Assembly (NCBI GenBank): GCA_017407995.1 | Contig: JAFQVM010000016.1 | Location: 119,375-183,374 of the forward strand | Length of the DNA stretch: 64,000 nucleotides | Direction of reading: 5' to 3' | DNA from: Clostridia bacterium | GTDB lineage: Bacteria; Bacillota; Clostridia; Oscillospirales; Acutalibacteraceae | Shown: one piece after another, positions 1-64,000 of the stretch | Layout: the number at the start of each line of letters is the position of its first letter | Numbering within the stretch: position 1 is the first letter of the stretch | The notes under the pieces: generated by a model | The model's database searches: none | The model's input: only the letters and a program-made list of their open reading frames with translations | Told to the model about the DNA's origin: nothing | Position numbers and translations under genes: made by a program

Positions 1-401
1 GAGAGAGAGCCCGTGATTTAGAACGGAGAGCAGATGATTTTTTTGCTTACGGTTCGGATATAAGTCCGCAGGCTATTGAACTTGCGAGTGCCAATGCTTG
101 TTCTGCCGGTGTGGATGATATGATAAACTTGAAAGCTTGTGCACTTAATAAGTTTAATCCAAGCACCGAAAGAGGAACATTAATTTGTAACCCGCCTTAT
201 GGTGAGCGTATGCTTGATATTGAACAAGCTAACGAGCTTTATAGGGATATGGGACGTGTTTTTGAGCGTCGTCACGGCTGGTCTTACAGTATAATAACTC
301 CTGCGGATAGCTTTGAGAAGGAGTTTGGACGTAAGGCAGATAAGAGAAGAAAATTATATAACGGCATGATAAAGTGTCAGTTATTTATGTATTTTAAGTA
401 G
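1..401 (+). CDS. THUMP/RlmL-type class I RNA methyltransferase, C-terminal part (5' truncated by window edge)
   Basis: The frame is open to the left edge (first full codon at base 3), so only about the last 132 residues are visible. They carry the Rossmann-type acidic strand (YGSDISPQAIELA) and the N6/N2-methyltransferase catalytic motif NPPYGER, followed by a conserved C-terminal stretch ending QLFMYFK. This matches the RlmL/YpsC family, which methylates guanine N2 in 23S rRNA with S-adenosylmethionine. The missing N-terminal part would hold the THUMP domain. The stop lies 11 bases before the next gene, so the two are probably co-transcribed. The family assignment is secure; the exact target nucleotide cannot be read here. 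Confidence 0.85.
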   Translation, partial: ERARDLERRADDFFAYGSDISPQAIELASANACSAGVDDMINLKACALNKFNPSTERGTLICNPPYGERMLDIEQANELYRDMGRVFERRHGWSYSIITPADSFEKEFGRKADKRRKLYNGMIKCQLFMYFK

Positions 402-412
402 GAGGGATTTTT

Positions 413-1369
413 TTGAAACATATTTTTTTAATTAATCCTGCAGCAGGCAAGGGAAAGAGTGTTGATATTATACGCCCGCAGATAGAGGAATATTGCGGCA
501 AAAGCGGTATCGACTATGAAATTTATGTTACCCAAAGAAGAAATGATGCACTTGAGTATTGTCGTGAGCGTGCAAAAAGCGGCGAGAGTATTCGTTTCTA
601 TGCTTGCGGAGGAGACGGAACTCTTTATGAGGTGGTTAACGGTGTTTACGGTTATCCGAACTGTGAGGTTGCTGTAATTCCGCTTGGCTCAGGCAATGAT
701 TTTATAAGACTCTTCGGTACAAAAGAGCAGTTTATCAATGTTGAAGCTCAGGTTACAGGTGTTCCTGTTGAGCTTGACGTTGTTAAGTGCGGCGATAAGA
801 TAGCTATAAATCAGTGTTCAATGGGTCTTGATGCAGAGGTTTGTGCAAAGCAGGCAAGTTTCAAGAAAATACCTGCTATGAACGGTGAGGTTGCATATCT
901 TGCAGCAACATTTTATTCTCTGCTAAGAAAAGTAGGCCATAAATTTACTGTTACAATAGATGACAACGAGCCTTTTACAGATACAGTTCTGTTCTGTGTA
1001 GCAGCTAACTCACGTTGGTACGGTGGCGGATTCCAAGCGGCACCGCTTGCCTGGCCGGATGATGGACAGTTAGACTTTGTTATAGTACGTAAGGACAGAA
1101 GCCGTGCACGCTTGTTACCTTTGGTTAATAAATATAAGAACGGCGAACATGTCGGTATGGATATAACCCGTTATGTTAAGGGAAGTAAGATGAAGGTTCA
1201 TTGTGATACACCTTCTGCTGTTAATGTTGACGGTGAGTGCGAGTTTGTTACTGACAGTGAGTTTGAAATTGTACGCAAGGCCATAAAGTTTGTTGTTCCT
1301 CAGTTTTCAACTTTCCTCAAGGACAGGGAAGAACGAATAGCTAAGGAGAAAGAGGCTGTTGAACAGTAA
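413..1369 (+). CDS. Diacylglycerol kinase-family lipid kinase (YegS/BmrU type)
   Basis: Predicted soluble lipid kinase of 318 residues, the usual length for this family. The nucleotide-binding motif GGDGT is at residues 66-70 and the PLGSGNDF motif at 90-97. An N-terminal INPAAGKGK stretch is typical of DAGK catalytic domains. The family phosphorylates diacylglycerol or related lipids with ATP and recycles lipid headgroup by-products. The start is TTG at 413, chosen because GGAGGG at 401-406 sits at the right distance and no other start fits. The gene follows the methyltransferase closely and ends at a strong bidirectional hairpin. The in vivo lipid is not deducible. Confidence 0.88.
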   Translation: MKHIFLINPAAGKGKSVDIIRPQIEEYCGKSGIDYEIYVTQRRNDALEYCRERAKSGESIRFYACGGDGTLYEVVNGVYGYPNCEVAVIPLGSGNDFIRLFGTKEQFINVEAQVTGVPVELDVVKCGDKIAINQCSMGLDAEVCAKQASFKKIPAMNGEVAYLAATFYSLLRKVGHKFTVTIDDNEPFTDTVLFCVAANSRWYGGGFQAAPLAWPDDGQLDFVIVRKDRSRARLLPLVNKYKNGEHVGMDITRYVKGSKMKVHCDTPSAVNVDGECEFVTDSEFEIVRKAIKFVVPQFSTFLKDREERIAKEKEAVEQ

Positions 1370-1376
1370 TAATTGT

Positions 1377-1410
1377 AAACGCTGCCGGAGCTTAGCTCTG
1401 GCAGCGTTTT
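1377..1410. terminator. Bidirectional rho-independent terminator
   Basis: Perfect stem AAACGCTGCCGGAGC / CTCTGGCAGCGTTTT (one G-U type mismatch) around a TTAG-type loop. It has A-runs upstream and T-runs downstream, so it can serve both the lipid kinase and the convergent PHP gene. Confidence 0.85.
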
Positions 1411-1425
1411 GAGGATTTATGATAT

Positions 1426-2109
1426 TTATTTTATAATTCCGTCTGTGCGGAGTCTGTATTTATTGTTGCGAAGTGCCGATACGAGTTGTTGTTCAGACTC
1501 GATTTTTTCTTCAAAATACAGCCCCCCCGGATGTTCACCTATAGGACCATGGTAATCGGAGCCGGATGTTTTTCTTAAGGAGTATTTGTTTGCCCATGCA
1601 TTTGCAATATCGTTGCTTGAATTGTGGTTTGGGTGTGCGTTATAGACTTCTACACCGTCGAGCAGCTTGGGATTTACCGTTGTCATACCAAGGCGAAACG
1701 GATGAGCCTGAAAAACAATAAAACCGTTTTTATCAGCTATCTTTCTAAAGGTTTTCATGTTGGGTATTAAATTCAAATCTTCATGGGAGTAGATGAACTC
1801 CTCATCTATACCGTATACAAGATAGTCATTATCATTTTCTGTGAAACGAATCTCCATTCCGAGAAGGACTTTGAAGTTTTTGGTTTCAAGTTTTTTTGCT
1901 GTTCTGTATCCGTTTAGGAAGTGGTCAACTTTTTCTTTCCAGGATACATTTCCGGCTTTGTTTATAGTGGATTGATTCATATGGTCGGTTATAACGATAC
2001 CGTCATAACCGAGAGATTTAAAAATATCAACAACATCTTCAGCAGTTTTTTCGCCGCATGTGCTTGATTGGGAGGTATGTGCGTGCATTTCAAAGAGGTA
2101 TTCTTTCAT
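1426..2109 (-). CDS. PHP-domain metal-dependent phosphoesterase
   Basis: Protein of 227 residues with the polymerase-and-histidinol-phosphatase fold. It has an N-terminal metal motif HAHTSQSS, a second motif ITDHMNQ, QAHPFR in the middle and the C-terminal SGSDYHGP. These His/Asp residues normally bind two or three divalent metals for phosphoester hydrolysis. I place the start at ATG 2109 (MKEYLFEMHAH) because AGAAAGTGA lies at proper spacing; a GTG three codons upstream at 2118 is an alternative. It is a single-gene unit transcribed leftward from its own promoter, convergent with the lipid kinase. The substrate is unknown; related proteins act on nucleotides or histidinol phosphate. Confidence 0.85.
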   Translation of the reverse strand: MKEYLFEMHAHTSQSSTCGEKTAEDVVDIFKSLGYDGIVITDHMNQSTINKAGNVSWKEKVDHFLNGYRTAKKLETKNFKVLLGMEIRFTENDNDYLVYGIDEEFIYSHEDLNLIPNMKTFRKIADKNGFIVFQAHPFRLGMTTVNPKLLDGVEVYNAHPNHNSSNDIANAWANKYSLRKTSGSDYHGPIGEHPGGLYFEEKIESEQQLVSALRNNKYRLRTDGIIK

Positions 2110-2153
2110 ATATTTCACTTTCTTTCAGCTATAGTGTTTATCCACAGGAAAGT

Positions 2154-2182
2154 ATTATACTCTGATTTAATTATCTGTGCAA
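2154..2182 (-). promoter_or_regulatory. SigA-type promoter for the PHP gene
   Basis: On the minus strand: TTGCAC, 17-base spacer, TATAAT, located 45-75 bases upstream of the PHP start. Good match to housekeeping consensus. Confidence 0.7.
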
Positions 2183-2208
2183 TTGAAATTTAAAAATTTG
2201 GAGAAAGT

Positions 2209-2841
2209 ATGAAAAATTATTCACTTTTAATTTGGGATTTTAACGGAACGCTTCTTAATGATGTCGGCGCAGCTCTGGCGTCTGTTAATGATATGCTTGC
2301 ATGCAGGGGTAAAAAGCCGATAGACATAGATGCTTACCGTCAGTATATAGATGTTCCGATAATACGGTTTTACGAGCAGGTTTTTGAACTTGAGCATGAA
2401 AATTATCAAGAGATACTTGCAGAATATCAGGCGGGGTACGAGTGGCACTTGAAAAAATGCAGATTGACTGATTTTGTGCAGTTAGCTCTTGATACGGCAA
2501 AAAATAAGGGTATACCGCAGGTGGTTTTGTCGTCAAGTGAACAGAATCAGCTTGAACGCCTGCTGAGAAAATATGATATAGCAGATTATTTTGATGCAGT
2601 TTTGGGCTCGCAAGACTTTTTCGCAGGCAGTAAGGTTGAACGGGCAAAGCTTTATATTGAGGAGAATAAGATAGAGTCATCTTGTGTGCTTGTAATAGGC
2701 GACTTGACTCATGACTTTGAGGTGGCACAGGCTATAGGTTCGCAGTGTCTGCTACTTACAAGCGGACATCATGACAGAGAACGACTTGAAAGAACAGTCG
2801 CAAGAGTAGAGGACACACTTGAAAGCTTTGTTATGGAGTAA
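2209..2841 (+). CDS. HAD-superfamily hydrolase (phosphoglycolate phosphatase-like)
   Basis: Protein of 210 residues with the HAD core. Motif I is WDFNGTLLND with nucleophile Asp about residue 10, motif II is VLSSSE, and motif IV is IGDLTHDFEVA near residue 165. The usual DxD general acid position is Asn (DFN), as in a known subgroup of HAD-IA phosphatases. A small helical cap separates motifs I and II. The RBS is GGAGAAAG just before ATG 2209. It probably dephosphorylates a small metabolite; the substrate cannot be assigned. It is divergent from the PHP gene and upstream of the ABC-F gene with a 69-base gap, so joint transcription is uncertain. Confidence 0.85.
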   Translation: MKNYSLLIWDFNGTLLNDVGAALASVNDMLACRGKKPIDIDAYRQYIDVPIIRFYEQVFELEHENYQEILAEYQAGYEWHLKKCRLTDFVQLALDTAKNKGIPQVVLSSSEQNQLERLLRKYDIADYFDAVLGSQDFFAGSKVERAKLYIEENKIESSCVLVIGDLTHDFEVAQAIGSQCLLLTSGHHDRERLERTVARVEDTLESFVME

Positions 2842-2910
2842 TGATTAAGTTGAAGAAAAAAACTATCTATGGTAACATATCTGTTAGTTTTATATATTTA
2901 GGAGAAAATC

Positions 2911-4521
2911 ATGATTACAGTTTCAGATTTAAGCTTCAATTTTGGCACACAGACGTTGTTTAAAAACGTAGATTTGAAGTTTACCCCCGGTAATTGCTAT
3001 GGAATCATAGGGGCAAACGGTGCGGGAAAGTCAACTTTTTTAAAAATACTTTGCGGTGAATTAGAGCCGTCACGTGGAGCTGTTGTAATACCGCCGACAG
3101 TCAGGATGTCGGTTTTGAGGCAGGACCACTATGCTTTTGATGAATTTACGGTTCTTGATACCGTAATAATGGGTAACAGACATCTTTACGATGTCATGAA
3201 AGAAAAAGATGCCTTATATGAAAAGCCTGATTTCAGCGATGAGGACGGTATGCGTGTTGCTGAGTTGGAGGCAGAGTTTGCTGAAATGGACGGCTGGGAA
3301 GCGGAGTCGGATGCATCTAAACTGATTCAGGGCTTAGGTTTGTCCGAAGATATTTTGTATGAACTGATGTCATCTTTGTCAGGCTCGCAAAAGGTTAAAG
3401 TCCTTTTGGCACAGGCTCTGTTTGGAAATCCTGATATAATCCTGCTTGACGAGCCTACTAACGACCTTGATATTGCAGCTGTAAAATGGCTTGAAGATTT
3501 TTTGAGCGAGTATTTTGGTACAGTTATAGTTGTGTCGCATGACAGACACTTTTTGAACAATGTTTGCACCCGTATAGTTGATATAGACTATACGGAGATA
3601 AAAATGTATGTCGGTAACTATGAATTCTGGTATGAGTCAAGCCAGCTTATACAGCGACTTATAAAGCAGCAGAATAAGAGAAACGAAGAAAAAATTAAGG
3701 AACTTCAATCTTTTATTGAGAGATTTTCGGCGAACAAATCAAAGTCCCGTCAGGCTACATCGAGGAAAAAGCTTCTTGAAAAACTTACAATTGAGGAGCT
3801 ACCTGCATCAAGCCGCAGGTATCCGTTTGTTGGATTTGATATGGATAGAGAAGTCGGAAAGGATATTCTAACCGTTGAAGGTCTTTCTAAAAGTGTTGAC
3901 GGTGTAAAGCTCTTTGAAAATGTCAGTTTTACTGTACGCAAAAATGATAAAATCGCTTTTGTAGCGAAGACAGAGCAAGCTATAACTATGCTGTTTAAGA
4001 TATTGATGGAGGAGGAAGAGGCGGACAGCGGTTCGTTTAAATGGGGCCTCAGCACGTCACGCTCGTATTTTCCTGCCGATAATTCAGCTTATTTTGACAG
4101 CAACGACAATCTTGTTGATTGGATGCGCAGATATTCCAAAGACCAGACAGAGACATATATCAGAGGATTTCTTGGCAGAATGTTGTTTTCAGGGGACAGC
4201 GTATTGAAACCGGTTAATGTTTTGTCGGGTGGCGAAAAGGTCAGATGTATGTTGTCACGTATGATGTTGTTTGGCTCAAACGTTCTTCTTCTTGACCAGC
4301 CTACTAATCATCTTGACCTTGAGTCAATAACAGCGGTCAATAACGGTTTGTCTGAATTTAAGGGAAATGTGCTTTTCTGTTCGCACGACTATGAAATTGT
4401 GAACACGGTCGCCAACAGAATAATAGAAATTTGTGAGGACGGAATAGTCGACCATTCAGGAAACTATGATGACTTTGTTGAATTCAAAGAAAGCAGAGGC
4501 ATGGACCTTACGACACTTTGA
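2911..4521 (+). CDS. ABC-F family ATPase (YkpA/YbiT-like), second nucleotide site degenerate
   Basis: Soluble twin-ATPase protein of 536 residues without membrane segments, the hallmark of ABC-F factors that act on ribosomes (translation or antibiotic protection). NBD1 is intact: Walker A GANGAGKST at residues 34-42, signature LSGSQ near 157, Walker B LLDEPTNDLD. NBD2 keeps signature LSGGE (438-442), but its Walker A is replaced by a sequence around AKTEQAI and its Walker B reads LLDQPTNHLD, with Gln at the catalytic Glu position. A charged linker (residues about 240-290) joins the domains. The start ATG has AGGAG upstream. A weak promoter TTGAAG-N17-TAACAT is visible at 2850-2878. The ABC-F call is firm; the cellular role is inferred. 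Confidence 0.9.
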   Translation: MITVSDLSFNFGTQTLFKNVDLKFTPGNCYGIIGANGAGKSTFLKILCGELEPSRGAVVIPPTVRMSVLRQDHYAFDEFTVLDTVIMGNRHLYDVMKEKDALYEKPDFSDEDGMRVAELEAEFAEMDGWEAESDASKLIQGLGLSEDILYELMSSLSGSQKVKVLLAQALFGNPDIILLDEPTNDLDIAAVKWLEDFLSEYFGTVIVVSHDRHFLNNVCTRIVDIDYTEIKMYVGNYEFWYESSQLIQRLIKQQNKRNEEKIKELQSFIERFSANKSKSRQATSRKKLLEKLTIEELPASSRRYPFVGFDMDREVGKDILTVEGLSKSVDGVKLFENVSFTVRKNDKIAFVAKTEQAITMLFKILMEEEEADSGSFKWGLSTSRSYFPADNSAYFDSNDNLVDWMRRYSKDQTETYIRGFLGRMLFSGDSVLKPVNVLSGGEKVRCMLSRMMLFGSNVLLLDQPTNHLDLESITAVNNGLSEFKGNVLFCSHDYEIVNTVANRIIEICEDGIVDHSGNYDDFVEFKESRGMDLTTL

Positions 4522-4538
4522 TGCCAAAATAAGGTCAG

Positions 4539-4567
4539 TTGATTGATGGCGAATTTTGTGATATAAT
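4539..4567 (+). promoter_or_regulatory. SigA-type promoter for the 4604 membrane protein gene
   Basis: TTGATT, 17-base spacer, TATAAT, ending 36 bases upstream of the chosen start codon. Confidence 0.7.
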
Positions 4568-4603
4568 ATTGCTATCTAAAAAATAATGAGGAAAGGCAGT
4601 AAC

Positions 4604-6427
4604 ATGGATAAGATAAAAGCTGTCACAAAAGAAAAAATTAATCTTAAAGATAAAAACGTGCTTCTTTATATGGTTGCCTGTGCAATAGTGGCAGTGCAGC
4701 CGTTGCTTGACATTATATCTTCTGTAGTTATAAATGCAGGCAAGTCTAACTTTATAAGTGTGTCAGGAGCAGTGAGAGCAATTCTTATGCTTTTGATTCT
4801 TGTATATTCAATCGCTTTTTATAACGGTAAATATAAAAAGCTGTGTTCTGTATACTTGTCAGGTGTTTGCGTTTATATCTTTTTGGTATGTCTTATGACG
4901 GCTATAAGAGGTACTGCAATTGCTTGCTTTTATATGACAGGACTTATGGCAGACACGTTTTTCTTCCACTTTGCTTTTGTTGCTATTATGGAGCTGTATT
5001 ATACGGTAGGCCGCAGAGTTTCCCCGTTGGTAACAACGTTTATGGCTTTGATTTATGCGCTTACAATTGCGATAAACTTTTTGTTTGATAAAACAGGAGA
5101 TTTCAACTTTTCTTCTTCTTTTGCTGTAGCTCTTGCATTGCTTATTCCGACAGCACTTGTTTTTATATCAGCTCATATCGGAAAGATTAAGACCAGCGAC
5201 AAAACAAAGGAAATTTTGTCATATGCAATTCCGATTATATGTACTGCGGTTGTTTTAGCCGGTGCGGTTCTTTCTAATTCCAGACCTGTATTGATTGTCA
5301 GTGTGCTTTTTTCTGTGATATTCTTTATGTGGTCGTTTTCGGGTTGGAGAAACAACAGCGGTAATACGCAAAAAAGAAAGCCGCTACTCAAAAGTTTTAT
5401 CTCCTCGGCTTTATTCTGCGTTTTGATATTGGCGTTGTTGCCTGTATCACCTATAAAAAGTTCATTTGACGGTACTTTTAGGCTTAGCGAACTTTTTTAT
5501 ACATATAATGGTAACACCCAAACCGGAATCCCAAGCGGAGATAACGGCGATGATGTTCTATCTTTTGAGGACGAAGAAGAGGACGACGGAAATGATTATG
5601 TTCCGATTCTCAACTCAGGATATGACCCCAATGATGATAGGGATGAAGATGATACAACATCTTCAAAGTCTACTACGGAAAATTCTAAGACCACAGAATC
5701 TAAATCTACTACGGAGTCATCGTCTTCTGATAGTGAGCCGGCAGGTGATGAATCGACATCGGAAGAGCCTTCTGACACAACACAGGAGGACACCACTAAC
5801 AGGTGGCAGTTACCTTCAATCAATATGTCTGACATAGACAACTTTTTCTCAACACTTCCTCTTCCGAGCAGACCGTCTGCACAAACTACTGAGCCTGCAG
5901 CAGACAACACCCAGTCACAGGAAACTGAGCAGTCGTCATCAGATTCTGAAAATACAAATGCTGTACCGCCTGCGGCAATAGGAGCAGGCGTTGTAAAGAT
6001 GCCGTCAGGTAATTTCATGGCGATAAATTTGGATAGGGTAAAGTATTTTTCAGACTCTTTCTTTGACAGCAATATGGAGACTTGGCTGTTTGGCTTAAGA
6101 TTTACAAGTCTGTTTAATGAAGATTTATCTCCCGCACTAAAGGTAAAGTCAGATTTGTTTTCTGTTTTCTTTAATTATGGTATACTTGGTTTTCTTGTGT
6201 ATGTTTTGCCGATAGCTTTTATATTCTTAAAAATTTTTAAGTTTATACTTCTCAATTTTTCTTCTGTCTTTGAGTCAATAGGCTTTTTGACTTATGTTTT
6301 CAGCGCAGTCGTAATACTTATCTTGTCTGTTTTTGACGGAGATGTGCTTGCCTTTTCAGCTGTTGGCTCTGTTGCAGCAGTCTTATTGGCCAACACATTT
6401 ACTCTGTGTGAAAAGAATCAAGAATAG
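4604..6427 (+). CDS. Polytopic membrane protein, possibly O-antigen ligase/polymerase-like, with Ser/Thr/Glu-rich loop
   Basis: Protein of 607 residues. I start it at ATG 4604 because GAGGAAAGG at 4588-4596 fits it; an upstream ATG at 4586 has no RBS. About eight to ten hydrophobic segments lie between residues 20 and 285. A long, low-complexity, acidic Ser/Thr/Glu loop follows (about residues 310-460, rich in TTES/SSSDSE), then two or three further membrane segments. The segment before the last helices (SDLFSVFFNYGILGFLVYVL) resembles the C-terminal signature of O-antigen ligase/Wzy-like proteins. This suggests surface glycan assembly, but similarity is weak and no neighbouring glycan genes support it. 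Confidence 0.55.
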   Translation: MDKIKAVTKEKINLKDKNVLLYMVACAIVAVQPLLDIISSVVINAGKSNFISVSGAVRAILMLLILVYSIAFYNGKYKKLCSVYLSGVCVYIFLVCLMTAIRGTAIACFYMTGLMADTFFFHFAFVAIMELYYTVGRRVSPLVTTFMALIYALTIAINFLFDKTGDFNFSSSFAVALALLIPTALVFISAHIGKIKTSDKTKEILSYAIPIICTAVVLAGAVLSNSRPVLIVSVLFSVIFFMWSFSGWRNNSGNTQKRKPLLKSFISSALFCVLILALLPVSPIKSSFDGTFRLSELFYTYNGNTQTGIPSGDNGDDVLSFEDEEEDDGNDYVPILNSGYDPNDDRDEDDTTSSKSTTENSKTTESKSTTESSSSDSEPAGDESTSEEPSDTTQEDTTNRWQLPSINMSDIDNFFSTLPLPSRPSAQTTEPAADNTQSQETEQSSSDSENTNAVPPAAIGAGVVKMPSGNFMAINLDRVKYFSDSFFDSNMETWLFGLRFTSLFNEDLSPALKVKSDLFSVFFNYGILGFLVYVLPIAFIFLKIFKFILLNFSSVFESIGFLTYVFSAVVILILSVFDGDVLAFSAVGSVAAVLLANTFTLCEKNQE

Positions 6428-6458
6428 CGTATGCTAAAAATCAACAATAAGGTTAAAA

Positions 6459-6488
6459 AAATCCCGTTATTATATAGCGGGATTTCTT
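6459..6488 (+). terminator. Rho-independent terminator
   Basis: Stem AAATCCCGTTAT / ATAGCGGGATTT followed by TTCTT. A smaller ATGCC/GGCAT hairpin follows at about 6490-6507. Together they end the 4604 transcription unit. Confidence 0.7.
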
Positions 6489-6535
6489 ATGCCCGAAAAA
6501 GGCATGTTATCTTATTGATTAAACATTAAAGAATA

Positions 6536-6560
6536 TTTTACCGAAAAAATTACGGTAAAA
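6536..6560. other. Inverted repeat upstream of the D-amino-acid operon promoter
   Basis: TTTTACCG, 9-base A-rich centre, CGGTAAAA: eight-base perfect arms in an otherwise featureless AT-rich stretch, 42 bases upstream of the predicted -35. It could be an activator/repressor site or a weak hairpin. The rest of the 6428-6742 gap holds the terminator, promoter and leader listed separately. Confidence 0.4.
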
Positions 6561-6601
6561 AAATAAAAAACAAAAAAATTTATTGAAAGCAACAAAGTCT
6601 A

Positions 6602-6631
6602 TTTACTTTTTTCTTTACAGATGTATATAAT
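6602..6631 (+). promoter_or_regulatory. Promoter of the D-amino-acid / 5-oxoproline operon
   Basis: TTTACT, 18-base spacer, TATAAT. It implies a leader of roughly 105 bases before the dat start codon. Confidence 0.6.
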
Positions 6632-6710
6632 TCAAATAAACATAAAAGAGGGAACATTTTATTTGCTTTAAGGAAAAGTGTTTTCGCTTAAAATTATGCA
6701 AGGTATATTA

Positions 6711-6730
6711 TTTCCTGCGATAGCAGGGGA
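6711..6730 (+). promoter_or_regulatory. Leader hairpin overlapping the dat ribosome binding site
   Basis: TTTCCTGC / GCAGGGGA form an 8-bp stem (two G-U pairs) closed by the tetraloop GATA. The 3' arm contains most of the GGGGAAGG Shine-Dalgarno of the first operon gene, so the site is at least partly occluded when folded. Confidence 0.45.
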
Positions 6731-6742
6731 AGGATGATAGTA

Positions 6743-7585
6743 ATGGAAAACTTAGGCTATTATAACGGCAATTATGGGCCGTTGGAAGAAATGATGGTTC
6801 CGATGAATGACAGAGCCAGCTTTTTCGGTGACGGTGTCTACGATGCCACTTACAGCCGAAACGGAATAATCTTTACTCTTGATGAGCACATCGACCGTTT
6901 TTATAATAGTGCCGGTTTGTTGAAAATAGAGATACCTCATACAAAAGAGGAGCTCAAGGCTATTCTTAATGATATGGTTAAGAAAGTTGACCATGGTGAG
7001 AACTTTGTGTATTGGCAGGCAACCCGTGGAACTGGTATACGAAATCACGCTTTTCCGAAGGAAGGCAAGGCAAATATTTGGATTACAATAAAGCATGCGC
7101 AAGTTCAGGACCTTTCACGTCGCATTAAGCTTATAACAATGGAAGATACAAGATTCCTTCATTGCAATATAAAAACACTTAATCTTATTCCCAGCGTTAT
7201 GGCAGCACAGAAAACTCTTGAAGCAGGCTGTGATGAGTGTGTTTTCCACAGAGGAGACAGAGTTACCGAGTGCGCACACAGCAATGTTCATATCATAAAA
7301 GACGGAGTATTTAAGACCGCTCCTACCGACCACTATATACTTCCCGGAATTGCCCGTGCCCATCTTATAAAGATGTGTAAGAAGAACAACATTCCGGTTG
7401 ATGAAACTCCATTTACCGTTGAAGAGCTTATGGATGCCGATGAAGTTATCGTTTCGAGTGCAGGTTCTTTCTGCCTTGTTGCGAATGAGATAGACGGAAA
7501 ACCTGTCGGAGGAAAGGCTCCTGAGATTATAAGTGTACTTCACCGTGATTTATTAAAAGAGTTCTTGGATGAAACTTCTGTCTAA
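6743..7585 (+). CDS. dat: D-amino-acid transaminase (class IV PLP aminotransferase)
   Basis: Protein of 280 residues. Start ATG 6743 is preferred over in-frame ATG 6734 because GGGGAAGG (6726-6733) directly abuts the latter. The PLP lysine is K144 in CNIKTLNLIPSV, where D-amino-acid transaminases have it. The downstream GDRVTECAHSNV and TAPTDHYILPGI segments also match Dat rather than branched-chain aminotransferases. The reaction is D-alanine + 2-oxoglutarate = pyruvate + D-glutamate in the cytosol, feeding peptidoglycan D-Glu or draining D-amino acids. It heads a seven-gene operon whose other members handle 5-oxoproline, D-glutamate and alanine racemisation, which strengthens the D-glutamate assignment. 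A 4-amino-4-deoxychorismate lyase or IlvE identity is less likely. Confidence 0.85.
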   Translation: MENLGYYNGNYGPLEEMMVPMNDRASFFGDGVYDATYSRNGIIFTLDEHIDRFYNSAGLLKIEIPHTKEELKAILNDMVKKVDHGENFVYWQATRGTGIRNHAFPKEGKANIWITIKHAQVQDLSRRIKLITMEDTRFLHCNIKTLNLIPSVMAAQKTLEAGCDECVFHRGDRVTECAHSNVHIIKDGVFKTAPTDHYILPGIARAHLIKMCKKNNIPVDETPFTVEELMDADEVIVSSAGSFCLVANEIDGKPVGGKAPEIISVLHRDLLKEFLDETSV

Positions 7586-7599
7586 AAGGGGCGGTAGTA

Positions 7600-8667
7600 A
7601 TGAATCAGCAGGAATTGACCTTGCTCAATCTTGGCGATAATCTTGATAATCTTTCAAATCTTGACCCGAGAGGATACGGTGTTTGCCGAATTCTTTATCC
7701 TGCGGCCAGGAAAGCAACCGGTTCACCGTTATCTGTTAATGCGGCGACCAAGCTGTGCGACACGGTTAGAGAGAATGATTTGGTATATATTTTGACGGGA
7801 TTTGTTCTTCTTCCTTTCAAAAAAGCGGAGATGGACGGAATAGTAAGTTCTGTTTTGCTTGCACGCTCACTTGTTTTGGCTTTTGGAGCAAAGCCTGTTA
7901 TAATTTGTCCGCAAGAGAATGTTGAGGCTGTCAGAGCGCTTGCGGCAGTTGTTGGACTGCATCTGTATGACTCGATTGATGAGCTGAAAAAATATCCCAT
8001 TTCTATGGCAGTTATTCCTTTTACAAAAGACTCAAGCGAGGCCGAAGAGTGTGCAAAAAATATAATTTCAAAAGGCTTGCCGTCGGCGGTTATAAGCATT
8101 GAGGCTCCAGGTGCTAATTGTGTAGGTAAATATCATAATGCAACCGGTCTTGATGTAACGGAGCTTGAAGCCAAGATGGATATTTTGTTTGAAAAGCTGC
8201 AATCCATGGGAGTTCTTAATATCGCAATAGGTGATTTGGGTAACGAGATAGGCATGGGAGCTATCAGTGAGCAGATTGAAAGATATATTCCATATGCTGC
8301 AAAAGGTGAATGCAATTGTGGTTGCGAAGGCGGAATTGCCGTTAGAACAGCGGCTGACAATATAATTACAGCAACTGTTTCTGATTGGGGTTGCTACGCC
8401 ATGATTGCGGCTATTGCATACTTGAAACGAGATATCGATATATTGCATACTGCCGAGATGGAAGCTGATGCAATGGTTACTGCTGCAAGAAGCGGTATGA
8501 TTGATATGTACGGATGGCTCGTACCTGCAATTGACGGATTTGGTAAAACCATGAATATGTCAATAGTTAATCTTATGCGTGAATGTGTAAGCTATGCGAT
8601 GAAGCTTGAGAAAACTTGTGAAACGTGGTTTGACAAAGTTATTGACAAGGGCTTCTACGGCGAATAA
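7600..8667 (+). CDS. DUF4392 / glutamate-cyclase C-terminal-domain protein
   Basis: Protein of 355 residues matching the DUF4392 family, which is the C-terminal half of vertebrate D-glutamate cyclase (DGLUCY). Recognisable family segments are the N-terminal NLDPRGYG, FVLLPFKKAEMDGIVSSVLL, IAIGDLGNEIGMG near residues 208-220, a Cys-rich CNCGCEGG near 236, VSDWGCYAMIAAIAYL, and a C-terminal VPAIDGFG. No signal peptide or membrane segment is present, so it is cytosolic. It lies 14 bases after dat with RBS GGGGCGG and shortly before pxpB. By family knowledge the fused enzyme interconverts D-glutamate and 5-oxo-D-proline. Which half is catalytic, and whether the separate protein has that activity, is inference. 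Confidence 0.75.
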   Translation: MNQQELTLLNLGDNLDNLSNLDPRGYGVCRILYPAARKATGSPLSVNAATKLCDTVRENDLVYILTGFVLLPFKKAEMDGIVSSVLLARSLVLAFGAKPVIICPQENVEAVRALAAVVGLHLYDSIDELKKYPISMAVIPFTKDSSEAEECAKNIISKGLPSAVISIEAPGANCVGKYHNATGLDVTELEAKMDILFEKLQSMGVLNIAIGDLGNEIGMGAISEQIERYIPYAAKGECNCGCEGGIAVRTAADNIITATVSDWGCYAMIAAIAYLKRDIDILHTAEMEADAMVTAARSGMIDMYGWLVPAIDGFGKTMNMSIVNLMRECVSYAMKLEKTCETWFDKVIDKGFYGE

Positions 8668-8687
8668 TCCGCAGAGGAGCACAACTT

Positions 8688-9416
8688 ATGAAAGACGTCG
8701 TTTTTCTTCCTGTTGGTGATTCTGCGATAAGTGTAGAATTCGGAAGAAACATAGATTCAAAAATAAATAAAAGAATAAGAAGCCTGTCTGACAGTTTGCG
8801 TTTCAAGCCTGTTCGAGGGGTCACGGAGTGTGTGCCTACTTTTCGTTCATTGCTTGTTTGCTACAATCCTGAGCAGACAGGTTATGATACTTTAGTGAGG
8901 AAACTAAAAAAACGCTTATCGAGTATCGGAGATACAAATACAAATACAAAGCGTGTTTTTCATATACCCGTTTGCTATGGCGGAGAGTTCGGTGAGGATA
9001 TCGGTTTTGTTTCGTCACATACCGGTCTTAGCGAAAATGAGATAATAGACCTACACACCGGCAGAGATTATTTGATTTTTATGCTTGGTTTTTTGCCGGG
9101 TTTTGCTTATCTTGGAGACATGGACAGCCGACTTTTTACTCCTCGTCTCAGCAATCCGAGAACAAGCATACCTGCGGGTTCGGTGGGGATAGGCGGCGAA
9201 CAGACGGGCATTTATCCCTTGGCATCACCGGGTGGTTGGCAGCTTATAGGCAGAACTCCCGTGAGACCGTATGACCCCGACAGAGAAAGTCCAATTCTAT
9301 ATGCAGCAGGTGACTATGTGCGTTTTTTTGCTGTTTGCAGAGAAGAGTATGATATAATAGAATCTAAAGTAAAAGATGGAAGCTATATTTGTAATATAAC
9401 GGAAACTACGGAGTGA
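8688..9416 (+). CDS. pxpB: 5-oxoprolinase subunit PxpB (KipI-like)
   Basis: Protein of 242 residues with the carboxyltransferase C-domain fold (allophanate hydrolase subunit 1 / KipI family). It shows the N-terminal LPVGDSAISVEFG, HTGRDYLIFMLGFLPGFAYLG-type core (about residues 123-145) and the SIPAGSVGIGGEQTGIYP motif. PxpB and PxpC together bind 5-oxoproline and, with PxpA, hydrolyse it to glutamate with ATP. In Bacillus the same protein, KipI, also inhibits the sporulation kinase KinA. The RBS is GAGGAG before ATG 8688. It sits between the DUF4392 gene and pxpC, and its stop precedes the pxpC start by only 14 bases. The call is secure from sequence and context. Confidence 0.9.
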   Translation: MKDVVFLPVGDSAISVEFGRNIDSKINKRIRSLSDSLRFKPVRGVTECVPTFRSLLVCYNPEQTGYDTLVRKLKKRLSSIGDTNTNTKRVFHIPVCYGGEFGEDIGFVSSHTGLSENEIIDLHTGRDYLIFMLGFLPGFAYLGDMDSRLFTPRLSNPRTSIPAGSVGIGGEQTGIYPLASPGGWQLIGRTPVRPYDPDRESPILYAAGDYVRFFAVCREEYDIIESKVKDGSYICNITETTE

Positions 9417-9430
9417 CGGAGGCTGGGTTA

Positions 9431-10399
9431 ATGGGTATTAAAATAATATCGCCCGGTCTTTTGACGACTGTTCAAGACCTTGGACGGTTTGGCTATATGG
9501 ATTCGGGTTTTTCTCCTTGTGGCGCTATGGATTCTTTTTCGGCAAAGCTTGCCAATATATTGGTAGACAACAGCGAATATGACGGTGTGTTGGAAATGAC
9601 AATGCTCGGTATAACGGCACAGTTTGACGAAGATAACATAATAGCGATTACGGGTGCAGGATTTGAACCTAAAATAAACGGAATTACTGTTCCTATGAAC
9701 ACAGCTGTACGGATTAATGCGGGAGATATTCTCGACTGTGGCCCTGCAAAGACGGGATGCAGGGGTTATCTGTCTGTAGCAGGTGGTTTTGATATACCTC
9801 TTGTAATGGGGAGCATGTCAACAAATTTAAAGTGTAAAATAGGCGGATATCAGGGTCGCAAGCTCGTTGCAGGAGACGTTATTCCTTTGAGATATCCGCA
9901 GGACAGACTGTATGCTATGGAACGCAGAAAGATAGATATGAAAACGTCATGTGATAGTATAAAGACTATTCATGTTATTTTAGGTCCGCAGGACGATTAT
10001 TTTTCTGATATGGGAAAAGAAACCTTTTTCTCTGAAATATATAAAGTAACAGCCGAATCAGACCGTATGGGAATCAAACTTGACGGCGCACCTGTTGGAG
10101 CGGTTAACGGCGTTGATATTATTTCAGACGGTATAGCTCTCGGTTCTGTTCAGATTCCGTCATCGGGCAAGCCTATAATTATGATGGCAGATAGACAGAC
10201 AACAGGGGGATATGCTAAAATAGCGACTGTTATAACGTCAGACATACCCTTGCTTGCGCAGATGCGCCCGGGGGATGCGTTGAAATTTGAAGCTGTAGAT
10301 ATGGAATATGCACGCAATCGCATAAAAGCGGATATTAGAATTTTAAATAAACTAAAAGATGATATTATAAGAACAGACACATTGCTTCGCTACGTTTAA
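9431..10399 (+). CDS. pxpC: 5-oxoprolinase subunit PxpC (KipA-like, biotin-dependent carboxyltransferase fold)
   Basis: Protein of 322 residues beginning MGIKIISPGLLTTVQDLGR, the family signature. I use ATG 9431, since GGAGG at 9418-9422 lies eight bases away; the GTG at 9413 would overlap pxpB and has no spaced RBS. Other family segments are SPCGAMDSFSAKLAN, ITGAGFEPKINGI and the C-terminal PSSGKPIIMMADRQTTGGYAKI. It is the allophanate-hydrolase-subunit-2-like partner of PxpB. In the PxpABC complex it helps bind and phosphorylate 5-oxoproline before hydrolysis by PxpA. The length is normal and nothing is missing. Confidence 0.9.
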   Translation: MGIKIISPGLLTTVQDLGRFGYMDSGFSPCGAMDSFSAKLANILVDNSEYDGVLEMTMLGITAQFDEDNIIAITGAGFEPKINGITVPMNTAVRINAGDILDCGPAKTGCRGYLSVAGGFDIPLVMGSMSTNLKCKIGGYQGRKLVAGDVIPLRYPQDRLYAMERRKIDMKTSCDSIKTIHVILGPQDDYFSDMGKETFFSEIYKVTAESDRMGIKLDGAPVGAVNGVDIISDGIALGSVQIPSSGKPIIMMADRQTTGGYAKIATVITSDIPLLAQMRPGDALKFEAVDMEYARNRIKADIRILNKLKDDIIRTDTLLRYV

Positions 10400-10417
10400 G
10401 CAATAGGAGGTTTGGAT

Positions 10418-11203
10418 ATGGATTATACAAATATGAGTCCTAAAAAAGTCAGAGAGCTTATTAGACAAGGCAAGATAACAGGAAATACCGCCGGTATGTG
10501 TGCGGGATATGCGCAGGCGAATCTCTGCATACTGCCAAAGGATTTAGCCTATGACTTTTTGCTCTTTTCACAGAGAAATCCACGTCCTTGCCCCATACTT
10601 GAGGTTAGCGATGTTGGCAGTAGATTTTTAAAGACAATAGCGCCGGATGCGGATATTGCAAACGACATTCCGAAATACAGGGTGTATGAAAACGGAGTGC
10701 TGACAGGTGAATATACAAGTGTTGAAAAGTTTTGGCGCAATGATTTTGTAAGCTTTTTGATTGGCTGCAGCTTTTCGTTTGAGTCCGAACTCATTGCTGC
10801 AAATGTGCCGATAAGACATATAGAAGAGGGCAGAAATGTCCCTATGTATATTACAAACATTGAGTGCGAACCTGCGGGAATATTTCATGGAAAAATGGTT
10901 GTGAGTATGCGCCCGTTGCCGCCTGATAAGGTTGTGACAGCGGTAGCCGCAACAGCCGCTATGCCGAAAGTTCACGGAGCACCTATACATATCGGTGACC
11001 CGTCTGTGATTGGAATAGATGATATTTCAAAACCGGATTTTGGAGATGCTGTAACTGTAAATCCAGGAGAAATTCCTGTTTTCTGGCCGTGCGGAGTTAC
11101 TCCGCAGTCAGCTGTTATGAGTGCAAAACCTCCAATCGCAATAACCCATTCTCCGGGTCATATGCTTATAACGGATGTTAAGAATGTAGAGCTAAAATAT
11201 TAG
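10418..11203 (+). CDS. DUF1445 (YcsI) family protein, putative hydro-lyase / D-glutamate-cyclase N-terminal homologue
   Basis: Protein of 261 residues of the YcsI/DUF1445 family. Characteristic stretches are [20 protein letters not shown] (residues about 14-33), [20 protein letters not shown], and [15 protein letters not shown]. Start ATG 10418 has TAGGAGG seven bases upstream; the TTG two codons earlier is too close. Family members are called putative hydro-lyases, and the same domain forms the N-terminal half of vertebrate D-glutamate cyclase. Bacillus ycsI likewise sits with pxp (ycsF-kipI-kipA) genes. Here it separates pxpC from pxpA. I infer a role on 5-oxoproline or D-glutamate; no experimental activity is claimed. 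Confidence 0.85.
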
Positions 11204-11214
11204 AGGTGAAATGC

Positions 11215-11982
11215 ATGAAAAAGGTTGATTTGAATTGTGACCTCGGTGAGAGTTTCGGCAATTATAAGCTGGGGCTTGATGAAGAAGTAATAAAATATAT
11301 ATCGTCAGCAAATGTAGCCTGTGGTTTTCATGCTTCAGACCCATTGGTTATGCAAAAGACCGTGTCTCTTGCTAAAGAGTTCGGTGTTTGTGTCGGTGCA
11401 CATCCGGGTTTCCCTGACCTTGTGGGTTTTGGTCGCCGAAATATGAACGTGTCGCCGCAAGAGGCAAAAGCTTTTGTTCAGTATCAGATTGGAGCTTTAG
11501 ATGCATTTTGTAAAGCTTCAGGGACAAAGCTTTGCCATGTCAAGCCTCACGGTGCTCTTTATAACATGGCAGGCAAGGATGAAGCTCTTGCAAATGCTAT
11601 ATGCGAGGGTATATATGAGTATAACAGAGAGCTTATTTTGCTTTGCCTTTCGGGAAGCAAAATGATAGATGCTGCAAAAAATATAGGCCTGCGTGCAGCG
11701 AGCGAAGTTTTTGCAGACAGGGCTTATGAAGATGACGGTTCTCTTGTTGCCCGAAGTAAGCCAGGGGCAGTAATTACGGACGAGGATATCGCAGTTTCAC
11801 GTGTGGTTGAAATGGTGAAAAAGGGTAGTGTAAGGTCTATAAACGGCAATACTGTTGAAATAAAAGCAGATTCAATATGCTTGCACGGTGACGGTATAAA
11901 AGCGGTTGAGTTTGCAAAACGCATAAGAGTAGAGCTGCAGAATAATGATGTAGAGATAGTTAGTTTGAATGAGCTGATATAA
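11215..11982 (+). CDS. pxpA: 5-oxoprolinase subunit PxpA (LamB/YcsF family)
   Basis: Protein of 255 residues starting [18 protein letters not shown], the diagnostic LamB/YcsF N-terminus, with [36 protein letters not shown] and the C-terminal ICLHGDG. ATG 11215 is used because GAGGTG lies six bases upstream; the track-length GTG at 11206 sits inside that RBS. PxpA is the hydrolytic component that opens 5-oxoproline to glutamate, driven by ATP with PxpBC. The first stop-to-start distance to the DUF1445 gene is 11 bases. It completes a full pxpBCA set in the operon, so 5-oxoproline use is predicted with good confidence. Stereospecificity (L versus D) cannot be seen. Confidence 0.92.
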
Positions 11983-12005
11983 TTTTCGTAAAGGAAGAAC
12001 TTATA

Positions 12006-13169
12006 ATGAGGTATCATCGCATTTATGCAAAAATAGATATAGATGCAATAATTCATAATCTTAACGAATGTAAACGCCGTATTCCTGAGGGCACAAAGGT
12101 GCTTGCTGTTATTAAGGCTGATGGTTACGGGCATGGTGCAGTAGAGCTTGCAAAGCAGCTTGAGGCGCATACGGATTATTTTGGTGTTGCTATAATAGAA
12201 GAGGCTGTGGAATTAAGGCGAAGCGGAATAAAAAATCCCATCTTGATATTGGGTTACACATCTCCGTCACAAGATAAGCTTCTTATAGAATATGATATTA
12301 CGCAACACGTATATACTTTTGAGATGGCAAAGCGTCTGTCGGAAACGGCAGCAGAGATGGGAAAGCCTGTTAAGATTCATGTAGGGCTTGATACGGGTAT
12401 GTCACGTGTAGGTTTCCAGGATAACGACGAGAGCATAGAGATTATAAAGGAAATCTCGAAGCTTCCGAATTTGTGTCTTGAGGGAATTTTCAGCCATTAT
12501 GCCAGAGCGGACGAACACGACAAGGCTACCGCTATGCTACAATCCGAAAGATTTGATTCTTTTATGGATAAGCTGGAGAAGGCAGGCGTTGATATACCCA
12601 TTAAGCATTTGAGCAATTCTGCGGCTGTTGTAGAGCTTGATAAGCATTATGATATGGTGCGTTTCGGGATATCACTTTACGGATTGTATCCGTCCGAAGA
12701 GGTGGATAAAACAAGTGTTGAACTCGTTCCTGCTATGCAGATACGTTCAAAGATAGTCAATCTAAAAACTGTCGAGGCTGGTTGTGGAGTGAGTTACGGT
12801 CACACATTTGTTACAGAGAGACCGACACGTATCGCCACCATACCTGTTGGTTACGCTGACGGATATCCACGTGCGCTGTCATCACAGGGCAGGGTAATAG
12901 TAAACGGACAGTATGCGCCTATTATAGGTCGAGTGTGTATGGACCAGTTTATGATTGATGTTACTGATATAAACGGCGAATTAAATATTGAAGATGAGGT
13001 TATCCTCATGGGCAGCGATAACGGTTGTACCGTCAGCGCAGAGGAAATAGGCGCTATGTCCGCAAGTTTTAACTATGAGGTTGTTTGTAATGTAGCACGC
13101 CGTGTTCCGAGAATATATTTTAAAGATGGTAAACCCTATAAAGAGATTTCATATGTAATGAATATATAA
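12006..13169 (+). CDS. alr: Alanine racemase
   Basis: Protein of 387 residues, the normal size. The PLP lysine is K37 in VIKADGYGHGAV and the opposite catalytic tyrosine is in CGVSYGHTF (about residue 265). Further family motifs are HVGLDTGMSRVGF, HLSNSAA, and IGRVCMDQFMIDV. It interconverts L- and D-alanine for peptidoglycan. The RBS is AAAGGAAG, 23 bases after pxpA, and it is the last gene of the operon before a strong terminator. With dat at the other end of the operon, it lets D-alanine produced or used by transamination equilibrate with L-alanine. The call is secure. Confidence 0.95.
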   Translation: MRYHRIYAKIDIDAIIHNLNECKRRIPEGTKVLAVIKADGYGHGAVELAKQLEAHTDYFGVAIIEEAVELRRSGIKNPILILGYTSPSQDKLLIEYDITQHVYTFEMAKRLSETAAEMGKPVKIHVGLDTGMSRVGFQDNDESIEIIKEISKLPNLCLEGIFSHYARADEHDKATAMLQSERFDSFMDKLEKAGVDIPIKHLSNSAAVVELDKHYDMVRFGISLYGLYPSEEVDKTSVELVPAMQIRSKIVNLKTVEAGCGVSYGHTFVTERPTRIATIPVGYADGYPRALSSQGRVIVNGQYAPIIGRVCMDQFMIDVTDINGELNIEDEVILMGSDNGCTVSAEEIGAMSASFNYEVVCNVARRVPRIYFKDGKPYKEISYVMNI

Positions 13170-13170
13170 A

Positions 13171-13208
13171 AAATACGCATCATTCAAAATGAATGATGCG
13201 TATTTTTT
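13171..13208 (+). terminator. Rho-independent terminator of the D-amino-acid operon
   Basis: Perfect 14-bp stem AATACGCATCATTC / GAATGATGCGTATT with a five-base loop and a T-run. Its end nearly touches the 3' end of the convergent tRNA gene. Confidence 0.9.
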
Positions 13209-13209
13209 A

Positions 13210-13296
13210 TGGTGCCGGTGACCGGGGTCGAACCGGTACGGTATCGCTACCACTGGATTTTGAGTCCAGCACGTCTGCCAATTCCATCACACCGGC
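13210..13296 (-). tRNA. tRNA-Leu (anticodon CAA)
   Basis: On the minus strand the 87-base gene starts GCCGGTG and ends CACCGGCACCA with encoded CCA. The anticodon stem-loop is CTGGACTCAAAATCCAG, giving anticodon CAA. A long variable arm (type II) and the GGTTCGACCCC T-arm confirm leucine identity. The discriminator base is A. Confidence 0.95.
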
Positions 13297-13311
13297 AAAA
13301 TTGACTTCTAC

Positions 13312-13340
13312 ATTATAGCGTACTGATTAAAAAAAAGCAA
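13312..13340 (-). promoter_or_regulatory. Promoter of tRNA-Leu
   Basis: Minus strand: TTGCTT, 17-base spacer, TATAAT, ending about 15 bases upstream of the mature 5' end. Confidence 0.75.
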
Positions 13341-13489
13341 GAGAAATTTAATTTTTGTTTACGAAAGGAAAACATCGAAAATAATTATTGAATTAAATAA
13401 AAATATAAAAAATATTATTGCATTAAAACTAAAACTAAAAAATATTTATTTTAATATTTGAGTTTCGCTTTAATTATTTTACAATATAA

Positions 13490-13531
13490 AAATAATAACC
13501 CGCCTATGATAAAACCATAGGCGGGCTTTTT
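13490..13531 (-). terminator. Terminator of the GPH symporter gene (bidirectional form)
   Basis: Stem CCCGCCTATG / CATAGGCGGG at 13499-13525. On the minus strand it is followed by a T-rich tract, on the plus strand by CTTTTTG. The rest of 13341-13490 is AT-rich with nothing recognisable. Confidence 0.8.
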
Positions 13532-13545
13532 GTTAATAATTGAAA

Positions 13546-15159
13546 TTATTTGTTTACAGCAGCTTGCTTTCTTTCCTCAATTTCCTTTACCATCTCAGCT
13601 TGTCTTTTTTCTGTGATTGTGTAGAAGAATATGGGAACTGCACAGGCAAACATACTTACTATACCTGAAATGATAAGAACATTCCAAAGTGCATCGGGGT
13701 TGGCAACCTCATAGGTTCTTGCGTTGATGCCGGCAATGCTCATTGAAAGAACACCGATGAAGGCACCGACTGCCATACCGATTTTGTTAATAAGGGTCTG
13801 CATTGCAAAGCAGATGCCTTCGCCTCTTTCGCCTGTTTTCCATTCAAGATAGTCAACAGTGTCGCCTATCATAGCGTATGTAATAATGTTGTTAACGCCC
13901 TGGGGAATACCGAGAAGAACAAGACCGATTGCGCAGATAATTATCTTCCAAGGTGCATCATAGCCAACAAAATACATAACAGTCATTACGACGCCGCCAA
14001 AAAGGTGAACCACAATATATGACCATTTCTTTGTGAATTTCTTTGACATCCAGGGGACAAGAATTGATGCAACAAGTCCGCCGGGAACAACAAGCAGAGT
14101 AATTATACCGTAAAGACCTTCTTTGTGAAGGATGTATTTTGCAAAATAGAGGCCGCCGGTGTATGTATAAACCATTCTTGCACCACCGAGGACGCCCGAA
14201 AGAACGATGAGAAGAAGCTCTTTGTTCTTAAAGAGGAGCTTGAGATTATGGCCGAATGAAGGGGGATTCTCATCTGATGTGAAGCGCTCTTTGGTATTTT
14301 TAAATCCGTAGAAGAACATGGGGATGGCAGCAACAACGAGAATAACTGCAGCAAAAAAGTAGGTCCATTTGAGTGTGTCTGCGTTTGCGATTTCCATACC
14401 TTCCTTAACGGTGCCTACAAAGGTCTGGATTGCAGCTTCAGCATCAATGCCTTGGTTTGCAACCATATTTGCAATAGCATCCGCCTTGTCCGAAGCAATG
14501 AGAGCCTTGTCGGCTGCTGTGTCGGCATATTTGAACTTTTCGGTAAGTGCACCTGTAATCATGGGAAGAAAAACGGTAACGATGCCTGCACCTACAGTAC
14601 AGAACATACGGGCAACAGTAAGGATATTGCCTCTTGTTGCGGTGTTGTTTGTAAGGCAGGTTGACAGACCCCAGTAGGGCACGTCTGCAATTGTATAAGC
14701 AACACTCCAGATAATGTAGATAACAGCAATTGTGAAGAAAGCTATGGTTGTTTGAGTGCCGTTATAAACAGCTTCTGCACTGAAAACAGGCAGGAAGCAA
14801 AGAATTGTCATGATACCGATGGGAAACGCTGTCCACTTGAGGTACGGGCGGCATTTACCCCACTTGGTGCGGGTTTTATCTACAACGCTGCCCATGATGG
14901 GGTCGTTAAGAGCATCAAAAATACGTGTGCCGAGCATAAGGATTGCAACAGCAATTGCACCGCTCACCCCTCCAACCATAACGCCGTCTGCGCCGAAGAG
15001 AAGTGCATCTGTCATAAATACGGTTATGTACGAGCCGATAATGGCACAGATGAAGTTTTGGCCAAAACCTGCAACGCTGTAAGCGATAGCTTCTTTAGGC
15101 TGAACACCCTTGCCCGGAGTAGTACCGAACACATTATGCAGCAAATCATTTACTTTCAT
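13546..15159 (-). CDS. GPH-family (glycoside-pentoside-hexuronide:cation) MFS symporter
   Basis: Integral membrane protein of 537 residues with about twelve hydrophobic segments. The family's signatures are the N-terminal KEAIAYSVAGFGQNF and FDALNDPIMGSVVDKTRTKWGKCRPYL after helix 2 (GPH loop 2-3 motif), and a central PQGVNNIITYAMIGDTVDYLEWKTGER. It is longer than usual (about 460) because of an insert near residues 215-265. It should import a sugar or glycoside with Na+ or H+. The gene is divergent from the tetR-aminotransferase pair, with a shared 200-base region containing an inverted repeat, so control by that TetR is plausible. The substrate is unknown. Confidence 0.85.
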   Translation of the reverse strand: MKVNDLLHNVFGTTPGKGVQPKEAIAYSVAGFGQNFICAIIGSYITVFMTDALLFGADGVMVGGVSGAIAVAILMLGTRIFDALNDPIMGSVVDKTRTKWGKCRPYLKWTAFPIGIMTILCFLPVFSAEAVYNGTQTTIAFFTIAVIYIIWSVAYTIADVPYWGLSTCLTNNTATRGNILTVARMFCTVGAGIVTVFLPMITGALTEKFKYADTAADKALIASDKADAIANMVANQGIDAEAAIQTFVGTVKEGMEIANADTLKWTYFFAAVILVVAAIPMFFYGFKNTKERFTSDENPPSFGHNLKLLFKNKELLLIVLSGVLGGARMVYTYTGGLYFAKYILHKEGLYGIITLLVVPGGLVASILVPWMSKKFTKKWSYIVVHLFGGVVMTVMYFVGYDAPWKIIICAIGLVLLGIPQGVNNIITYAMIGDTVDYLEWKTGERGEGICFAMQTLINKIGMAVGAFIGVLSMSIAGINARTYEVANPDALWNVLIISGIVSMFACAVPIFFYTITEKRQAEMVKEIEERKQAAVNK

Positions 15160-15189
15160 TAAAAGCCTTCTTTCTTTTTTATTTTATCC

Positions 15190-15218
15190 ATTGTAGCATA
15201 TATTTGATTTTTTTTAAA
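15190..15218 (-). promoter_or_regulatory. Promoter of the GPH symporter gene
   Basis: Minus strand TTTAAA, 17-base spacer, extended -10 TGCTACAAT. The -35 is weak but the TGn extension compensates. Confidence 0.5.
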
Positions 15219-15232
15219 CGAAAAAATGAAAA

Positions 15233-15245
15233 AAAGTGACACTTT
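15233..15245. promoter_or_regulatory. Candidate TetR operator
   Basis: Perfect inverted repeat AAAGTG-A-CACTTT between the divergent symporter and tetR promoters, about 15 bases upstream of the symporter -35. Position and symmetry suit a TetR-family dimer; binding is inferred. Confidence 0.4.
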
Positions 15246-15310
15246 AATAAAAAAGATTTATAGAACTAATTAACCTTAAATTCAATTTTGAACTGGAGTA
15301 CAAAAAACTA

Positions 15311-15339
15311 TTTACAATAGCGGTTTTTCGTGATATAAT
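15311..15339 (+). promoter_or_regulatory. Promoter of tetR-aminotransferase
   Basis: TTTACA, 17-base spacer, TATAAT: near-consensus housekeeping promoter 38 bases before the chosen tetR start. Confidence 0.8.
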
Positions 15340-15377
15340 ACAGAAAAATATAAAAATAATTGAAAATAGAGGTAAAT

Positions 15378-15968
15378 ATGGCAGAACAAGAGTCTTCACG
15401 CCGTTCAAGGAAAAAACAGAATACTCACAAAGCTATATTACATCACGCAAAAGTGTTATTTGAGCAGAATGGTATAGGCAATGTCACTATAGAGCAAATA
15501 AGTGAAAGCGCTGATGTTTCACGTTCTACGTTCTTTTCGCATTTTGTATCTTTGGATGAGTTGCTAAAACAAATATCGGATGAAGAGGTAAATGATGTTT
15601 TTGCAGCGGTAAAGAATGAAGAAAAGAATCTTACGATAAGTACGTTGTTAAAGCAGCTTAACAGTGATACCTACCCTTATCCTTACCTTTCTTGTGAGGT
15701 GTTGATGCGAGGAATTCTTGCAAAAGGGGAGTCTAACTTTTCTCAGATAGATAAGTTTCTCAGAGAAGAGATAGAGAATGATGAGAAGTATTCAAGAGCG
15801 CTTGAAAAGTTTTCGTCAAAAGAGCTGTCAGGACTTCTTTTAGGAGCGTTTTTGGGTCTGGTTTTTCAAAAGATGATAAATGATGAAAGCTTTGACAATC
15901 CGGACGAAACCAACTCAACAATTCAAAAATTTATAAAATATTTAGAAAACCAGGAGGAATTATCATGA
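15378..15968 (+). CDS. TetR/AcrR-family transcriptional regulator
   Basis: Protein of 196 residues starting MAEQESSRRSRKKQNTHKAI. The TTG six codons upstream lies before the RBS AGAGGT and is rejected. The N-terminal helix-turn-helix (VTIEQISESADVSRSTFFSHF, residues about 36-56) is typical of TetR. The C-terminal ligand domain is not specific. The coding end overlaps the aminotransferase start (ATGA), so the two are translationally coupled and this regulator is likely autoregulated together with its partner. The inverted repeat at 15233 is its most likely operator. The ligand is unknown. Confidence 0.88.
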   Translation: MAEQESSRRSRKKQNTHKAILHHAKVLFEQNGIGNVTIEQISESADVSRSTFFSHFVSLDELLKQISDEEVNDVFAAVKNEEKNLTISTLLKQLNSDTYPYPYLSCEVLMRGILAKGESNFSQIDKFLREEIENDEKYSRALEKFSSKELSGLLLGAFLGLVFQKMINDESFDNPDETNSTIQKFIKYLENQEELS

Positions 15969-17470
15969 GCAACGGATACGGAATCAGCAAGTGGGAAGAT
16001 GCAAAAACGATTTATAAGGAGCTCGGCGAGCTTACTTCTAAACCGATTTATTGCGTTACCGAAGAAGCACTTAGTGATGTTTTAAATTATTTTGAAACAA
16101 AGTGCGCAAAGTCAAAGGAGATAACCACAGAAGCTAAACAGTACATACCGGGAGGAGTTCAGCATAACCTTGCTTTCAACTATCCTTTCCCGATTTGCGT
16201 AACAAAGGCTGAGGGTGCATTTCTTTATGACATCGACGGAAATAAGTATTATGACTTCCTTCAGGCAGGCGGTCCTACAATTCTCGGCAGTAACTATGCT
16301 CCTGTAAGAGAAAAGGTTATGAAGCTTCTTGATGAGTGTGGCCCGGTAACAGGTCTGTTCCACGAGGGTGAGCTTCTTCTTGCAAAAGAGATTAATAAGC
16401 ATATGCCTAATGTCGAGATGTTCCGTATGCTCGGTTCAGGTACAGAGTCTGTTATGGCAGCTATCCGTGTTGCACGTTGTGCTACAAAGGCAAAACGTAT
16501 AATCAAGGTTGGCGGCGCATATCACGGCTGGTCTGACCAGATGGTTTACGGTCTTAAGATTCCGGGCTCCAGGAGCTTCCTTGAGTCACACGGTATTCCG
16601 AGAAGCTGCTATGGCACAACCGATGAGGTTAGACCTAATGACCTCGATATGCTTGAGAAAATGCTTAAGATTAATAAGATGCGTGGCGGCACAGCTGCTG
16701 TTATCGTTGAGCCTGTTGGTCCTGAGAGCGGTACAAGACCGATTGATTTCAACTACAATAAAGAAGTCAGAAAGCTTTGTGACAAATACGGCTGTCTCTT
16801 CATCTTTGATGAGGTTGTTACAGGTTTCCGTGTAGGTCTCGGCGGTGCTCAGGGTTACTTTGATGTTGTGCCGGACCTTACAATCTTCGGTAAGGTTGTC
16901 GCAGGTGGATATCCGTCAGCAGGCGGTGTCGGCGGTAAGAAAGAGTTTGTCAGCGGTATGGCTGCAGGCGTTGGAACAATGATGAAGAGAGCTTATGTTG
17001 GAGGTACTCTTGCTGCTAACCCGCTTTCAGCATATGCAGGTTACTGCGCAATTCAGGAAATTGCAAGAACTAATGCTTGTGAAGTTGCCGGTAAGGCCGG
17101 TGACAGACTTGCAGCAGGTCTTAAGGGTCTCGTTAATAAGTATGAGCTTCCTTATGTTGTTTACAACCAGGGCTCAATTGTTCACCTTGAGTGCACAGGC
17201 GCAATGAGCTATGATTTCAGCTCACTTAATCTTCTCTGCTCTGCTCTCCCGATGCTCAAGAAGAAGCCCGAAATGCTTTGCAGAAAGTCTGCTATGGAAG
17301 AGATGGGCGCAGCTTACATGGCAAACGGTATCGTTACTCTTGCAGGTAGCCGTCTGTATACTTCAATGGCAGATACAGATGAAATCATTGACGGCGCACT
17401 TGAGAGATTCGAGGATGTTTTCAAGAATGTCAAGGTTTGTCCGGATGACAGAGTTTTTGCAAAAAAATAA
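15965..17470 (+). CDS. Class III PLP aminotransferase (glutamate-1-semialdehyde aminomutase-like)
   Basis: Protein of 501 residues of aminotransferase fold type I, class III. It has an N-terminal extension of about 50 residues, then QYIPGGVQHN, the substrate/PLP stretch MLGSGTESVMAAIRVAR, YHGWSDQ, the PLP-contacting FIFDEVVTGFRVG and the Schiff-base lysine in TIFGKVVAGGYPS. True HemL is about 430 residues and sits with heme genes, so this is more likely an aminotransferase of unknown substrate. AGGAGG precedes ATG 15965, which overlaps the tetR stop. Codon use is strongly biased (CTT/GGT/AAG-rich), suggesting high expression. A terminator follows. Confidence 0.8.
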   Translation: MSNGYGISKWEDAKTIYKELGELTSKPIYCVTEEALSDVLNYFETKCAKSKEITTEAKQYIPGGVQHNLAFNYPFPICVTKAEGAFLYDIDGNKYYDFLQAGGPTILGSNYAPVREKVMKLLDECGPVTGLFHEGELLLAKEINKHMPNVEMFRMLGSGTESVMAAIRVARCATKAKRIIKVGGAYHGWSDQMVYGLKIPGSRSFLESHGIPRSCYGTTDEVRPNDLDMLEKMLKINKMRGGTAAVIVEPVGPESGTRPIDFNYNKEVRKLCDKYGCLFIFDEVVTGFRVGLGGAQGYFDVVPDLTIFGKVVAGGYPSAGGVGGKKEFVSGMAAGVGTMMKRAYVGGTLAANPLSAYAGYCAIQEIARTNACEVAGKAGDRLAAGLKGLVNKYELPYVVYNQGSIVHLECTGAMSYDFSSLNLLCSALPMLKKKPEMLCRKSAMEEMGAAYMANGIVTLAGSRLYTSMADTDEIIDGALERFEDVFKNVKVCPDDRVFAKK

Positions 17471-17485
17471 TTTTTGGAATAATTC

Positions 17486-17518
17486 AGACACTCTCAGAAC
17501 AGAGAGTGTCTGTTTTTT
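17486..17518 (+). terminator. Rho-independent terminator after the aminotransferase gene
   Basis: Stem AGACACTCTC / GAGAGTGTCT with loop AGAACA and a TTTTTT run; it separates this unit from the sulfatase unit. Confidence 0.88.
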
Positions 17519-17520
17519 AA

Positions 17521-17549
17521 TTGATAATATTGCTAATATATGTTATACT
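17521..17549 (+). promoter_or_regulatory. Promoter of the sulfatase-anSME unit
   Basis: TTGATA, 17-base spacer, TATACT with TGn extension, immediately after the terminator and 28 bases before the start codon. Confidence 0.78.
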
Positions 17550-17577
17550 TTTAAAAAAGTAAAAGGAGGACAAATCT

Positions 17578-19599
17578 TTGAAAAAGGGTATAGAGTTTGA
17601 TAAATCAAAGAAAATCTTTCCGCTGATTATTGCGGCTATCGGAATTGCGCTTATGCTTGCCCTGTGGATAACCCGACTTAATATCACGGCCATAGTATGT
17701 GTTGCATATTGCTGTGTAGTTTCGGCCTTGATATTCTTGGGCTTGATTTTCAAGAAAAAGCTGTATCTTGGTTTTTTAATAGGTTACGCTGCACCTCTGT
17801 TTGGCATTATTACATATTTTATTGTTTTTGGTGCAGATGCAGGCTTCGGTGCTTTTTCGTCAGGTTTAGCAGGATTTTCGACGGTTGAACACCCTTTGCT
17901 TACGGGAGCCGGTAACTTCTTTACCAGACTGTTAGGCAATATCCTCCTTGCATTACCTTCTGTTGCGGCTCTTGTGTTGATGATAGTTGCTGTTATTAAG
18001 GCAAAGGAAAAGGAAACATTTCAAAAAGTAATGTCAAGAGTGTTGAGTTTCGTTCTTATGCTTACTACAGTAGTGTTTGTTCTTACTATGAATTTGCGTT
18101 CGAAGCCTAATGTTGAACGTTTGTGGGAAGGACATGACGACTATCTCGGCAAAGTAGATAAAAAGGAAACAGCCTCTTCTCCGAATGTACTTTTTATAAT
18201 GATGGACGATTTGGGCTACGGTGATATATCTGCGAACGGTGCAATATATGACACTCCCAATATTGACAGGATTGCCGAAGAGGGAACGCAGTTTGTCAAC
18301 TTCTATTCAAGCTATTCTGTATGTTCTCCGTCCCGTTTCGCAGCTCTTACAGGCAGATACCCCTACAGAGGCTATGCTGATAACGTTATATATCCCACTG
18401 TTGACACTGTTTCACCTTTTGCATCGACCCGCATCTTCAACTCTATTGAGATGGGCGCAAATGCAGACGGTATGCTCGGTGATGAAATAACAATAGCAGA
18501 GGTTTTGAGTGAAGCAGGTTATGCTACAGGCTGTTTCGGTAAATGGCATTTAGGCGATTACGGAGAGTATCTTCCTACCAATCAAGGCTTTGATTATTTC
18601 TATGGAAGCCACCATGTAAATGATATGAGACCGTTCTATCATGTGGTTGAGGAGAACGGAGAATATGAAATTGTCCACGGAACTGATGACCTCAAAGACC
18701 AGAGTGATGCTACAAAATGGATACATGAAGAAATCAACAATTGGATTACCGATACTGTTACGAACAGCGATGAGCCTTTCTTTGCGTACTATGCAACACC
18801 GTGGCCGCATGCACCTTTGTATGTAGGCGAAGATTTTGAGGGCTCTTCAGGCATGGGAGACTATGTCGACTGTGTAACCGAATTTGACTATTACCTTGGA
18901 GAACTGTTTAACACATTGGAAGACCTTGGGGTAATGGATGATACTATAATAGTATTCACCAGTGATAACGGTCCTGCACTTCAAGGCTCGGTTAACGATT
19001 TGCGAGGCGGAAAATATCTTGCATATGATGGTGGACAGAAAGTACCGTTCCTTATTAGATGGGGCAATAATAATGGATTGTTTGAAGCAGGCTCAACATA
19101 CAAAGAGTCAGCAACGCTTGTTGACTTGTTCCCGACTTTGATTGATATGTGCGGAATAACAGGAAACGGTGGGGAGAGTGCATTCTTGCCCAAAGACCGT
19201 GAGATTGATGGCGTTTCCATGGTGCCGATTTTGACCGATAACAAGGTTGTCCACACCTATGAAAAACCAATTCTTCACATGAAGAGGGAGAAAATTAAAG
19301 CTATACAGTATGCTGTACCCACTTTAGAAATTCTTGCTGCTGAGGAGTACAAAGATTACGATTACGAAGTGCTCAAGAATAATGAGTATGTAGTGTTTAA
19401 GTATTTCAAGAATATACAGAATGACAACTCGGCTTTCTTTGATAAGTACAGAAAGAATTGGCTTCACATTCTTACGGATGACGTAGGAGAAAACTATAAC
19501 CGTACTCCTGTTTATCCTACGGTTTCGGACGAGATGTGTGAACGCCTTGAGGAAATAGCAAAGAATTTCAAAGAAAATCGTCGAGGCACATTAAATTAA
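17578..19599 (+). CDS. Membrane-anchored type I sulfatase
   Basis: Protein of 673 residues with TTG start set by AAAGGAGG at 17563-17569. About five N-terminal hydrophobic segments (residues 12-172) precede a sulfatase/alkaline-phosphatase-superfamily domain. This begins NVLFIMMDDLGYGD, with the metal-binding Asp pair, and then carries the formylglycine motif CSPSR (Cys249) followed by LTGRYPYRG. FGKWHLGD and the late metal site FTSDNGP are also present. The catalytic domain is thus expected outside the membrane. LtaS-type enzymes share this layout but use Thr, whereas here the intact CxPSR makes it a true sulfatase needing maturation by the next gene. The substrate (perhaps host mucin or glycan sulfate) is inferred. 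Confidence 0.88.
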   Translation: MKKGIEFDKSKKIFPLIIAAIGIALMLALWITRLNITAIVCVAYCCVVSALIFLGLIFKKKLYLGFLIGYAAPLFGIITYFIVFGADAGFGAFSSGLAGFSTVEHPLLTGAGNFFTRLLGNILLALPSVAALVLMIVAVIKAKEKETFQKVMSRVLSFVLMLTTVVFVLTMNLRSKPNVERLWEGHDDYLGKVDKKETASSPNVLFIMMDDLGYGDISANGAIYDTPNIDRIAEEGTQFVNFYSSYSVCSPSRFAALTGRYPYRGYADNVIYPTVDTVSPFASTRIFNSIEMGANADGMLGDEITIAEVLSEAGYATGCFGKWHLGDYGEYLPTNQGFDYFYGSHHVNDMRPFYHVVEENGEYEIVHGTDDLKDQSDATKWIHEEINNWITDTVTNSDEPFFAYYATPWPHAPLYVGEDFEGSSGMGDYVDCVTEFDYYLGELFNTLEDLGVMDDTIIVFTSDNGPALQGSVNDLRGGKYLAYDGGQKVPFLIRWGNNNGLFEAGSTYKESATLVDLFPTLIDMCGITGNGGESAFLPKDREIDGVSMVPILTDNKVVHTYEKPILHMKREKIKAIQYAVPTLEILAAEEYKDYDYEVLKNNEYVVFKYFKNIQNDNSAFFDKYRKNWLHILTDDVGENYNRTPVYPTVSDEMCERLEEIAKNFKENRRGTLN

Positions 19600-19611
19600 T
19601 GAGGTGATTTT

Positions 19612-20703
19612 TTGCCGCCGCTTTCAATTATGATAAAACCTGCATCAAGCGCTTGTAATCTCAGGTGTAAATATTGCTTTTATCATGATGTTTCGCAAAA
19701 TCGACAGGAGCAGAATCTCGGTATAATGTCGGAAGATACTGCGAATGCTCTTATAAAAAGTGCTATAGACTTTGCGGCAGGTGACAGTATTGCTTTTGCG
19801 TTTCAAGGCGGAGAGCCTCTTATTGCGGGTATAGATTATTTTAAAAATTTTGTAGCTAAGTTTAATGAGCTCAATGTGTATAAAAGTCAAGTTTATTTCA
19901 GTATTCAGACAAACGGTATGCTTGTTAACGAAGAGTGGGCAGAGTTTTTTTATGAGAACAAATTTCTGGTCGGTTTAAGTCTTGACGGAGATATGGATGC
20001 CAATAAGTTTCGTGTCGATGCTCAGGGACATAACCGATTTTATAAGATTCTGAATGCCGCAACACTTTTTGAGCAGTACAAAGTTGATTTTAATATACTT
20101 ACTGTTTTGACAGGTTATGCTGCCGAAAATATTGATAGGATATATTCTTTCTTTAAAGAAAAAGGTTTTCGATATCTTCAATTTATACCATGCTTAAGGC
20201 CTTTTGGCGACAAGAGCGAAAGTGAATTGTATATGACAAATGAACAGTATGCACATTTTTTGATTTACTTGTTTAATGCCTATGTAAAGGACTATGTGCG
20301 TGGGAATTATGTCAGCATACGCCAGTTTGACAATTGGGTTCATCTGTTTGTCGGTAACCGTCCGGAGCAGTGCGGTGTATGCGGCCATTGTACGCACCAG
20401 TTTGTAGTTGAGGGCAACGGCAATGTGTATCCGTGTGATTTCTATTGCCTTGACGAATGGCTGCTTGGAAATGTAAATGAGCAGTCTCTTGAAACCATGG
20501 CTAAATCGGATAAATCAGAAGCTTTTATTCTTGAAAGTCTTGATGTTCCGTCAAGATGCAAAAAATGTGAGTACTATTCTATCTGTAGAGCTGGTGGCTG
20601 TAAGAGAAACAACGCCGACAGGGATTACTGCGATGCATACAAAGCATTTTTTAAAGCTTGTCTGCCATTGTTCAGAGTGTTTGTTAACGAAAAAAAAACA
20701 TAA
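19612..20703 (+). CDS. Anaerobic sulfatase-maturating radical SAM enzyme (anSME)
   Basis: Protein of 363 residues. The radical SAM cluster motif is CNLRCKYC (Cys 15, 19, 22), close to the N-terminus as in anSME. The C-terminal SPASM region has CGVCGHC, YPCDFYC and CKKCEYYSICRAGGC for two further [4Fe-4S] clusters. It oxidises the active-site Cys of CxPSR sulfatases to formylglycine without oxygen. The TTG start follows GAGGTG, 12 bases after the sulfatase stop, so enzyme and maturase are co-expressed. This pairing makes the function assignment strong. Confidence 0.92.
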   Translation: MPPLSIMIKPASSACNLRCKYCFYHDVSQNRQEQNLGIMSEDTANALIKSAIDFAAGDSIAFAFQGGEPLIAGIDYFKNFVAKFNELNVYKSQVYFSIQTNGMLVNEEWAEFFYENKFLVGLSLDGDMDANKFRVDAQGHNRFYKILNAATLFEQYKVDFNILTVLTGYAAENIDRIYSFFKEKGFRYLQFIPCLRPFGDKSESELYMTNEQYAHFLIYLFNAYVKDYVRGNYVSIRQFDNWVHLFVGNRPEQCGVCGHCTHQFVVEGNGNVYPCDFYCLDEWLLGNVNEQSLETMAKSDKSEAFILESLDVPSRCKKCEYYSICRAGGCKRNNADRDYCDAYKAFFKACLPLFRVFVNEKKT

Positions 20704-20708
20704 TATTC

Positions 20709-20745
20709 TCCCGTATAAGTGTCTTATGCTTGTACGGGATTTTTA
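20709..20745 (+). terminator. Rho-independent terminator after anSME
   Basis: Stem TCCCGTATAAG / CTTGTACGGGA (one G-U pair) followed by TTTTTA. Confidence 0.8.
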
Positions 20746-20846
20746 CTGAATAAAAACAGTAGTTTTTGTAAAAAAACGATTGAATAAGTTGCATAAGTAT
20801 GATAATATAACTATAAACATTTGTTTGATATTTTGGAGGTAAAAAT

Positions 20847-21428
20847 ATGCTTACTCAGGAGAGAATAACAGAGATTTTGAAAGAAGCGGGAGTTCTTTTA
20901 GAGGGTCACTTTTTGCTGACTTCCGGCAGACACAGCAACAGATATCTTCAGTGCGCAAAGATATTCCGCAATACTAAGTACAGTGAGGAGCTTTGCTGTG
21001 AGCTTGCACAGCTTTTTAAAGAGGATGATGTTCAGCTTGTTATAGGCCCTGCTATGGGCGCTGTTCAGATGTCGTATGAAGTGAGCCGTCATGTCGGTTG
21101 TGAAAACTTTTTCACAGAGCGTGATGAGAACGGAAAAATGTGCCTTCGCCGTGGTTTTGAGATTCAGCCCGGTCAGAGAGTGCTTGTTGTTGAGGATGTT
21201 GTTACAACAGGCGGTTCAGTAAAAGAGGTAATAGAGCTTGTTAAAGCAGCAGGCGGAGTAGTTGCAGGTGTCGGTTCAATTGTTGACAGAACAGGCGGCA
21301 AGATAGATTTCGGTGTTCCGTTTAAGGCTGTATATTCAGCTGATGTAACATCATGGACTGCAGAAGAATGTCCGTTATGCAAAGAGGGCAACATTGAGCT
21401 TGTAAAACCCGGAAGCAGAAAGAAATAA
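20847..21428 (+). CDS. pyrE: Orotate phosphoribosyltransferase
   Basis: Protein of 193 residues with the PRPP loop [17 protein letters not shown] (residues about 112-128) and the N-terminal [16 protein letters not shown] typical of PyrE. It converts orotate plus PRPP to OMP in pyrimidine synthesis. The C-terminus carries a CPLCKEG pair of cysteines, seen in many clostridial PyrE proteins. ATG has GGAGG upstream. A weak promoter TTGAAT-N17-TAATAT is visible at 20780-20808. No other pyr genes are nearby; the next gene, radC, follows at 22 bases. Confidence 0.93.
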
Positions 21429-21450
21429 GAAACGAAGGCGGCAATCAAGA

Positions 21451-22134
21451 ATGCATGAGGAACATAGAAAGCGTGTAAGAGAGCGTTTTTTCAAGGATGG
21501 AATTGAAAATATGCCTGACCATGAAATTCTTGAATTGCTGCTATTCTTTTCTATTCCCAGAAAAGATACAAACGTTTTAGCTCATAAATTAACTGACCAT
21601 TTTGGTTCACTTAATGGTGTACTTGAAGCAACTAAAGATGAATTGATGCGTGTTGACGGTATAGGTGAGTCATCAGCAGCGCTAATAACGTTAGTTTTTC
21701 AAATGGCTAAGCGCTATATTAAAAATTCATCTGATGCAACTTTGAAATATTACAACGGACCTGATTCCGTTAAAGAACTTTTACAGTCTAAGTATCTCGG
21801 AAGCAAAGAGGAGATAGCGTATATGCTGTCTCTTGACTCCTCGGGACGTATTCTTAATTGCAATAAGATAGCACAGGGCGGTTTAACCTCTGCACTAATT
21901 GATACGCGTTTGATTCTTGAAACTATATTCAGAAATAAAGCGACTGCAGTTGTATTGGTGCATAATCATCTCAACGGTGTTTGTTCTCCGTCGCATGATG
22001 ATGTAGCGGCAACAAAAACTATTACGGCTTCTTTTTACGGTTTAGGAGTACGATTAATTGACCATCTTATATATACGGACGCTGAGATATTTTCAATGTC
22101 CAAAACGGAAAGATTTGCGCCGCTGTTCATATGA
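21451..22134 (+). CDS. radC: RadC-family JAB/MPN-domain protein
   Basis: Protein of 227 residues. An N-terminal helix-hairpin-helix region (LLEFFSIPRKDTN, RVDGIGESSAALI) is followed by the JAMM-type metal site HNHLNGVCSPSHDD near residues 171-184. Canonical RadC reads HNHPSG-x-PSxxD, so the metal ligands are kept while Pro-Ser is replaced by Leu-Asn. The cellular role is unproven despite the DNA-repair name. The gene sits between pyrE and uvrB and is likely co-transcribed with the excision-repair genes. Confidence 0.88.
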   Translation: MHEEHRKRVRERFFKDGIENMPDHEILELLLFFSIPRKDTNVLAHKLTDHFGSLNGVLEATKDELMRVDGIGESSAALITLVFQMAKRYIKNSSDATLKYYNGPDSVKELLQSKYLGSKEEIAYMLSLDSSGRILNCNKIAQGGLTSALIDTRLILETIFRNKATAVVLVHNHLNGVCSPSHDDVAATKTITASFYGLGVRLIDHLIYTDAEIFSMSKTERFAPLFI

Positions 22135-22171
22135 ACTGCGGCGTAGAAAATAATAGCTTAGGGTTTTTTGT

Positions 22172-24133
22172 ATGGATAAGTTTATTCTACATTCTCAATA
22201 TTCTCCGATGGGTGACCAACCGCAGGCAATTGATGAGCTTGTGGACGGTGTTAACAGGGGATTTCAAGAGCAAACTTTGCTTGGTGTTACGGGCTCGGGT
22301 AAGACTTTCACAATGGCAAATGTTATTGCTAAGCTCAACCGTCCTACACTTGTTTTGGCACATAATAAAATTTTGGCGGCACAGTTATGCTCGGAATTCA
22401 GAGAGTTCTTTCCGGAAAATGCAGTGGAATATTTTGTATCCTATTATGATTATTATCAACCTGAAGCATACATCCCGTCTACAGATACCTACATTGAAAA
22501 AGATTCAGCCATAAATGATGAAATTGATAAACTGCGTCACTCGGCAACATCGGCGTTGTCAGAACGGCGAGATGTTATTATTGTCGCAAGTGTTTCGTGT
22601 ATTTACAGCCTGGGCGACCCTATAGATTACCGTAATATGGTTGTGTCCCTGCGTCCCGGTATGCAGAAAAATCGTGACGATGTTATCAGAAAGCTTGTTG
22701 AAATACAGTACGAGCGAAATGATATTAACTTTATACGTAACAAATTCAGAGTTCGTGGCGATGTTGTAGAGATTTTCCCTGCACAGTCAAGTGAAAATGC
22801 GATACGTGTTGAGTTCTTTGGCGATGAGGTAGACCGTATTTCTGAAATAAATGCTCTTACAGGTGAAGTTAAGGGTGTGTTGTCCCACGTTGCCATATAT
22901 CCTGCATCTCACTACGTTGTTTCCCAGGAAAAGATGGAGCGTTCTATCAAAGAGATATATGAGGAAATGACAGAACGTGTAAAACAGTTTGAAAGTGAAG
23001 GCAAGCTTCTTGAAGCACAGCGTATAAAACAGCGTACAGAGTATGACATAGAAATGCTCAGAGAGACCGGTTTTTGTAAGGGGATAGAGAATTATTCAAG
23101 AATTATGTCTGGCCGTGAACCGGGTTCTGCGCCTTTTACACTTCTTAACTATTTCCCCGAAGATTTTGTTTTGTTTGTTGACGAATCTCACGTTACCATA
23201 CCTCAGGTGCGGGGAATGTACGGCGGAGACAAATCAAGAAAGGATACTCTTGTAGAATTTGGCTTTCGTTTGCCGTCAGCATATGATAACAGACCGCTTA
23301 CTTTTGATGAGTTTTATGAAAGAGTGGGGCAGAAAATATTTGTAAGCGCAACTCCTGGCGATTTTGAGCGTGGAAAGAGTGTTAGAACCGCTGAACAGCT
23401 TATAAGACCGACAGGTCTGGTTGACCCTGTTATTTCTGTAAGACCTACTGAAGGTCAGATAGATGATATAATATCTGAAATCAATGTGAGAGTTGAACGC
23501 AAAGAGAGAGTATTGCTTACTACTCTTACTAAGAAGATGGCAGAGGATATGACTGATTACCTTGAGAACTTGGGTATAAAAGTCAGATATATGCATCACG
23601 ATGTGGATACAATAGAACGAATGGAAATCATTCGTGACTTAAGACTCGGAGAATTTGATGTACTTGTGGGCATAAACCTGCTTAGAGAGGGTCTTGATAT
23701 TCCCGAAGTATCGCTTGTTATAATTCTTGATGCTGATAAAGAGGGTTTTTTGCGTTCTGAGACATCTCTTATACAGACAATAGGTCGAGCAGCCCGAAAT
23801 GCAGGCGGCGAAGTAATAATGTATGCAGATAGCGTAACTCCGTCAATGGAGAGAGCTATTGTTGAAACCGAACGCAGGCGGACAAAACAGATTGCGTATA
23901 ACGAGGAACATGGAATTGTTCCGAAAACAATAGTTAAAGATGTACGAGATGTTATTGAAATAACAAGTAAGAAAGATTCGGCAGATAAACCTGTTAAGAA
24001 GATGAGTAGAAAAGAACGGGAAGCAATGATAGTACGTTTGACAGCGGAGATGAAAGCTGCTGCAAAAATACTTGAATTTGAACATGCTGCCTATCTTCGT
24101 GACAAGATAAATAAGTTAAGAGAAGGAAAATAA
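22172..24133 (+). CDS. uvrB: Excinuclease ABC subunit B
   Basis: Protein of 653 residues, standard length. Walker A is GVTGSGKT (residues 38-45), the damage-probing beta-hairpin is [12 protein letters not shown] near 92, DEAD-type box DESHV is near 332, helicase motif VI is QTIGRAARN, and a C-terminal UVR motif binds UvrC. It verifies DNA lesions delivered by UvrA in nucleotide excision repair. The RBS is poor (TTAGGG), but ATG 22172 gives the conserved N-terminus [17 protein letters not shown]. uvrA follows 15 bases later. Confidence 0.97.
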
Positions 24134-24148
24134 GCGGAGGAATGCAAA

Positions 24149-26977
24149 TTGGCACAGAAAAGCATTATAGTAAAAGGTGCAAAAGAGCATAACCTTAAAA
24201 ATGTTGATATAGAGATACCGAGAGATAAGTTGGTTGTTTTCACAGGACTTTCAGGTTCGGGCAAATCATCGTTGGCTTTTGATACTATTTATGCAGAGGG
24301 CCAGCGTCGCTATGTCGAGTCTTTGTCATCGTATGCAAGACAGTTTCTCGGTCAGATGGAAAAGCCGAATGTGGATTATATAGAGGGGCTTTCTCCTGCG
24401 ATTTCAATTGACCAGAAAACCACATCTAAAAATCCCCGTTCAACTGTTGGTACGGTTACTGAGATATACGATTATCTCAGGCTTCTCTATGCACGCATAG
24501 GAATTCCTCATTGTCCTGTCTGCGGCAGGGAAATTTCACGTCAGACGGTTGATGATATTGTTGACAGTATTTTGTCTATGGCAGAGGGCACAAAGATACA
24601 GGTTATGTCGCCGATAGCCAGAGGCAAAAAAGGTGAGTTTGTTAAAGAGCTTGACAGTGCGAAAAAGAGCGGATTTGTACGAGTGAGAGTAGACGGAATA
24701 ATATATGACTTAAGTGAAAAAATCAAGCTTGAAAAGAACAAGAAGCATAACATAGAGATTGTTGTAGACAGACTTGTTATAAAAGACAGCATACGCAGCA
24801 GATTAGCAGATTCTATTGAAACTGCAACTGCATTATCAAAGGGATTGCTCCTTGTTGATGTAATAGACGGCGAGGAACAGCTTTATTCTCTTGATTATGC
24901 ATGTCCTGAACACGGAGTCAGTATTGAAGAACTCGAGCCGAGAATGTTTTCATTTAATAATCCTTTTGGCGCATGCCCAACCTGTTCAGGCTTGAGCGTG
25001 TTTATGAAACCTGACCCTGAATTGATAGTGCCTGATAAATCTCTGTCTATTCGTGCAGGAGCAATCAAGGTAAGCGGATGGAGCAGTACAGAGGGAGGAA
25101 CAATCGCTCAGATGTATATGGAGGGTATAGCTAATCATTATGGCTTTACTCTTGATACTCCTTTTAAAGATATACCTTCAGAGGGCGTAAAGGCTATTTT
25201 ATATGGCACAAACGGCGAACGCATAAAGCTTACCCGTAAGAATGAATACGGTTCGGGAAGCTACATGACTGCGTTTGAGGGCATTGTAAATAATATAGAA
25301 CGCCGTTATAATGAAACATCAAGCGAGTGGTCCCGTACAGATTTAGAGCAGTTCATGTCAACAATGAAATGTCCTGACTGTCACGGCGCAAGACTGCGTA
25401 AGGAGTCGCTTTGTGTTACGGTTGGCGGAATAAATATCGATGAGTTCGCCAACAAATCGGTGATTAAAGCTATTGAGTTTTTGGATGCTTTAAAACTTAC
25501 TCCACGTGAGCAGATGATAGCTAAGCTTGTTGTAAAAGAGATTCGTGACAGATTGGAGTTTCTGCGCAGTGTAGGGCTTGGTTATCTGACTCTTGCACGT
25601 TCTTCGGCAAGTCTTTCGGGAGGCGAAAGTCAGAGGATAAGGCTGGCGACACAAATAGGCTCATCGCTCGTAGGTGTATTGTATATCCTTGATGAGCCGA
25701 GCATAGGTTTGCACCAGTGCGACAATGAAAAGCTTATCGGTACTTTAAAGAATCTCAGAGATATTGGAAACACGCTTATAGTTGTTGAACATGATGAAGA
25801 GACCATGTTTGCCGCTGACTATATAGTTGATGTAGGTCCGGGAGCGGGAATTCACGGCGGTCATATCGTCTGTGAGGGAAGCGCACAGGATATCATGAAT
25901 TGTGAAGAGTCAATTACAGGACAGTATTTAAGCGGCAAAAAGAAGATACCTGTTCCTGAAAACAGACGTAGCGGAAACGGTAAGTTTTTAAAGATACATG
26001 GTGCAAGTGAAAATAATTTAAAGAATATTGATGTGGATATTCCGTTGGGTGAGTTCGTTTGCGTGACAGGTGTTTCTGGTTCCGGAAAGTCATCTCTTAT
26101 AAATGAGATTCTTTATAAGAAACTTGCTGCGGAGCTTAATGGAGCTCATAAAGTGGCAGGAGCTAATAAGGAAATATTGGGTATAGAACATCTTGATAAG
26201 GTTATCGATATTGACCAGTCACCCATAGGACGCACACCACGTTCGAACCCTGCAACCTATACAGGTGTTTTTACTGATATACGTGATTTATATGCCTCTA
26301 CAGCTGATTCAAAAGCCAAGGGTTATAAGGCGAATCGCTTTTCTTTTAATGTAAAAGGCGGACGTTGCGAGGCATGCCAAGGTGACGGAATTGTAAAAAT
26401 TGAGATGCACTTTCTTGCGGATATATATGTACCGTGCGAAGTTTGTAAAGGTGCAAGATATAACCGTGAGACGTTAGAAATTAAATACAAAGGCAAAAGC
26501 ATCTATGATGTCTTAGAGATGACGGTCGAAGAGGGTCTTGAGTTTTTCTCAAGCATTCCGAAAATAAGAAGAAAACTTCAAACTCTTTTTGATGTAGGCC
26601 TCGGATATATAAAAATAGGACAGCCTGCAACCACTCTTTCCGGCGGTGAGGCCCAGAGAGTTAAATTAGCTACTGAACTGTCCAAAAAGTCAACAGGTAA
26701 AACTATATATATTTTGGACGAGCCGACAACCGGTCTGCATACGGCAGATGTGCATAAGCTTATTGAGGTTCTGCAAAGACTTGTTGATAATGGAAATTCG
26801 GTTGTCGTAATCGAACACAATCTTGATGTTATTAAGATTGCTGACCACATAATTGACCTTGGTCCGGACGGCGGAGATGATGGCGGTTATATTGTAGCGC
26901 AGGGAACTCCTGAAGAAGTGGCGGAAAATGATAAGTCATATACGGGAAAATATCTAAAAAAGGTTTTATCTAAGTAA
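24149..26977 (+). CDS. uvrA: Excinuclease ABC subunit A
   Basis: Protein of 942 residues. It has Walker [11 protein letters not shown] near residue 34 and [10 protein letters not shown] near 646, signature motifs [12 protein letters not shown] and [12 protein letters not shown], and zinc sites [20 protein letters not shown] and CEACQG...CEVCKG. Start TTG 24149 follows GCGGAGG and yields the conserved [13 protein letters not shown]. UvrA dimers recognise damage and load UvrB. It is arranged uvrB-uvrA in one unit as in other Firmicutes. No domain is missing. Confidence 0.97.
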
Positions 26978-26989
26978 CGGAGGTTTTTT

Positions 26990-28615
26990 ATGCTTCAGCT
27001 TATAACTTTGAGTTCATTGACAAAAGTTTTCTCTGACGAGCAACCGAAAGATGAGAGATATACTCGCTTTTCAATGCTGAAAAGTGAACGCAGTTCTTTT
27101 CAGGTGGCTCTGTGTTCTGATGAAGATATAACTCTGTCTTTTAAAACAGAAGGTTGGAAATCAGACTCGATAAGTTCATATACGGTTGAGGAAATTCAGT
27201 CAGATTTTCCGGCATATAAAGATTCGGATGACTATTTTTTAAGAAAAGAATCCGGAAAATATCCTGACCTGCTCGTGCCAGTAAGCAATACTGTTGAGCT
27301 TAAAGGCGGAAAATGGCAAAGCATATGGTTTGAACTGGATTCCTCAGACGTCTCTGCAGGTGATTATGAGATAGTGTTTTCGGCATCAGATGATAATGGT
27401 GCAGAAGTGTCTTCAAAAATAAACGTTGAGGTTATAGATGCTCAACTGCCTGTTTCACCTTTGATATGTACACTTTGGTTTCATTGTGATTGTCTTGCGA
27501 CGTATTACAATGTTGAGGTTTTCAGCGAAGAGCACTGGACGATAATTGAAAACTATGTAAAAAATGCTGTAAGTCACGGTATAAATTTTATTTTGACCCC
27601 ACTTTTCACTCCGCCTTTGGATACAGAAATTGGTGGAGAAAGGCCTACCGTTCAGTTGGTAGATGTTGAGAAAGCAGGCGGAACCTATAAGTTTGGTTTT
27701 GATAAACTAAAGCGCTGGGTTGATATGTGTGACAGATGTGGTATAAAATATTTTGAAATGTCGCATTTGTATACGCAGTGGGGAGCAAAGCATGCCCCTA
27801 AGATAGTTGGTGTTGTTGACGGACAGGAGAAAAAGCTTTTTGGCTGGGATACACGTGCAGGAGGAAAGGAATACAATGATTTTCTTTCTCAGTTTGCAAA
27901 AGCTTTGGTGAAGTTTATCGATGAAAACGGACTGAGAGACCGTTGCTATTTTCATGTTTCTGATGAGCCAAACCTTACTCACTATTTTACATATAAAAAG
28001 CGCTCAAATGTAATCGCTTCACTCTTTTCCGGATTTAAAGTTATCGATGCTCTTTCGGATATAAAATTTTATAAAAAAGGTGTTGTGAAATATCCGATTC
28101 CCTCTAATGACCATGCGGATGAATTTGCAGATAAGGTTAAGGAGTTTTGGACGTATTATTGCTGCGTACAACATAAGGAATATGTTTCCAACAGATTTTT
28201 TGCAATGCCGTCTGCAAGAAACAGGATATTGGGATTTCAGTTGTATAAATATAATGCAGTTGGCTTTCTTCAATGGGGATATAACTTCTGGTATTCTCGA
28301 TATTCCAAATATGCTATTAATCCTTTTGAAGTTACTGACGCAGGCAAAGAATTTCCGTCAGGAGATGCCTTTGTCGTTTATCCTGGAAAAGACGGTATGC
28401 CGCTTAATTCTTTAAGGCTGAAAGTGTTTTATGATGCAGTGCAGGATTTTGCTGCGATGAAACTGCTTGAAACTAAGATAGGACGAGAAAAAACTATCGA
28501 AATCATAGAAAGAGAAGCCGACGGACCGGTTACTCTTAAAATTTATCCGCACGGCAATGAATATATTTTGAGAACACGAGAAGCAATAAATAACGCTATT
28601 AAAGAAAATATTTGA
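26990..28615 (+). CDS. DUF4091-domain protein (glycoside-hydrolase-like)
   Basis: Protein of 541 residues. An N-terminal beta-sandwich-like part (residues 1-155) precedes a probable TIM-barrel region. Conserved pieces include ICTLWFHCDCLATYY, HVSDEPN (a likely catalytic-acid region near residue 321), and the C-terminal DUF4091 segment FVVYPGKDGMPLNSLRLKVF. No signal peptide is seen, so it is probably cytosolic, acting perhaps on imported glycans. It starts 12 bases after uvrA with GGAGG, and metF follows immediately, so it rides in a repair/one-carbon transcription unit with no obvious functional link. The substrate is unknown. Confidence 0.7.
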   Translation: MLQLITLSSLTKVFSDEQPKDERYTRFSMLKSERSSFQVALCSDEDITLSFKTEGWKSDSISSYTVEEIQSDFPAYKDSDDYFLRKESGKYPDLLVPVSNTVELKGGKWQSIWFELDSSDVSAGDYEIVFSASDDNGAEVSSKINVEVIDAQLPVSPLICTLWFHCDCLATYYNVEVFSEEHWTIIENYVKNAVSHGINFILTPLFTPPLDTEIGGERPTVQLVDVEKAGGTYKFGFDKLKRWVDMCDRCGIKYFEMSHLYTQWGAKHAPKIVGVVDGQEKKLFGWDTRAGGKEYNDFLSQFAKALVKFIDENGLRDRCYFHVSDEPNLTHYFTYKKRSNVIASLFSGFKVIDALSDIKFYKKGVVKYPIPSNDHADEFADKVKEFWTYYCCVQHKEYVSNRFFAMPSARNRILGFQLYKYNAVGFLQWGYNFWYSRYSKYAINPFEVTDAGKEFPSGDAFVVYPGKDGMPLNSLRLKVFYDAVQDFAAMKLLETKIGREKTIEIIEREADGPVTLKIYPHGNEYILRTREAINNAIKENI

Positions 28616-28631
28616 TGTTTGGGTGATAATT

Positions 28632-29510
28632 ATGTTTATTAGTGAAATGTTGAGAGATGACAAGGTAACAGTTTCTTTTGAGGTTTTTCCGCCTAAAGTG
28701 GAGTCTTCTTTTGATACTGTTAAAGCGGCAGTAACGGAACTCAATAAACTTCATCCTGATTATATGAGTGTTACATATGGGGCAGGGGGAAGCACATCAA
28801 AGAAAACAACTGACATAGCTTCTTATATTCAAAAAGACCTTGGGACGAATGCTCTTGCACACTTAAGCTGCATATCTTCTACCCGTGAACAAATAGAAAA
28901 GCAGCTAAATGATATGCGCTCTGCCGGGATTGATAATATTCTTGCTTTACGAGGAGACATGCCGGAGGACGGAGTGCTTCCCGGAGGCATGGAGTATCAC
29001 TATGCATGGCAGCTTGTGGAGGATATAAAGAAAAAAGGTGGATTTTGTGTAGGTGCAGCCTGTTATCCCGAAGGCCATGTTGAATGTTTAAATAAGACAA
29101 AAGACCTCGACTACTTAAAACAAAAAGTTGATTGCGGCTGCGATTTTCTTGTAACGCAGATGTTCTTTGATAATAACGTCTTATACACATTCCTTTATAA
29201 TGCTCTTAAAGCAGGCATAGACCTTCCTGTTACAGCAGGTATAATGCCTGTTACCAACAGTCGCCAGATATCGAGAATATGTTCTCTCTCAGGGACATCG
29301 CTTACACCCAAGTTTCGTTCAATTCTTGATAAATTCGGAGATAACCCTGCAGCATTAAAACAAGCCGGAATAGCCTATGCTGTTGACCAAATTGTCGATA
29401 TGGTATCTAACGGTATAAAGGGAATACATATTTACACAATGAATAAGCCAGATGTAGCACAGAGTATTTTGAACAGTCTTTCTTCTGTGTTTGGGAGAGA
29501 TGATAATTAA
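28632..29510 (+). CDS. metF: Methylenetetrahydrofolate reductase
   Basis: Protein of 292 residues with TIM-barrel MTHFR features: VSFEVFPPK near the N-terminus, YMSVTYGAGGS, LAHLSCISSTREQIE, NILALRGDMP and FLVTQMFFDN. It reduces 5,10-methylene-THF to 5-methyl-THF using FAD (in anaerobes often ferredoxin- or NADH-linked). ATG 28632 is preferred to GTG 28623, which falls inside the RBS-like GGGTGA. No methionine synthase gene is visible in the window. Confidence 0.93.
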   Translation: MFISEMLRDDKVTVSFEVFPPKVESSFDTVKAAVTELNKLHPDYMSVTYGAGGSTSKKTTDIASYIQKDLGTNALAHLSCISSTREQIEKQLNDMRSAGIDNILALRGDMPEDGVLPGGMEYHYAWQLVEDIKKKGGFCVGAACYPEGHVECLNKTKDLDYLKQKVDCGCDFLVTQMFFDNNVLYTFLYNALKAGIDLPVTAGIMPVTNSRQISRICSLSGTSLTPKFRSILDKFGDNPAALKQAGIAYAVDQIVDMVSNGIKGIHIYTMNKPDVAQSILNSLSSVFGRDDN

Positions 29511-29521
29511 GGGAGATACAA

Positions 29522-30238
29522 ATGGACTATATTTATATCGGACTTATAGTTGTTGCAGCTGGTGTTGTAATTGTATGCGGCGTTAAAATCGTCAGACGGA
29601 TACGCTATAAAATATACAGAGTAAAGAATCTACTCGGTAATCTTATCTTTAAAAACGGAATGGCTTTACAAAATGAACTTATTGAAGAGAAACCGAAATC
29701 TGTTTCAGGAATGACCAGGCTTTGTCTTCCGAGGATTCTAAAAGATTTTCCTGATTTTGATTATACCTATTTCAAGCAGTTAACCGAAAATCTAATTAAG
29801 AGCATTTTAAACTCTGTAAACAATGGTAACTTAGAAAATTTAGATAACGCTGCTGATAGCTTGAAAAAACAGGTTAAATTAAAGATAAAAGAAAATCTTA
29901 ACACGGGAAAAAACGAAAAGTTTAGAAATGTGGTAATACATCAGACTGAAATTATGAATTATACTAAAAATAATGGTTTGTATACAATAACATTTCAGAG
30001 TGCAGTCGAGTATGTGTTGTCGGAAAGAAAAGTTCAAACAAAGTATGATGTGGAACTCGCTTTTATTCAGGACGAGGAAAAATTTTCTGCACAAGAGGCG
30101 GGTAGTGTATTAAGCACAACATGCCCTAACTGCGGAGGTCCCGTTAAAGTCAAGCAAAATAACTGTGAATACTGCGGCTCTCTACTTACGGCGATTAATA
30201 TACGTTCATGGAAATATGTAAGATATAAAGAATCTTAA
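29522..30238 (+). CDS. Membrane-anchored TIM44-like protein with C-terminal zinc ribbon
   Basis: Protein of 238 residues. It has one N-terminal membrane helix (residues 3-22), a basic stretch, a central alpha/beta region (residues about 70-190) resembling TIM44-like domains, and a C-terminal zinc ribbon CPNCGG...CEYCGS (residues about 200-220). The role is not known; such proteins are common in Firmicutes. It starts 11 bases after metF with GGGAG and ends at a terminator, making it the last gene of the pyrE-to-30238 run. Confidence 0.6.
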   Translation: MDYIYIGLIVVAAGVVIVCGVKIVRRIRYKIYRVKNLLGNLIFKNGMALQNELIEEKPKSVSGMTRLCLPRILKDFPDFDYTYFKQLTENLIKSILNSVNNGNLENLDNAADSLKKQVKLKIKENLNTGKNEKFRNVVIHQTEIMNYTKNNGLYTITFQSAVEYVLSERKVQTKYDVELAFIQDEEKFSAQEAGSVLSTTCPNCGGPVKVKQNNCEYCGSLLTAINIRSWKYVRYKES

Positions 30239-30245
30239 TTTCAAA

Positions 30246-30292
30246 AAAATGGAAGAAAAAGGCCCAAAAGCTTTTTTTCTTCCATTTTTGAC
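30246..30292 (+). terminator. Rho-independent terminator
   Basis: Long stem AAAATGGAAGAAAAA.G / CTTTTTTTCTTCCATTTT with a short C/A loop and T-rich end. Confidence 0.75.
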
Positions 30293-30384
30293 TTTAAAAA
30301 ATTGTTTAAAAAAGACCTGTTACGTTAAAAAATTTTGATTATTTATAATATGTGAGAAAAAAATATCAACTTGTTTCAAGTTAA

Positions 30385-30413
30385 TTGCAAGTTTCAAAAT
30401 TTCTTGATAGAAT
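30385..30413 (+). promoter_or_regulatory. Promoter of the LRR surface protein gene
   Basis: TTGCAA, 17-base spacer, TAGAAT; this predicts a leader of about 185 bases. The same hexamer pair is used at 61625-61653. Confidence 0.65.
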
Positions 30414-30419
30414 ATATAC

Positions 30420-30600
30420 AGACTCAAACATCTTTTTAATACTTTTCATAAAAAGTAAGAGGATATCTGTTGCTTTTGTAGTGACATGATAACCTTGGCT
30501 TTTTTTCGCTTATGAAAAGGTCAATGGTAATTTGTCTTGAAAAATCACCTTGTTTGATTTAAAAAGAGAGAGGTTCTAAAAATATTAAGAAAAGGGGTAT
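30420..30600 (+). other. Long 5' leader of the LRR gene, possibly structured
   Basis: Between promoter and RBS (AAGAAAAGGGG) there are short complementary segments, such as TTTTC/GAAAA around GCTTAT near 30508-30522 and ACCTT/AAGGT flanking it. I do not recognise a known riboswitch; c-di-GMP class I and II consensus elements are absent. Confidence 0.3.
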
Positions 30601-30605
30601 TTTTA

Positions 30606-33600
30606 ATGAAGACAAAACGTAAGGCAAGTCGTTTGATAGCCGTTTTGTTAACAGTGACGATGGTGCTTGCTTTGATGCCTATCACTACTGCTTTTGCAGC
30701 AGGTGGAGTAGCGATTAATGCCACCAATTTCCCGGATGCAACATTTCGTCAGTATGTATTGGATAACTTTGATACCGATGGAAATAAATCTCTTTCCGAT
30801 GCAGAAATTCAAAATGTTAAAGAGATATTTGTTGGGGGTAAAGGGATTTCTAACCTAAAAGGAATAGAAAGGTTTACAGCTCTAAAAAAATTGGGTTGTG
30901 AAAAAAATAATCTTACAAGTCTTGATGTCAGCAAAAACACAGAGTTGACATATTTACACTGCGGAGATAATAAATTAACTAAATTGAGTGTTGATAATAA
31001 CACCGATTTGGAAACTTTATGGTGCTTTAATAACCAGTTGACAAGCCTTAATTTAAACAATAATACCGATTTGCAAAGTCTTGGATGTTGGGACAATCAA
31101 TTGACAAGCCTTAATGTAAGCAGAAATACTTCTCTGTGGAATTTGCAATTTCATAGAAATCAAATTTCAAGTATAAATTTGAGTAATAACAAAGCCCTTC
31201 TATCTTTAAACTGTGGCGGCAATCCGTTAACAGAGATAGATTTAAGCAAGAACACTGCTTTGAAAACTTTGGACTGTAATGATACAGATAACCTTACAAG
31301 CATTGATTTGAAAAACAATACTGCTCTTACGTATTTAAGCTGTTCAAACAATAAACAACTTAAAAGTATTGATGCAAGTAACTGTAAAAACCTAGGAACT
31401 GTGTACTGCATTTCTAATAGTGAGATGGAAACTCTTGATATAAGCAGTAGCACAGCTCTTACAAGTGTAAAGTGTACTGGAAATGCACTGACAAGCCTTG
31501 AAGTGAGCAAGAGCTCAGGGCTTAAAACATTAGACTGTGAAAGAAATAAACTTACAGAACTTGATGTTAGCAATAATACAGCGTTGACATCTTTGAACTG
31601 TAGGAGCAATAAGATTACAAATCTTGATGTGACTAAGAATACAGCCTTAACGACTTTGACTTGTAGCGGCAATCCACTTGGAAGTATAAATGTAACAAAT
31701 AACATAACTTTAACATCTTTGGATTGTAGTTATAATAAGCTAACAAGCCTTAACGTGACTAAGAATACAGCTCTTACATCTTTGAAATGTGATGGAAATC
31801 AATTGACAGACCTTGATGTTACAAAAAATACCGCTTTGGTAGATTTGTACTGTTCTGATAATCAACTAACAGAACTTGATGTTAGCAACAACACCGCTTT
31901 GGAAGTTTTATGGATTAATAATAACTCAATTGGAAATCTTAATGTTACTAAGAATACCTCTTTAAGAAACTTGAGCTTGAGTGGAAATCCGTTAACAGCG
32001 ATAGACTTAAGCAACAATAAGGCTTTGAGCGTTTTGTACTATAGTGATACTGATAAGTTAACAGAGCTCAATTTGGAAAATAATACAGCTTTGACACATT
32101 TGCAGGGTTGGCATAGTGCTGTTAAGAGCCTTGATTTGAGTAATAATACAAAACTTGTAACGTTGGAATGTCCATACAATCAGCTTACAACTCTTGATTT
32201 GAGCAAAAATACAGCGTTGCGGATTGTAAAATGTCAAGGCAACCATCTTACAAGTCTTGATTTGAATCCTACATCTTTAAAATATCCTCCGGATTGCTAT
32301 GGCAACAGCTATGAGATATCGCTCAATGCAGACAGAACTTTCGATCTCAGCGGTTTACTTGGACAATTTGATGTTGACAAAGCTTCAAAATGGACTAATG
32401 GTTCTGTCGAAGGTAATATATTGACAGTTGACCCAGGTACAGAAAAAGTAACATATATATATGACCTTGGGAAGAATAGAACAACGTTATTTACTTTGAC
32501 CTATAATCATGTTCATGGTTCTACTGAATGGAGTTATGATGGAACACAGCATTGGCAGGATTGTCCTTGCGGTATTGTAGTTGGTAAGGCTGACCATACT
32601 TTAGTTGATGGTGTAGGTGCAAAAGAAGCTACCACAACTGAACCGGGTTACACAGGAGATAAAGCTTGCTCAGAGTGCGGATATGTCGCTGTAAAGGGTA
32701 CGGCAATTCCTGTGATTCATACTCACAGCTATAGTGAGAAATGGACATATAATGAAACAGAACATTGGCATGAGTGTGACTGCGGTGGAAAAGCAGACTC
32801 TGCTGGACACAATTTTGTGATCGAAGGCGTAGTGGAAGCAACAGAATATAGCGAAGGTTATACAGGTGATAAGCGTTGTGCATGCGGATATGAAGAAAAG
32901 GGTACAATAATTCCCAAATTGCCGCACACCCATAGCTGTGACGAGTGGAAAGCAGTTGAAGGCGATGCAACAAACCACTGGGGAACATGTGACTGCGGAG
33001 ACGAAATCAGCGAAGCACATAAGTTTGTAAAGGAAAATGGAGAAGCTTTAACAGAAGCTGATACTGATTACGAAGGCGATTTAACCTGTACAGAATGCGG
33101 ATATGTTGCAAAAGGAAAGACCTCTGGCGAAGCAGGCGGTAATACAGGCGACGTCAACGATGGTGAGGATACACATGAGCACGTTTATGGTGATACATGG
33201 CAGTCTGATGCAGATAAACACTGGAAGAAGTGCGATTGTGGAGCAGAGAGTGAGCATGTTTCTCATAACGCAGAAGTAAAGGATGCAAAAGATGCAACCA
33301 TAACCAAGCCCGGTCACACAGGCAATACAGTCTGTAAGGATTGCGGATATGAAATTAAAAAGGGTGAAGAAATTCCTGCTAAGGGAATATCCGGAATAAT
33401 TGATGCAATTAAGGGTCTTATCGAAAAGATTGACCCTGAGGCAGTAGAAGATGTAATTGATAAGATTAAGGATATTCTTGGAAAAATAGATCCCGATGCT
33501 ATCGGAGATGTAATAGATAAGATAAAAGAAATCCTTGGAGATATTGATACCGATAAAATAGGCGGTATAATAGATGAGATAAAGGATAAGCTTGATGATG

Positions 33601-33842
33601 TTATCGGCTCTATTGGTTCTTCAAACGGCAACGGAGACAATGGTAACGATGATAATTCATCAACCACAGGAGATTCTGCAGGTAATGGAACTACAGGCGG
33701 AGCTACAGATGGTGATTCAACAGTAGGCGGTTCTTCAAATGGTGAAGTACCTAACACAGGAGCGGCAGCAGGAATGGTTACAATAGCAACCCTTTCAATT
33801 GCAGCAGCAGCAGCTTTCGTTTCAAGAAAGAAGAAGGACTAA
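30606..33842 (+). CDS. Cell-wall-anchored leucine-rich-repeat surface protein (VPNTG sorting signal)
   Basis: Protein of 1078 residues. It has a signal peptide (residues 1-31, ending ITTAFA), an EF-hand-like DTDGNKSLSDAE near 57-68 and about 21-22 leucine-rich repeats of about 21 residues (103-560, pattern LTSLDVSKNTALTSLxCxxN). A short beta-like region follows, then four His/Trp/Cys repeats (635-926) each with HW..CxCG and CxxCGY. Next are three to four amphipathic repeats built on IDKIKDILGKID (926-1005), a Gly/Asn/Ser/Thr linker, and a sortase signal VPNTG (1048-1052) with hydrophobic tail and KKKD. The layout implies an extracellular protein covalently fixed to peptidoglycan, probably an adhesin or glycan binder. 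No sortase gene is nearby. The gene is monocistronic. Confidence 0.88.
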   Translation: MKTKRKASRLIAVLLTVTMVLALMPITTAFAAGGVAINATNFPDATFRQYVLDNFDTDGNKSLSDAEIQNVKEIFVGGKGISNLKGIERFTALKKLGCEKNNLTSLDVSKNTELTYLHCGDNKLTKLSVDNNTDLETLWCFNNQLTSLNLNNNTDLQSLGCWDNQLTSLNVSRNTSLWNLQFHRNQISSINLSNNKALLSLNCGGNPLTEIDLSKNTALKTLDCNDTDNLTSIDLKNNTALTYLSCSNNKQLKSIDASNCKNLGTVYCISNSEMETLDISSSTALTSVKCTGNALTSLEVSKSSGLKTLDCERNKLTELDVSNNTALTSLNCRSNKITNLDVTKNTALTTLTCSGNPLGSINVTNNITLTSLDCSYNKLTSLNVTKNTALTSLKCDGNQLTDLDVTKNTALVDLYCSDNQLTELDVSNNTALEVLWINNNSIGNLNVTKNTSLRNLSLSGNPLTAIDLSNNKALSVLYYSDTDKLTELNLENNTALTHLQGWHSAVKSLDLSNNTKLVTLECPYNQLTTLDLSKNTALRIVKCQGNHLTSLDLNPTSLKYPPDCYGNSYEISLNADRTFDLSGLLGQFDVDKASKWTNGSVEGNILTVDPGTEKVTYIYDLGKNRTTLFTLTYNHVHGSTEWSYDGTQHWQDCPCGIVVGKADHTLVDGVGAKEATTTEPGYTGDKACSECGYVAVKGTAIPVIHTHSYSEKWTYNETEHWHECDCGGKADSAGHNFVIEGVVEATEYSEGYTGDKRCACGYEEKGTIIPKLPHTHSCDEWKAVEGDATNHWGTCDCGDEISEAHKFVKENGEALTEADTDYEGDLTCTECGYVAKGKTSGEAGGNTGDVNDGEDTHEHVYGDTWQSDADKHWKKCDCGAESEHVSHNAEVKDAKDATITKPGHTGNTVCKDCGYEIKKGEEIPAKGISGIIDAIKGLIEKIDPEAVEDVIDKIKDILGKIDPDAIGDVIDKIKEILGDIDTDKIGGIIDEIKDKLDDVIGSIGSSNGNGDNGNDDNSSTTGDSAGNGTTGGATDGDSTVGGSSNGEVPNTGAAAGMVTIATLSIAAAAAFVSRKKKD
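30912..32285 (+). repeat. Tandem ~63-bp leucine-rich-repeat coding units
   Basis: About 21-22 degenerate units in frame. Consecutive units share segments such as CTTGATGTTAGCAATAATAC and can support slippage or recombination. Confidence 0.8.
32508..33380 (+). repeat. Four repeats encoding His/Trp/CxCG...CxxCGY modules
   Basis: Four modules of about 65-80 residues start at HVH, HTH, HTH and HEH. Each has a conserved W, a C-x-C-G and a C-x-x-C-G-Y (the second copy keeps only part). The Cys/His spacing suggests metal binding or disulfides. Confidence 0.7.
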
Positions 33843-33858
33843 TTAAATAATTAACAAA

Positions 33859-33888
33859 AACAGGACGGTATTAACCGTCCTGTTTTTT
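33859..33888 (+). terminator. Terminator of the LRR gene
   Basis: Perfect stem AACAGGACGGT / ACCGTCCTGTT, loop ATTA, then TTTT. Confidence 0.92.
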
Positions 33889-33902
33889 ATATAGAAGTGA
33901 AA

Positions 33903-33930
33903 AGCAGAGTCGGAAAACCCACTCTGCTTA
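33903..33930 (-). terminator. Terminator of the second GPH symporter gene
   Basis: Stem AAGCAGAGT / ACTCTGCTT with inner GG/CC pairs and AAAA loop. On the minus strand it is followed by TTTTC. Confidence 0.6.
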
Positions 33931-34009
33931 AAAGTTTTTGATAAATAAATTTACAACAAAAATATTTTTGGATATATATCATAAAATCAATAATATCTTT
34001 GCCAAATTT

Positions 34010-35410
34010 TTAAATCTCAGATTTCTTTCTGTTTTCAGTAAACGCAGTAACCCTGTCTGATAGCTCTCCGTAAAGCTTATACTTTTTTGTGAAGATAATA
34101 AATGAAAGAATAATGAAAATCGGAGGGATAACAAACATCATTGCCGATATAGTATTTTTTGTAAGGGGTGTTTGTTCAATTAAGGTTGCATCATAAGATG
34201 AGAATTTTAAGCCGAGTGCAATTACAATAGCTTGAATTGTATATGCGAGTTTTTGCAAAAAGCCTTTCATAGAAAAGACAATGGATTCCGAACGATATCC
34301 GAGACTGTATTCGCCGTAGTCAACAATATCGGCGAGCATGACGGTTTGAGAAACGAAAATACATCCGATTCCTATACAGCCTAAGAGACCAAAAATGGCA
34401 AATGGTACAAAGGAACTCAATATTGGTCCGAAAACAAACATTCCGGCATATCCAACCATTGTTGTTATCATAGCGCCTTGAATAACTCTTCTTCGTGAGA
34501 ATTTTTTGGATAATACAGGAAGCAAGAAAAGGCCGATAGCCTGACCGACACCGCCTATAGCAGCAAAAGATGAAAGCAGTGATTTGTCACCCATCACCTT
34601 GTCAAAGTAGTATATAGCCATTGCATTGGTTATGTACCAACCGGTGTTAAAGAGTAGTGCTGTAAGCATGAAAATAAGCAGTTGGTCGTTTGATTTGACG
34701 GTTTTAAAGGCTTTAGAGAGGGTGAACGGTTCCTTTGGCGGAAGAGCACCATGTTCTTTGGTAGTGGTAACAGTTATGATAGCACCGATTATAAGAACAA
34801 ATCCGGCAATCATTGCCCAACGGCTATATCCTACGGAGTCATTTCCTTTTCCCAATGCAGTAACCATGTGAACAGTGAAAACGCTGACAACAATTTGACC
34901 GAATCCGGAGAAAAATCTTGGTATGGCAGATACAACATTTCGTTTTTGAGGGTCACTTGTTAAAGCGGGTACCATTGACCAGTAAGGAATATCAATCATG
35001 GTATTGGTCATTCCCCAAAGGACGTACATCACGGCGGCGTAGATGTAAAGCTTAATGTTGACGCTGGTGTTGCTTACTTCAAATCCAGGATTTGTGAAGA
35101 GCATTGTCAGTGCAACTGCATTAAGGATTGCGCCACAGAAAATCCAAGGACGAAACTTTCCGAAACGAGATTTTGTGTTGTCTACAATGGTTCCCATCAT
35201 TGGGTCGTTTATCCCGTCCCATATTCTGGCTACAACAGGCACGATGAGCAGAAAGGTTGAGTTGAGTAACAAGACGTCGGTAAGATAATTTGTAAGGAAA
35301 GAGTTGAATAACCCGTAGCTCAAGTCCATTCCTATTGCTCCGACGCCGAATCCCAGATAACCGAGCATCCAGAATTTCTTTTTCTGATTCTTGCCTTTCA
35401 TTTTTAACAC
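34010..35410 (-). CDS. GPH-family MFS sugar:cation symporter (second copy)
   Basis: Membrane protein of 466 residues, the usual length, with about twelve helices. The family loop is IWDGINDPMMGTIVDNTKSRFGKFRPW after helix 2, and the central segment LADIVDYGEYSLGYRSE matches GPH/MelB relatives. It is only distantly similar to the 13546 paralogue, so a recent duplication is unlikely. It is divergent from a metallophosphoesterase gene over a 126-base region that contains a long palindrome, suggesting coregulation. The predicted role is import of a sugar, glycoside or uronide; the substrate is unknown. Confidence 0.85.
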   Translation of the reverse strand: MLKMKGKNQKKKFWMLGYLGFGVGAIGMDLSYGLFNSFLTNYLTDVLLLNSTFLLIVPVVARIWDGINDPMMGTIVDNTKSRFGKFRPWIFCGAILNAVALTMLFTNPGFEVSNTSVNIKLYIYAAVMYVLWGMTNTMIDIPYWSMVPALTSDPQKRNVVSAIPRFFSGFGQIVVSVFTVHMVTALGKGNDSVGYSRWAMIAGFVLIIGAIITVTTTKEHGALPPKEPFTLSKAFKTVKSNDQLLIFMLTALLFNTGWYITNAMAIYYFDKVMGDKSLLSSFAAIGGVGQAIGLFLLPVLSKKFSRRRVIQGAMITTMVGYAGMFVFGPILSSFVPFAIFGLLGCIGIGCIFVSQTVMLADIVDYGEYSLGYRSESIVFSMKGFLQKLAYTIQAIVIALGLKFSSYDATLIEQTPLTKNTISAMMFVIPPIFIILSFIIFTKKYKLYGELSDRVTAFTENRKKSEI

Positions 35411-35433
35411 CTCTTTATTTGGTTTATAACAAT

Positions 35434-35462
35434 ATCCTAAAACAAAAAATATAAACAGTCAA
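35434..35462 (-). promoter_or_regulatory. Promoter of the 34010 symporter gene
   Basis: Minus strand TTGACT, 17-base spacer, TAGGAT; it lies directly beside the palindrome at 35469. Confidence 0.55.
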
Positions 35463-35468
35463 GTAATT

Positions 35469-35493
35469 AATATGTATTGAAAAAATACATATT
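35469..35493. promoter_or_regulatory. Palindrome in the divergent symporter/phosphoesterase region
   Basis: AATATGTAT, 7-base centre, ATACATATT: nine-base perfect arms, six bases upstream of the symporter -35. A regulator-binding site is plausible. No regulator gene adjoins it. Confidence 0.45.
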
Positions 35494-35536
35494 GAATGGT
35501 AACATTATAGTAAGATATTTTTTGGGAAGTGATTTT

Positions 35537-36661
35537 GTGCTGAAATTCAATAGTGATGGTAAGTTTAAAATCATGCAGATAGCAGATGTTCAGGAGATTC
35601 CTTCAGTATCAGAGGATACTATGAGTTTAATATCTGCTGCCGTAGATAGAGAAAATCCAGACCTTATAATATTTACAGGAGACCAGATAAAAGGATATTC
35701 TATAAAGTTTAAAAACCGTCCTGACCTTGTTGAGAAAACCATTAATAAAATTCTGGAGCCAATAGTAAATAAGTCTATTCCGTTCATGGTGACATACGGC
35801 AACCATGACAGTGAGTGCGGCGTGTCGAAATTAAAGCAACATGAAATTTACTCAAAATATTCTTGTTTTGTAGTCGGTAATGTAAGAAATAGAGATGATG
35901 TCGGTACAGCAGATGTGCAGATTTTTTCAAAGGATGAACAGCGTCCGGTGTTTAATATATATACTATTGATTCCCACGGAAAAGCTGAGAACGGTGGCGG
36001 GTATGCACCTGTTAATGCTGAGCAGATAGAGTGGTATGAAACAGAGAGAGAACGATTAAAGGCTGAAAACGGAGTTTATATGCCCTCACTGGTATTTCAG
36101 CATATTCCCATACCGGAGTTTTTTGATGTAATAAAAAAGGTGCCCAAGGGTACAAGAGGAGCGGTACCTGCATACGGAGCACATGAAAATGAATATTTTA
36201 CGCTTTTTGATGAAACCAAAGAGCAGGGCGGCTTTATGCTTGAATCTCCGGCGGCACCGGATGAAAACACGGGTGAGTTTAAGGCGATGAGTGAAAAAGG
36301 TGATGTGCTGGGTATATATGTCGGACATGACCACAATAATAGTTTTGTTGTTAATTATCAAGGTATAGACCTTGGATACACTCAGGGAACAGGATTTAAT
36401 GTGTACGGCCCGGGAGAAAACAGGGGAGTGCGAATCTTTGAGTTGAATGAAGAAAATCCAAGAGATTATAAGACATATACTCTGACCTTTGGAGAATTGT
36501 GCGGCACAAAAATCAAAACTCCTGTAAAAGAGTTTATATATAAACATGCGCCTACCAGTCCGAGAGCGATAAAACCTATTTTAATAAAAGTTGGTATCGG
36601 AATAGCCTTGGCCGCTGCTGCATACGGTGCTTATAAATTTTTTACAGGGTTTAATTTGTAA
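35537..36661 (+). CDS. Metallophosphoesterase (calcineurin-like)
   Basis: Protein of 374 residues. I start at GTG 35537 because GGGAAGTGA precedes it and the sequence then begins VLKFNSDGKFKIMQIADVQE, the family's usual N-terminus; the TTG at 35477 lies inside the palindrome upstream. Metal motifs are IADVQE (Asp-x-Gln in place of DxH), FTGDQ, YGNHDSE and GHDHNN. There is one C-terminal hydrophobic helix (about residues 345-365). It probably hydrolyses phosphoesters near the membrane. It is divergent from a sugar symporter and ends at a shared terminator. The substrate is unknown. Confidence 0.82.
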   Translation: MLKFNSDGKFKIMQIADVQEIPSVSEDTMSLISAAVDRENPDLIIFTGDQIKGYSIKFKNRPDLVEKTINKILEPIVNKSIPFMVTYGNHDSECGVSKLKQHEIYSKYSCFVVGNVRNRDDVGTADVQIFSKDEQRPVFNIYTIDSHGKAENGGGYAPVNAEQIEWYETERERLKAENGVYMPSLVFQHIPIPEFFDVIKKVPKGTRGAVPAYGAHENEYFTLFDETKEQGGFMLESPAAPDENTGEFKAMSEKGDVLGIYVGHDHNNSFVVNYQGIDLGYTQGTGFNVYGPGENRGVRIFELNEENPRDYKTYTLTFGELCGTKIKTPVKEFIYKHAPTSPRAIKPILIKVGIGIALAAAAYGAYKFFTGFNL

Positions 36662-36671
36662 GTTAACAATA

Positions 36672-36706
36672 AAAACACCCGCTGATTTTCAGCGGGTGTT
36701 TCTTTT
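36672..36706. terminator. Bidirectional terminator between convergent genes
   Basis: Perfect stem AAACACCCGCTGA / TCAGCGGGTGTTT with TTT loop; A-run upstream and TTCTTTT downstream. Confidence 0.88.
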
Positions 36707-36722
36707 ATAATTTTAATTAATG

Positions 36723-38402
36723 TTAAGCCTTAGAATTGCTCAAAGCAAGATTTTTCTTATAAGTTTTAAGGAAAGAATCAACAGCCTTGTCTATGGCCTT
36801 GTCGTTTTTCTCAATTTTATATTTATCAGATTCTTTGAGCTCTGTCATTTCCTTGGTGAAGTCCTCATCAGCTTTTGTGCTACGAATTGTATCTTTCCAT
36901 GCAAAGTCAGTTTTTGAGCAATACATGATGTGATAACCGTAAGACGATTCGATTATGCCGTGGTCACCGGGCTTTCTGCCTTCTGTGAAGCACCAATTAA
37001 GGAAAGACTCGACATAACTTGAAGTGCTTGTGATTCCTGTGATAAGTCCGCCATCAGCTGCACTGCCTGAGTCCTTGGATTTCTCTTTAGCAAGAGCTGC
37101 AAAAGAATCTTCGGTCTTTTCTCCGGCCTGCCACTGTTTATAAATCTCATCAGCGCTTGTCTTGGCAGCAGCTATCTGCTTGTCGGTAGGAGTTGAGGTT
37201 GTATCTGACGGGTCTTCAAGGAAAGACAGGAGTATGTGACGTACGTCTACAGCAATAGGAGCATACTGTGTTTTTGTCAGGTAAACAACGCAGTATCCGG
37301 TGACAGCATCTGCTTCACCGATTGTAAACATCTTGACATCGCCGGCTTTTCTACTGTCATCGAAAGCCCATTTAGCAGCATCTTCAGAAACATAAGAAGT
37401 TATAGTTTCTTTAGATGACTCAGCCATATTTGTTGATGAATCTGCATCATAACTCTTGGTATCAGCTTCAAGCTTTTCAACTTGTGTAAGGAAAGCCTTC
37501 TCACTTGTTGATGCAGCGGCGAGCGCTTCTGCTTCGGCTTTAAGTTTATTATTGGCAGCTTCCTGACGTTTTGCGAGCTCTTCCTCTGACTCGCCGTCTT
37601 TGGCAGTTAGAGCAGCGACGGAGAAAGTATACATTCTCATGTCGACAGCATCATAGTTGTCCTTATCTTTATTATATATAGCTTCTACATCAGCTTCAGA
37701 ATAAGAATTTGTAATAGTTTCGTTTCTGTCAGTCTGATATCTGCTAACAATTTTTTCCATTTTAAGCTGCTCTCTATAGAACTTCTCGTTTACGCCCTTG
37801 CCCAAGCTTGCTTTCAAATATGCATTAAGGGAGAAGTTGTTTGTCGCAGCTTCTTCACGGAGAGCCTCAACATCATCGTTGATGGCAGTTTCTTCTTCTT
37901 CGGTAAGCTTATATCCTGCATCAAGAGCCTCGTGATAAAGAATCATATACTCCTGGAGAGCTTCAATAGTAGCATTCTTGAGGTATTCGGCGAGAGTTAT
38001 CTCTTTGCCGTCTTCATCTGTGCCGTAATTCTGCTCGTCGGGAGAAACTGATGAGTCAATGCCCATATCCATTCCGTACTGTGCATAGTAGTCAGCGTAG
38101 GAGTAGAGATTTGAAAGCTGTCTTGTGTAGTAATATGTGAACTCGAGTTCGCTGATTTTTATATCGCCGTAGGAGGCAACGGTATTAAGTTTTTTTATTG
38201 CACCTGTTTGGTCAATTACAACCCAAGCTAAGCCGCAAGCGATTGCAGCGATAAGTACTATAGCAACTATCTTCTTTGCTGCATTTGCGAGAGTTCTGTG
38301 CTTTTCACTTTTTTTCTGGTTTTTCTTAGCGGATTGTGCCAAGCGAGCTTTTCTTTCCTCACGATAGGCTTCTGCTGAATTCATCTGGTCTTTGTTAGCC
38401 AT
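36723..38402 (-). CDS. Membrane-anchored PPIC-type peptidyl-prolyl isomerase (PrsA/SurA-like foldase)
   Basis: Protein of 559 residues. The start MANKDQMNSAEAYREER is used because AAAGGATG lies seven bases upstream; ATG 38411 is inside it. A long basic cytoplasmic tail (1-45, Lys/Arg-rich) precedes one membrane helix (about 46-66) and no clear lipobox is present, unlike PrsA. The extracellular part has SurA-N-like helices and a parvulin domain near residues 380-510 (VDVRHILLSF, FAALAKEKSKDSGSAADGG, YGYHIMYC). It likely helps fold secreted proteins outside the membrane. Monocistronic with its own promoter. Confidence 0.87.
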   Translation of the reverse strand: MANKDQMNSAEAYREERKARLAQSAKKNQKKSEKHRTLANAAKKIVAIVLIAAIACGLAWVVIDQTGAIKKLNTVASYGDIKISELEFTYYYTRQLSNLYSYADYYAQYGMDMGIDSSVSPDEQNYGTDEDGKEITLAEYLKNATIEALQEYMILYHEALDAGYKLTEEEETAINDDVEALREEAATNNFSLNAYLKASLGKGVNEKFYREQLKMEKIVSRYQTDRNETITNSYSEADVEAIYNKDKDNYDAVDMRMYTFSVAALTAKDGESEEELAKRQEAANNKLKAEAEALAAASTSEKAFLTQVEKLEADTKSYDADSSTNMAESSKETITSYVSEDAAKWAFDDSRKAGDVKMFTIGEADAVTGYCVVYLTKTQYAPIAVDVRHILLSFLEDPSDTTSTPTDKQIAAAKTSADEIYKQWQAGEKTEDSFAALAKEKSKDSGSAADGGLITGITSTSSYVESFLNWCFTEGRKPGDHGIIESSYGYHIMYCSKTDFAWKDTIRSTKADEDFTKEMTELKESDKYKIEKNDKAIDKAVDSFLKTYKKNLALSNSKA

Positions 38403-38460
38403 TTTTTTCATCCTTTACTGTTGTGTATAGAATCCGGATTCATCCGGCAATAACATTTTA

Positions 38461-38489
38461 ATTTTATACTATTTTATTTGTTTTTACAA
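38461..38489 (-). promoter_or_regulatory. Promoter of the PPIC foldase gene
   Basis: Minus strand TTGTAA, 17-base spacer, TAAAAT, about 60 bases upstream of the start. Confidence 0.55.
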
Positions 38490-38527
38490 GTCATAAAAAG
38501 TAAGTTTTATACTTATTTAAATATAAT

Positions 38528-39490
38528 TCATATTTCATCATTAAAAAAAGCTTCTTTAAACCATACGTTGTTAACGGAAAAAGATTTACCGTTTAGATAA
38601 TTTAACTCTTCGGCATCACTTTCAAATGCAAATTTAAGCATATAGGAGTACAAAAATTGCTTTTTGTATCCGCTGTCTTTGTTGAGATGGTTTCGTCCAT
38701 ATTTTCCGTCACCCAAAAGCGGATGTCCTATAGATGCAAAATGTGCCCTTATTTGGTGTGTGCGTCCGGTAAGAAGTTCAACCTCAACAAGGCTCATATC
38801 GTTTTTCTCAGAAATGACTTTGTATTTTGTTTTGATTTCTTTACCGTTTTTAACAGGCGAGTTGAAAACTTTTACAAGATTTTTATCTTCATTTTTAGTA
38901 AGCCAACCGTGGAGAATATTCTCTTTACTGTTTAAAGTTCCGTGAATAACACAAAGATAAAACTTTTTGATTTCTCTGTCCTTAAGTTTTTGGTTCAAAA
39001 TTCGGAGCGTTTGAGCATTTTTTGCAGCGATAACTATTCCGCCTGTATTTCTGTCAATTCGATTGACGAGCGCAGGAGTAAAGGAATGTTCGTCAGCGGG
39101 GTTGTAGCTGCCGTTTTCATAAAGATATCGCTTTATTCTGGTAAGTAACGTATCGTTATATTCTCTTTCGTCGGGGTGAGAAAGCAGGCCGACTTTCTTG
39201 TCAAGCAACATTATGTTTTCGTCTTCATAAACTATAGTGAGATTTTTTGAAGCGTGCATGAAATCATACTTGTCGAACTTCTGCTCAAAAAACTCATCGT
39301 TGATATACATATCAAAAACATCGCCTTCTTTCAAACGGGTAGATATCTCGCACCGTTTACCGTTTAACTTTATGCGTTTTAGGCGGATGTATTTATACAT
39401 TAATGCATCGGGAAGGTTAGGGACAGCTTTGCGTATGAATTTGTCAGCCCTTTGTCCGGCATCGTTTTTACCTATGGTAAAACTTTTCAA
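38528..39490 (-). CDS. RluA-family pseudouridine synthase
   Basis: Protein of 320 residues. An N-terminal S4 RNA-binding-like segment (DKFIRKAVPNLPDALMYKYI...LNGKR) precedes the catalytic domain with NRIDRNTGGIVIAAK, whose second Asp is the nucleophile. GRTHQIRAHFASIGHPLLGD is the other family hallmark. It isomerises uridine in rRNA or tRNA; which site cannot be told (RluC/RluD class). The start is TTG with AAGGAG ten bases upstream. A second RluD-type gene lies at 51395, so the two paralogues probably have different targets. Confidence 0.9.
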   Translation of the reverse strand: MKSFTIGKNDAGQRADKFIRKAVPNLPDALMYKYIRLKRIKLNGKRCEISTRLKEGDVFDMYINDEFFEQKFDKYDFMHASKNLTIVYEDENIMLLDKKVGLLSHPDEREYNDTLLTRIKRYLYENGSYNPADEHSFTPALVNRIDRNTGGIVIAAKNAQTLRILNQKLKDREIKKFYLCVIHGTLNSKENILHGWLTKNEDKNLVKVFNSPVKNGKEIKTKYKVISEKNDMSLVEVELLTGRTHQIRAHFASIGHPLLGDGKYGRNHLNKDSGYKKQFLYSYMLKFAFESDAEELNYLNGKSFSVNNVWFKEAFFNDEI

Positions 39491-39609
39491 AAGAATCAGT
39501 CTCCTTGTGTTAAAAACGAAATTTTTTATATTATACTTTATTTTTGTTTCAAATGATAGTGGTAACTTAAAATATATTAAAAAACCGGATTATAATTGTC
39601 GATTCGTGC

Positions 39610-39638
39610 TTGTGTAAAAGGATTTTTTGTTGTATAAT
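39610..39638 (+). promoter_or_regulatory. Promoter of the miaB-ricA-mutSL-miaA cluster
   Basis: TTGTGT, 17-base spacer, TATAAT. The predicted start of transcription near 39645 rules out translation starts upstream of it and supports the TTG start at 39673. Confidence 0.7.
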
Positions 39639-39672
39639 AAAACAATTAAAAGCTATTATGGAGGATTTTGTT

Positions 39673-41103
39673 TTGGCCTCAGAAAACAGTAAAAATATAT
39701 TGGTGTCTAAGGAGGAGTTGGACAAGCAAAAAGAGTATTCTTCGCTTGTTCGAATGGTTATTCAAACCCGATTTGGAAATCGCACTCCTATGGCATTTGT
39801 GCATACTTTTGGCTGTCAGGGGAATGTTGCAGACAGTGAGCGCCTCAAGGGGATGCTTGAAGAGATGGGCTTTGGTTTTGTCGATTCTCCTGAGGATGCA
39901 GATATTTCACTTTTTAATACATGTGCTATTCGAGAACATGCGGAGGACAGGCTTTTCGGCAATGTCGGAGCACTTAAGAAGATAAAAGAAAAGAATTCGG
40001 ATTTTAAAATAGTTCTTTGCGGATGTATGATGCAACAGGAGCATGTAGCACAGAGAATAAAAAACAGCTATCCTTTTGTTGACATAGTGTTTGGTACTCA
40101 CGTTGCACATAAACTTCCTGAACTTTTATACCGTTCACTCTCAACAGGTAAGCGTGTTTTTGACGTCGGAGATTCAGACGGAGTAATAGCGGAGAACCTT
40201 CCTTTACACAGAGACAGCAACTTTAAAGCCTGGTTGCCGATAATGTATGGATGCAACAATTTTTGCAGTTACTGCATTGTTCCGTATGTCAGAGGACGTG
40301 AACGAAGCCGAAGTAGTGAAGTTATCATTGCTGAGGCAAAAGAGCTTGTTAAGAACGGGTATAAAGAGATAACTCTGCTTGGACAGAACGTCAATTCCTA
40401 CGGAAATGACCGAGAGGGTGAAATGAACTTCTCGTCGCTTCTTCGGCAGATTAATGCAATAGACGGTGATTTTATAATCCGCTTTATGACTTCGCATCCT
40501 AAAGATTGTACGCATGAGTTACTCGATACAATGGCAGAATGTGAAAAAGTCGCAAAACATCTTCATTTGCCTGTTCAGTGCGGTAACGACAGGGTGTTAA
40601 AGGAAATGAACAGGGGTTACACTTCGGAAAAATATCTTTCGCTATTGACATATGCCCGCAGTGTTATGCCTGACCTATCTGTTACAAGTGATATAATAGT
40701 GGGATTTCCGGGTGAAACATACGACGAGTTTTGTGACACGCTAAAGCTCATGGAAAAAGCGGAATATACATCGCTTTATACTTTTATCTTTTCACCACGT
40801 GAAGGTACTCGTGCTGCAAAAATGGATGACCCTGTTACCAGAGAGGAAAAAGGAAAATGGTTCTCTGAGCTTTGTGGCTTACAGGAGAGCATAGCTGCAA
40901 AGAGAACAGCGGGGATGCTCGGCAAAGAATACCGAGTGCTCTGCGAGAGTAAGGCTAAAAAGGATGGTATCATTTCGGGCCGAACACAGGGGAATATAAT
41001 TATTGAGTTTCCGGCAGATGATAGTGTTATAGGTACGTTCCAGACGGTAAAAGTAACAGAAGCATTGATTTGGATGCTAAAAGGTGAACTTTCAAATAGT
41101 TAA
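39673..41103 (+). CDS. miaB: tRNA-2-methylthio-N6-isopentenyladenosine synthase
   Basis: Protein of 476 residues starting with TTG (ASENSKNILVSKEEL) behind TGGAGGA. The N-terminal UPF0004 domain has FGCQGNVADSERLKG and the auxiliary-cluster cysteines (TFGCQ, NTCAIRE, LCGCMMQ). The radical SAM motif is CNNFCSYCIVPYVRGRERSR and the C-terminus is a TRAM domain. It adds the methylthio group to i6A37 of tRNAs. It is followed by the ricA-like gene, mutS, mutL and miaA, the enzyme making its substrate. This is classical Firmicute order. Confidence 0.96.
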   Translation: MASENSKNILVSKEELDKQKEYSSLVRMVIQTRFGNRTPMAFVHTFGCQGNVADSERLKGMLEEMGFGFVDSPEDADISLFNTCAIREHAEDRLFGNVGALKKIKEKNSDFKIVLCGCMMQQEHVAQRIKNSYPFVDIVFGTHVAHKLPELLYRSLSTGKRVFDVGDSDGVIAENLPLHRDSNFKAWLPIMYGCNNFCSYCIVPYVRGRERSRSSEVIIAEAKELVKNGYKEITLLGQNVNSYGNDREGEMNFSSLLRQINAIDGDFIIRFMTSHPKDCTHELLDTMAECEKVAKHLHLPVQCGNDRVLKEMNRGYTSEKYLSLLTYARSVMPDLSVTSDIIVGFPGETYDEFCDTLKLMEKAEYTSLYTFIFSPREGTRAAKMDDPVTREEKGKWFSELCGLQESIAAKRTAGMLGKEYRVLCESKAKKDGIISGRTQGNIIIEFPADDSVIGTFQTVKVTEALIWMLKGELSNS

Positions 41104-41138
41104 ATCTCCGCAATGCGGATTATATAAGGAGTATAAAA

Positions 41139-41546
41139 ATGGATATTATCAAACTCACAAGAGAACTCGGCGCAGCAATTCAGCAGGATGAAAGATACGC
41201 CAAGTTCCAGGCAGCACAGAAGGCTAATGATGAGGACAAAGAACTCAATGACCTCATGGGCAAAATTCAGCTTGTTCACATGTCCTATCAGCATGAGGCA
41301 AGCAAAGAAGATGCAAACGAGCAGAAGCTCGCTGCATATGAAGCAGAGTTTAATGACCTTTATAAAAAGGTTATGGAGAACGAGAATATGCGCAACTATG
41401 AGGTTGCAAGAGTTGAGATTGATGAGATGATGCAGTATATTACCAGCATCCTTGCTCTTTGTGTTCAGGGTGAAGACCCTGCAACCTGTGAGCCTCATCA
41501 GGAGCACAATTGCGGTGGCAATTGCTCAAGCTGCTCAGGTTGCTGA
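41139..41546 (+). CDS. YlbF/YmcA (RicA-like) family protein with Cys-rich tail
   Basis: Protein of 135 residues, almost fully helical, matching the YlbF/YmcA family (LTRELGAAIQQDERY...). Its place between miaB and mutS is that of Bacillus ymcA (ricA). The C-terminus adds CEPHQEHNCGGNCSSCSGC, a five-Cys plus two-His cluster. In Bacillus the RicA-RicF-RicT complex holds Fe-S clusters and works with RNase Y in mRNA processing, so a cluster- or metal-binding role for the tail is plausible. No partner RicT or RicF gene is in the window. Confidence 0.82.
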   Translation: MDIIKLTRELGAAIQQDERYAKFQAAQKANDEDKELNDLMGKIQLVHMSYQHEASKEDANEQKLAAYEAEFNDLYKKVMENENMRNYEVARVEIDEMMQYITSILALCVQGEDPATCEPHQEHNCGGNCSSCSGC

Positions 41547-41559
41547 TTTTGAGAATTAC

Positions 41560-41588
41560 TATGCTCCGCAGTTTTACTGCGGAGCATA
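41560..41588 (+). other. Perfect intergenic hairpin before mutS
   Basis: TATGCTCCGCAGT, loop TTT, ACTGCGGAGCATA: a 13-bp perfect stem without a T-run, so not a standard terminator. It may be an mRNA processing or stability element separating the ricA-like and mutS messages. Confidence 0.5.
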
Positions 41589-41636
41589 CAGAGCTTTTAG
41601 TTGCGGATTAAAACCGCAGAGAGGACGGTTAACCAC

Positions 41637-44258
41637 ATGGCGGAATTAACCCCGATGATGAAACAGTATTTTGAGACAAAGAAGAAATATCCCGATACAA
41701 TACTCATGTTTCGTCTTGGAGATTTCTATGAGATGTTTTTTGACGATGCGGTTATAGCATCACGTGAACTGGAGCTTGTGCTGACAGGCAGAAGCTGCGG
41801 TCAGGAGGAGCGTGCTCCCATGTGCGGAGTTCCGTTTCATAGTGCAGATAGCTATATGGCACGTCTTGTTTCGAGGGGTTATAAAGTGGCCGTCTGTGAG
41901 CAGATGGAGGACCCTGCACTTGCCAAGGGCATTGTTAAGCGTGAAGTCACAAGAGTTCTCACTCCCGGAACGGTTATAGAGACAAGTATGCTTAACGAGG
42001 GAAGAAACAATTTCCTTGCCGGCGTGTTCTATGCAGGGGATACTGCAGGAGTATGCTTTGTTGACGTTTCAACGGGAGCCGTCAATTTGACAGAGCTTGC
42101 TGCACCGTCTGTAAGCGAGAAGATAATTAATGAAATTGGGCACTTCATGCCCAGCGAAGTTATATTTAATAACGCATCGTCGTCGCTCTCGAAAGTATTT
42201 TCTTTTATTGCCAATAAGACTGATGCATTGGCAGAAGAACTTAATGATGACTATTTTGACTTTAATGAATGCTCTGAGATTATTTGCAGTCATTTTAAAA
42301 GGAACAGTTTGTCGGAGCTTGAACTTTCGCAAAGCAGAGCAGCAGTTTCTGCCCTTGGTGCGGTGCTACGTTACTTAACTGAAGTTCAGAAGAATGACCT
42401 TGAAAATATAGCAGAAATATCATTCTACAGTGATATAAACTTTATGAAACTTGATGTTGCGGCTCTCCGCAACCTTGAGATAGTAGAAACTTTGCGCAGC
42501 AGGGAAAAGAAAGGTTCTTTGCTTTGGGTGCTTGACAAAACAAAAACACCTATGGGCAAGCGAATGATAAGAAGCTGGCTTGAACGACCGCTTGTTAGTG
42601 TTGCAAGAATAACCAAGCGTCACAATGCAGTATCAGAAATTATTTCTCAGCCTGTTTTGCGCAGCGAGCTTGCTGACTGTATGTCAGGTATACATGACCT
42701 TGAGCGTCTTATGACGAGAATTTCTTTTGGTACAGCAAGTGCTAAAGAACTTCGTGCGCTCTCGTCGGCTATTTCAAAACTGCCCGAGATAAAGGAAAAA
42801 ACATCTAAGCTATCGTCAGCTTTAGTGTGCGAGATTTCAGGTAACATAGATATACTTGATGATATTCGTACAGTTATTGATGCTGCGATTGTAGATGAAC
42901 CGCCGTTTTCGGTTCGTGAGGGCGGAATGATAAGGGACGGTTTTCATCCCGAACTCGATTCTTTGCGTGATATAGTCAACAATGGTAAGGACTATATTGC
43001 TGCTATCCAGGAAAAGGAGCAGGAGCGTACAGGAATCAAGAAACTTAAAATAGGATACAACCGAGTATTCGGATATTATATAGAGGTGTCAAATTCGTAT
43101 AAGGAACTTATTCCTGACGAGTATATAAGGAAACAGACACTTGCAAACTGTGAACGATACATAACTCAGGAACTAAAAGAGCTTGAGGCAAAGGTTCTTG
43201 GTGCCCAGGACAGAATAGTTAAACTTGAGTATGAGATTTTTGACGATGTCAGAAAACAGGCAGCAGGTGAGCTTCCAAGGGTACAGCGTACCGCTTCTGC
43301 AATAGCTACGCTTGATGTTATATGTTCTTTTGCACAGGTTGCGGCAGAGAACAATTATGTGTGTCCGCAGATGTCAGCGGCCCCTGTTATCAGCATAACC
43401 GAGGGAAGACATCCTGTTGTTGAAAAGATGCTTAGCGGCGAGCCTTTTGTTCCTAATGATACGGAGCTTGACTGTGACAAAAACAGATGTGCTATTATCA
43501 CCGGACCTAACATGGCTGGTAAATCTACATATATGCGTCAGGTTGCGCTGATAGCGATTATGGCTCAGGCAGGAAGCTTTGTTCCGGCATCGAGCGCAGA
43601 GATAGGAATTGTCGACAGCGTATTTACCCGAATCGGTGCATCTGATGACCTTTCAGCCGGTCAGTCAACCTTTATGGTTGAAATGAGTGAGGTTGCGGCT
43701 ATTCTCAATAACGCTACTTCTAAGAGCCTTATAATCTTTGATGAGATAGGCAGAGGAACTTCCACCTTTGACGGTATGAGTATAGCACGTGCAGTTCTTG
43801 AGTATGCTGCTGATAAAAAGAAGATAGGCGCAAAGACACTTTTTGCTACCCATTATCATGAGCTGACAGAGCTTGAAGGTCAGATAGACGGAGTTAAAAA
43901 TTATAATATAGCTGTTAAAAAACGTGGCGATGATATAACTTTCTTACGGCGCATAATTCGTGGCGGTGCCGACGGTAGCTACGGAATAGAAGTTGCAAAG
44001 CTTGCAGGTGTTCCGAAAGCTGTTGTCGAAAGAGCTAAAAAGGTGTTGCGTGAGATTGAGGACAGCGGTCTTGTAATGGTGAAAACTAAAGATAACGAAA
44101 CACATGATGTTTTGGATATCGAAACACAAGTATCTTTTGGCGATAATTCCTCTGCAGAGATAATAGACAAGCTTAAGGTGCTCGATGTTAATACATTAAC
44201 ACCGATAGAAGCCATGAGCGTGCTTTATGAGCTGACAAAGAGCGCAAAAGAGATATAA
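41637..44258 (+). CDS. mutS: DNA mismatch repair protein MutS
   Basis: Protein of 873 residues. ATG 41637 (MAELTPMMKQYFETKKKYPD) is favoured because AGAGGACGG precedes it. The mismatch-recognition Phe-x-Glu motif is in FRLGDFYEMFFDDA. The ATPase has Walker A GPNMAGKSTYMRQVA, LSAGQSTFMVEMSE and IIFDEIGRGTSTFDG. A C-terminal helical part follows. It recognises mismatches and recruits MutL. All domains are present. Confidence 0.97.
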   Translation: MAELTPMMKQYFETKKKYPDTILMFRLGDFYEMFFDDAVIASRELELVLTGRSCGQEERAPMCGVPFHSADSYMARLVSRGYKVAVCEQMEDPALAKGIVKREVTRVLTPGTVIETSMLNEGRNNFLAGVFYAGDTAGVCFVDVSTGAVNLTELAAPSVSEKIINEIGHFMPSEVIFNNASSSLSKVFSFIANKTDALAEELNDDYFDFNECSEIICSHFKRNSLSELELSQSRAAVSALGAVLRYLTEVQKNDLENIAEISFYSDINFMKLDVAALRNLEIVETLRSREKKGSLLWVLDKTKTPMGKRMIRSWLERPLVSVARITKRHNAVSEIISQPVLRSELADCMSGIHDLERLMTRISFGTASAKELRALSSAISKLPEIKEKTSKLSSALVCEISGNIDILDDIRTVIDAAIVDEPPFSVREGGMIRDGFHPELDSLRDIVNNGKDYIAAIQEKEQERTGIKKLKIGYNRVFGYYIEVSNSYKELIPDEYIRKQTLANCERYITQELKELEAKVLGAQDRIVKLEYEIFDDVRKQAAGELPRVQRTASAIATLDVICSFAQVAAENNYVCPQMSAAPVISITEGRHPVVEKMLSGEPFVPNDTELDCDKNRCAIITGPNMAGKSTYMRQVALIAIMAQAGSFVPASSAEIGIVDSVFTRIGASDDLSAGQSTFMVEMSEVAAILNNATSKSLIIFDEIGRGTSTFDGMSIARAVLEYAADKKKIGAKTLFATHYHELTELEGQIDGVKNYNIAVKKRGDDITFLRRIIRGGADGSYGIEVAKLAGVPKAVVERAKKVLREIEDSGLVMVKTKDNETHDVLDIETQVSFGDNSSAEIIDKLKVLDVNTLTPIEAMSVLYELTKSAKEI

Positions 44259-44277
44259 CAAAAGGGAGGTTTGGTCT

Positions 44278-46248
44278 GTGGCAAAAATAAATATACTTCC
44301 AAAAGAAATAGCGGAGCTTATTGCTGCGGGAGAAGTTGTCGAAAGACCGGCCTCTGTAGTTAAAGAACTTTTGGAAAATGCCATTGACGCCGGTGCGTCA
44401 TCAGTTACCGTAGAGATAAAGAATGGCGGAATAACGTATATTCGTGTTACCGATAACGGCTGCGGAATAAACAGAGAGGATATTTCTACAGCTTTTATAA
44501 GCCATGCTACAAGCAAAATAAAGGAAAGAGACGACCTTAACGCTATTATTACTCTCGGATTCAGAGGTGAAGCACTTGCTTCAATTGCTGCTGTTTCTGC
44601 TGTTGAGGTGCTTACAAGGACACCTGAAGAAGAAACAGGAACTCGTTATTGTATTAAAGCAGGGGAAGAGACTTTTCTTGATGATGCAGGCTGCCCATTA
44701 GGCACTACAATAGTTGTAAGAGATTTGTTTTTTAATACTCCCGCAAGAATGAAATTTCTTAAAAAAGACGTATCTGAAGCTAACGCAGTTGCAGGAGTAG
44801 TTGACAGAATAGCTCTTTCTAATCCAAATGTTTCAATCCGTTTCATACGTGAGGGTAAAAGCGTATTGTTTACCTCCGGTAGCGGTGACTTGAAAACAAC
44901 AGCATTTGAAATATTCGGCAAGGATTTTGCTGATGGTCTTGTTGAGGCTGAATATGATTTTGAGGCAGTTCATGTATCAGGACTTATTTCGAAGCCTACA
45001 AGGTCAAGGCCTAATAGAAATATGCAGTTTTTCTTTGTTAACGGACGTCTTGTGAAAACTGGCACAGCATCAGCTGCTATTAGTGAAGCCTATAAAAATT
45101 CTGTAATGGTCGGAAAGTTCCCTTACTGCGTGTTGAATATAAATACATCTCCTGAACTTGTAGATGTAAATGTTCATCCTGCAAAAATAGAGGTGCGATT
45201 TGCAAATGAGCGCTCAGTGTTTAGCGCTGTATATTATGCTGCAAAAAACGCTCTTGAGAAAAAGGATGAAACGCTTAAGGTGTCTCTTCCGAGGAGACCT
45301 GAAACGTCACTTTTTGAAGCACCTAAGCCGAAGACGGAGCAATTAAAGATAACGGATAAAAAAGCGGATTTCTGGGTTCACACTACAGCAGCAGGCTTTT
45401 CAAAAGATAAACAACCGCAATCATTTTTTGTTTCAAGTCAGGAACAGCCTGCTGTTCATAAGGTTGCAAGTCCTCCTGATGATTTGCCGATAGAGGAAAA
45501 AGAGCCGTCAACGATACAACATTTTCTTGACACATATAAGAATACTACTGAAGTTTCTTCAGTTGAGGTTGAAGCAAAACCTGAGCCCGAAATCATAGAA
45601 GAAAAAACAGAGCTTGCTGCAGATGAACCAAAAGCAGAGCAGGTTGTTGGAGATAATATAAAAACCGTTGAAGAAGAACCTGAACAAATTGAAGTTATAG
45701 GTGAGGTTTTTAAAACTTACATAATTGTACAAAAGGGCGACAGCCTTTTTATGGTTGACAAACATGCCGCACATGAGCGAATGCTGTTTAATAGGTTGAT
45801 TAAATCTGATAAGGTTATTGATACGCAGGTGCTCCTTTCACCGATAACGGTAACCTTAAGTAAAGAGGAGTACTCAGCAGTACTTGAAAATCTTGAGATG
45901 CTGTCTCAAGCTGGTTTTGAGGCTGAGGACTTTGGCTATGGAATGATAATTGTTCGTGAATGTCCTATGGAGATTGAGGCAACTGATGTTGAGAGTGTAG
46001 TTTCTGAACTTGCAGGATATCTTCTTGAAAACAAGCAGAAGCTCATTTCGGAAAAGAAAGAGTGGCTATTCAGTCTCATGGCATGTAAAAGCGCTATAAA
46101 GGCAGGGTATATAACAACAGCTTATGAGCGGGAAAAGTTTATAAAAGAGTTATTTAAACAACCCGATGTGCGTTATTGTCCGCATGGCAGACCGATTATG
46201 ATAGAGATAACTAAAAGAGAGTTGGAGAAAAACTTTGGCAGGGTATAA
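44278..46248 (+). CDS. mutL: DNA mismatch repair protein MutL
   Basis: Protein of 656 residues with GTG start after GGGAGG. The N-terminal GHKL ATPase has ELLENAIDAGA, DNGCGI and GFRGEALASI. A variable acidic linker spans about residues 340-470. The C-terminal endonuclease-type domain reads DKHAAHERMLFN where the consensus is DQHAxxExxxxE: first Asp, His and first Glu are kept, the Gln is Lys and the last Glu is Asn. ACKSAIKAG and CPHGRPI, other metal-site motifs, are intact, so nicking activity is likely retained. Its end overlaps miaA by 14 bases. Confidence 0.95.
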   Translation: MAKINILPKEIAELIAAGEVVERPASVVKELLENAIDAGASSVTVEIKNGGITYIRVTDNGCGINREDISTAFISHATSKIKERDDLNAIITLGFRGEALASIAAVSAVEVLTRTPEEETGTRYCIKAGEETFLDDAGCPLGTTIVVRDLFFNTPARMKFLKKDVSEANAVAGVVDRIALSNPNVSIRFIREGKSVLFTSGSGDLKTTAFEIFGKDFADGLVEAEYDFEAVHVSGLISKPTRSRPNRNMQFFFVNGRLVKTGTASAAISEAYKNSVMVGKFPYCVLNINTSPELVDVNVHPAKIEVRFANERSVFSAVYYAAKNALEKKDETLKVSLPRRPETSLFEAPKPKTEQLKITDKKADFWVHTTAAGFSKDKQPQSFFVSSQEQPAVHKVASPPDDLPIEEKEPSTIQHFLDTYKNTTEVSSVEVEAKPEPEIIEEKTELAADEPKAEQVVGDNIKTVEEEPEQIEVIGEVFKTYIIVQKGDSLFMVDKHAAHERMLFNRLIKSDKVIDTQVLLSPITVTLSKEEYSAVLENLEMLSQAGFEAEDFGYGMIIVRECPMEIEATDVESVVSELAGYLLENKQKLISEKKEWLFSLMACKSAIKAGYITTAYEREKFIKELFKQPDVRYCPHGRPIMIEITKRELEKNFGRV

Positions 46249-47173
46249 TAAAATAAAAATTATATCTGTTATAGGTCCGACTGCGTCGGGTAAAACGAGA
46301 CTTGCTGTTGATATATGTAAAAGTATAGGCGGCGAGGTTGTTTCGTGCGACTCCATGCAGATTTACAAATATATGAATATAGCTACAGCTAAACCTGATG
46401 CGGAGGAAATGCAAGGTGTCCCGCACCATATGATGGACTTCCTTGAGCCAAATGAAAAGTTTAGTGTTGCAGCATATTGTGATATGGCGAAAAAATGTAT
46501 TGAAGATATAAATTGTCGTGATAAAATTCCTGTAATTACAGGTGGAACAGGGCTTTACTATTCATCATTGATAGACAATGTGACTTTTCTTGATGAAGAT
46601 GAGGATACTTCAATCAGAGACAATCTTACAAATAGATTGGAAAATGAGGGGGCTTCGATTCTGCTTGAGGAGTTAAGGAGTATCGACCCTGAAACCGCTG
46701 ATAAACTACATCCAAATAATGCGGGACGTATCGTCAGAGCATTGGAACTCTATTATAAGAGTGGTATAACGATGAGTGAGCAAAAACGTCTGTCACGTCT
46801 TGCAGGTGAAACATATAACTGTACGGCAATAGGACTTGATGCTCGTGACAGGCAGTTTTTATATGACCGCATAAATCTTAGAGTTGATAAGATGGTTGAA
46901 CTCGGTTTGTTGGAAGAGGCTGAAAAGTTTTTGTCAAGCGAGAGCGGTAAAACATCAAGTCAGGCTATAGGATATAAAGAGTTAAGACCGTATTTCGATG
47001 GGAAAATAAGTCTCGATGAAGCGCTTAATAACCTTAAAATGGAAACTCGCAGATATGCAAAACGTCAGCTTACATGGTTTAGACGTGACAAAAGGATTAA
47101 TTGGTTGTATATTGACGAGATGTCATACGATGAACTTTTGAGTCAAACGTTAACAATAATCAAAAAGGGGTGA
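46235..47173 (+). CDS. miaA: tRNA dimethylallyltransferase
   Basis: Protein of 312 residues with Walker A GPTASGKTRLA near residue 14, DSMQIYKYMNIATAKP, and the signature SQAIGYKELRPYF near 245. It transfers the dimethylallyl group from DMAPP to A37 of tRNAs reading UNN codons, the step before MiaB. The start is TTG 46235 within the mutL end, with TTGGAG upstream, so translation is coupled. Length and motifs are normal. Confidence 0.95.
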   Translation: MAGYNKIKIISVIGPTASGKTRLAVDICKSIGGEVVSCDSMQIYKYMNIATAKPDAEEMQGVPHHMMDFLEPNEKFSVAAYCDMAKKCIEDINCRDKIPVITGGTGLYYSSLIDNVTFLDEDEDTSIRDNLTNRLENEGASILLEELRSIDPETADKLHPNNAGRIVRALELYYKSGITMSEQKRLSRLAGETYNCTAIGLDARDRQFLYDRINLRVDKMVELGLLEEAEKFLSSESGKTSSQAIGYKELRPYFDGKISLDEALNNLKMETRRYAKRQLTWFRRDKRINWLYIDEMSYDELLSQTLTIIKKG

Positions 47174-47177
47174 TTCT

Positions 47178-48419
47178 GTGGAAAAAAGTTCTACTATAAA
47201 AAAGCTTCTGGCTGTTGTGGCAGCGGTGCTTGTTTTGACTGTTTTATGTTATGAAATTTATTCACTGAGCACACCCTCTGTAAAAACACAGACTGCAATT
47301 GCGGCAACGCATAAAGAGACAATAAATTCAAAGATGTTTGCTGTGCGTAGTGAGTCTTTAATATCCGGCTCATCAACTTCGGGCACATTGGTTTCAACGG
47401 TAAGTGACGGTGAACGTGTAGCAGGCAGCCAAACCATTGCGGTTAGATTCAGTAATGATACTGCTGCATCAAAATATGTAGAGCTGGAGCATTTGAAGAG
47501 CGAACTTGCGAGATATGAAAACCTCAACAATCAGCAAAATCTCCTGACTTTAGATGTGTCAAAAATAAACGCTGATGCTGACGAGCTTTTTTATGATATG
47601 CTTGAAACGGTACGTAGCGGTAATTTGGATATGCTTGATGAAAAGATGGAGAAATTTAGCGACAAGCTTACTACAAAGCAGATTTTTGTTGATGGAAATA
47701 TAAATTTTAGTGAGAAGATATCATCTCTAAAAAAACAGATAAAATCAGCGGAAAGCAGCTTGGGTAGTGTTGACTATATAAAAGCTCAGGATACGGGATA
47801 TTATGTTTCTGCTCTTGACGGATATGAAAACATGTTGGATTTTTCTTCAGTTAAGAACCTTAGCTGTGCAGAGATAAAAAAGGCAATATCATCTCAACCG
47901 TCGACCGTTTCAAGTGATAACATGGGTAAACTTATCCGAGGTTATAATTGGTATTTTGTCGGCGTTATTAGTGCTGCAGAAGCTACAAGAATTGATAATG
48001 GAGACAGTGTTGAGCTGCTTTGTGACAATGTGTCAAGAGGATATATCCCGGCAACCGTTTATCATAAGGGGAAAAATGAAGATAATGATGTTGCGGTTGT
48101 TTTTGTTTCCAACATAATGGATGAGGATATTTCACGTTTAAGAATTGAAGATGTTCAAATCGTAGTCGGAGAAACAGATGGACTTCGAATAAGCAAAGAA
48201 GCAGTCAGAGTAGTTGATGGAGTGCAAGGGGTCTATGTCTTAACAGGAAATATAGTTTCCTTCAAGAGGATTGATGTTGTTTATACAGGCGAAGACTATG
48301 TAATAACTAAAAAAATATATACAACCGTCAGGGACGAAAACGATGTGCCGTATGTTAAACTATATGATGAAGTAATAGTTGAAGGGAAGGAACTCAGCGA
48401 TGGAAAAATCATTAACTGA
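47178..48419 (+). CDS. HlyD-like membrane protein, ahead of the division cluster
   Basis: Protein of 413 residues, GTG start behind AAGGGG. It has one N-terminal membrane helix (residues about 9-27), then a beta-rich extracellular part with a short lipoyl/HlyD-like half (GTLVSTVSDGERVAGSQTIAV) near 75, a coiled-coil region (100-200) and a C-terminal barrel-like segment (KIYTTVRDENDVPYVKLYDEVIVEG). This is the layout of Firmicute HlyD-family adaptors. No transporter gene is adjacent. It overlaps yggS by 20 bases, so it is in the division operon. Its exact role is unknown. Confidence 0.65.
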   Translation: MEKSSTIKKLLAVVAAVLVLTVLCYEIYSLSTPSVKTQTAIAATHKETINSKMFAVRSESLISGSSTSGTLVSTVSDGERVAGSQTIAVRFSNDTAASKYVELEHLKSELARYENLNNQQNLLTLDVSKINADADELFYDMLETVRSGNLDMLDEKMEKFSDKLTTKQIFVDGNINFSEKISSLKKQIKSAESSLGSVDYIKAQDTGYYVSALDGYENMLDFSSVKNLSCAEIKKAISSQPSTVSSDNMGKLIRGYNWYFVGVISAAEATRIDNGDSVELLCDNVSRGYIPATVYHKGKNEDNDVAVVFVSNIMDEDISRLRIEDVQIVVGETDGLRISKEAVRVVDGVQGVYVLTGNIVSFKRIDVVYTGEDYVITKKIYTTVRDENDVPYVKLYDEVIVEGKELSDGKIIN

Positions 48420-49122
48420 TGAACGTTTTCTTCTATTAGAGGACAATCTGAAAAAAGTGCGTGATGAGATAGCTCAAACAGCACTGAAGAGCGGCCGCAA
48501 TCCGGATGATATAAAATTAATGGCTGTGACAAAAACAGTGTGCCCCGAACTCATCAATCATGCAATTTCTTGCGGGGTTGATTTGATAGGCGAAAATAAA
48601 GTTCAAGAAGTTCTTGCAAAAAAGGATGAACTTAATCTTGAAACTTGCAAGCTTCATCTTATAGGTCATCTTCAGTCAAACAAGGTGAAGAAAATAGTCG
48701 GAATAGCAGATATGATTCAGAGTGTTGATTCGTTTGAAATTGCATCACAGATAAGTAAACGCTCTGAGGAAAACGGTATTGTTACCGATGTTTTGTTAGA
48801 GGTAAATATTGGTGATGATGACTGTAAGTTCGGATATTCGGCACAAGATGTAGAGGAAGAACTGTGCAAAATAGCTCAATTAAGGGGTGTTAAAGTCAAA
48901 GGAATGATGACTGTGGCGCCAAATTTTAAAGATTCTGTAAAAAATCAGAGTGTTTTTGCAAATATGCGCAAACTGTTTATTGACATTAGCGCTAAAAAAA
49001 TAGATAATATAAGTATGGATATTCTTTCTATGGGAATGTCAGGCGATTTTAAAGAAGCGATTGCTGAGGGTTCAACTCTCGTAAGAGTGGGGTCTGCCAT
49101 TTTCGGAGAACGTAAATATTAA
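48400..49122 (+). CDS. YggS/YlmE-family PLP-binding homeostasis protein
   Basis: Protein of 240 residues starting ATG 48400 (MEKSLTDERF) with GAAGGGAAGG upstream; the TTG at 48379 is within that RBS. PLP lysine lies in LMAVTKTVCPELI (about residue 37). Other family segments are GENKVQE, HLIGHLQSNK, LLEVNIGDDDCKFGY and LSMGMSGDFKEAIAEGSTLVRVGSAIFG. It keeps PLP and amino-acid pools balanced. In Firmicutes the homologue ylmE sits next to sepF, exactly as here. Confidence 0.93.
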   Translation: MEKSLTDERFLLLEDNLKKVRDEIAQTALKSGRNPDDIKLMAVTKTVCPELINHAISCGVDLIGENKVQEVLAKKDELNLETCKLHLIGHLQSNKVKKIVGIADMIQSVDSFEIASQISKRSEENGIVTDVLLEVNIGDDDCKFGYSAQDVEEELCKIAQLRGVKVKGMMTVAPNFKDSVKNQSVFANMRKLFIDISAKKIDNISMDILSMGMSGDFKEAIAEGSTLVRVGSAIFGERKY

Positions 49123-49141
49123 AGTACAGGAGGAAATAACA

Positions 49142-49630
49142 ATGGGACTTTTTGACAAGGTAAAAAACTACATTAACAATTCTGATGAGGATCAACTCGA
49201 TATGGACGTTGATAATGTTTATGATGATCCTGATGCAATGTCTGATGAAAGTGAACCTGTAAGAACTTTTAGTGACATTTCTTCAACTTCCAGGACATCT
49301 GCATCATCTTCTCCTAACATTGTAGATCTTCGTTCATCAAGCCGCACACCGGTCGTACTTAAGAAGATTGATACATATCAGGAGGTTCAGAGTGTAGCAG
49401 ATGTTCTCAATGAGAAGAGAATTGTTATTCTCAATCTTGAGACTTGCCCCAACGATGCTTCTCAGCGTATAATTGATTTTCTTTCAGGCGTAGCATATGC
49501 AAATGCAGGCGGAATTAAAAAGATTGCCGGCAGAGCTTATATTATAACTCCTGACAATGTTCCGCTTTCGGGCGATCTTCTTGAAGATTTAGAGAACAGC
49601 GGCTTTGGTGCAGGTTATTTTGAATCATAA
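49142..49630 (+). CDS. sepF: Cell division protein SepF
   Basis: Protein of 162 residues. The N-terminus MGLFDKVKNYI is an amphipathic membrane-binding helix, followed by an acidic/Ser-rich linker (15-65). The conserved SepF domain follows (VVLKKIDTYQEVQSVADVLNE, ILNLETCPNDASQRIIDFLSG, and GGIKKIAGRAYIITPDNV). It tethers FtsZ to the membrane and shapes the septum. AGGAGG gives strong translation. Between yggS and divIVA as in other Gram-positives, but without ylmG and ylmH. Confidence 0.95.
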   Translation: MGLFDKVKNYINNSDEDQLDMDVDNVYDDPDAMSDESEPVRTFSDISSTSRTSASSSPNIVDLRSSSRTPVVLKKIDTYQEVQSVADVLNEKRIVILNLETCPNDASQRIIDFLSGVAYANAGGIKKIAGRAYIITPDNVPLSGDLLEDLENSGFGAGYFES

Positions 49631-49651
49631 TTTTCTTGGGGTGTGTAAGAT

Positions 49652-50860
49652 ATGCTTAAACCGGAACAGTTAAAGGCACATCGTTTTAATACGGTAAGCC
49701 ACGGTACATATGAGGCAGACAGTGTTGATTCTTTTTTTGCTGAGGTTACTGCGTCGTATGAGCAGATGTTCAGAGAGAATGGTGAGCTGGTAAAGAAAAT
49801 AAGCCTTCTCGCTGAACGTGTATCGCAGTATAAAAACGACGAGGACAATATAAGACGTGCGCTTCTTACAGCGGAGCGTATGGCTGATAAGATTCAGAGA
49901 GAGGCTCAGCAGGTTGCACAGGAGCATCTCGACAATGCTGAGAAAAAGGCTAGTGAAATAGTAACTGCGGCACAGAACAGAGCTGATGTTGTTGAAACAG
50001 CGGCATCTGTTAATGCGTCCCGCCTTACAGAGGAATCTCAAAAAGCAGCATCTGAGCGTTTGACAAATGCTGAACGCACAGCAACTATTTTGATAACTGA
50101 TGCTGAGAGAAAGGCTGCAGATATTATTGAGAGCAGTAAGAGTCAAGCACAAGCTGAGCTTGACAGAATTACAGCAGATATTAAAGCTAACAGTGCAGCA
50201 CTTAATATTTTGAGTGATGAGGTAACAAGATTTAAGAGTTCGCTTCTTGAAGTTTACCGTGAGCATATTGAACTTATAACTTCTCTTCCTAAAAAAGGCG
50301 AAGATTTGGTGAAAGAGGAGCCTAAAGCTGAGGACTCTTCAGTTGAGGAGACCCCTGAGGTTGAGGAAACAGCTGTTGAGGAAACCACTGCAGTTGAGTA
50401 CACGGTTGCAGAAGTAGTTGCTTCCGAGCCCGTAGAAGAGGAGCCTGTGGCTGAAGAAGAGACTTCATCGTTTGATGAGGAACTTAGCGAGGAAACTCAT
50501 GTTTCAGCAGAGGCATCTATGCCGGAAGAGGTAGAAGAGAGCGAAGAAACAGATGCTACTGTTGAAGATGAGGTCTATAATCCGATAGACGTTGCCTTTG
50601 CTTTTCCTGATGCAGCACAAGAGCCTGTTGAAACAGAAGAAGAGGCTGAAGATAACGACGAAGTTATTGATGAGGAATTTGAGAAAGAAAAGGAAAATTA
50701 TCTTAGAGGTTTTGTTATAGACCTCAACGAAATTGAGAATACCATTGATGAAGATAAGACTCCTGAGAAAAAGGCGGAAACGGTTGTTCCTCAACCTGTT
50801 CAGCCTCCTAAAAAGGAATCTGAAACTTACTCAAAATTCAGAGGATTTTTTAAAAAATAA
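49652..50860 (+). CDS. DivIVA-domain protein with acidic C-terminal extension
   Basis: Protein of 402 residues. The N-terminal DivIVA membrane-binding domain (MLKPEQLKAHRFNTVSHGTYEADSVDSFF; residues 1-50) is followed by coiled coil (45-195, Ala/Glu-rich heptads). A long Glu/Val-rich disordered part (205-370) follows, with a basic end. DivIVA marks curved membrane at poles and septa. The acidic tail is much longer than in Bacillus DivIVA (about 165 residues in total). It lies between sepF and lspA, where ileS usually intervenes. Confidence 0.9.
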   Translation: MLKPEQLKAHRFNTVSHGTYEADSVDSFFAEVTASYEQMFRENGELVKKISLLAERVSQYKNDEDNIRRALLTAERMADKIQREAQQVAQEHLDNAEKKASEIVTAAQNRADVVETAASVNASRLTEESQKAASERLTNAERTATILITDAERKAADIIESSKSQAQAELDRITADIKANSAALNILSDEVTRFKSSLLEVYREHIELITSLPKKGEDLVKEEPKAEDSSVEETPEVEETAVEETTAVEYTVAEVVASEPVEEEPVAEEETSSFDEELSEETHVSAEASMPEEVEESEETDATVEDEVYNPIDVAFAFPDAAQEPVETEEEAEDNDEVIDEEFEKEKENYLRGFVIDLNEIENTIDEDKTPEKKAETVVPQPVQPPKKESETYSKFRGFFKK

Positions 50861-50878
50861 TTTGTTTGAGAGGCCTTT

Positions 50879-51388
50879 ATGATTCAGGCAATAGTTATTT
50901 TGGTTATAGCTGCGTTAGTTGCGGTTGACCAAGTAATTAAATTAGTAGTTGTGAAAAATCTTTCAGATGGCGGTTACGTGGAAGCCCTTTTTGGGCTTCT
51001 GCGCTTTCGCTATGTAGAGAATACCGGCGCAGCGTTTAGCTCGCTTCAGAATCAAACTACTTTCTTGACTATATTTACCTTGGTTGTTATTGCAGTAATT
51101 CTTTTTATTCTTTTAACCAAGAAAATAAAACCCGGTTTGATGTATTGGAGTCTCGTTGTTGTGGTCGCCGGTGGACTTGGAAATTTTATTGACAGACTGT
51201 TCAGAGGCTTTGTGGTTGATTATATAGAGCCTACCTTTGTTAACTTTGCTGTGTTTAATTTTGCGGATTGCTGCGTTACTGTTGGTGCAGCACTTTTAAT
51301 AATCTCAACTCTTTACGACATGATAAAAGAAAACAAAGCCTATCTTTCTGATAAAAAAAACGGGGATAGCAACAATGAAAATGGGTGA
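50879..51388 (+). CDS. lspA: Lipoprotein signal peptidase (signal peptidase II)
   Basis: Protein of 169 residues with four membrane helices. Active-site aspartates lie in NFIDRLFRGFVVDY and FNFADCCVTVG, and VENTGAAFSS is the first conserved block. It cleaves prolipoprotein signal peptides after lipid attachment. ATG has GAGAGG. It is followed immediately by rluD, a conserved lspA-rluD pair. Confidence 0.95.
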   Translation: MIQAIVILVIAALVAVDQVIKLVVVKNLSDGGYVEALFGLLRFRYVENTGAAFSSLQNQTTFLTIFTLVVIAVILFILLTKKIKPGLMYWSLVVVVAGGLGNFIDRLFRGFVVDYIEPTFVNFAVFNFADCCVTVGAALLIISTLYDMIKENKAYLSDKKNGDSNNENG

Positions 51389-51394
51389 TGCTTT

Positions 51395-52318
51395 TTGAGC
51401 GGATATTCATTGAGTTTTACAATTACCGAAGAGAATGATGGACTTCGTGTTGACCGTGTGGTTGCAGATGCTTTTCCGGATTTTACTCGTTCACGCATAC
51501 AAAAAATGGCAGAAACAGGGTGTATTTCAGTAAACGGAAAAGCGGTCACAAAGAGCTTTAAACCTAAGGTCGACGATGAAGTTATTGTATATATAGAGCC
51601 GGCTGAGGATGACGTTGCCGAACCGGAGAATATACCTCTGGACATTCGATATGAAGACGACTGTATGCTTGTGGTTAATAAGCCTAAAGGCATGGTTGTA
51701 CATCCGGCACCGGGTAATCGTAGTGGTACAATGGTAAATGCACTTCTTTACCACTGTAAAGACAGTCTTTCAGGAATAAACGGAGTTTTACGTCCGGGCA
51801 TAGTTCATAGAATAGATAAAGATACAAGCGGTCTATTGCTTGTTGCAAAAAATGATTTGGCTCATGTTTCGTTAGCTCAGCAAATAAAAGAACATAGCTT
51901 GGATAGAGAATATGTTGCAGTTGTTTATGGAAAACTTAAGGAGCAGGAAGGTGTAATCAATGCTCCGATAGGACGAAATCCTAATGACAGAAAGAAAATG
52001 TCAGTAATAAATACAAATTCAAAGCCGGCGGTTACGCATTATTACGTCGAGGAAGAATTTAACGGTTTTACGTATGTGCGTTTGCGCTTGGAAACCGGCA
52101 GAACACACCAGATAAGGGTACACATGTCTCATATAGGACATCCGGTTGCAGGCGATGCTGTTTATGGCCCGCAGAAGAATATAATAACAAGTCTTAACGG
52201 ACAATGTTTGCACGCAAGACTTTTGGGATTCACTCATCCTGTAACAGGTAAACGGATAGTGATTTCTTCGGAACTTCCCCAATATTTTGAAGACTTTTTA
52301 AGGAGAATAAATAGGTGA
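51395..52318 (+). CDS. RluD-type pseudouridine synthase
   Basis: Protein of 307 residues. It has an N-terminal S4 domain (RVDRVVADAFPDFTRSRIQK), catalytic HRIDKDTSGLLLVAKN with the nucleophilic Asp, and GRTHQIRVHMSHIGHPVAGD. It modifies large-subunit rRNA uridines in the RluD class (YlyB in Bacillus, also next to lspA). Start TTG follows GGGTGATG. The stop overlaps the next start codon (TGATG). Confidence 0.93.
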   Translation: MSGYSLSFTITEENDGLRVDRVVADAFPDFTRSRIQKMAETGCISVNGKAVTKSFKPKVDDEVIVYIEPAEDDVAEPENIPLDIRYEDDCMLVVNKPKGMVVHPAPGNRSGTMVNALLYHCKDSLSGINGVLRPGIVHRIDKDTSGLLLVAKNDLAHVSLAQQIKEHSLDREYVAVVYGKLKEQEGVINAPIGRNPNDRKKMSVINTNSKPAVTHYYVEEEFNGFTYVRLRLETGRTHQIRVHMSHIGHPVAGDAVYGPQKNIITSLNGQCLHARLLGFTHPVTGKRIVISSELPQYFEDFLRRINR

Positions 52319-53148
52319 TGGTTACCTCCAAAACGGACTTTTCAGATTGGCTTATAGTTTCAGATGTTGACGGGACATTGAATACAAAACTCAGAACACT
52401 TCCGAAACGCAATTTGGATGCGATAACAAGGTTTGTGTGCGAATTGAAAGGTAATTTTACTTTAGCATCCGGACGTAATATTGAGTCACTTAGAAAACAC
52501 TTCAATAATCTTCCTATTGATTCTCCCGCTGTGATTCTCAATGGTGCGGGAATATATGACTATAGACAAAAGAAAATGTTATCTTTTAGCGCTATTGATG
52601 AACATGGCCGTGACATTGTAAAAAGAGTAAGTGAAAGATATCCTGCACTTGAGATAGAAGTGTGTACGGATGACATGATATATTTATTGAGACCTCGAAT
52701 TTTTGGTCCTGCTATGACAATTGCGGATAAACTTCCGCATGTTAGTTGTAAAAGCTTTGAAGAAATTCCAAAGGAAAACTGGGGTAAGGTTATCTTTTTG
52801 GGAATTCCACCCTTAGTTTCAAAAGTGGTAAAATATTTGAACTCAATTGAAAATCCGGGAGTGACTTTTATGTCCTCCTCTATAGCGAGTTATGAGATGC
52901 TTGCAGCTAATACAAATAAAGGAACGGCTATTCTCAAACTTGCAGATATATTAGGTGTTCCGCATGAACATACCGGCGCAATAGGTGACTACTTTAACGA
53001 TTATGAGATGTTAAAGCATGTTGCGGTTCCGGCAGCATGCGGTCAGGCGCCGAAGAAGATGCATGAGATTGCGAAGTTTCATTCTTGTCATTGCAACAAA
53101 GGTGCTGTGGCAGAATTTCTTGAATATATTGAAAATAATTGTCAATAA
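52318..53148 (+). CDS. Cof-type HAD hydrolase
   Basis: Protein of 276 residues with HAD motif I VSDVDGTLNTK (DxD type), motif II LASGRN, and motif IV GDYFNDYEML, with a C2-type cap between. These enzymes dephosphorylate sugar phosphates or flavin/pyridoxal phosphates. The start is ATG 52318 overlapping the rluD stop; GTG 52315 is an equally possible start given AAGGAG at 52300. The substrate is unknown. Confidence 0.87.
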   Translation: MVTSKTDFSDWLIVSDVDGTLNTKLRTLPKRNLDAITRFVCELKGNFTLASGRNIESLRKHFNNLPIDSPAVILNGAGIYDYRQKKMLSFSAIDEHGRDIVKRVSERYPALEIEVCTDDMIYLLRPRIFGPAMTIADKLPHVSCKSFEEIPKENWGKVIFLGIPPLVSKVVKYLNSIENPGVTFMSSSIASYEMLAANTNKGTAILKLADILGVPHEHTGAIGDYFNDYEMLKHVAVPAACGQAPKKMHEIAKFHSCHCNKGAVAEFLEYIENNCQ

Positions 53149-53169
53149 ACTTTATGGGAGGTGACTGTT

Positions 53170-54012
53170 GTGGACACAGTTGTCAGCAAACAGTTAAAAA
53201 TTAAAGCTTGTAAAGTAAGAATGGGAATAATTGAGGGAGTTTATAATGCAAAATCGGGTCATCCCGGCGGCTCTCTTTCTATTGCAGATATTCTCACATA
53301 TCTCTATTTCCACCGCCTTAACATTGACCCGAAGAATCCACAGTGGGAGGATAGAGACAGGTTTGTTATGTCAAAGGGCCATGCGGCTCCGGCGTATTAT
53401 TCTGTACTTGCACACAGAGGATATTTTCCTGTTGAAGAGCTTAAAACTCTTCGCAAACCTGATTCAAGACTTCAGGGACATCCCAGTATGAAGATGACCC
53501 CGGGTGTTGACGCAAGCACAGGTTCGCTTGGTCAAGGTATTTCTGTTGCTGTCGGTATGGCACTTGGCGCAAAGATTTCAGGTAAAAACTTTAGAGTTTA
53601 TACTATTTTAGGTGATGGAGAGATTCAGGAAGGTCAGGTTTGGGAAGCTGCTATGTATGCCAGCTCTAAGGGACTTGATAATCTTGTTGCTGTTGTTGAT
53701 AACAACAATCTTCAAATTGACGGAACGGTTGCAGATGTTAATTCTCCGTATCCTATTGCTGAGAAATTTAAAGCTTTTGGTTGGAATGTTATTGAAATAT
53801 ATGCAGACAGCTTTGATGAAATTGATGCAGCTTTTAACGCTGCCATTGAGTTCAAGGGCAAACCTACGGTTATTGTAGCAAAGAGTGTAAAAGGCAAAGG
53901 TGTCTCCTTTATGGAGAATCAGTGTTCCTGGCACGGAAAGGCTCCAAGCGAGGAGCAGTATAAGGAAGCTATGGAAGAGCTTAACGCTACTCTTGCAAGC
54001 CTTGAGGCTTAA
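53170..54012 (+). CDS. Transketolase, N-terminal subunit
   Basis: Protein of 280 residues; GTG 53170 is used because GGAGGTGA lies five bases upstream. It carries the thiamine-diphosphate half: SKGHAAPAYYSVLAHRGYF, GSLGQGISVAVGMALGAK, GDGEIQEGQVWEAAM and the ThDP/Mg motif VDNNNLQIDG. With the next gene it forms a split transketolase that moves two-carbon units in the non-oxidative pentose phosphate path. Split forms are common in Clostridia. Confidence 0.93.
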   Translation: MDTVVSKQLKIKACKVRMGIIEGVYNAKSGHPGGSLSIADILTYLYFHRLNIDPKNPQWEDRDRFVMSKGHAAPAYYSVLAHRGYFPVEELKTLRKPDSRLQGHPSMKMTPGVDASTGSLGQGISVAVGMALGAKISGKNFRVYTILGDGEIQEGQVWEAAMYASSKGLDNLVAVVDNNNLQIDGTVADVNSPYPIAEKFKAFGWNVIEIYADSFDEIDAAFNAAIEFKGKPTVIVAKSVKGKGVSFMENQCSWHGKAPSEEQYKEAMEELNATLASLEA

Positions 54013-54042
54013 CAATTTTGTCTTTGAAAGGAATGTCGTATT

Positions 54043-55002
54043 ATGGCAGATATTATAAAGTTAGCAACACGTGACGCATACGGAAAAGCGCTTGTTGAAC
54101 TTGGCGAAGTTAACGATAAGGTTGTTGTTCTTGATGCAGACCTTGCAGAGGCAACAAAAACAATAATGTTCAAAAAGGCTTATCCGGATAGATTTTTTGA
54201 CACCGGTATTGCTGAGAGTAACATGATGAGCCTTGCAGGCGGACTTTCAACAACAGGGTTTACTGTTTTTGCTAGTTCTTTCGCTATGTTTGCTGCAGGT
54301 CGAGCTTTTGAGCAGATAAGAAATACAATAGGATATCCTCATTTAAACGTAAAAATTGGTGCAACCCATGCCGGTATTTCTGTCGGCGAAGACGGTGCAA
54401 GCCATCAGTGCTGTGAGGATATAGCTCTTATGCGTACAATTCCAGGTATGGTTATTATCAATCCTGCTGATGATGTTGAAGCAAGAGCTGCAGTTTTTGC
54501 TGCTGCAGAATATGAAGGACCTGTATATCTTCGCTTCGGACGTCTTGCAGTACCGAGAATAAATGATGCAGATAATTATAATTTTGAAATAGGCAAGGCA
54601 ATAACTCTTGCAGAGGGCAGTGATGTTACAATTATTGCTACAGGTCTTATGGTAAATGAGGCTATAATGGCTAAGGATATCCTTGCTAAAGAAAATATTT
54701 CAGCCAGAGTTATAAATATGCACACCATTAAGCCTATTGATAGAGATGCTATCATATCGGCAGCTAAGCAAACAGGTGCAATAGTTACTGCTGAGGAGCA
54801 TTCTGTTATCGGAGGACTTGGCGGAGCTGTCAGTGAGGTGGTCAGTGAGACTGTTCCCGTACCGGTGCTTAAAGTCGGTGTTGAGGATACTTACGGACGC
54901 TCAGGTCCTGCTGTTGAGATGCTTCATATCTATGGTCTTGATGCTGAAAACATTGTCAAAAAAGCAAAGCAAGCTATTGAGCTTAAGAATAGCCGTGCAT
55001 AA
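54043..55002 (+). CDS. Transketolase, C-terminal subunit
   Basis: Protein of 319 residues with the pyrimidine-binding domain (DADLAEATKT, FDTGIAESNMMSLAGGL, FEQIRNTIGYPHLNVK, HAGISVGEDGASHQ) and the transketolase C-terminal domain (VINMHTIKPIDRDAI, EEHSVIGGLGGAVSE). It pairs with the N-terminal subunit 30 bases upstream. AAAGGAATG precedes the start. Together they should make a complete enzyme; the call is not DXS, whose two halves are fused. Confidence 0.93.
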   Translation: MADIIKLATRDAYGKALVELGEVNDKVVVLDADLAEATKTIMFKKAYPDRFFDTGIAESNMMSLAGGLSTTGFTVFASSFAMFAAGRAFEQIRNTIGYPHLNVKIGATHAGISVGEDGASHQCCEDIALMRTIPGMVIINPADDVEARAAVFAAAEYEGPVYLRFGRLAVPRINDADNYNFEIGKAITLAEGSDVTIIATGLMVNEAIMAKDILAKENISARVINMHTIKPIDRDAIISAAKQTGAIVTAEEHSVIGGLGGAVSEVVSETVPVPVLKVGVEDTYGRSGPAVEMLHIYGLDAENIVKKAKQAIELKNSRA

Positions 55003-55020
55003 AGTTGAAAGGGTTATATA

Positions 55021-56847
55021 ATGCCACAAGGAAGGTTTAAAAAAAGTACAGTTGCAGTTGCTGCCGCAATCATTGTTTTGTTTGTGGTAGCAGCCGTAGT
55101 TGCTTTGCTTTTCTTCTTTGGTAATGATAACGGTATGCCTGCTGACGGGCAAGCCATAGTATATAAAAAAGGCGACGGTGTATATCTCAGTGCAGCAGGC
55201 GAAAAGGTAAAAATAACTATGGGGGATGATTCCTCGGTTCTTATAACGGAGGATAATAGGTTTCTTATATACACAACTCCTTCAGCGAAGGTCAGCAAGA
55301 AATATGACATATATGCTTGTGATGTTTCAAATGCTTCAAAGGTAAAAAAAGGACCGGTACTGATTGATTACGGAGTTGAGTTGAGTTTTAAATATTCTTC
55401 CGGAGTAGTGTACTATTCTAAGCAAGATTCTAATAATCTTGCGATAACAACATATTTATATAATTTGAGTAATGGCCGAAAGACAGACATTGATTTTGGA
55501 ATAAACAATATTTTTGTTCCTTCACAAGGTGAAACAATTTTCTACACAAAGAAATTTGTTGATTCTGAAGCATTGTATTCGTTTTCTCCGAACATAGGAA
55601 ACAAAGAACTTGTTAAAACTGTTGCTGATGTGCATTTTTATGATGACGGAGAGAATGCGGAGTTGCTTTTTGAAACGGGCTCATATAATGAGGGAGAGTC
55701 GGAACTTTATCGTGTTATTCCAGGAGAGAATCCTGTGCAGATAGCTACTATGGTCAGTGGTGTTTTGTATGATGAGTATGTTGCGGGCGGAAATCTTTAT
55801 TATTTCACAAAGAAGGATACGCCTACAGATTGGCGTGGAATAATTGAGGATGATGCAGAAGAGAGCGACAGCATTTTAAAGGAACCCAACAAAAGCGACT
55901 ATACTTTTATTTTTGGAATAAGTATTCAGTATAGACTGGATATGGAGAAATATCAAAAGAAACAGCTGAGGGATGCTATTCGTGAGTATCTCAATACCGA
56001 AGTTGCAGAAGAAAAGTTTAGTGAGACCTATAATCTTTATGTAAGAAACAATAATGTTTCTAAAAAGATAGCCGATGGAGTAGAAATAGAAAATGTTTTT
56101 GCAGTTTCCAAGACGGGGATGCCACGCATTGTTTTTACTTCAACACAAATTATACAGAGCGATATGAGTATATCTGAACTTTCGGAATCGGTAGATGATA
56201 ATAGTTTTGACAGTGTAAAACCGACTGTTGACAAGCTTATTTCGGAGTGTATAAAAAAGACAGGTTTTCTTTATGCTGATGTTAACAGAAGAGACCCTGT
56301 TGAGCTTTTGTCTTATGATAATAAAAAAGCTGAATTTGTTTTAACTGATTCAAAAGATGCATTTTTTGTAAAAGTTTTTGAAGATAGCAATGATGTTTTT
56401 ACTTTGTATAAACAGACACTTTCAGAAAAAGCAGCTTTAGAGCCTGAGCAACTTGCATCGTCGGTAATAAACTGTAAAATTTCAGGCGAGAAGATATGGT
56501 ATCAGAAAAACGATTTGGGATTGTCATCCGGTGACCTTTATGAGTACTATAATGGAGAAACCGATAAGTTGGAAACAAAAATTTCATCGTTTAATACTTT
56601 TGGAAAAGATGAAATAGTTTTCTTTAAAAACTTTGTCTCAGAAGACGGGGTAGAGATAGCTGATTTTTATATTTACAACGGAAAGAGAGTTTCAGATATT
56701 TCCAAGGATGTAAATGTCAGCAGCATAGAAGACAACGAAGACGGTGTAGCTTTTATATCCGAAAAGGATAACGGAAAGCTTTGCATATATTCAAAAAATA
56801 AACTTGCTGAAATAGACAGTGAAGTTTATACGATTTTAGCGTATTAA
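55021..56847 (+). CDS. Signal-anchored extracellular protein of unknown function
   Basis: Protein of 608 residues. One N-terminal membrane helix (about 10-33) follows a basic start. The remainder is predicted extracellular and beta-rich with repeated short segments ending in aromatic pairs (VVYYSKQ, IFYTKK, LYYFTKK, IWYQKN, IVFFKN), suggesting a propeller-like fold similar to DUF5050-type proteins. A charged segment near 275-340 interrupts it. I do not recognise a catalytic motif. It lies 18 bases after transketolase and 12 before a DivIVA-like gene, so it belongs to the same run of genes, possibly with a surface or division role. Confidence 0.55.
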   Translation: MPQGRFKKSTVAVAAAIIVLFVVAAVVALLFFFGNDNGMPADGQAIVYKKGDGVYLSAAGEKVKITMGDDSSVLITEDNRFLIYTTPSAKVSKKYDIYACDVSNASKVKKGPVLIDYGVELSFKYSSGVVYYSKQDSNNLAITTYLYNLSNGRKTDIDFGINNIFVPSQGETIFYTKKFVDSEALYSFSPNIGNKELVKTVADVHFYDDGENAELLFETGSYNEGESELYRVIPGENPVQIATMVSGVLYDEYVAGGNLYYFTKKDTPTDWRGIIEDDAEESDSILKEPNKSDYTFIFGISIQYRLDMEKYQKKQLRDAIREYLNTEVAEEKFSETYNLYVRNNNVSKKIADGVEIENVFAVSKTGMPRIVFTSTQIIQSDMSISELSESVDDNSFDSVKPTVDKLISECIKKTGFLYADVNRRDPVELLSYDNKKAEFVLTDSKDAFFVKVFEDSNDVFTLYKQTLSEKAALEPEQLASSVINCKISGEKIWYQKNDLGLSSGDLYEYYNGETDKLETKISSFNTFGKDEIVFFKNFVSEDGVEIADFYIYNGKRVSDISKDVNVSSIEDNEDGVAFISEKDNGKLCIYSKNKLAEIDSEVYTILAY

Positions 56848-56859
56848 GGAGGGTTTTAT

Positions 56860-57753
56860 ATGGGCGGTGATGTGTTCTTTAAAACCATGACTTTTGGTGG
56901 TTTCAATAAGAATGATGTGCTGGAGTATATTGGCAATCAGCAGGAACAGCTGGTTGCTGCAGAAAAAAAACTCAAGGAGAATGAGGCACGTCTTGCCGAT
57001 GCTTTGAAAAATGCTGAAAGTTATAAGACGATGCTTGCTCAGCAGCAGAACAAGGCAGAAGAGTTTTTTGCTTTAAGTGAGGAATATGCTAAAAAGATAT
57101 TTGAGCTTGAGGATGAAGTAAACGAACTTAATAGCAAGCTCAGCAGTATAGAAGTAGGGTGCGAACGAGCAAAAGATGTTGAGGGACAAATTGGAGCACT
57201 TGTACTTGATGCACTTTTGTATTCAGACAAAATAATCCAAAGTGCTAAAGCTTCTGCAAAGGGAATTTCTTCTGATACCAGACGTACTATCGCAGAAGCA
57301 GCTAGCGGTGTGGATGAAATCGGTGAGGATATAACTCAGATTTCCGATAACTTTGGTGAAGTGGTTGCATCACTTGTTTCTAAAATCAACTCTCTTTCTA
57401 CAAATCTCACGTCGGTTGCTGACAAGCTTGATTCTGAGGAAGAGCGTATAGATAAAGAACAATTTACTTTTGGCGAAAACGGTGAAGTACATCTTCCGTT
57501 TTTAGATGAAGGACATTTTGGATTGTCCGGAGAAGGTATAGATATTTCAGACGATGATATTCGCAATCTTGTAAATATGCTGGAATCAAATTCAAAAATT
57601 GATGAACCTGTATCTGAAATATTGGACAGCCTTAAAGATGAAGATAAAGAAGAAATATCGGAAGATGATGTTTCAAAGACGGTGGAGACCCAAACTCTTT
57701 CCGAAGAGGAAATTGCTGAAATGACAAGAAAGTTTCTTGAGGGTACCGAGTAA
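56860..57753 (+). CDS. DivIVA-like coiled-coil protein (second copy)
   Basis: Protein of 297 residues. An N-terminal segment FFKTMTFGGFNKNDVLEYIG resembles the DivIVA membrane-binding start. It is followed by coiled coil (about 22-100), a second helical region (110-190) and an acidic, Ser/Glu-rich tail. It is clearly different from the 49652 protein in sequence. Likely a scaffold at the septum or membrane; function inferred from architecture only. AGGAGGG precedes the start. Confidence 0.65.
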   Translation: MGGDVFFKTMTFGGFNKNDVLEYIGNQQEQLVAAEKKLKENEARLADALKNAESYKTMLAQQQNKAEEFFALSEEYAKKIFELEDEVNELNSKLSSIEVGCERAKDVEGQIGALVLDALLYSDKIIQSAKASAKGISSDTRRTIAEAASGVDEIGEDITQISDNFGEVVASLVSKINSLSTNLTSVADKLDSEEERIDKEQFTFGENGEVHLPFLDEGHFGLSGEGIDISDDDIRNLVNMLESNSKIDEPVSEILDSLKDEDKEEISEDDVSKTVETQTLSEEEIAEMTRKFLEGTE

Positions 57754-57768
57754 AATCGGAGAAAAATA

Positions 57769-58305
57769 ATGGCTGAATACATATTGAACACCAATCAATT
57801 AAGAGAATATTGTTCAACTTTAAAAGCTGGAGACAGGGTGTTACTTTCAGGTGAGGTGTTTACATCTCGTGATGCAGCACACAAGCGTTTGAGTGAAATG
57901 TTGAAAGCAGGGGAAGCGCTTCCCTTTGAATTAAAGGATGCCAGCATATATTATGCAGGTCCTACACCTACAAAACCTGGTGATGTAATAGGTAGTTGCG
58001 GACCAACGACCTCGGGCAGAATGGATGTATATGCACCAATGCTGCTTGATGCAGGATTATGCTGTATGATTGGAAAAGGTGAACGTAACAAAGAAGTTGT
58101 TGATGCGATAAAGCGTAATAACTGTGTTTATCTTTGCGCTATAGGCGGTGCAGGTGCATTGGCATCAAAATGTATATCCGAGTGTGAAGAAATTGCATTT
58201 TTTGACCTTGGATGTGAAAGCATAAAGCGTCTTATATTTAATAACTTTCCTCTTGTAGTAGGAATTGACTCGAAAGGCAGTAGCTTGTTCAAAAAATTTT
58301 TTTAA
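57769..58305 (+). CDS. Fumarate hydratase class I beta-type (TtdB/FumA C-terminal) subunit
   Basis: Protein of 178 residues equal to the C-terminal swivelling domain of class I fumarases. It has the family signature GSCGPTTSGRMDVYAP near residues 75-90, IGKGERN, and GGAGALASK. In two-subunit hydro-lyases this beta subunit pairs with a larger alpha subunit that holds the [4Fe-4S] cluster. No alpha gene is adjacent; the neighbour is a coiled-coil protein. It may therefore work with an unlinked alpha subunit for fumarate/malate or tartrate-type dehydration. The start has GGAG close by and the length is normal for the subunit. Confidence 0.85.
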   Translation: MAEYILNTNQLREYCSTLKAGDRVLLSGEVFTSRDAAHKRLSEMLKAGEALPFELKDASIYYAGPTPTKPGDVIGSCGPTTSGRMDVYAPMLLDAGLCCMIGKGERNKEVVDAIKRNNCVYLCAIGGAGALASKCISECEEIAFFDLGCESIKRLIFNNFPLVVGIDSKGSSLFKKFF

Positions 58306-58324
58306 AAAACTTGTAAAAATTCTC

Positions 58325-58353
58325 TTGACAAAGGTGTTTTGCGGGTATATACT
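58325..58353 (+). promoter_or_regulatory. Strong promoter of the T-box unit
   Basis: Consensus TTGACA, 17-base spacer, TATACT; transcription would begin near 58360, at the base of the leader structure. Confidence 0.85.
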
Positions 58354-58359
58354 TACAAA

Positions 58360-58632
58360 AAAATGAATCTTACCCCACAAAGGCTATGACGGAGACAGAT
58401 TTCAGTACTGAAGCTTACAGAGAGTTCGTGGTTGGTGCAAACGGATACTCACGCTGAAAATCGAATCACTCCTGAGCAGAAACCCGAAAGTTTTACCGGT
58501 AGGCGTTTCCGTACGACTGCGTTAAAGTCAAGGGCTTATTGGAGCTTGAGGGCGCTTTTTGCGCTGAATTTGGGTGGTACCGTGGATTAATATCCGCCCC
58601 AGACTTTTGTTTGGGGCGGTTTTGTTTTTTTT
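58360..58632 (+). promoter_or_regulatory. T-box riboswitch, predicted isoleucine-specific
   Basis: The leader has all T-box landmarks. Stem I has K-turn elements (ATGAC...CTGAGC), AG-box AGAGAGT and apical GGTTGGTGCAAAC. The T-box sequence TGGGTGGTACCGTGG is at 58571-58585, and the terminator stem CCGCCCC/GGGGCGG with T-run at 58594-58632. Helix GGAG (58391-58394) pairs with CTCC (58469-58472), and GATTTCAG pairs with CTGAAAATC above the loop. That leaves GAATCA on the 3' side, with the specifier read as AUC (58465-58467) followed by the usual A. The acceptor-pairing bulge TGGT wants discriminator A, which fits tRNA-Ile and argues against Ser (UCA reading, discriminator G). Uncharged tRNA should relieve termination. 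Beyond this element the 58306-58662 gap holds only the promoter and RBS. Confidence 0.9.
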
Positions 58633-58662
58633 AAAATTTTTAATTATGAAAGGGAGTTTACT

Positions 58663-59235
58663 ATGGAAATTATTATTAATGAAATCGCTCAGCGAATACG
58701 TGACCTTCGTGATATTATGGGTTACACAACTGAGGAAATGGCTAAAGCTGTTGGCTGTTCAGAAGAGGAGTATATTGCAGCAGAGAAGGGCGAAGTTGAC
58801 TTTTCTTTCACATTCATTTATAAATGTGCGGAAAAATTTGATGTTGATATGATTGAAATACTTACGGGAGATAACCCGAGACTTTCGTATTATTCAGTTG
58901 TTCGCAAGGATGAGGGTCTTCCCATGAAGCGTCGTTCTGGATTTAACTATTATCATCTTGGATATAGATTTAAGGATAAGCTTTGTGAACCATTCCTTGT
59001 TACGGCGCCTTATTCTGAAGAAGAGCAAAACAAACCTATTCATTTGTCAACCCACGAGGGACAGGAGTTCGACTATATCATTAAGGGAAGCTTAAAGGTA
59101 GCTTTTGAGGACCATGTAGAAGTTCTCAATGAGGGAGACAGTGTGCTTTATAATTCCGCTCACGGTCATGGTATGATTGCTACTAACGGAGAAGATTGTA
59201 CTTTCCTTGCAATTATTCTCAAGAAGCCGGAATAA
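58663..59235 (+). CDS. XRE-family regulator with cupin domain
   Basis: Protein of 190 residues. It has an N-terminal helix-turn-helix (IRDLRDIMGYTTEEMAKAVG; residues 10-65) and a C-terminal cupin barrel (residues about 120-188, with HEGQEFDYIIKGSLKV and GDSVLYNSAHGHGMI). Cupin-XRE proteins sense small ligands and often sit beside the metabolic gene they control, here an acyl-CoA synthetase 40 bases downstream. Both follow the T-box terminator, so their synthesis should be raised when the sensed tRNA is uncharged. GAAAGGGAG provides the RBS. The ligand is unknown. Confidence 0.85.
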   Translation: MEIIINEIAQRIRDLRDIMGYTTEEMAKAVGCSEEEYIAAEKGEVDFSFTFIYKCAEKFDVDMIEILTGDNPRLSYYSVVRKDEGLPMKRRSGFNYYHLGYRFKDKLCEPFLVTAPYSEEEQNKPIHLSTHEGQEFDYIIKGSLKVAFEDHVEVLNEGDSVLYNSAHGHGMIATNGEDCTFLAIILKKPE

Positions 59236-59275
59236 AAAATCATTTTACCATTTTGCGAAAGGAATGAAACAGTTT

Positions 59276-60922
59276 ATGCTGAATTTAAACTTAAAATTTG
59301 TTGATGAATTTTATGATGATAAAGGTAATCTTGTTGATTACAAGCTTAAATGTCCGGATAATTTCAACTTCTCCTATGATGTAGTGGATGAAATTGCAAA
59401 AGCTGAACCTGATAAGAGGGCTATGCTTTGGTGCAATCCTAAGGGCGAGGAAAAGGTCTTTACTTACGGTGATTTAAAATACTATAGCGATAAAACGGCC
59501 AATATGCTCAAGGCAAAGGGTATAGGCAAGGGTGACATGGTAATGGTAATCTTAAAACGTCACTATCAGTTCTGGTTTACCATTCTTGCACTTCATAAGC
59601 TTGGAGCTGTAATTATTCCTGCAACATTTATGCTTGCAAAGCACGATATTGTTTACAGAGTAAATGCAGCAGATATCAAAGCGGTTATATGTACTGGTGA
59701 AGGGGATGTAGCGGCACACGTAGATGAGGCTATGCCCGAATGTCCTTCTTTGAAAATCCGCATCATGGTTAACGGTCAGAGAGACGGTTGGGATGATTTT
59801 ATGTCAGACATGGAAAAAGCTGATGACCATCTCGAACGTGTAGAGACAAAGTATGACGAACCGCTGATTGTTTACTTCTCATCAGGTACTACAGGTAATC
59901 CAAAAATGGCAATGCATGCGCATACTTATGCACTTGCACACATGACAACAGCTAAGTATTGGCACAACGTTGATGCAGACAGCGTTCATCTCACCATAGC
60001 GGATACCGGATGGGGAAAAGCTGTCTGGGGTAAGCTCTATGGCGAGATGTTTATGGAAAGTTGTGTGTTTGTATATGACTTTGATAAGTTTGTTGCAAAT
60101 GAGATACTTTCTATTCTTGAAAAGTATAAAATTACAAGTTTGTGCTGTCCGCCTACAATGTTCAGATTTATGTTGCAGGAAGATGTTGCTTCATATGACC
60201 TCAGCGCTTTGAAATATTGTACAATAGCAGGCGAAGCACTTAATCCAGATGTTTTCAATAATTGGTATGAGCAGACTGGAATAAAGCTTATGGAGGGCTT
60301 CGGACAGACAGAAACTACTCTTCTTATAGCTAATAGGGTAGGAATGGAGCCAAAACCGGGCTCAATGGGTAAGCCGATGCTTCATTATGATGTTGATATT
60401 GTTGACGAAGACGGTAAATCTGTACCGCCTGGAGTAACCGGAGAAATCATTGTTCATACTGATAAAGAAGTTCCGTTCGGTCTGTTTAAGTGCTATCACC
60501 GTGATGAAGCAAAAACTAATGAGGCCTGGCACGACGGTGCTTATCATACAGGTGATACAGCGTGGAAGGATGAGGACGGATATTATTGGTATGTCGGAAG
60601 AACGGACGATGTTATCAAATCTTCCGGTTACAGAATCGGACCGTTTGAGATAGAGAGCGTTCTTACTGAGCATCCTGCGGTTTTAGAGTGTGCTGTTACA
60701 GGTGTACCTGATGCGTTGAGAGGCAATCTCGTTAAGGCTACTATTGTTCTTAAGCCGGGGTTCGAGCCTTCCGAGGAGCTTAAAAAGGAATTGCAGGTAT
60801 ACGTTAAAAAGGAGACTGCTCCGTATAAATATCCAAGAATTGTTGAATTTGTTGAATCTCTTCCAAAGACAGTTAACGGAAAAATAAGACGTGCTCAAAT
60901 CAGAGCCAACGACTTAAAGTGA
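59276..60922 (+). CDS. Medium-chain-type acyl-CoA synthetase (AMP-forming)
   Basis: Protein of 548 residues starting MLNLNLKFVDEFYDD; ATG 59276 follows AAAGGAATG by 11 bases. ANL-superfamily motifs are YFSSGTTGNPKMAMH (P-loop), GEALNP, EGFGQTETTL, YHTGDTAWKDEDGYYWYVGRTDDVIKSSGYRIGPFEIE and the C-terminal lysine in PKTVNGKIRR. The segment ADTGWGKAVWGKLYGE is typical of the medium-chain (MACS) group, which takes short branched or medium acids. The product is an acyl-CoA. With an isoleucine T-box upstream, 2-methylbutyrate is an attractive substrate, but that is inference. Its 3' end overlaps the convergent SOD gene by nine bases. Confidence 0.88.
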   Translation: MLNLNLKFVDEFYDDKGNLVDYKLKCPDNFNFSYDVVDEIAKAEPDKRAMLWCNPKGEEKVFTYGDLKYYSDKTANMLKAKGIGKGDMVMVILKRHYQFWFTILALHKLGAVIIPATFMLAKHDIVYRVNAADIKAVICTGEGDVAAHVDEAMPECPSLKIRIMVNGQRDGWDDFMSDMEKADDHLERVETKYDEPLIVYFSSGTTGNPKMAMHAHTYALAHMTTAKYWHNVDADSVHLTIADTGWGKAVWGKLYGEMFMESCVFVYDFDKFVANEILSILEKYKITSLCCPPTMFRFMLQEDVASYDLSALKYCTIAGEALNPDVFNNWYEQTGIKLMEGFGQTETTLLIANRVGMEPKPGSMGKPMLHYDVDIVDEDGKSVPPGVTGEIIVHTDKEVPFGLFKCYHRDEAKTNEAWHDGAYHTGDTAWKDEDGYYWYVGRTDDVIKSSGYRIGPFEIESVLTEHPAVLECAVTGVPDALRGNLVKATIVLKPGFEPSEELKKELQVYVKKETAPYKYPRIVEFVESLPKTVNGKIRRAQIRANDLK

Positions 60923-61432
60923 GTGTTCCATACCGTAGATAACGCCGCAGGCAATTCGACTGCCGGCATTACCTGACGGATTGGTTCTAAAATCATCGGG
61001 GGAATCGTGAATAATCACGGTTCTCCCGTTTACTTGTTGCGGTATAAACCTATCGGTGTATGTCGCCATGTATGAGTAGCCGTTGTTAGAAAATACTGAC
61101 GGTAAGTCACCTGTGTGTGCAGGATGTCTCGGTGCATTTTTCAAGTTTGCCATATGTCTTTCCGGAGATACTTTAAGCTCGATGTGTGTGCTCTCAAGAT
61201 GGTCTCCTGCGCTTGAAAAGTCATCCAACTCACAAGCTCCGCCTTCGTGTATGTGAATGGCAAAAGGTTCTGCACGGTTGGGAAGACCAAGAAGCTCAAC
61301 CTCTACCATAGTGCCATCGAGCCACGGATAAAATCTTACAGTACCGCTTAAATCCGGTGCAGTACTGTTGCCTGTAACGTCTGCTTGAAAATAATAATAG
61401 TTAGAAAGTGCATCTGATGCTTTATTAAACAT
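60914..61432 (-). CDS. Cu/Zn superoxide dismutase-like protein, no signal peptide
   Basis: Protein of 172 residues of the SodC family. Copper/zinc ligands are all present: HIHE, SAGDH, HPAHTGDLP and VIIHDSPDDF, together with the disulfide Cys pair (GGACELDD and RIACGV) and the channel Arg in GSRIACG. There is no signal peptide or lipobox, so it would be cytosolic, unlike most bacterial SodC, which is exported. AGGAGG precedes the start. Convergent with and overlapping the acyl-CoA synthetase; no terminator is visible between them. It may protect against oxygen or act as a metal store. Confidence 0.88.
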   Translation of the reverse strand: MFNKASDALSNYYYFQADVTGNSTAPDLSGTVRFYPWLDGTMVEVELLGLPNRAEPFAIHIHEGGACELDDFSSAGDHLESTHIELKVSPERHMANLKNAPRHPAHTGDLPSVFSNNGYSYMATYTDRFIPQQVNGRTVIIHDSPDDFRTNPSGNAGSRIACGVIYGMEHSL

Positions 61433-61512
61433 AGTTTTCCTCCTGTGTTGTTTTTGCCTCAGTGTTAAATATATAGAAGCGATATATTATATTCCCTTTC
61501 TTTTATAAATGT

Positions 61513-61526
61513 GAGCACAGTTGCTC
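61513..61526. promoter_or_regulatory. Short inverted repeat upstream of the SOD gene
   Basis: GAGCA-CAGT-TGCTC, about 80 bases upstream of the SOD start, between the divergent SOD and aminotransferase genes. Possible operator. Confidence 0.25.
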
Positions 61527-61624
61527 GAAAAATGACTTTTATAAAAGGGAAAACTATAAATTGCCCAAAATCGAGTTGTAAATAAAGGTAATTTTTGATT
61601 TTTTGCAAGATTTTCAAATTAAGC

Positions 61625-61653
61625 TTGCAAAATTAGATGGAATATAATAGAAT
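61625..61653 (+). promoter_or_regulatory. Promoter of the 61686 aminotransferase gene
   Basis: TTGCAA, 17-base spacer, TAGAAT, 33 bases before the start codon. Confidence 0.6.
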
Positions 61654-61685
61654 ATATAGGAATTATTTTTACGGAGGAAACGGAT

Positions 61686-62945
61686 ATGAATTTTGGGTCC
61701 ATGCCCGTAGCGGAGCTCGAAGGAAAATATTCGGAGCTTATGTCTGCATATAAGAACTTTCAGCAAAAGAATCTGAAGCTTGATATGTCCAGAGGAAAGC
61801 CGTGCACACAGCAGTTAGAGCTTTCAATGGATATGTTGAACAATACAGAAATTAAAGCGGAATCAGGACTTGATTGCAGAAATTACGGAATACTTGACGG
61901 AATTCCGGAGTGCAAAACCCTTTTTGCACAGATGCTTGAAGTTGACGAAAAAAATCTTATAGTAATGGGCAACTCAAGCCTTAATGTTATGTTTGATTAT
62001 ATTGCACAGTGTATGATACACGGCGCAGGTGCAACGCCGTGGGCTTCTCAGGGAAAAATAAAGTTTGCTTGTCCTGTACCGGGATACGACAGACACTTTG
62101 GAATATTGGAATATTTCGGTATTGAAATGATAAATGTGCCCATGCTTAAAAGCGGTCCGGATATGGATGTGCTTGAGGAGCTTGTTAAAGACAGTAGTGT
62201 AAAGGGTATGTTCTGTGTTCCTAAATATTCAAATCCGGATGGAACTACTTATTCTGACGAGACTGTTCGCAGAATTGCAGCGTTGAAACCTGCAGCGGAG
62301 GATTTCAGAATAATATGGGACAATGCATATGTTGTTCACGATTTAAAAGAAAAAACAGACCCGTTGCTTAATATTTTTGATGAGTGTAAGAAATATTCAA
62401 GTGAAGATATGGTTATCGAGGTTGCCTCAACGTCAAAGATAACTTTTGCGGGTGCAGGAATAGCAGTTGTTGCTGCATCAGACAATAACATAGCTATGAT
62501 AAAAAAACGCATGGGTATGCAGACAATAGGTTTTGATAAGATAAATCAGCTTCGCCATGTAGCATTTTTGAAAGATATGAACGGAATAAGGGCACATATG
62601 AGACGTCATGCTGAAATAATAGCTCCAAAGTTTAACGTTGTACTTGAAGCATTTAACAGTGAGCTTTCCGGTAAGGGCGTAGCTTCATGGAATAATCCTA
62701 ACGGCGGTTATTTCATTAGCCTTAATGTTATGGAAGGCTGTGCAAAACGTACTGTTGAGCTTTGTAAGCAGGCTGGTGTTGTACTTACACCCGCAGGTGC
62801 AACGTTCCCATATGGCAAGGACCCGAAAGATTCAAATATCAGAATTGCACCGACGTTTCCTTCCGTTGAGGAATTGAAACTTGCAGTTGAATTGCTTTGC
62901 ATATGTGTTCAGTTAGCGGCAGCGGAAAAACTGCTTAACAAATAA
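61686..62945 (+). CDS. PLP aminotransferase, aspartate-aminotransferase-like (PF12897 type)
   Basis: Protein of 419 residues. It opens with FGSMPVAELEGKYSEL and KLDMSRGKP, typical of the Firmicute aspartate-aminotransferase-like family, and continues with MGNSSLNVMFDYI, FCVPKYSNPDGTTYSDETVRR, WDNAYVVHDL and the PLP lysine in ASTSKITFAGAGIAVVAAS. It is fold type I. It probably transfers amino groups between aspartate or a related amino acid and 2-oxoglutarate; the substrate is not certain. ACGGAGG precedes the start. Monocistronic, with terminator. Confidence 0.85.
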   Translation: MNFGSMPVAELEGKYSELMSAYKNFQQKNLKLDMSRGKPCTQQLELSMDMLNNTEIKAESGLDCRNYGILDGIPECKTLFAQMLEVDEKNLIVMGNSSLNVMFDYIAQCMIHGAGATPWASQGKIKFACPVPGYDRHFGILEYFGIEMINVPMLKSGPDMDVLEELVKDSSVKGMFCVPKYSNPDGTTYSDETVRRIAALKPAAEDFRIIWDNAYVVHDLKEKTDPLLNIFDECKKYSSEDMVIEVASTSKITFAGAGIAVVAASDNNIAMIKKRMGMQTIGFDKINQLRHVAFLKDMNGIRAHMRRHAEIIAPKFNVVLEAFNSELSGKGVASWNNPNGGYFISLNVMEGCAKRTVELCKQAGVVLTPAGATFPYGKDPKDSNIRIAPTFPSVEELKLAVELLCICVQLAAAEKLLNK

Positions 62946-62978
62946 TACTGTACGCAAATTAAGTAAATATAATAGCTA

Positions 62979-63020
62979 ATCTCCCATTGCAGAAAAAAGG
63001 CTGCTATGGGAGTATTTTTT
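62979..63020 (+). terminator. Rho-independent terminator
   Basis: Stem CTCCCATtGCAG / CTGCtATGGGAG with A-rich loop and TATTTTTT. Confidence 0.85.
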
Positions 63021-63129
63021 ATGTCCGAAAATGTATGTCAATTTTTGCAGTTACTCATATGATATAACGAGGGACACCTCAGACAATTTGAATTGTCTAA
63101 AATACAGAAAAGGAGTCACGTTTGTCGAT

Positions 63130-63348
63130 ATGGTTGATAACTCAAGAAAAAACTACCGACAAGATTGGGCTCGTTCTTGCACCTGCAGGGATAACATTAC
63201 TTCTTTCCCGGAGGAATATGGATTAGCTATGGCTTATGTTCCTGTTCAAACAGACCTGACGATTTATGATGATATGCAGGCTTTGGAAGTAGGAACTTTA
63301 TTCCCGGTGCTCAACAAGCCCTTCCTTGGAGCGGGGTGTTTAAGATGA
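63130..63348 (+). CDS. cotJA: Spore coat associated protein CotJA
   Basis: Protein of 72 residues. CotJA signature pieces are LAMAYVPVQ, YDDMQALEVGTLFPVLNKPFLG. The ATG at 63130 is the only plausible start in frame; AAAGGAG is 14 bases upstream, a long gap. The frame stays open further upstream (to 63031), but that part does not look like CotJA. It is the first gene of the sporulation operon cotJABC, normally made in the mother cell under SigE. A sequence CATATGAT at 63056 resembles a SigE -10 but no good -35 was found. Its stop overlaps the cotJB start. Confidence 0.85.
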   Translation: MVDNSRKNYRQDWARSCTCRDNITSFPEEYGLAMAYVPVQTDLTIYDDMQALEVGTLFPVLNKPFLGAGCLR

Positions 63349-63596
63349 CAAATCGAGAGATACTTTTGAAAAAGCTGTCTGCGGCTCAATTTACACAATG
63401 GGAATTGCATCTTTATCTCGATACCCATCCTTCAGACTTGCAGGCTTTAGCACTGTTTAAAAAATGTGAAGCAAAATACAGAATGCTTAGAGAAGAATTT
63501 GAAGAAAAATACGGTCCGCTTTCTCACCTTGACTCAGTTGGTGCAGAGTGGCTAAAAAATCCTTGGCCGTGGGATATTGAGGGGTGTAGCTGCTAA
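63345..63596 (+). CDS. cotJB: Spore coat protein CotJB
   Basis: Protein of 83 residues starting ATG 63345 (MTNREILLKKLSAAQFTQWEL), overlapping cotJA in the ATGA arrangement. The family motif of aromatic and acidic residues LHLYLDTHPSDLQALALFKKC and the C-terminal WPWDIEGCSC are present. Length is normal. It is translationally coupled to cotJA and cotJC and is expected in the inner spore coat. Confidence 0.92.
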   Translation: MTNREILLKKLSAAQFTQWELHLYLDTHPSDLQALALFKKCEAKYRMLREEFEEKYGPLSHLDSVGAEWLKNPWPWDIEGCSC

Positions 63597-63808
63597 TGTT
63601 TACGTATGAAAAGAAATTACAGTATCCAATAAAGATTACAAACCCAAATCCGAAATATGCACAGATAATAATTTCACAATACGGCGGTCCCGACGGTGAG
63701 TTAGGTGCTTCTCTGCGTTATTTAAGTCAACGTTTTTCAATGCCTTTTCCCCAGTTGAAGGGCTTGTTGACTGATATAGGTACATCAGTTGTACTATGGT
63801 CTCTTTGA
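63596..63808 (+). CDS. cotJC: CotJC (manganese-catalase-like spore coat protein), N-terminal part only, interrupted
   Basis: The frame begins MFTYEKKLQYPIK and follows CotJC closely through QYGGPDGELGASLRYLSQRF and LLTDIGT (residues 1-63). It then diverges (SVVLWSL) and stops at 70 residues. Intact CotJC is about 190 residues and continues EE(L/F)AHLEMI after TDIGT; none of the three frames downstream resembles this. The break falls at 63780-63785, beside a short palindrome and the end of an opposing ORF. I read this as an insertion of foreign DNA rather than a frameshift. The remaining metal-binding Glu/His residues of the catalase fold are therefore missing here. Confidence 0.85.
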   Translation: MFTYEKKLQYPIKITNPNPKYAQIIISQYGGPDGELGASLRYLSQRFSMPFPQLKGLLTDIGTSVVLWSL

Positions 63809-64000
63809 GCATTTTTGTCCTCATTCTCGGACACATTCTGGGTATATTGTTCGGCTTTTGGATAAAAAGAAGAACCTGCCGCCGTTGCAACGGAAGATAA
63901 TGCGAATTTCCATTTGAACGGCAGCAGGTTTAATTTTACTGTTATTATATTGTCTTTTGATACGGTCATCGACTCAAGTATCTGTTTTATGAACTCATCA
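63727..64000 (-). CDS. Possible C-terminus of a serine-type site-specific recombinase (runs off window)
   Basis: An open minus-strand frame of about 91 codons enters from the right edge (DEFIKQILESMTVSKDNIIT...LPFKWKFALSS). A strand-rich end with ES-x-TV-x-KDNIITV resembles the C-terminal end of large serine recombinases, but the diagnostic N-terminal domain is outside the window and the match is weak. The frame continues across the cotJC break and its last 18-20 residues are the antisense of cotJC. If correct, the gene's end is built from host sequence. It could equally be an unrelated partial ORF. Confidence 0.4.
   Translation of the reverse strand, partial: DEFIKQILESMTVSKDNIITVKLNLLPFKWKFALSSVATAAGSSFYPKAEQYTQNVSENEDKNAQRDHSTTDVPISVNKPFNWGKGIEKR
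63780..63794. other. Candidate attachment-site palindrome at the cotJC break
   Basis: GTACA-TCAGT-TGTAC: five-base arms around a five-base centre. CotJC homology ends at the left arm, so this is the likely crossover region of the inserted segment. Confidence 0.45.
63873..63930. repeat. Imperfect 14-bp inverted repeat near the cotJC break
   Basis: AACCTGCCGCCGTT at 63873-63886 and AACGGCAGCAGGTT at 63917-63930 (13 of 14 matched when inverted). It may be a recombinase or terminus site, or chance in coding sequence. Confidence 0.4.

Follow-up and report, generated by a model that had tools for sequence, protein, structure and literature searches.

An isoleucine T-box of the transcriptional type stands ahead of an XRE-cupin gene and a gene for a MACS-type acyl-CoA synthetase in a 64,000-nucleotide stretch of clostridial DNA (hereafter the window), a finding that we confirmed in the leader RNA itself. 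From sequence comparison, we consider it very likely that this leader belongs to a tRNA-coded salvage system that would turn 2-methylbutyrate into isoleucine and, in relatives, isobutyrate into valine. This kind of T-box and the physiology of the acids are already known; what is new is a tRNA-sensing leader on the branched-acid route. We found no published account joining T-box control with this route in the passages of open papers searched.

The original prediction had described a complete T-box with an AUC specifier and a TGGT bulge, followed by the XRE-cupin gene and then the synthetase gene, and all of these elements were borne out by the Rfam, Pfam and structure-database matches (Table 1). 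The pairing of GGAG with CUCC at the base of stem I leaves AUC and one A, which fixes the specifier as AUC, and the covariance model placed no other codon there. The promoter-like site was the top scorer of 11 sites found (shuffled sequences gave 7.0), and the terminator-like site was the only one within positions 58250–61000 (shuffled sequences gave 1.8). The 5' arm of the terminator-like hairpin overlaps the 3' arm of the antiterminator, so that the two structures would compete. When the window sequence was folded alone, the stretch holding the terminator did beat shuffled sequences (z −3.97), whereas neither stem I (z 0.41) nor the antiterminator (z −0.98) did so. Support for stem I comes from the covariance model and from covariation, not from single-sequence folding.

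Table 1. Features of the T-box leader and the two genes behind it, in window positions
Feature	Position	Strand	Basis and details
Sigma-70-like promoter, TTGACA-N17-TATACT	58325..58353	+	Pattern scan, 11/12; consensus match alone
T-box leader, RF00230	58377..58604	+	Rfam, 98.2 bits (gathering threshold 93), E 2.1e-20
Stem I lower helix	58391..58394 (5' arm GGAG); 58469-58472 (3' arm CUCC)	+	
Specifier codon AUC (Ile)	58465..58467	+	Read from the position of the lower helix; control, the ileS leader of this genome
Antiterminator	58572..58600	+	Rfam alignment; UGGU bulge at 58575-58578
Intrinsic terminator, CCGCCCCA...TGGGGCGG then T-run	58594..58619	+	Pattern scan and folding
XRE-cupin protein, 190 aa (HTH_3 and Cupin_2)	58663..59235	+	Pfam, both domains above cut-off
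MACS-type acyl-CoA synthetase, 548 aa	59276..60922	+	Start ATG picked by eye; the mechanical ORF list has TTG 59177

The genome that contains the window (31 contigs totalling 1.67 Mb; completeness 86%) yielded 13 T-box matches, and the names of the genes behind them were checked against NCBIfam. The leader of ileS reads GAAC-AUC-A-CUCCCGAGC, and its AUC-A-CUCC context is identical to that of the window leader. The window T-box thus shares both RNA family and specifier with classical ileS leaders, but it precedes an acyl-CoA synthetase rather than a tRNA synthetase gene or one of the usual biosynthetic genes. The helix-anchored reading also gave the expected codon before valS (GUA), ilvB (GUC) and a serine acetyltransferase gene (UGC), as well as before proS, pheS, thrS, serS, trpS and trpB. 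The model alignment had misplaced one proline and two tryptophan leaders (L002, L009 and L011), which read CCC, UGG and UGG by eye. The ileS piece scored 579 bits against the TIGR00392 cut-off of 621; this piece and that of valS fall below their cut-offs because our loci cut these genes. Discriminator bases were informative in part: they agreed with the bulge for threonine (U73/UGGA), tryptophan (G73/UGGC) and valine, phenylalanine and proline (A73/UGGU), whereas serine (G73/UGGU) requires wobble. No tRNA-Ile was present among the 30 loci examined, which were taken from 40 tRNA hits. We also observed an orphan AUC T-box in this genome (G000:C1:7779-8021; L010, L015) with no listed ORF of at least 80 aa for about 375 nt, followed by a malQ-like gene (judged by eye) and then by a Por/Vor-type oxidoreductase with fused subunits.

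The AUC leader recurs in front of related genes. We assembled 109 related XRE-cupin loci: set A comes from the 29 top-matching genomes of the order (173 of 295 genomes match), and set B comprises the best 80 loci from matches in named contigs. A MACS gene adjoins the XRE gene in 26 loci of set A and 76 loci of set B, and is missing beside it in 7 of the 109. T-boxes lie directly upstream of XRE in nine loci of set A and in 35 of set B (33 complete and 2 cut by contig ends, L077 and L091). All 42 complete leaders ahead of an XRE–MACS pair or fusion read AUC (43 of 43 counting the window), and this conservation makes a chance T-box or a chance AUC reading unlikely. The leader of Angelakisella massiliensis (L064) also reads AUC. 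The 43 include three leaders with a degenerate T-box sequence (L078, L081 and L056) and one with an intervening ORF (L047), which resembles pentapeptide-repeat proteins by eye and lies between the T-box and the XRE-cupin gene (L047:528-1443). The count leaves aside the two cut leaders, three T-boxes (L076, L082 and L124) and two weak matches (L125 and L072), none of these five being directly upstream of XRE; L052 and L135 are probably one genome. In four loci (L030, L035, L076 and L082), the XRE-cupin–MACS genes sit directly behind leuS.

Leaders were found with R1, a model built from 25 leaders and used only for this purpose. R1 leans towards AUC because its leaders had passed a filter requiring ATC; it nonetheless found leaders reading GUA, GUC, CUC and UUC and the other leaders of the window genome, and a looser specifier reading made before the ATC filter gave AUC wherever the leader parsed well. 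No R1 match was found in the 12 Eggerthellaceae loci listed in set B. Among the 25 leaders, 95.0% of cells pair, compared with 78.4% after shuffling, which does not remove kinship, and sliding the partners by 1–3 columns lowers pairing to 42–51%. Changes on both sides occurred at 18 of 25 pairs; in the lower helix of stem I, 100% of cells pair and all four pairs are double-changed somewhere. These counts were made on an Rfam-style structure. The RNAalifold structure of the same leaders, in which invariant columns join the specifier region to the T-box sequence by base pairing, was rejected for this purpose, although it remained inside R1.

The synthetase resembles enzymes that act on short branched acids. 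Its best match in the PDB is MacsMa of Methanosarcina acetivorans (3ETC, 687 bits, compared with 398 bits for ACSM2A), which, unlike the window synthetase, is an archaeal enzyme. The MacsMa acyl pocket, reportedly described in Meng 2010, is taken to consist of W237, W254, K256, W259, C298 and G351; this list fits the 3ETC chain at an offset of 23 for its six residues. All six are retained in the window enzyme, compared by eye with three in ACSM2A and five in 4-hydroxybutyrate-CoA ligase. The six residues are present in all 83 MACS rows compared, whether Ile- or Val-coded, and thus mark the group rather than the acid used. PMC10455477 also gives Trp259, and the Gly replacing Trp416 of Acs, for MacsMa. 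It names 2-methylbutyrate as the preferred substrate, in agreement with the preference attributed to an archaeal MACS in the original prediction, and it states that MacsMa completes the CoA step with 2-methylbutyrate and reportedly not with many other substrates. A gene resembling Cu/Zn superoxide dismutases (60914-61432, minus strand) converges on the synthetase gene and overlaps its end by 9 nt.

Among NCBIfam models, the closest is MbcS (NF047394), a branched short-chain acyl-CoA synthetase family for which the window enzyme scored 502.5 bits, under the curated cut-off of 850, and we therefore did not file it under MbcS. According to PMC10026030, 2-methylbutyrate and isobutyrate are the acids that MbcS of Staphylococcus aureus activates for fatty acid synthesis; its product goes to lipids. 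By this precedent and as the best family match, an MbcS-like enzyme might prime branched fatty acids with 2-methylbutyryl-CoA when isoleucine is short. We regard this reading as improbable, given that the genes are tied to a ferredoxin-dependent 2-oxoacid oxidoreductase of the VOR type and, at one locus, to citramalate synthase, and that Ile and Val T-boxes pair singly with the two predicted acids.

Conversion to isoleucine, the reading we prefer, would require further enzymes, and genes for them are present. A 2-oxoacid:ferredoxin oxidoreductase, which the original prediction had proposed looking for elsewhere, was found on another contig of the window genome: VorB alpha scored 543.2 bits (cut-off 399), next to a beta partner below all cut-offs shown, a probable gamma subunit and two ORFs, one ferredoxin-like and the other NTPase-like. 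A branched-chain aminotransferase (503 bits; cut-off 307), citramalate synthase (642.6 bits; cut-off 450) and acetolactate synthase (ilvB) were also present. No R1 T-box match lies near these VOR genes (L169), and none stands beside those of eight other T-box genomes of the split type (L171–L178); by contrast, the L170 VOR locus has a T-box reading UCC. Across the 295 genomes, with thresholds of E 1e-20 for XRE-cupin and E 1e-120 for VorB, 159 had both, 14 of the 173 with XRE-cupin lacked VorB, 17 had VorB only and 105 had neither among the matches listed (Fisher p 3e-45, kinship ignored). Of the 57 XRE-bearing genomes searched for VorB, 54 gave a match above its cut-off; one of the three others is 60% complete.

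A search of 41 T-box-bearing genomes found citramalate synthase in 34, and in L068 it follows the AUC T-box, XRE and MACS genes directly in order (558.8 bits; cut-off 450). Its presence makes salvage optional for isoleucine in the window genome. The scavenging of an acid for isoleucine, as originally proposed, is supported by the 3ETC match, by the VorB and aminotransferase genes and by the operons of relatives; the proposal needs amending in that salvage is an extra route in this genome and that the system extends beyond isoleucine. The enzyme could instead make propionyl-CoA, to be carboxylated to 2-oxobutanoate and then converted to isoleucine by the acetolactate pathway, for which ilvB is available. 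The window genome, which is incomplete, has no ilvA among its three PALP hits (cysK, trpB and thrC), a point in favour of a propionate route. We nevertheless think this route very improbable: citramalate synthase can already supply 2-oxobutanoate, the CoA step of MacsMa is reportedly completed with 2-methylbutyrate and not with many substrates (PMC10455477), and the Val-coded paralog does not fit.

That Val-coded paralog appears in operons of related genomes that also support salvage. In at least 31 genomes, VorB lies no more than 8 kb downstream of XRE on the same strand. We analysed 30 of these (G142 was left out), chosen for VorB proximity and not for T-boxes, by a simple ORF choice in which not every gene was scored in every locus. 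R1 T-boxes precede XRE-cupin–MACS fusions in 29 of the 30 loci (L149 has none, and that of L162 is cut); the 49 leaders comprise 26 AUC, 21 GUA, 1 GUC and 1 cut leader. In 20 loci, the two fusions are led by different codons, AUC (Ile) at the first and GUA or GUC (Val) at the second, and both fusion frames are open in 19 of them, the second frame of L153 being interrupted in the sequence used. NTPase-like, ferredoxin-like and VOR genes follow the fusions, preceded in several loci by an extra ORF, roughly 360 or 260 aa long. Six Eggerthellaceae loci also have vorB downstream of XRE-MACS, and one Methanomassiliicoccaceae locus has it beside XRE-MACS on the other strand, in each case without T-boxes.

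The fusions join XRE-cupin and MACS in a single frame of 755–837 aa, stop to stop where complete (L052–L056, L058, L135 and L139–L168), giving an enzyme that carries its own HTH domain. The XRE-cupin gene is the first behind the window leader, and 7 of the 109 XRE loci have no adjoining MACS; on these grounds, the T-box might chiefly act for XRE-cupin, which would in turn regulate other genes, with the synthetase as a passenger. This is the least probable of the alternatives, as MACS adjoins every T-box-led XRE gene (9 of 9 and 35 of 35 in the two sets) and each of the 30 VOR-linked loci contains at least one XRE–MACS fusion frame.

The codon is accompanied by a change in the enzyme. Residue 246, which sits between the MacsMa pocket residues W254 and K256, is Gly in all 26 Ile-coded fusions and Ala in all 21 Val-coded fusions. 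On the tree, two codon changes and two residue changes are coupled in both independent pairs, although two such changes are not enough to be significant (p 0.5 by a sign test). Residue 246 is Met in 4 of 19 split Ile-coded enzymes and Ala in three loci without a readable Val T-box (L123, L158 and L162); the codon–residue rule is therefore not general. Taken with the operons, these patterns make it reasonably likely that the relatives have an acid-salvage regulon of fused XRE-cupin/synthetase paralogs, each with a T-box matching its product amino acid (AUC with 2-methylbutyrate, GUA or GUC with isobutyrate), sharing one VOR and choosing between acids through Gly or Ala.

We propose that uncharged tRNA-Ile would stabilize the antiterminator and allow read-through into the XRE-cupin and MACS genes, as the structure and specifier suggest. 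The synthetase, judging from homology and its pocket, would convert salvaged 2-methylbutyrate to 2-methylbutyryl-CoA, from which the VOR-type enzyme could form 3-methyl-2-oxopentanoate by reductive carboxylation; control of an AMP-forming synthetase by uncharged tRNA argues for this assimilating direction. The branched-chain aminotransferase, whose gene is present, may then yield isoleucine. In related genomes, the Val T-box would act on a second, presumably isobutyrate-specific, XRE-cupin–MACS fusion near the VOR genes. XRE-cupin most likely senses the acid or its acyl-CoA and tunes the synthetase gene or enzyme, which is the weakest step of the model. An Ile T-box on a predicted 2-methylbutyrate enzyme, together with the relatives' operons, makes the on-demand formation of amino acids from salvaged acids probable.

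Robinson and Allison reportedly described isoleucine formation from 2-methylbutyrate in rumen anaerobes in 1969. PMC2812497 and PMC10658910 report this route for rumen anaerobes and methanogens; the chemistry predicted here is the same, whereas the proposed control by a tRNA-sensing leader is new. Our model would give this rumen physiology a genetic and regulatory basis in gut clostridia, and it would allow the codon to predict which acid each synthetase uses and in which direction it works. It also suggests how some gut species, by releasing branched acids, may provide others with amino-acid feedstock.

Leucine T-boxes were observed near several of these genes. Of the four loci with leuS ahead of XRE-cupin–MACS, the two that extend far enough carry a CUC (Leu) T-box some 1 kb upstream of leuS (L076:148-373 and L082:48-270). 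CUC T-boxes also lie near Ile/Val MACS–VOR operons (L151:165-404, L155:10792-11018, L158:880-1120 and L159:336-565), in the last three loci beside a 2-isopropylmalate-synthase-like gene. In the window genome, a CUC T-box (G000:C1:791-7709; L015, L006) precedes a MaoC-like gene and then an ACT-MBL-like gene (judged by eye), in a cluster that also contains a gene for a 2-isopropylmalate-synthase-like protein, whose scores stay below its cut-offs, and one for a TIM-barrel-like/acyl-CoA ligase fusion, as well as an amidohydrolase-like ORF.
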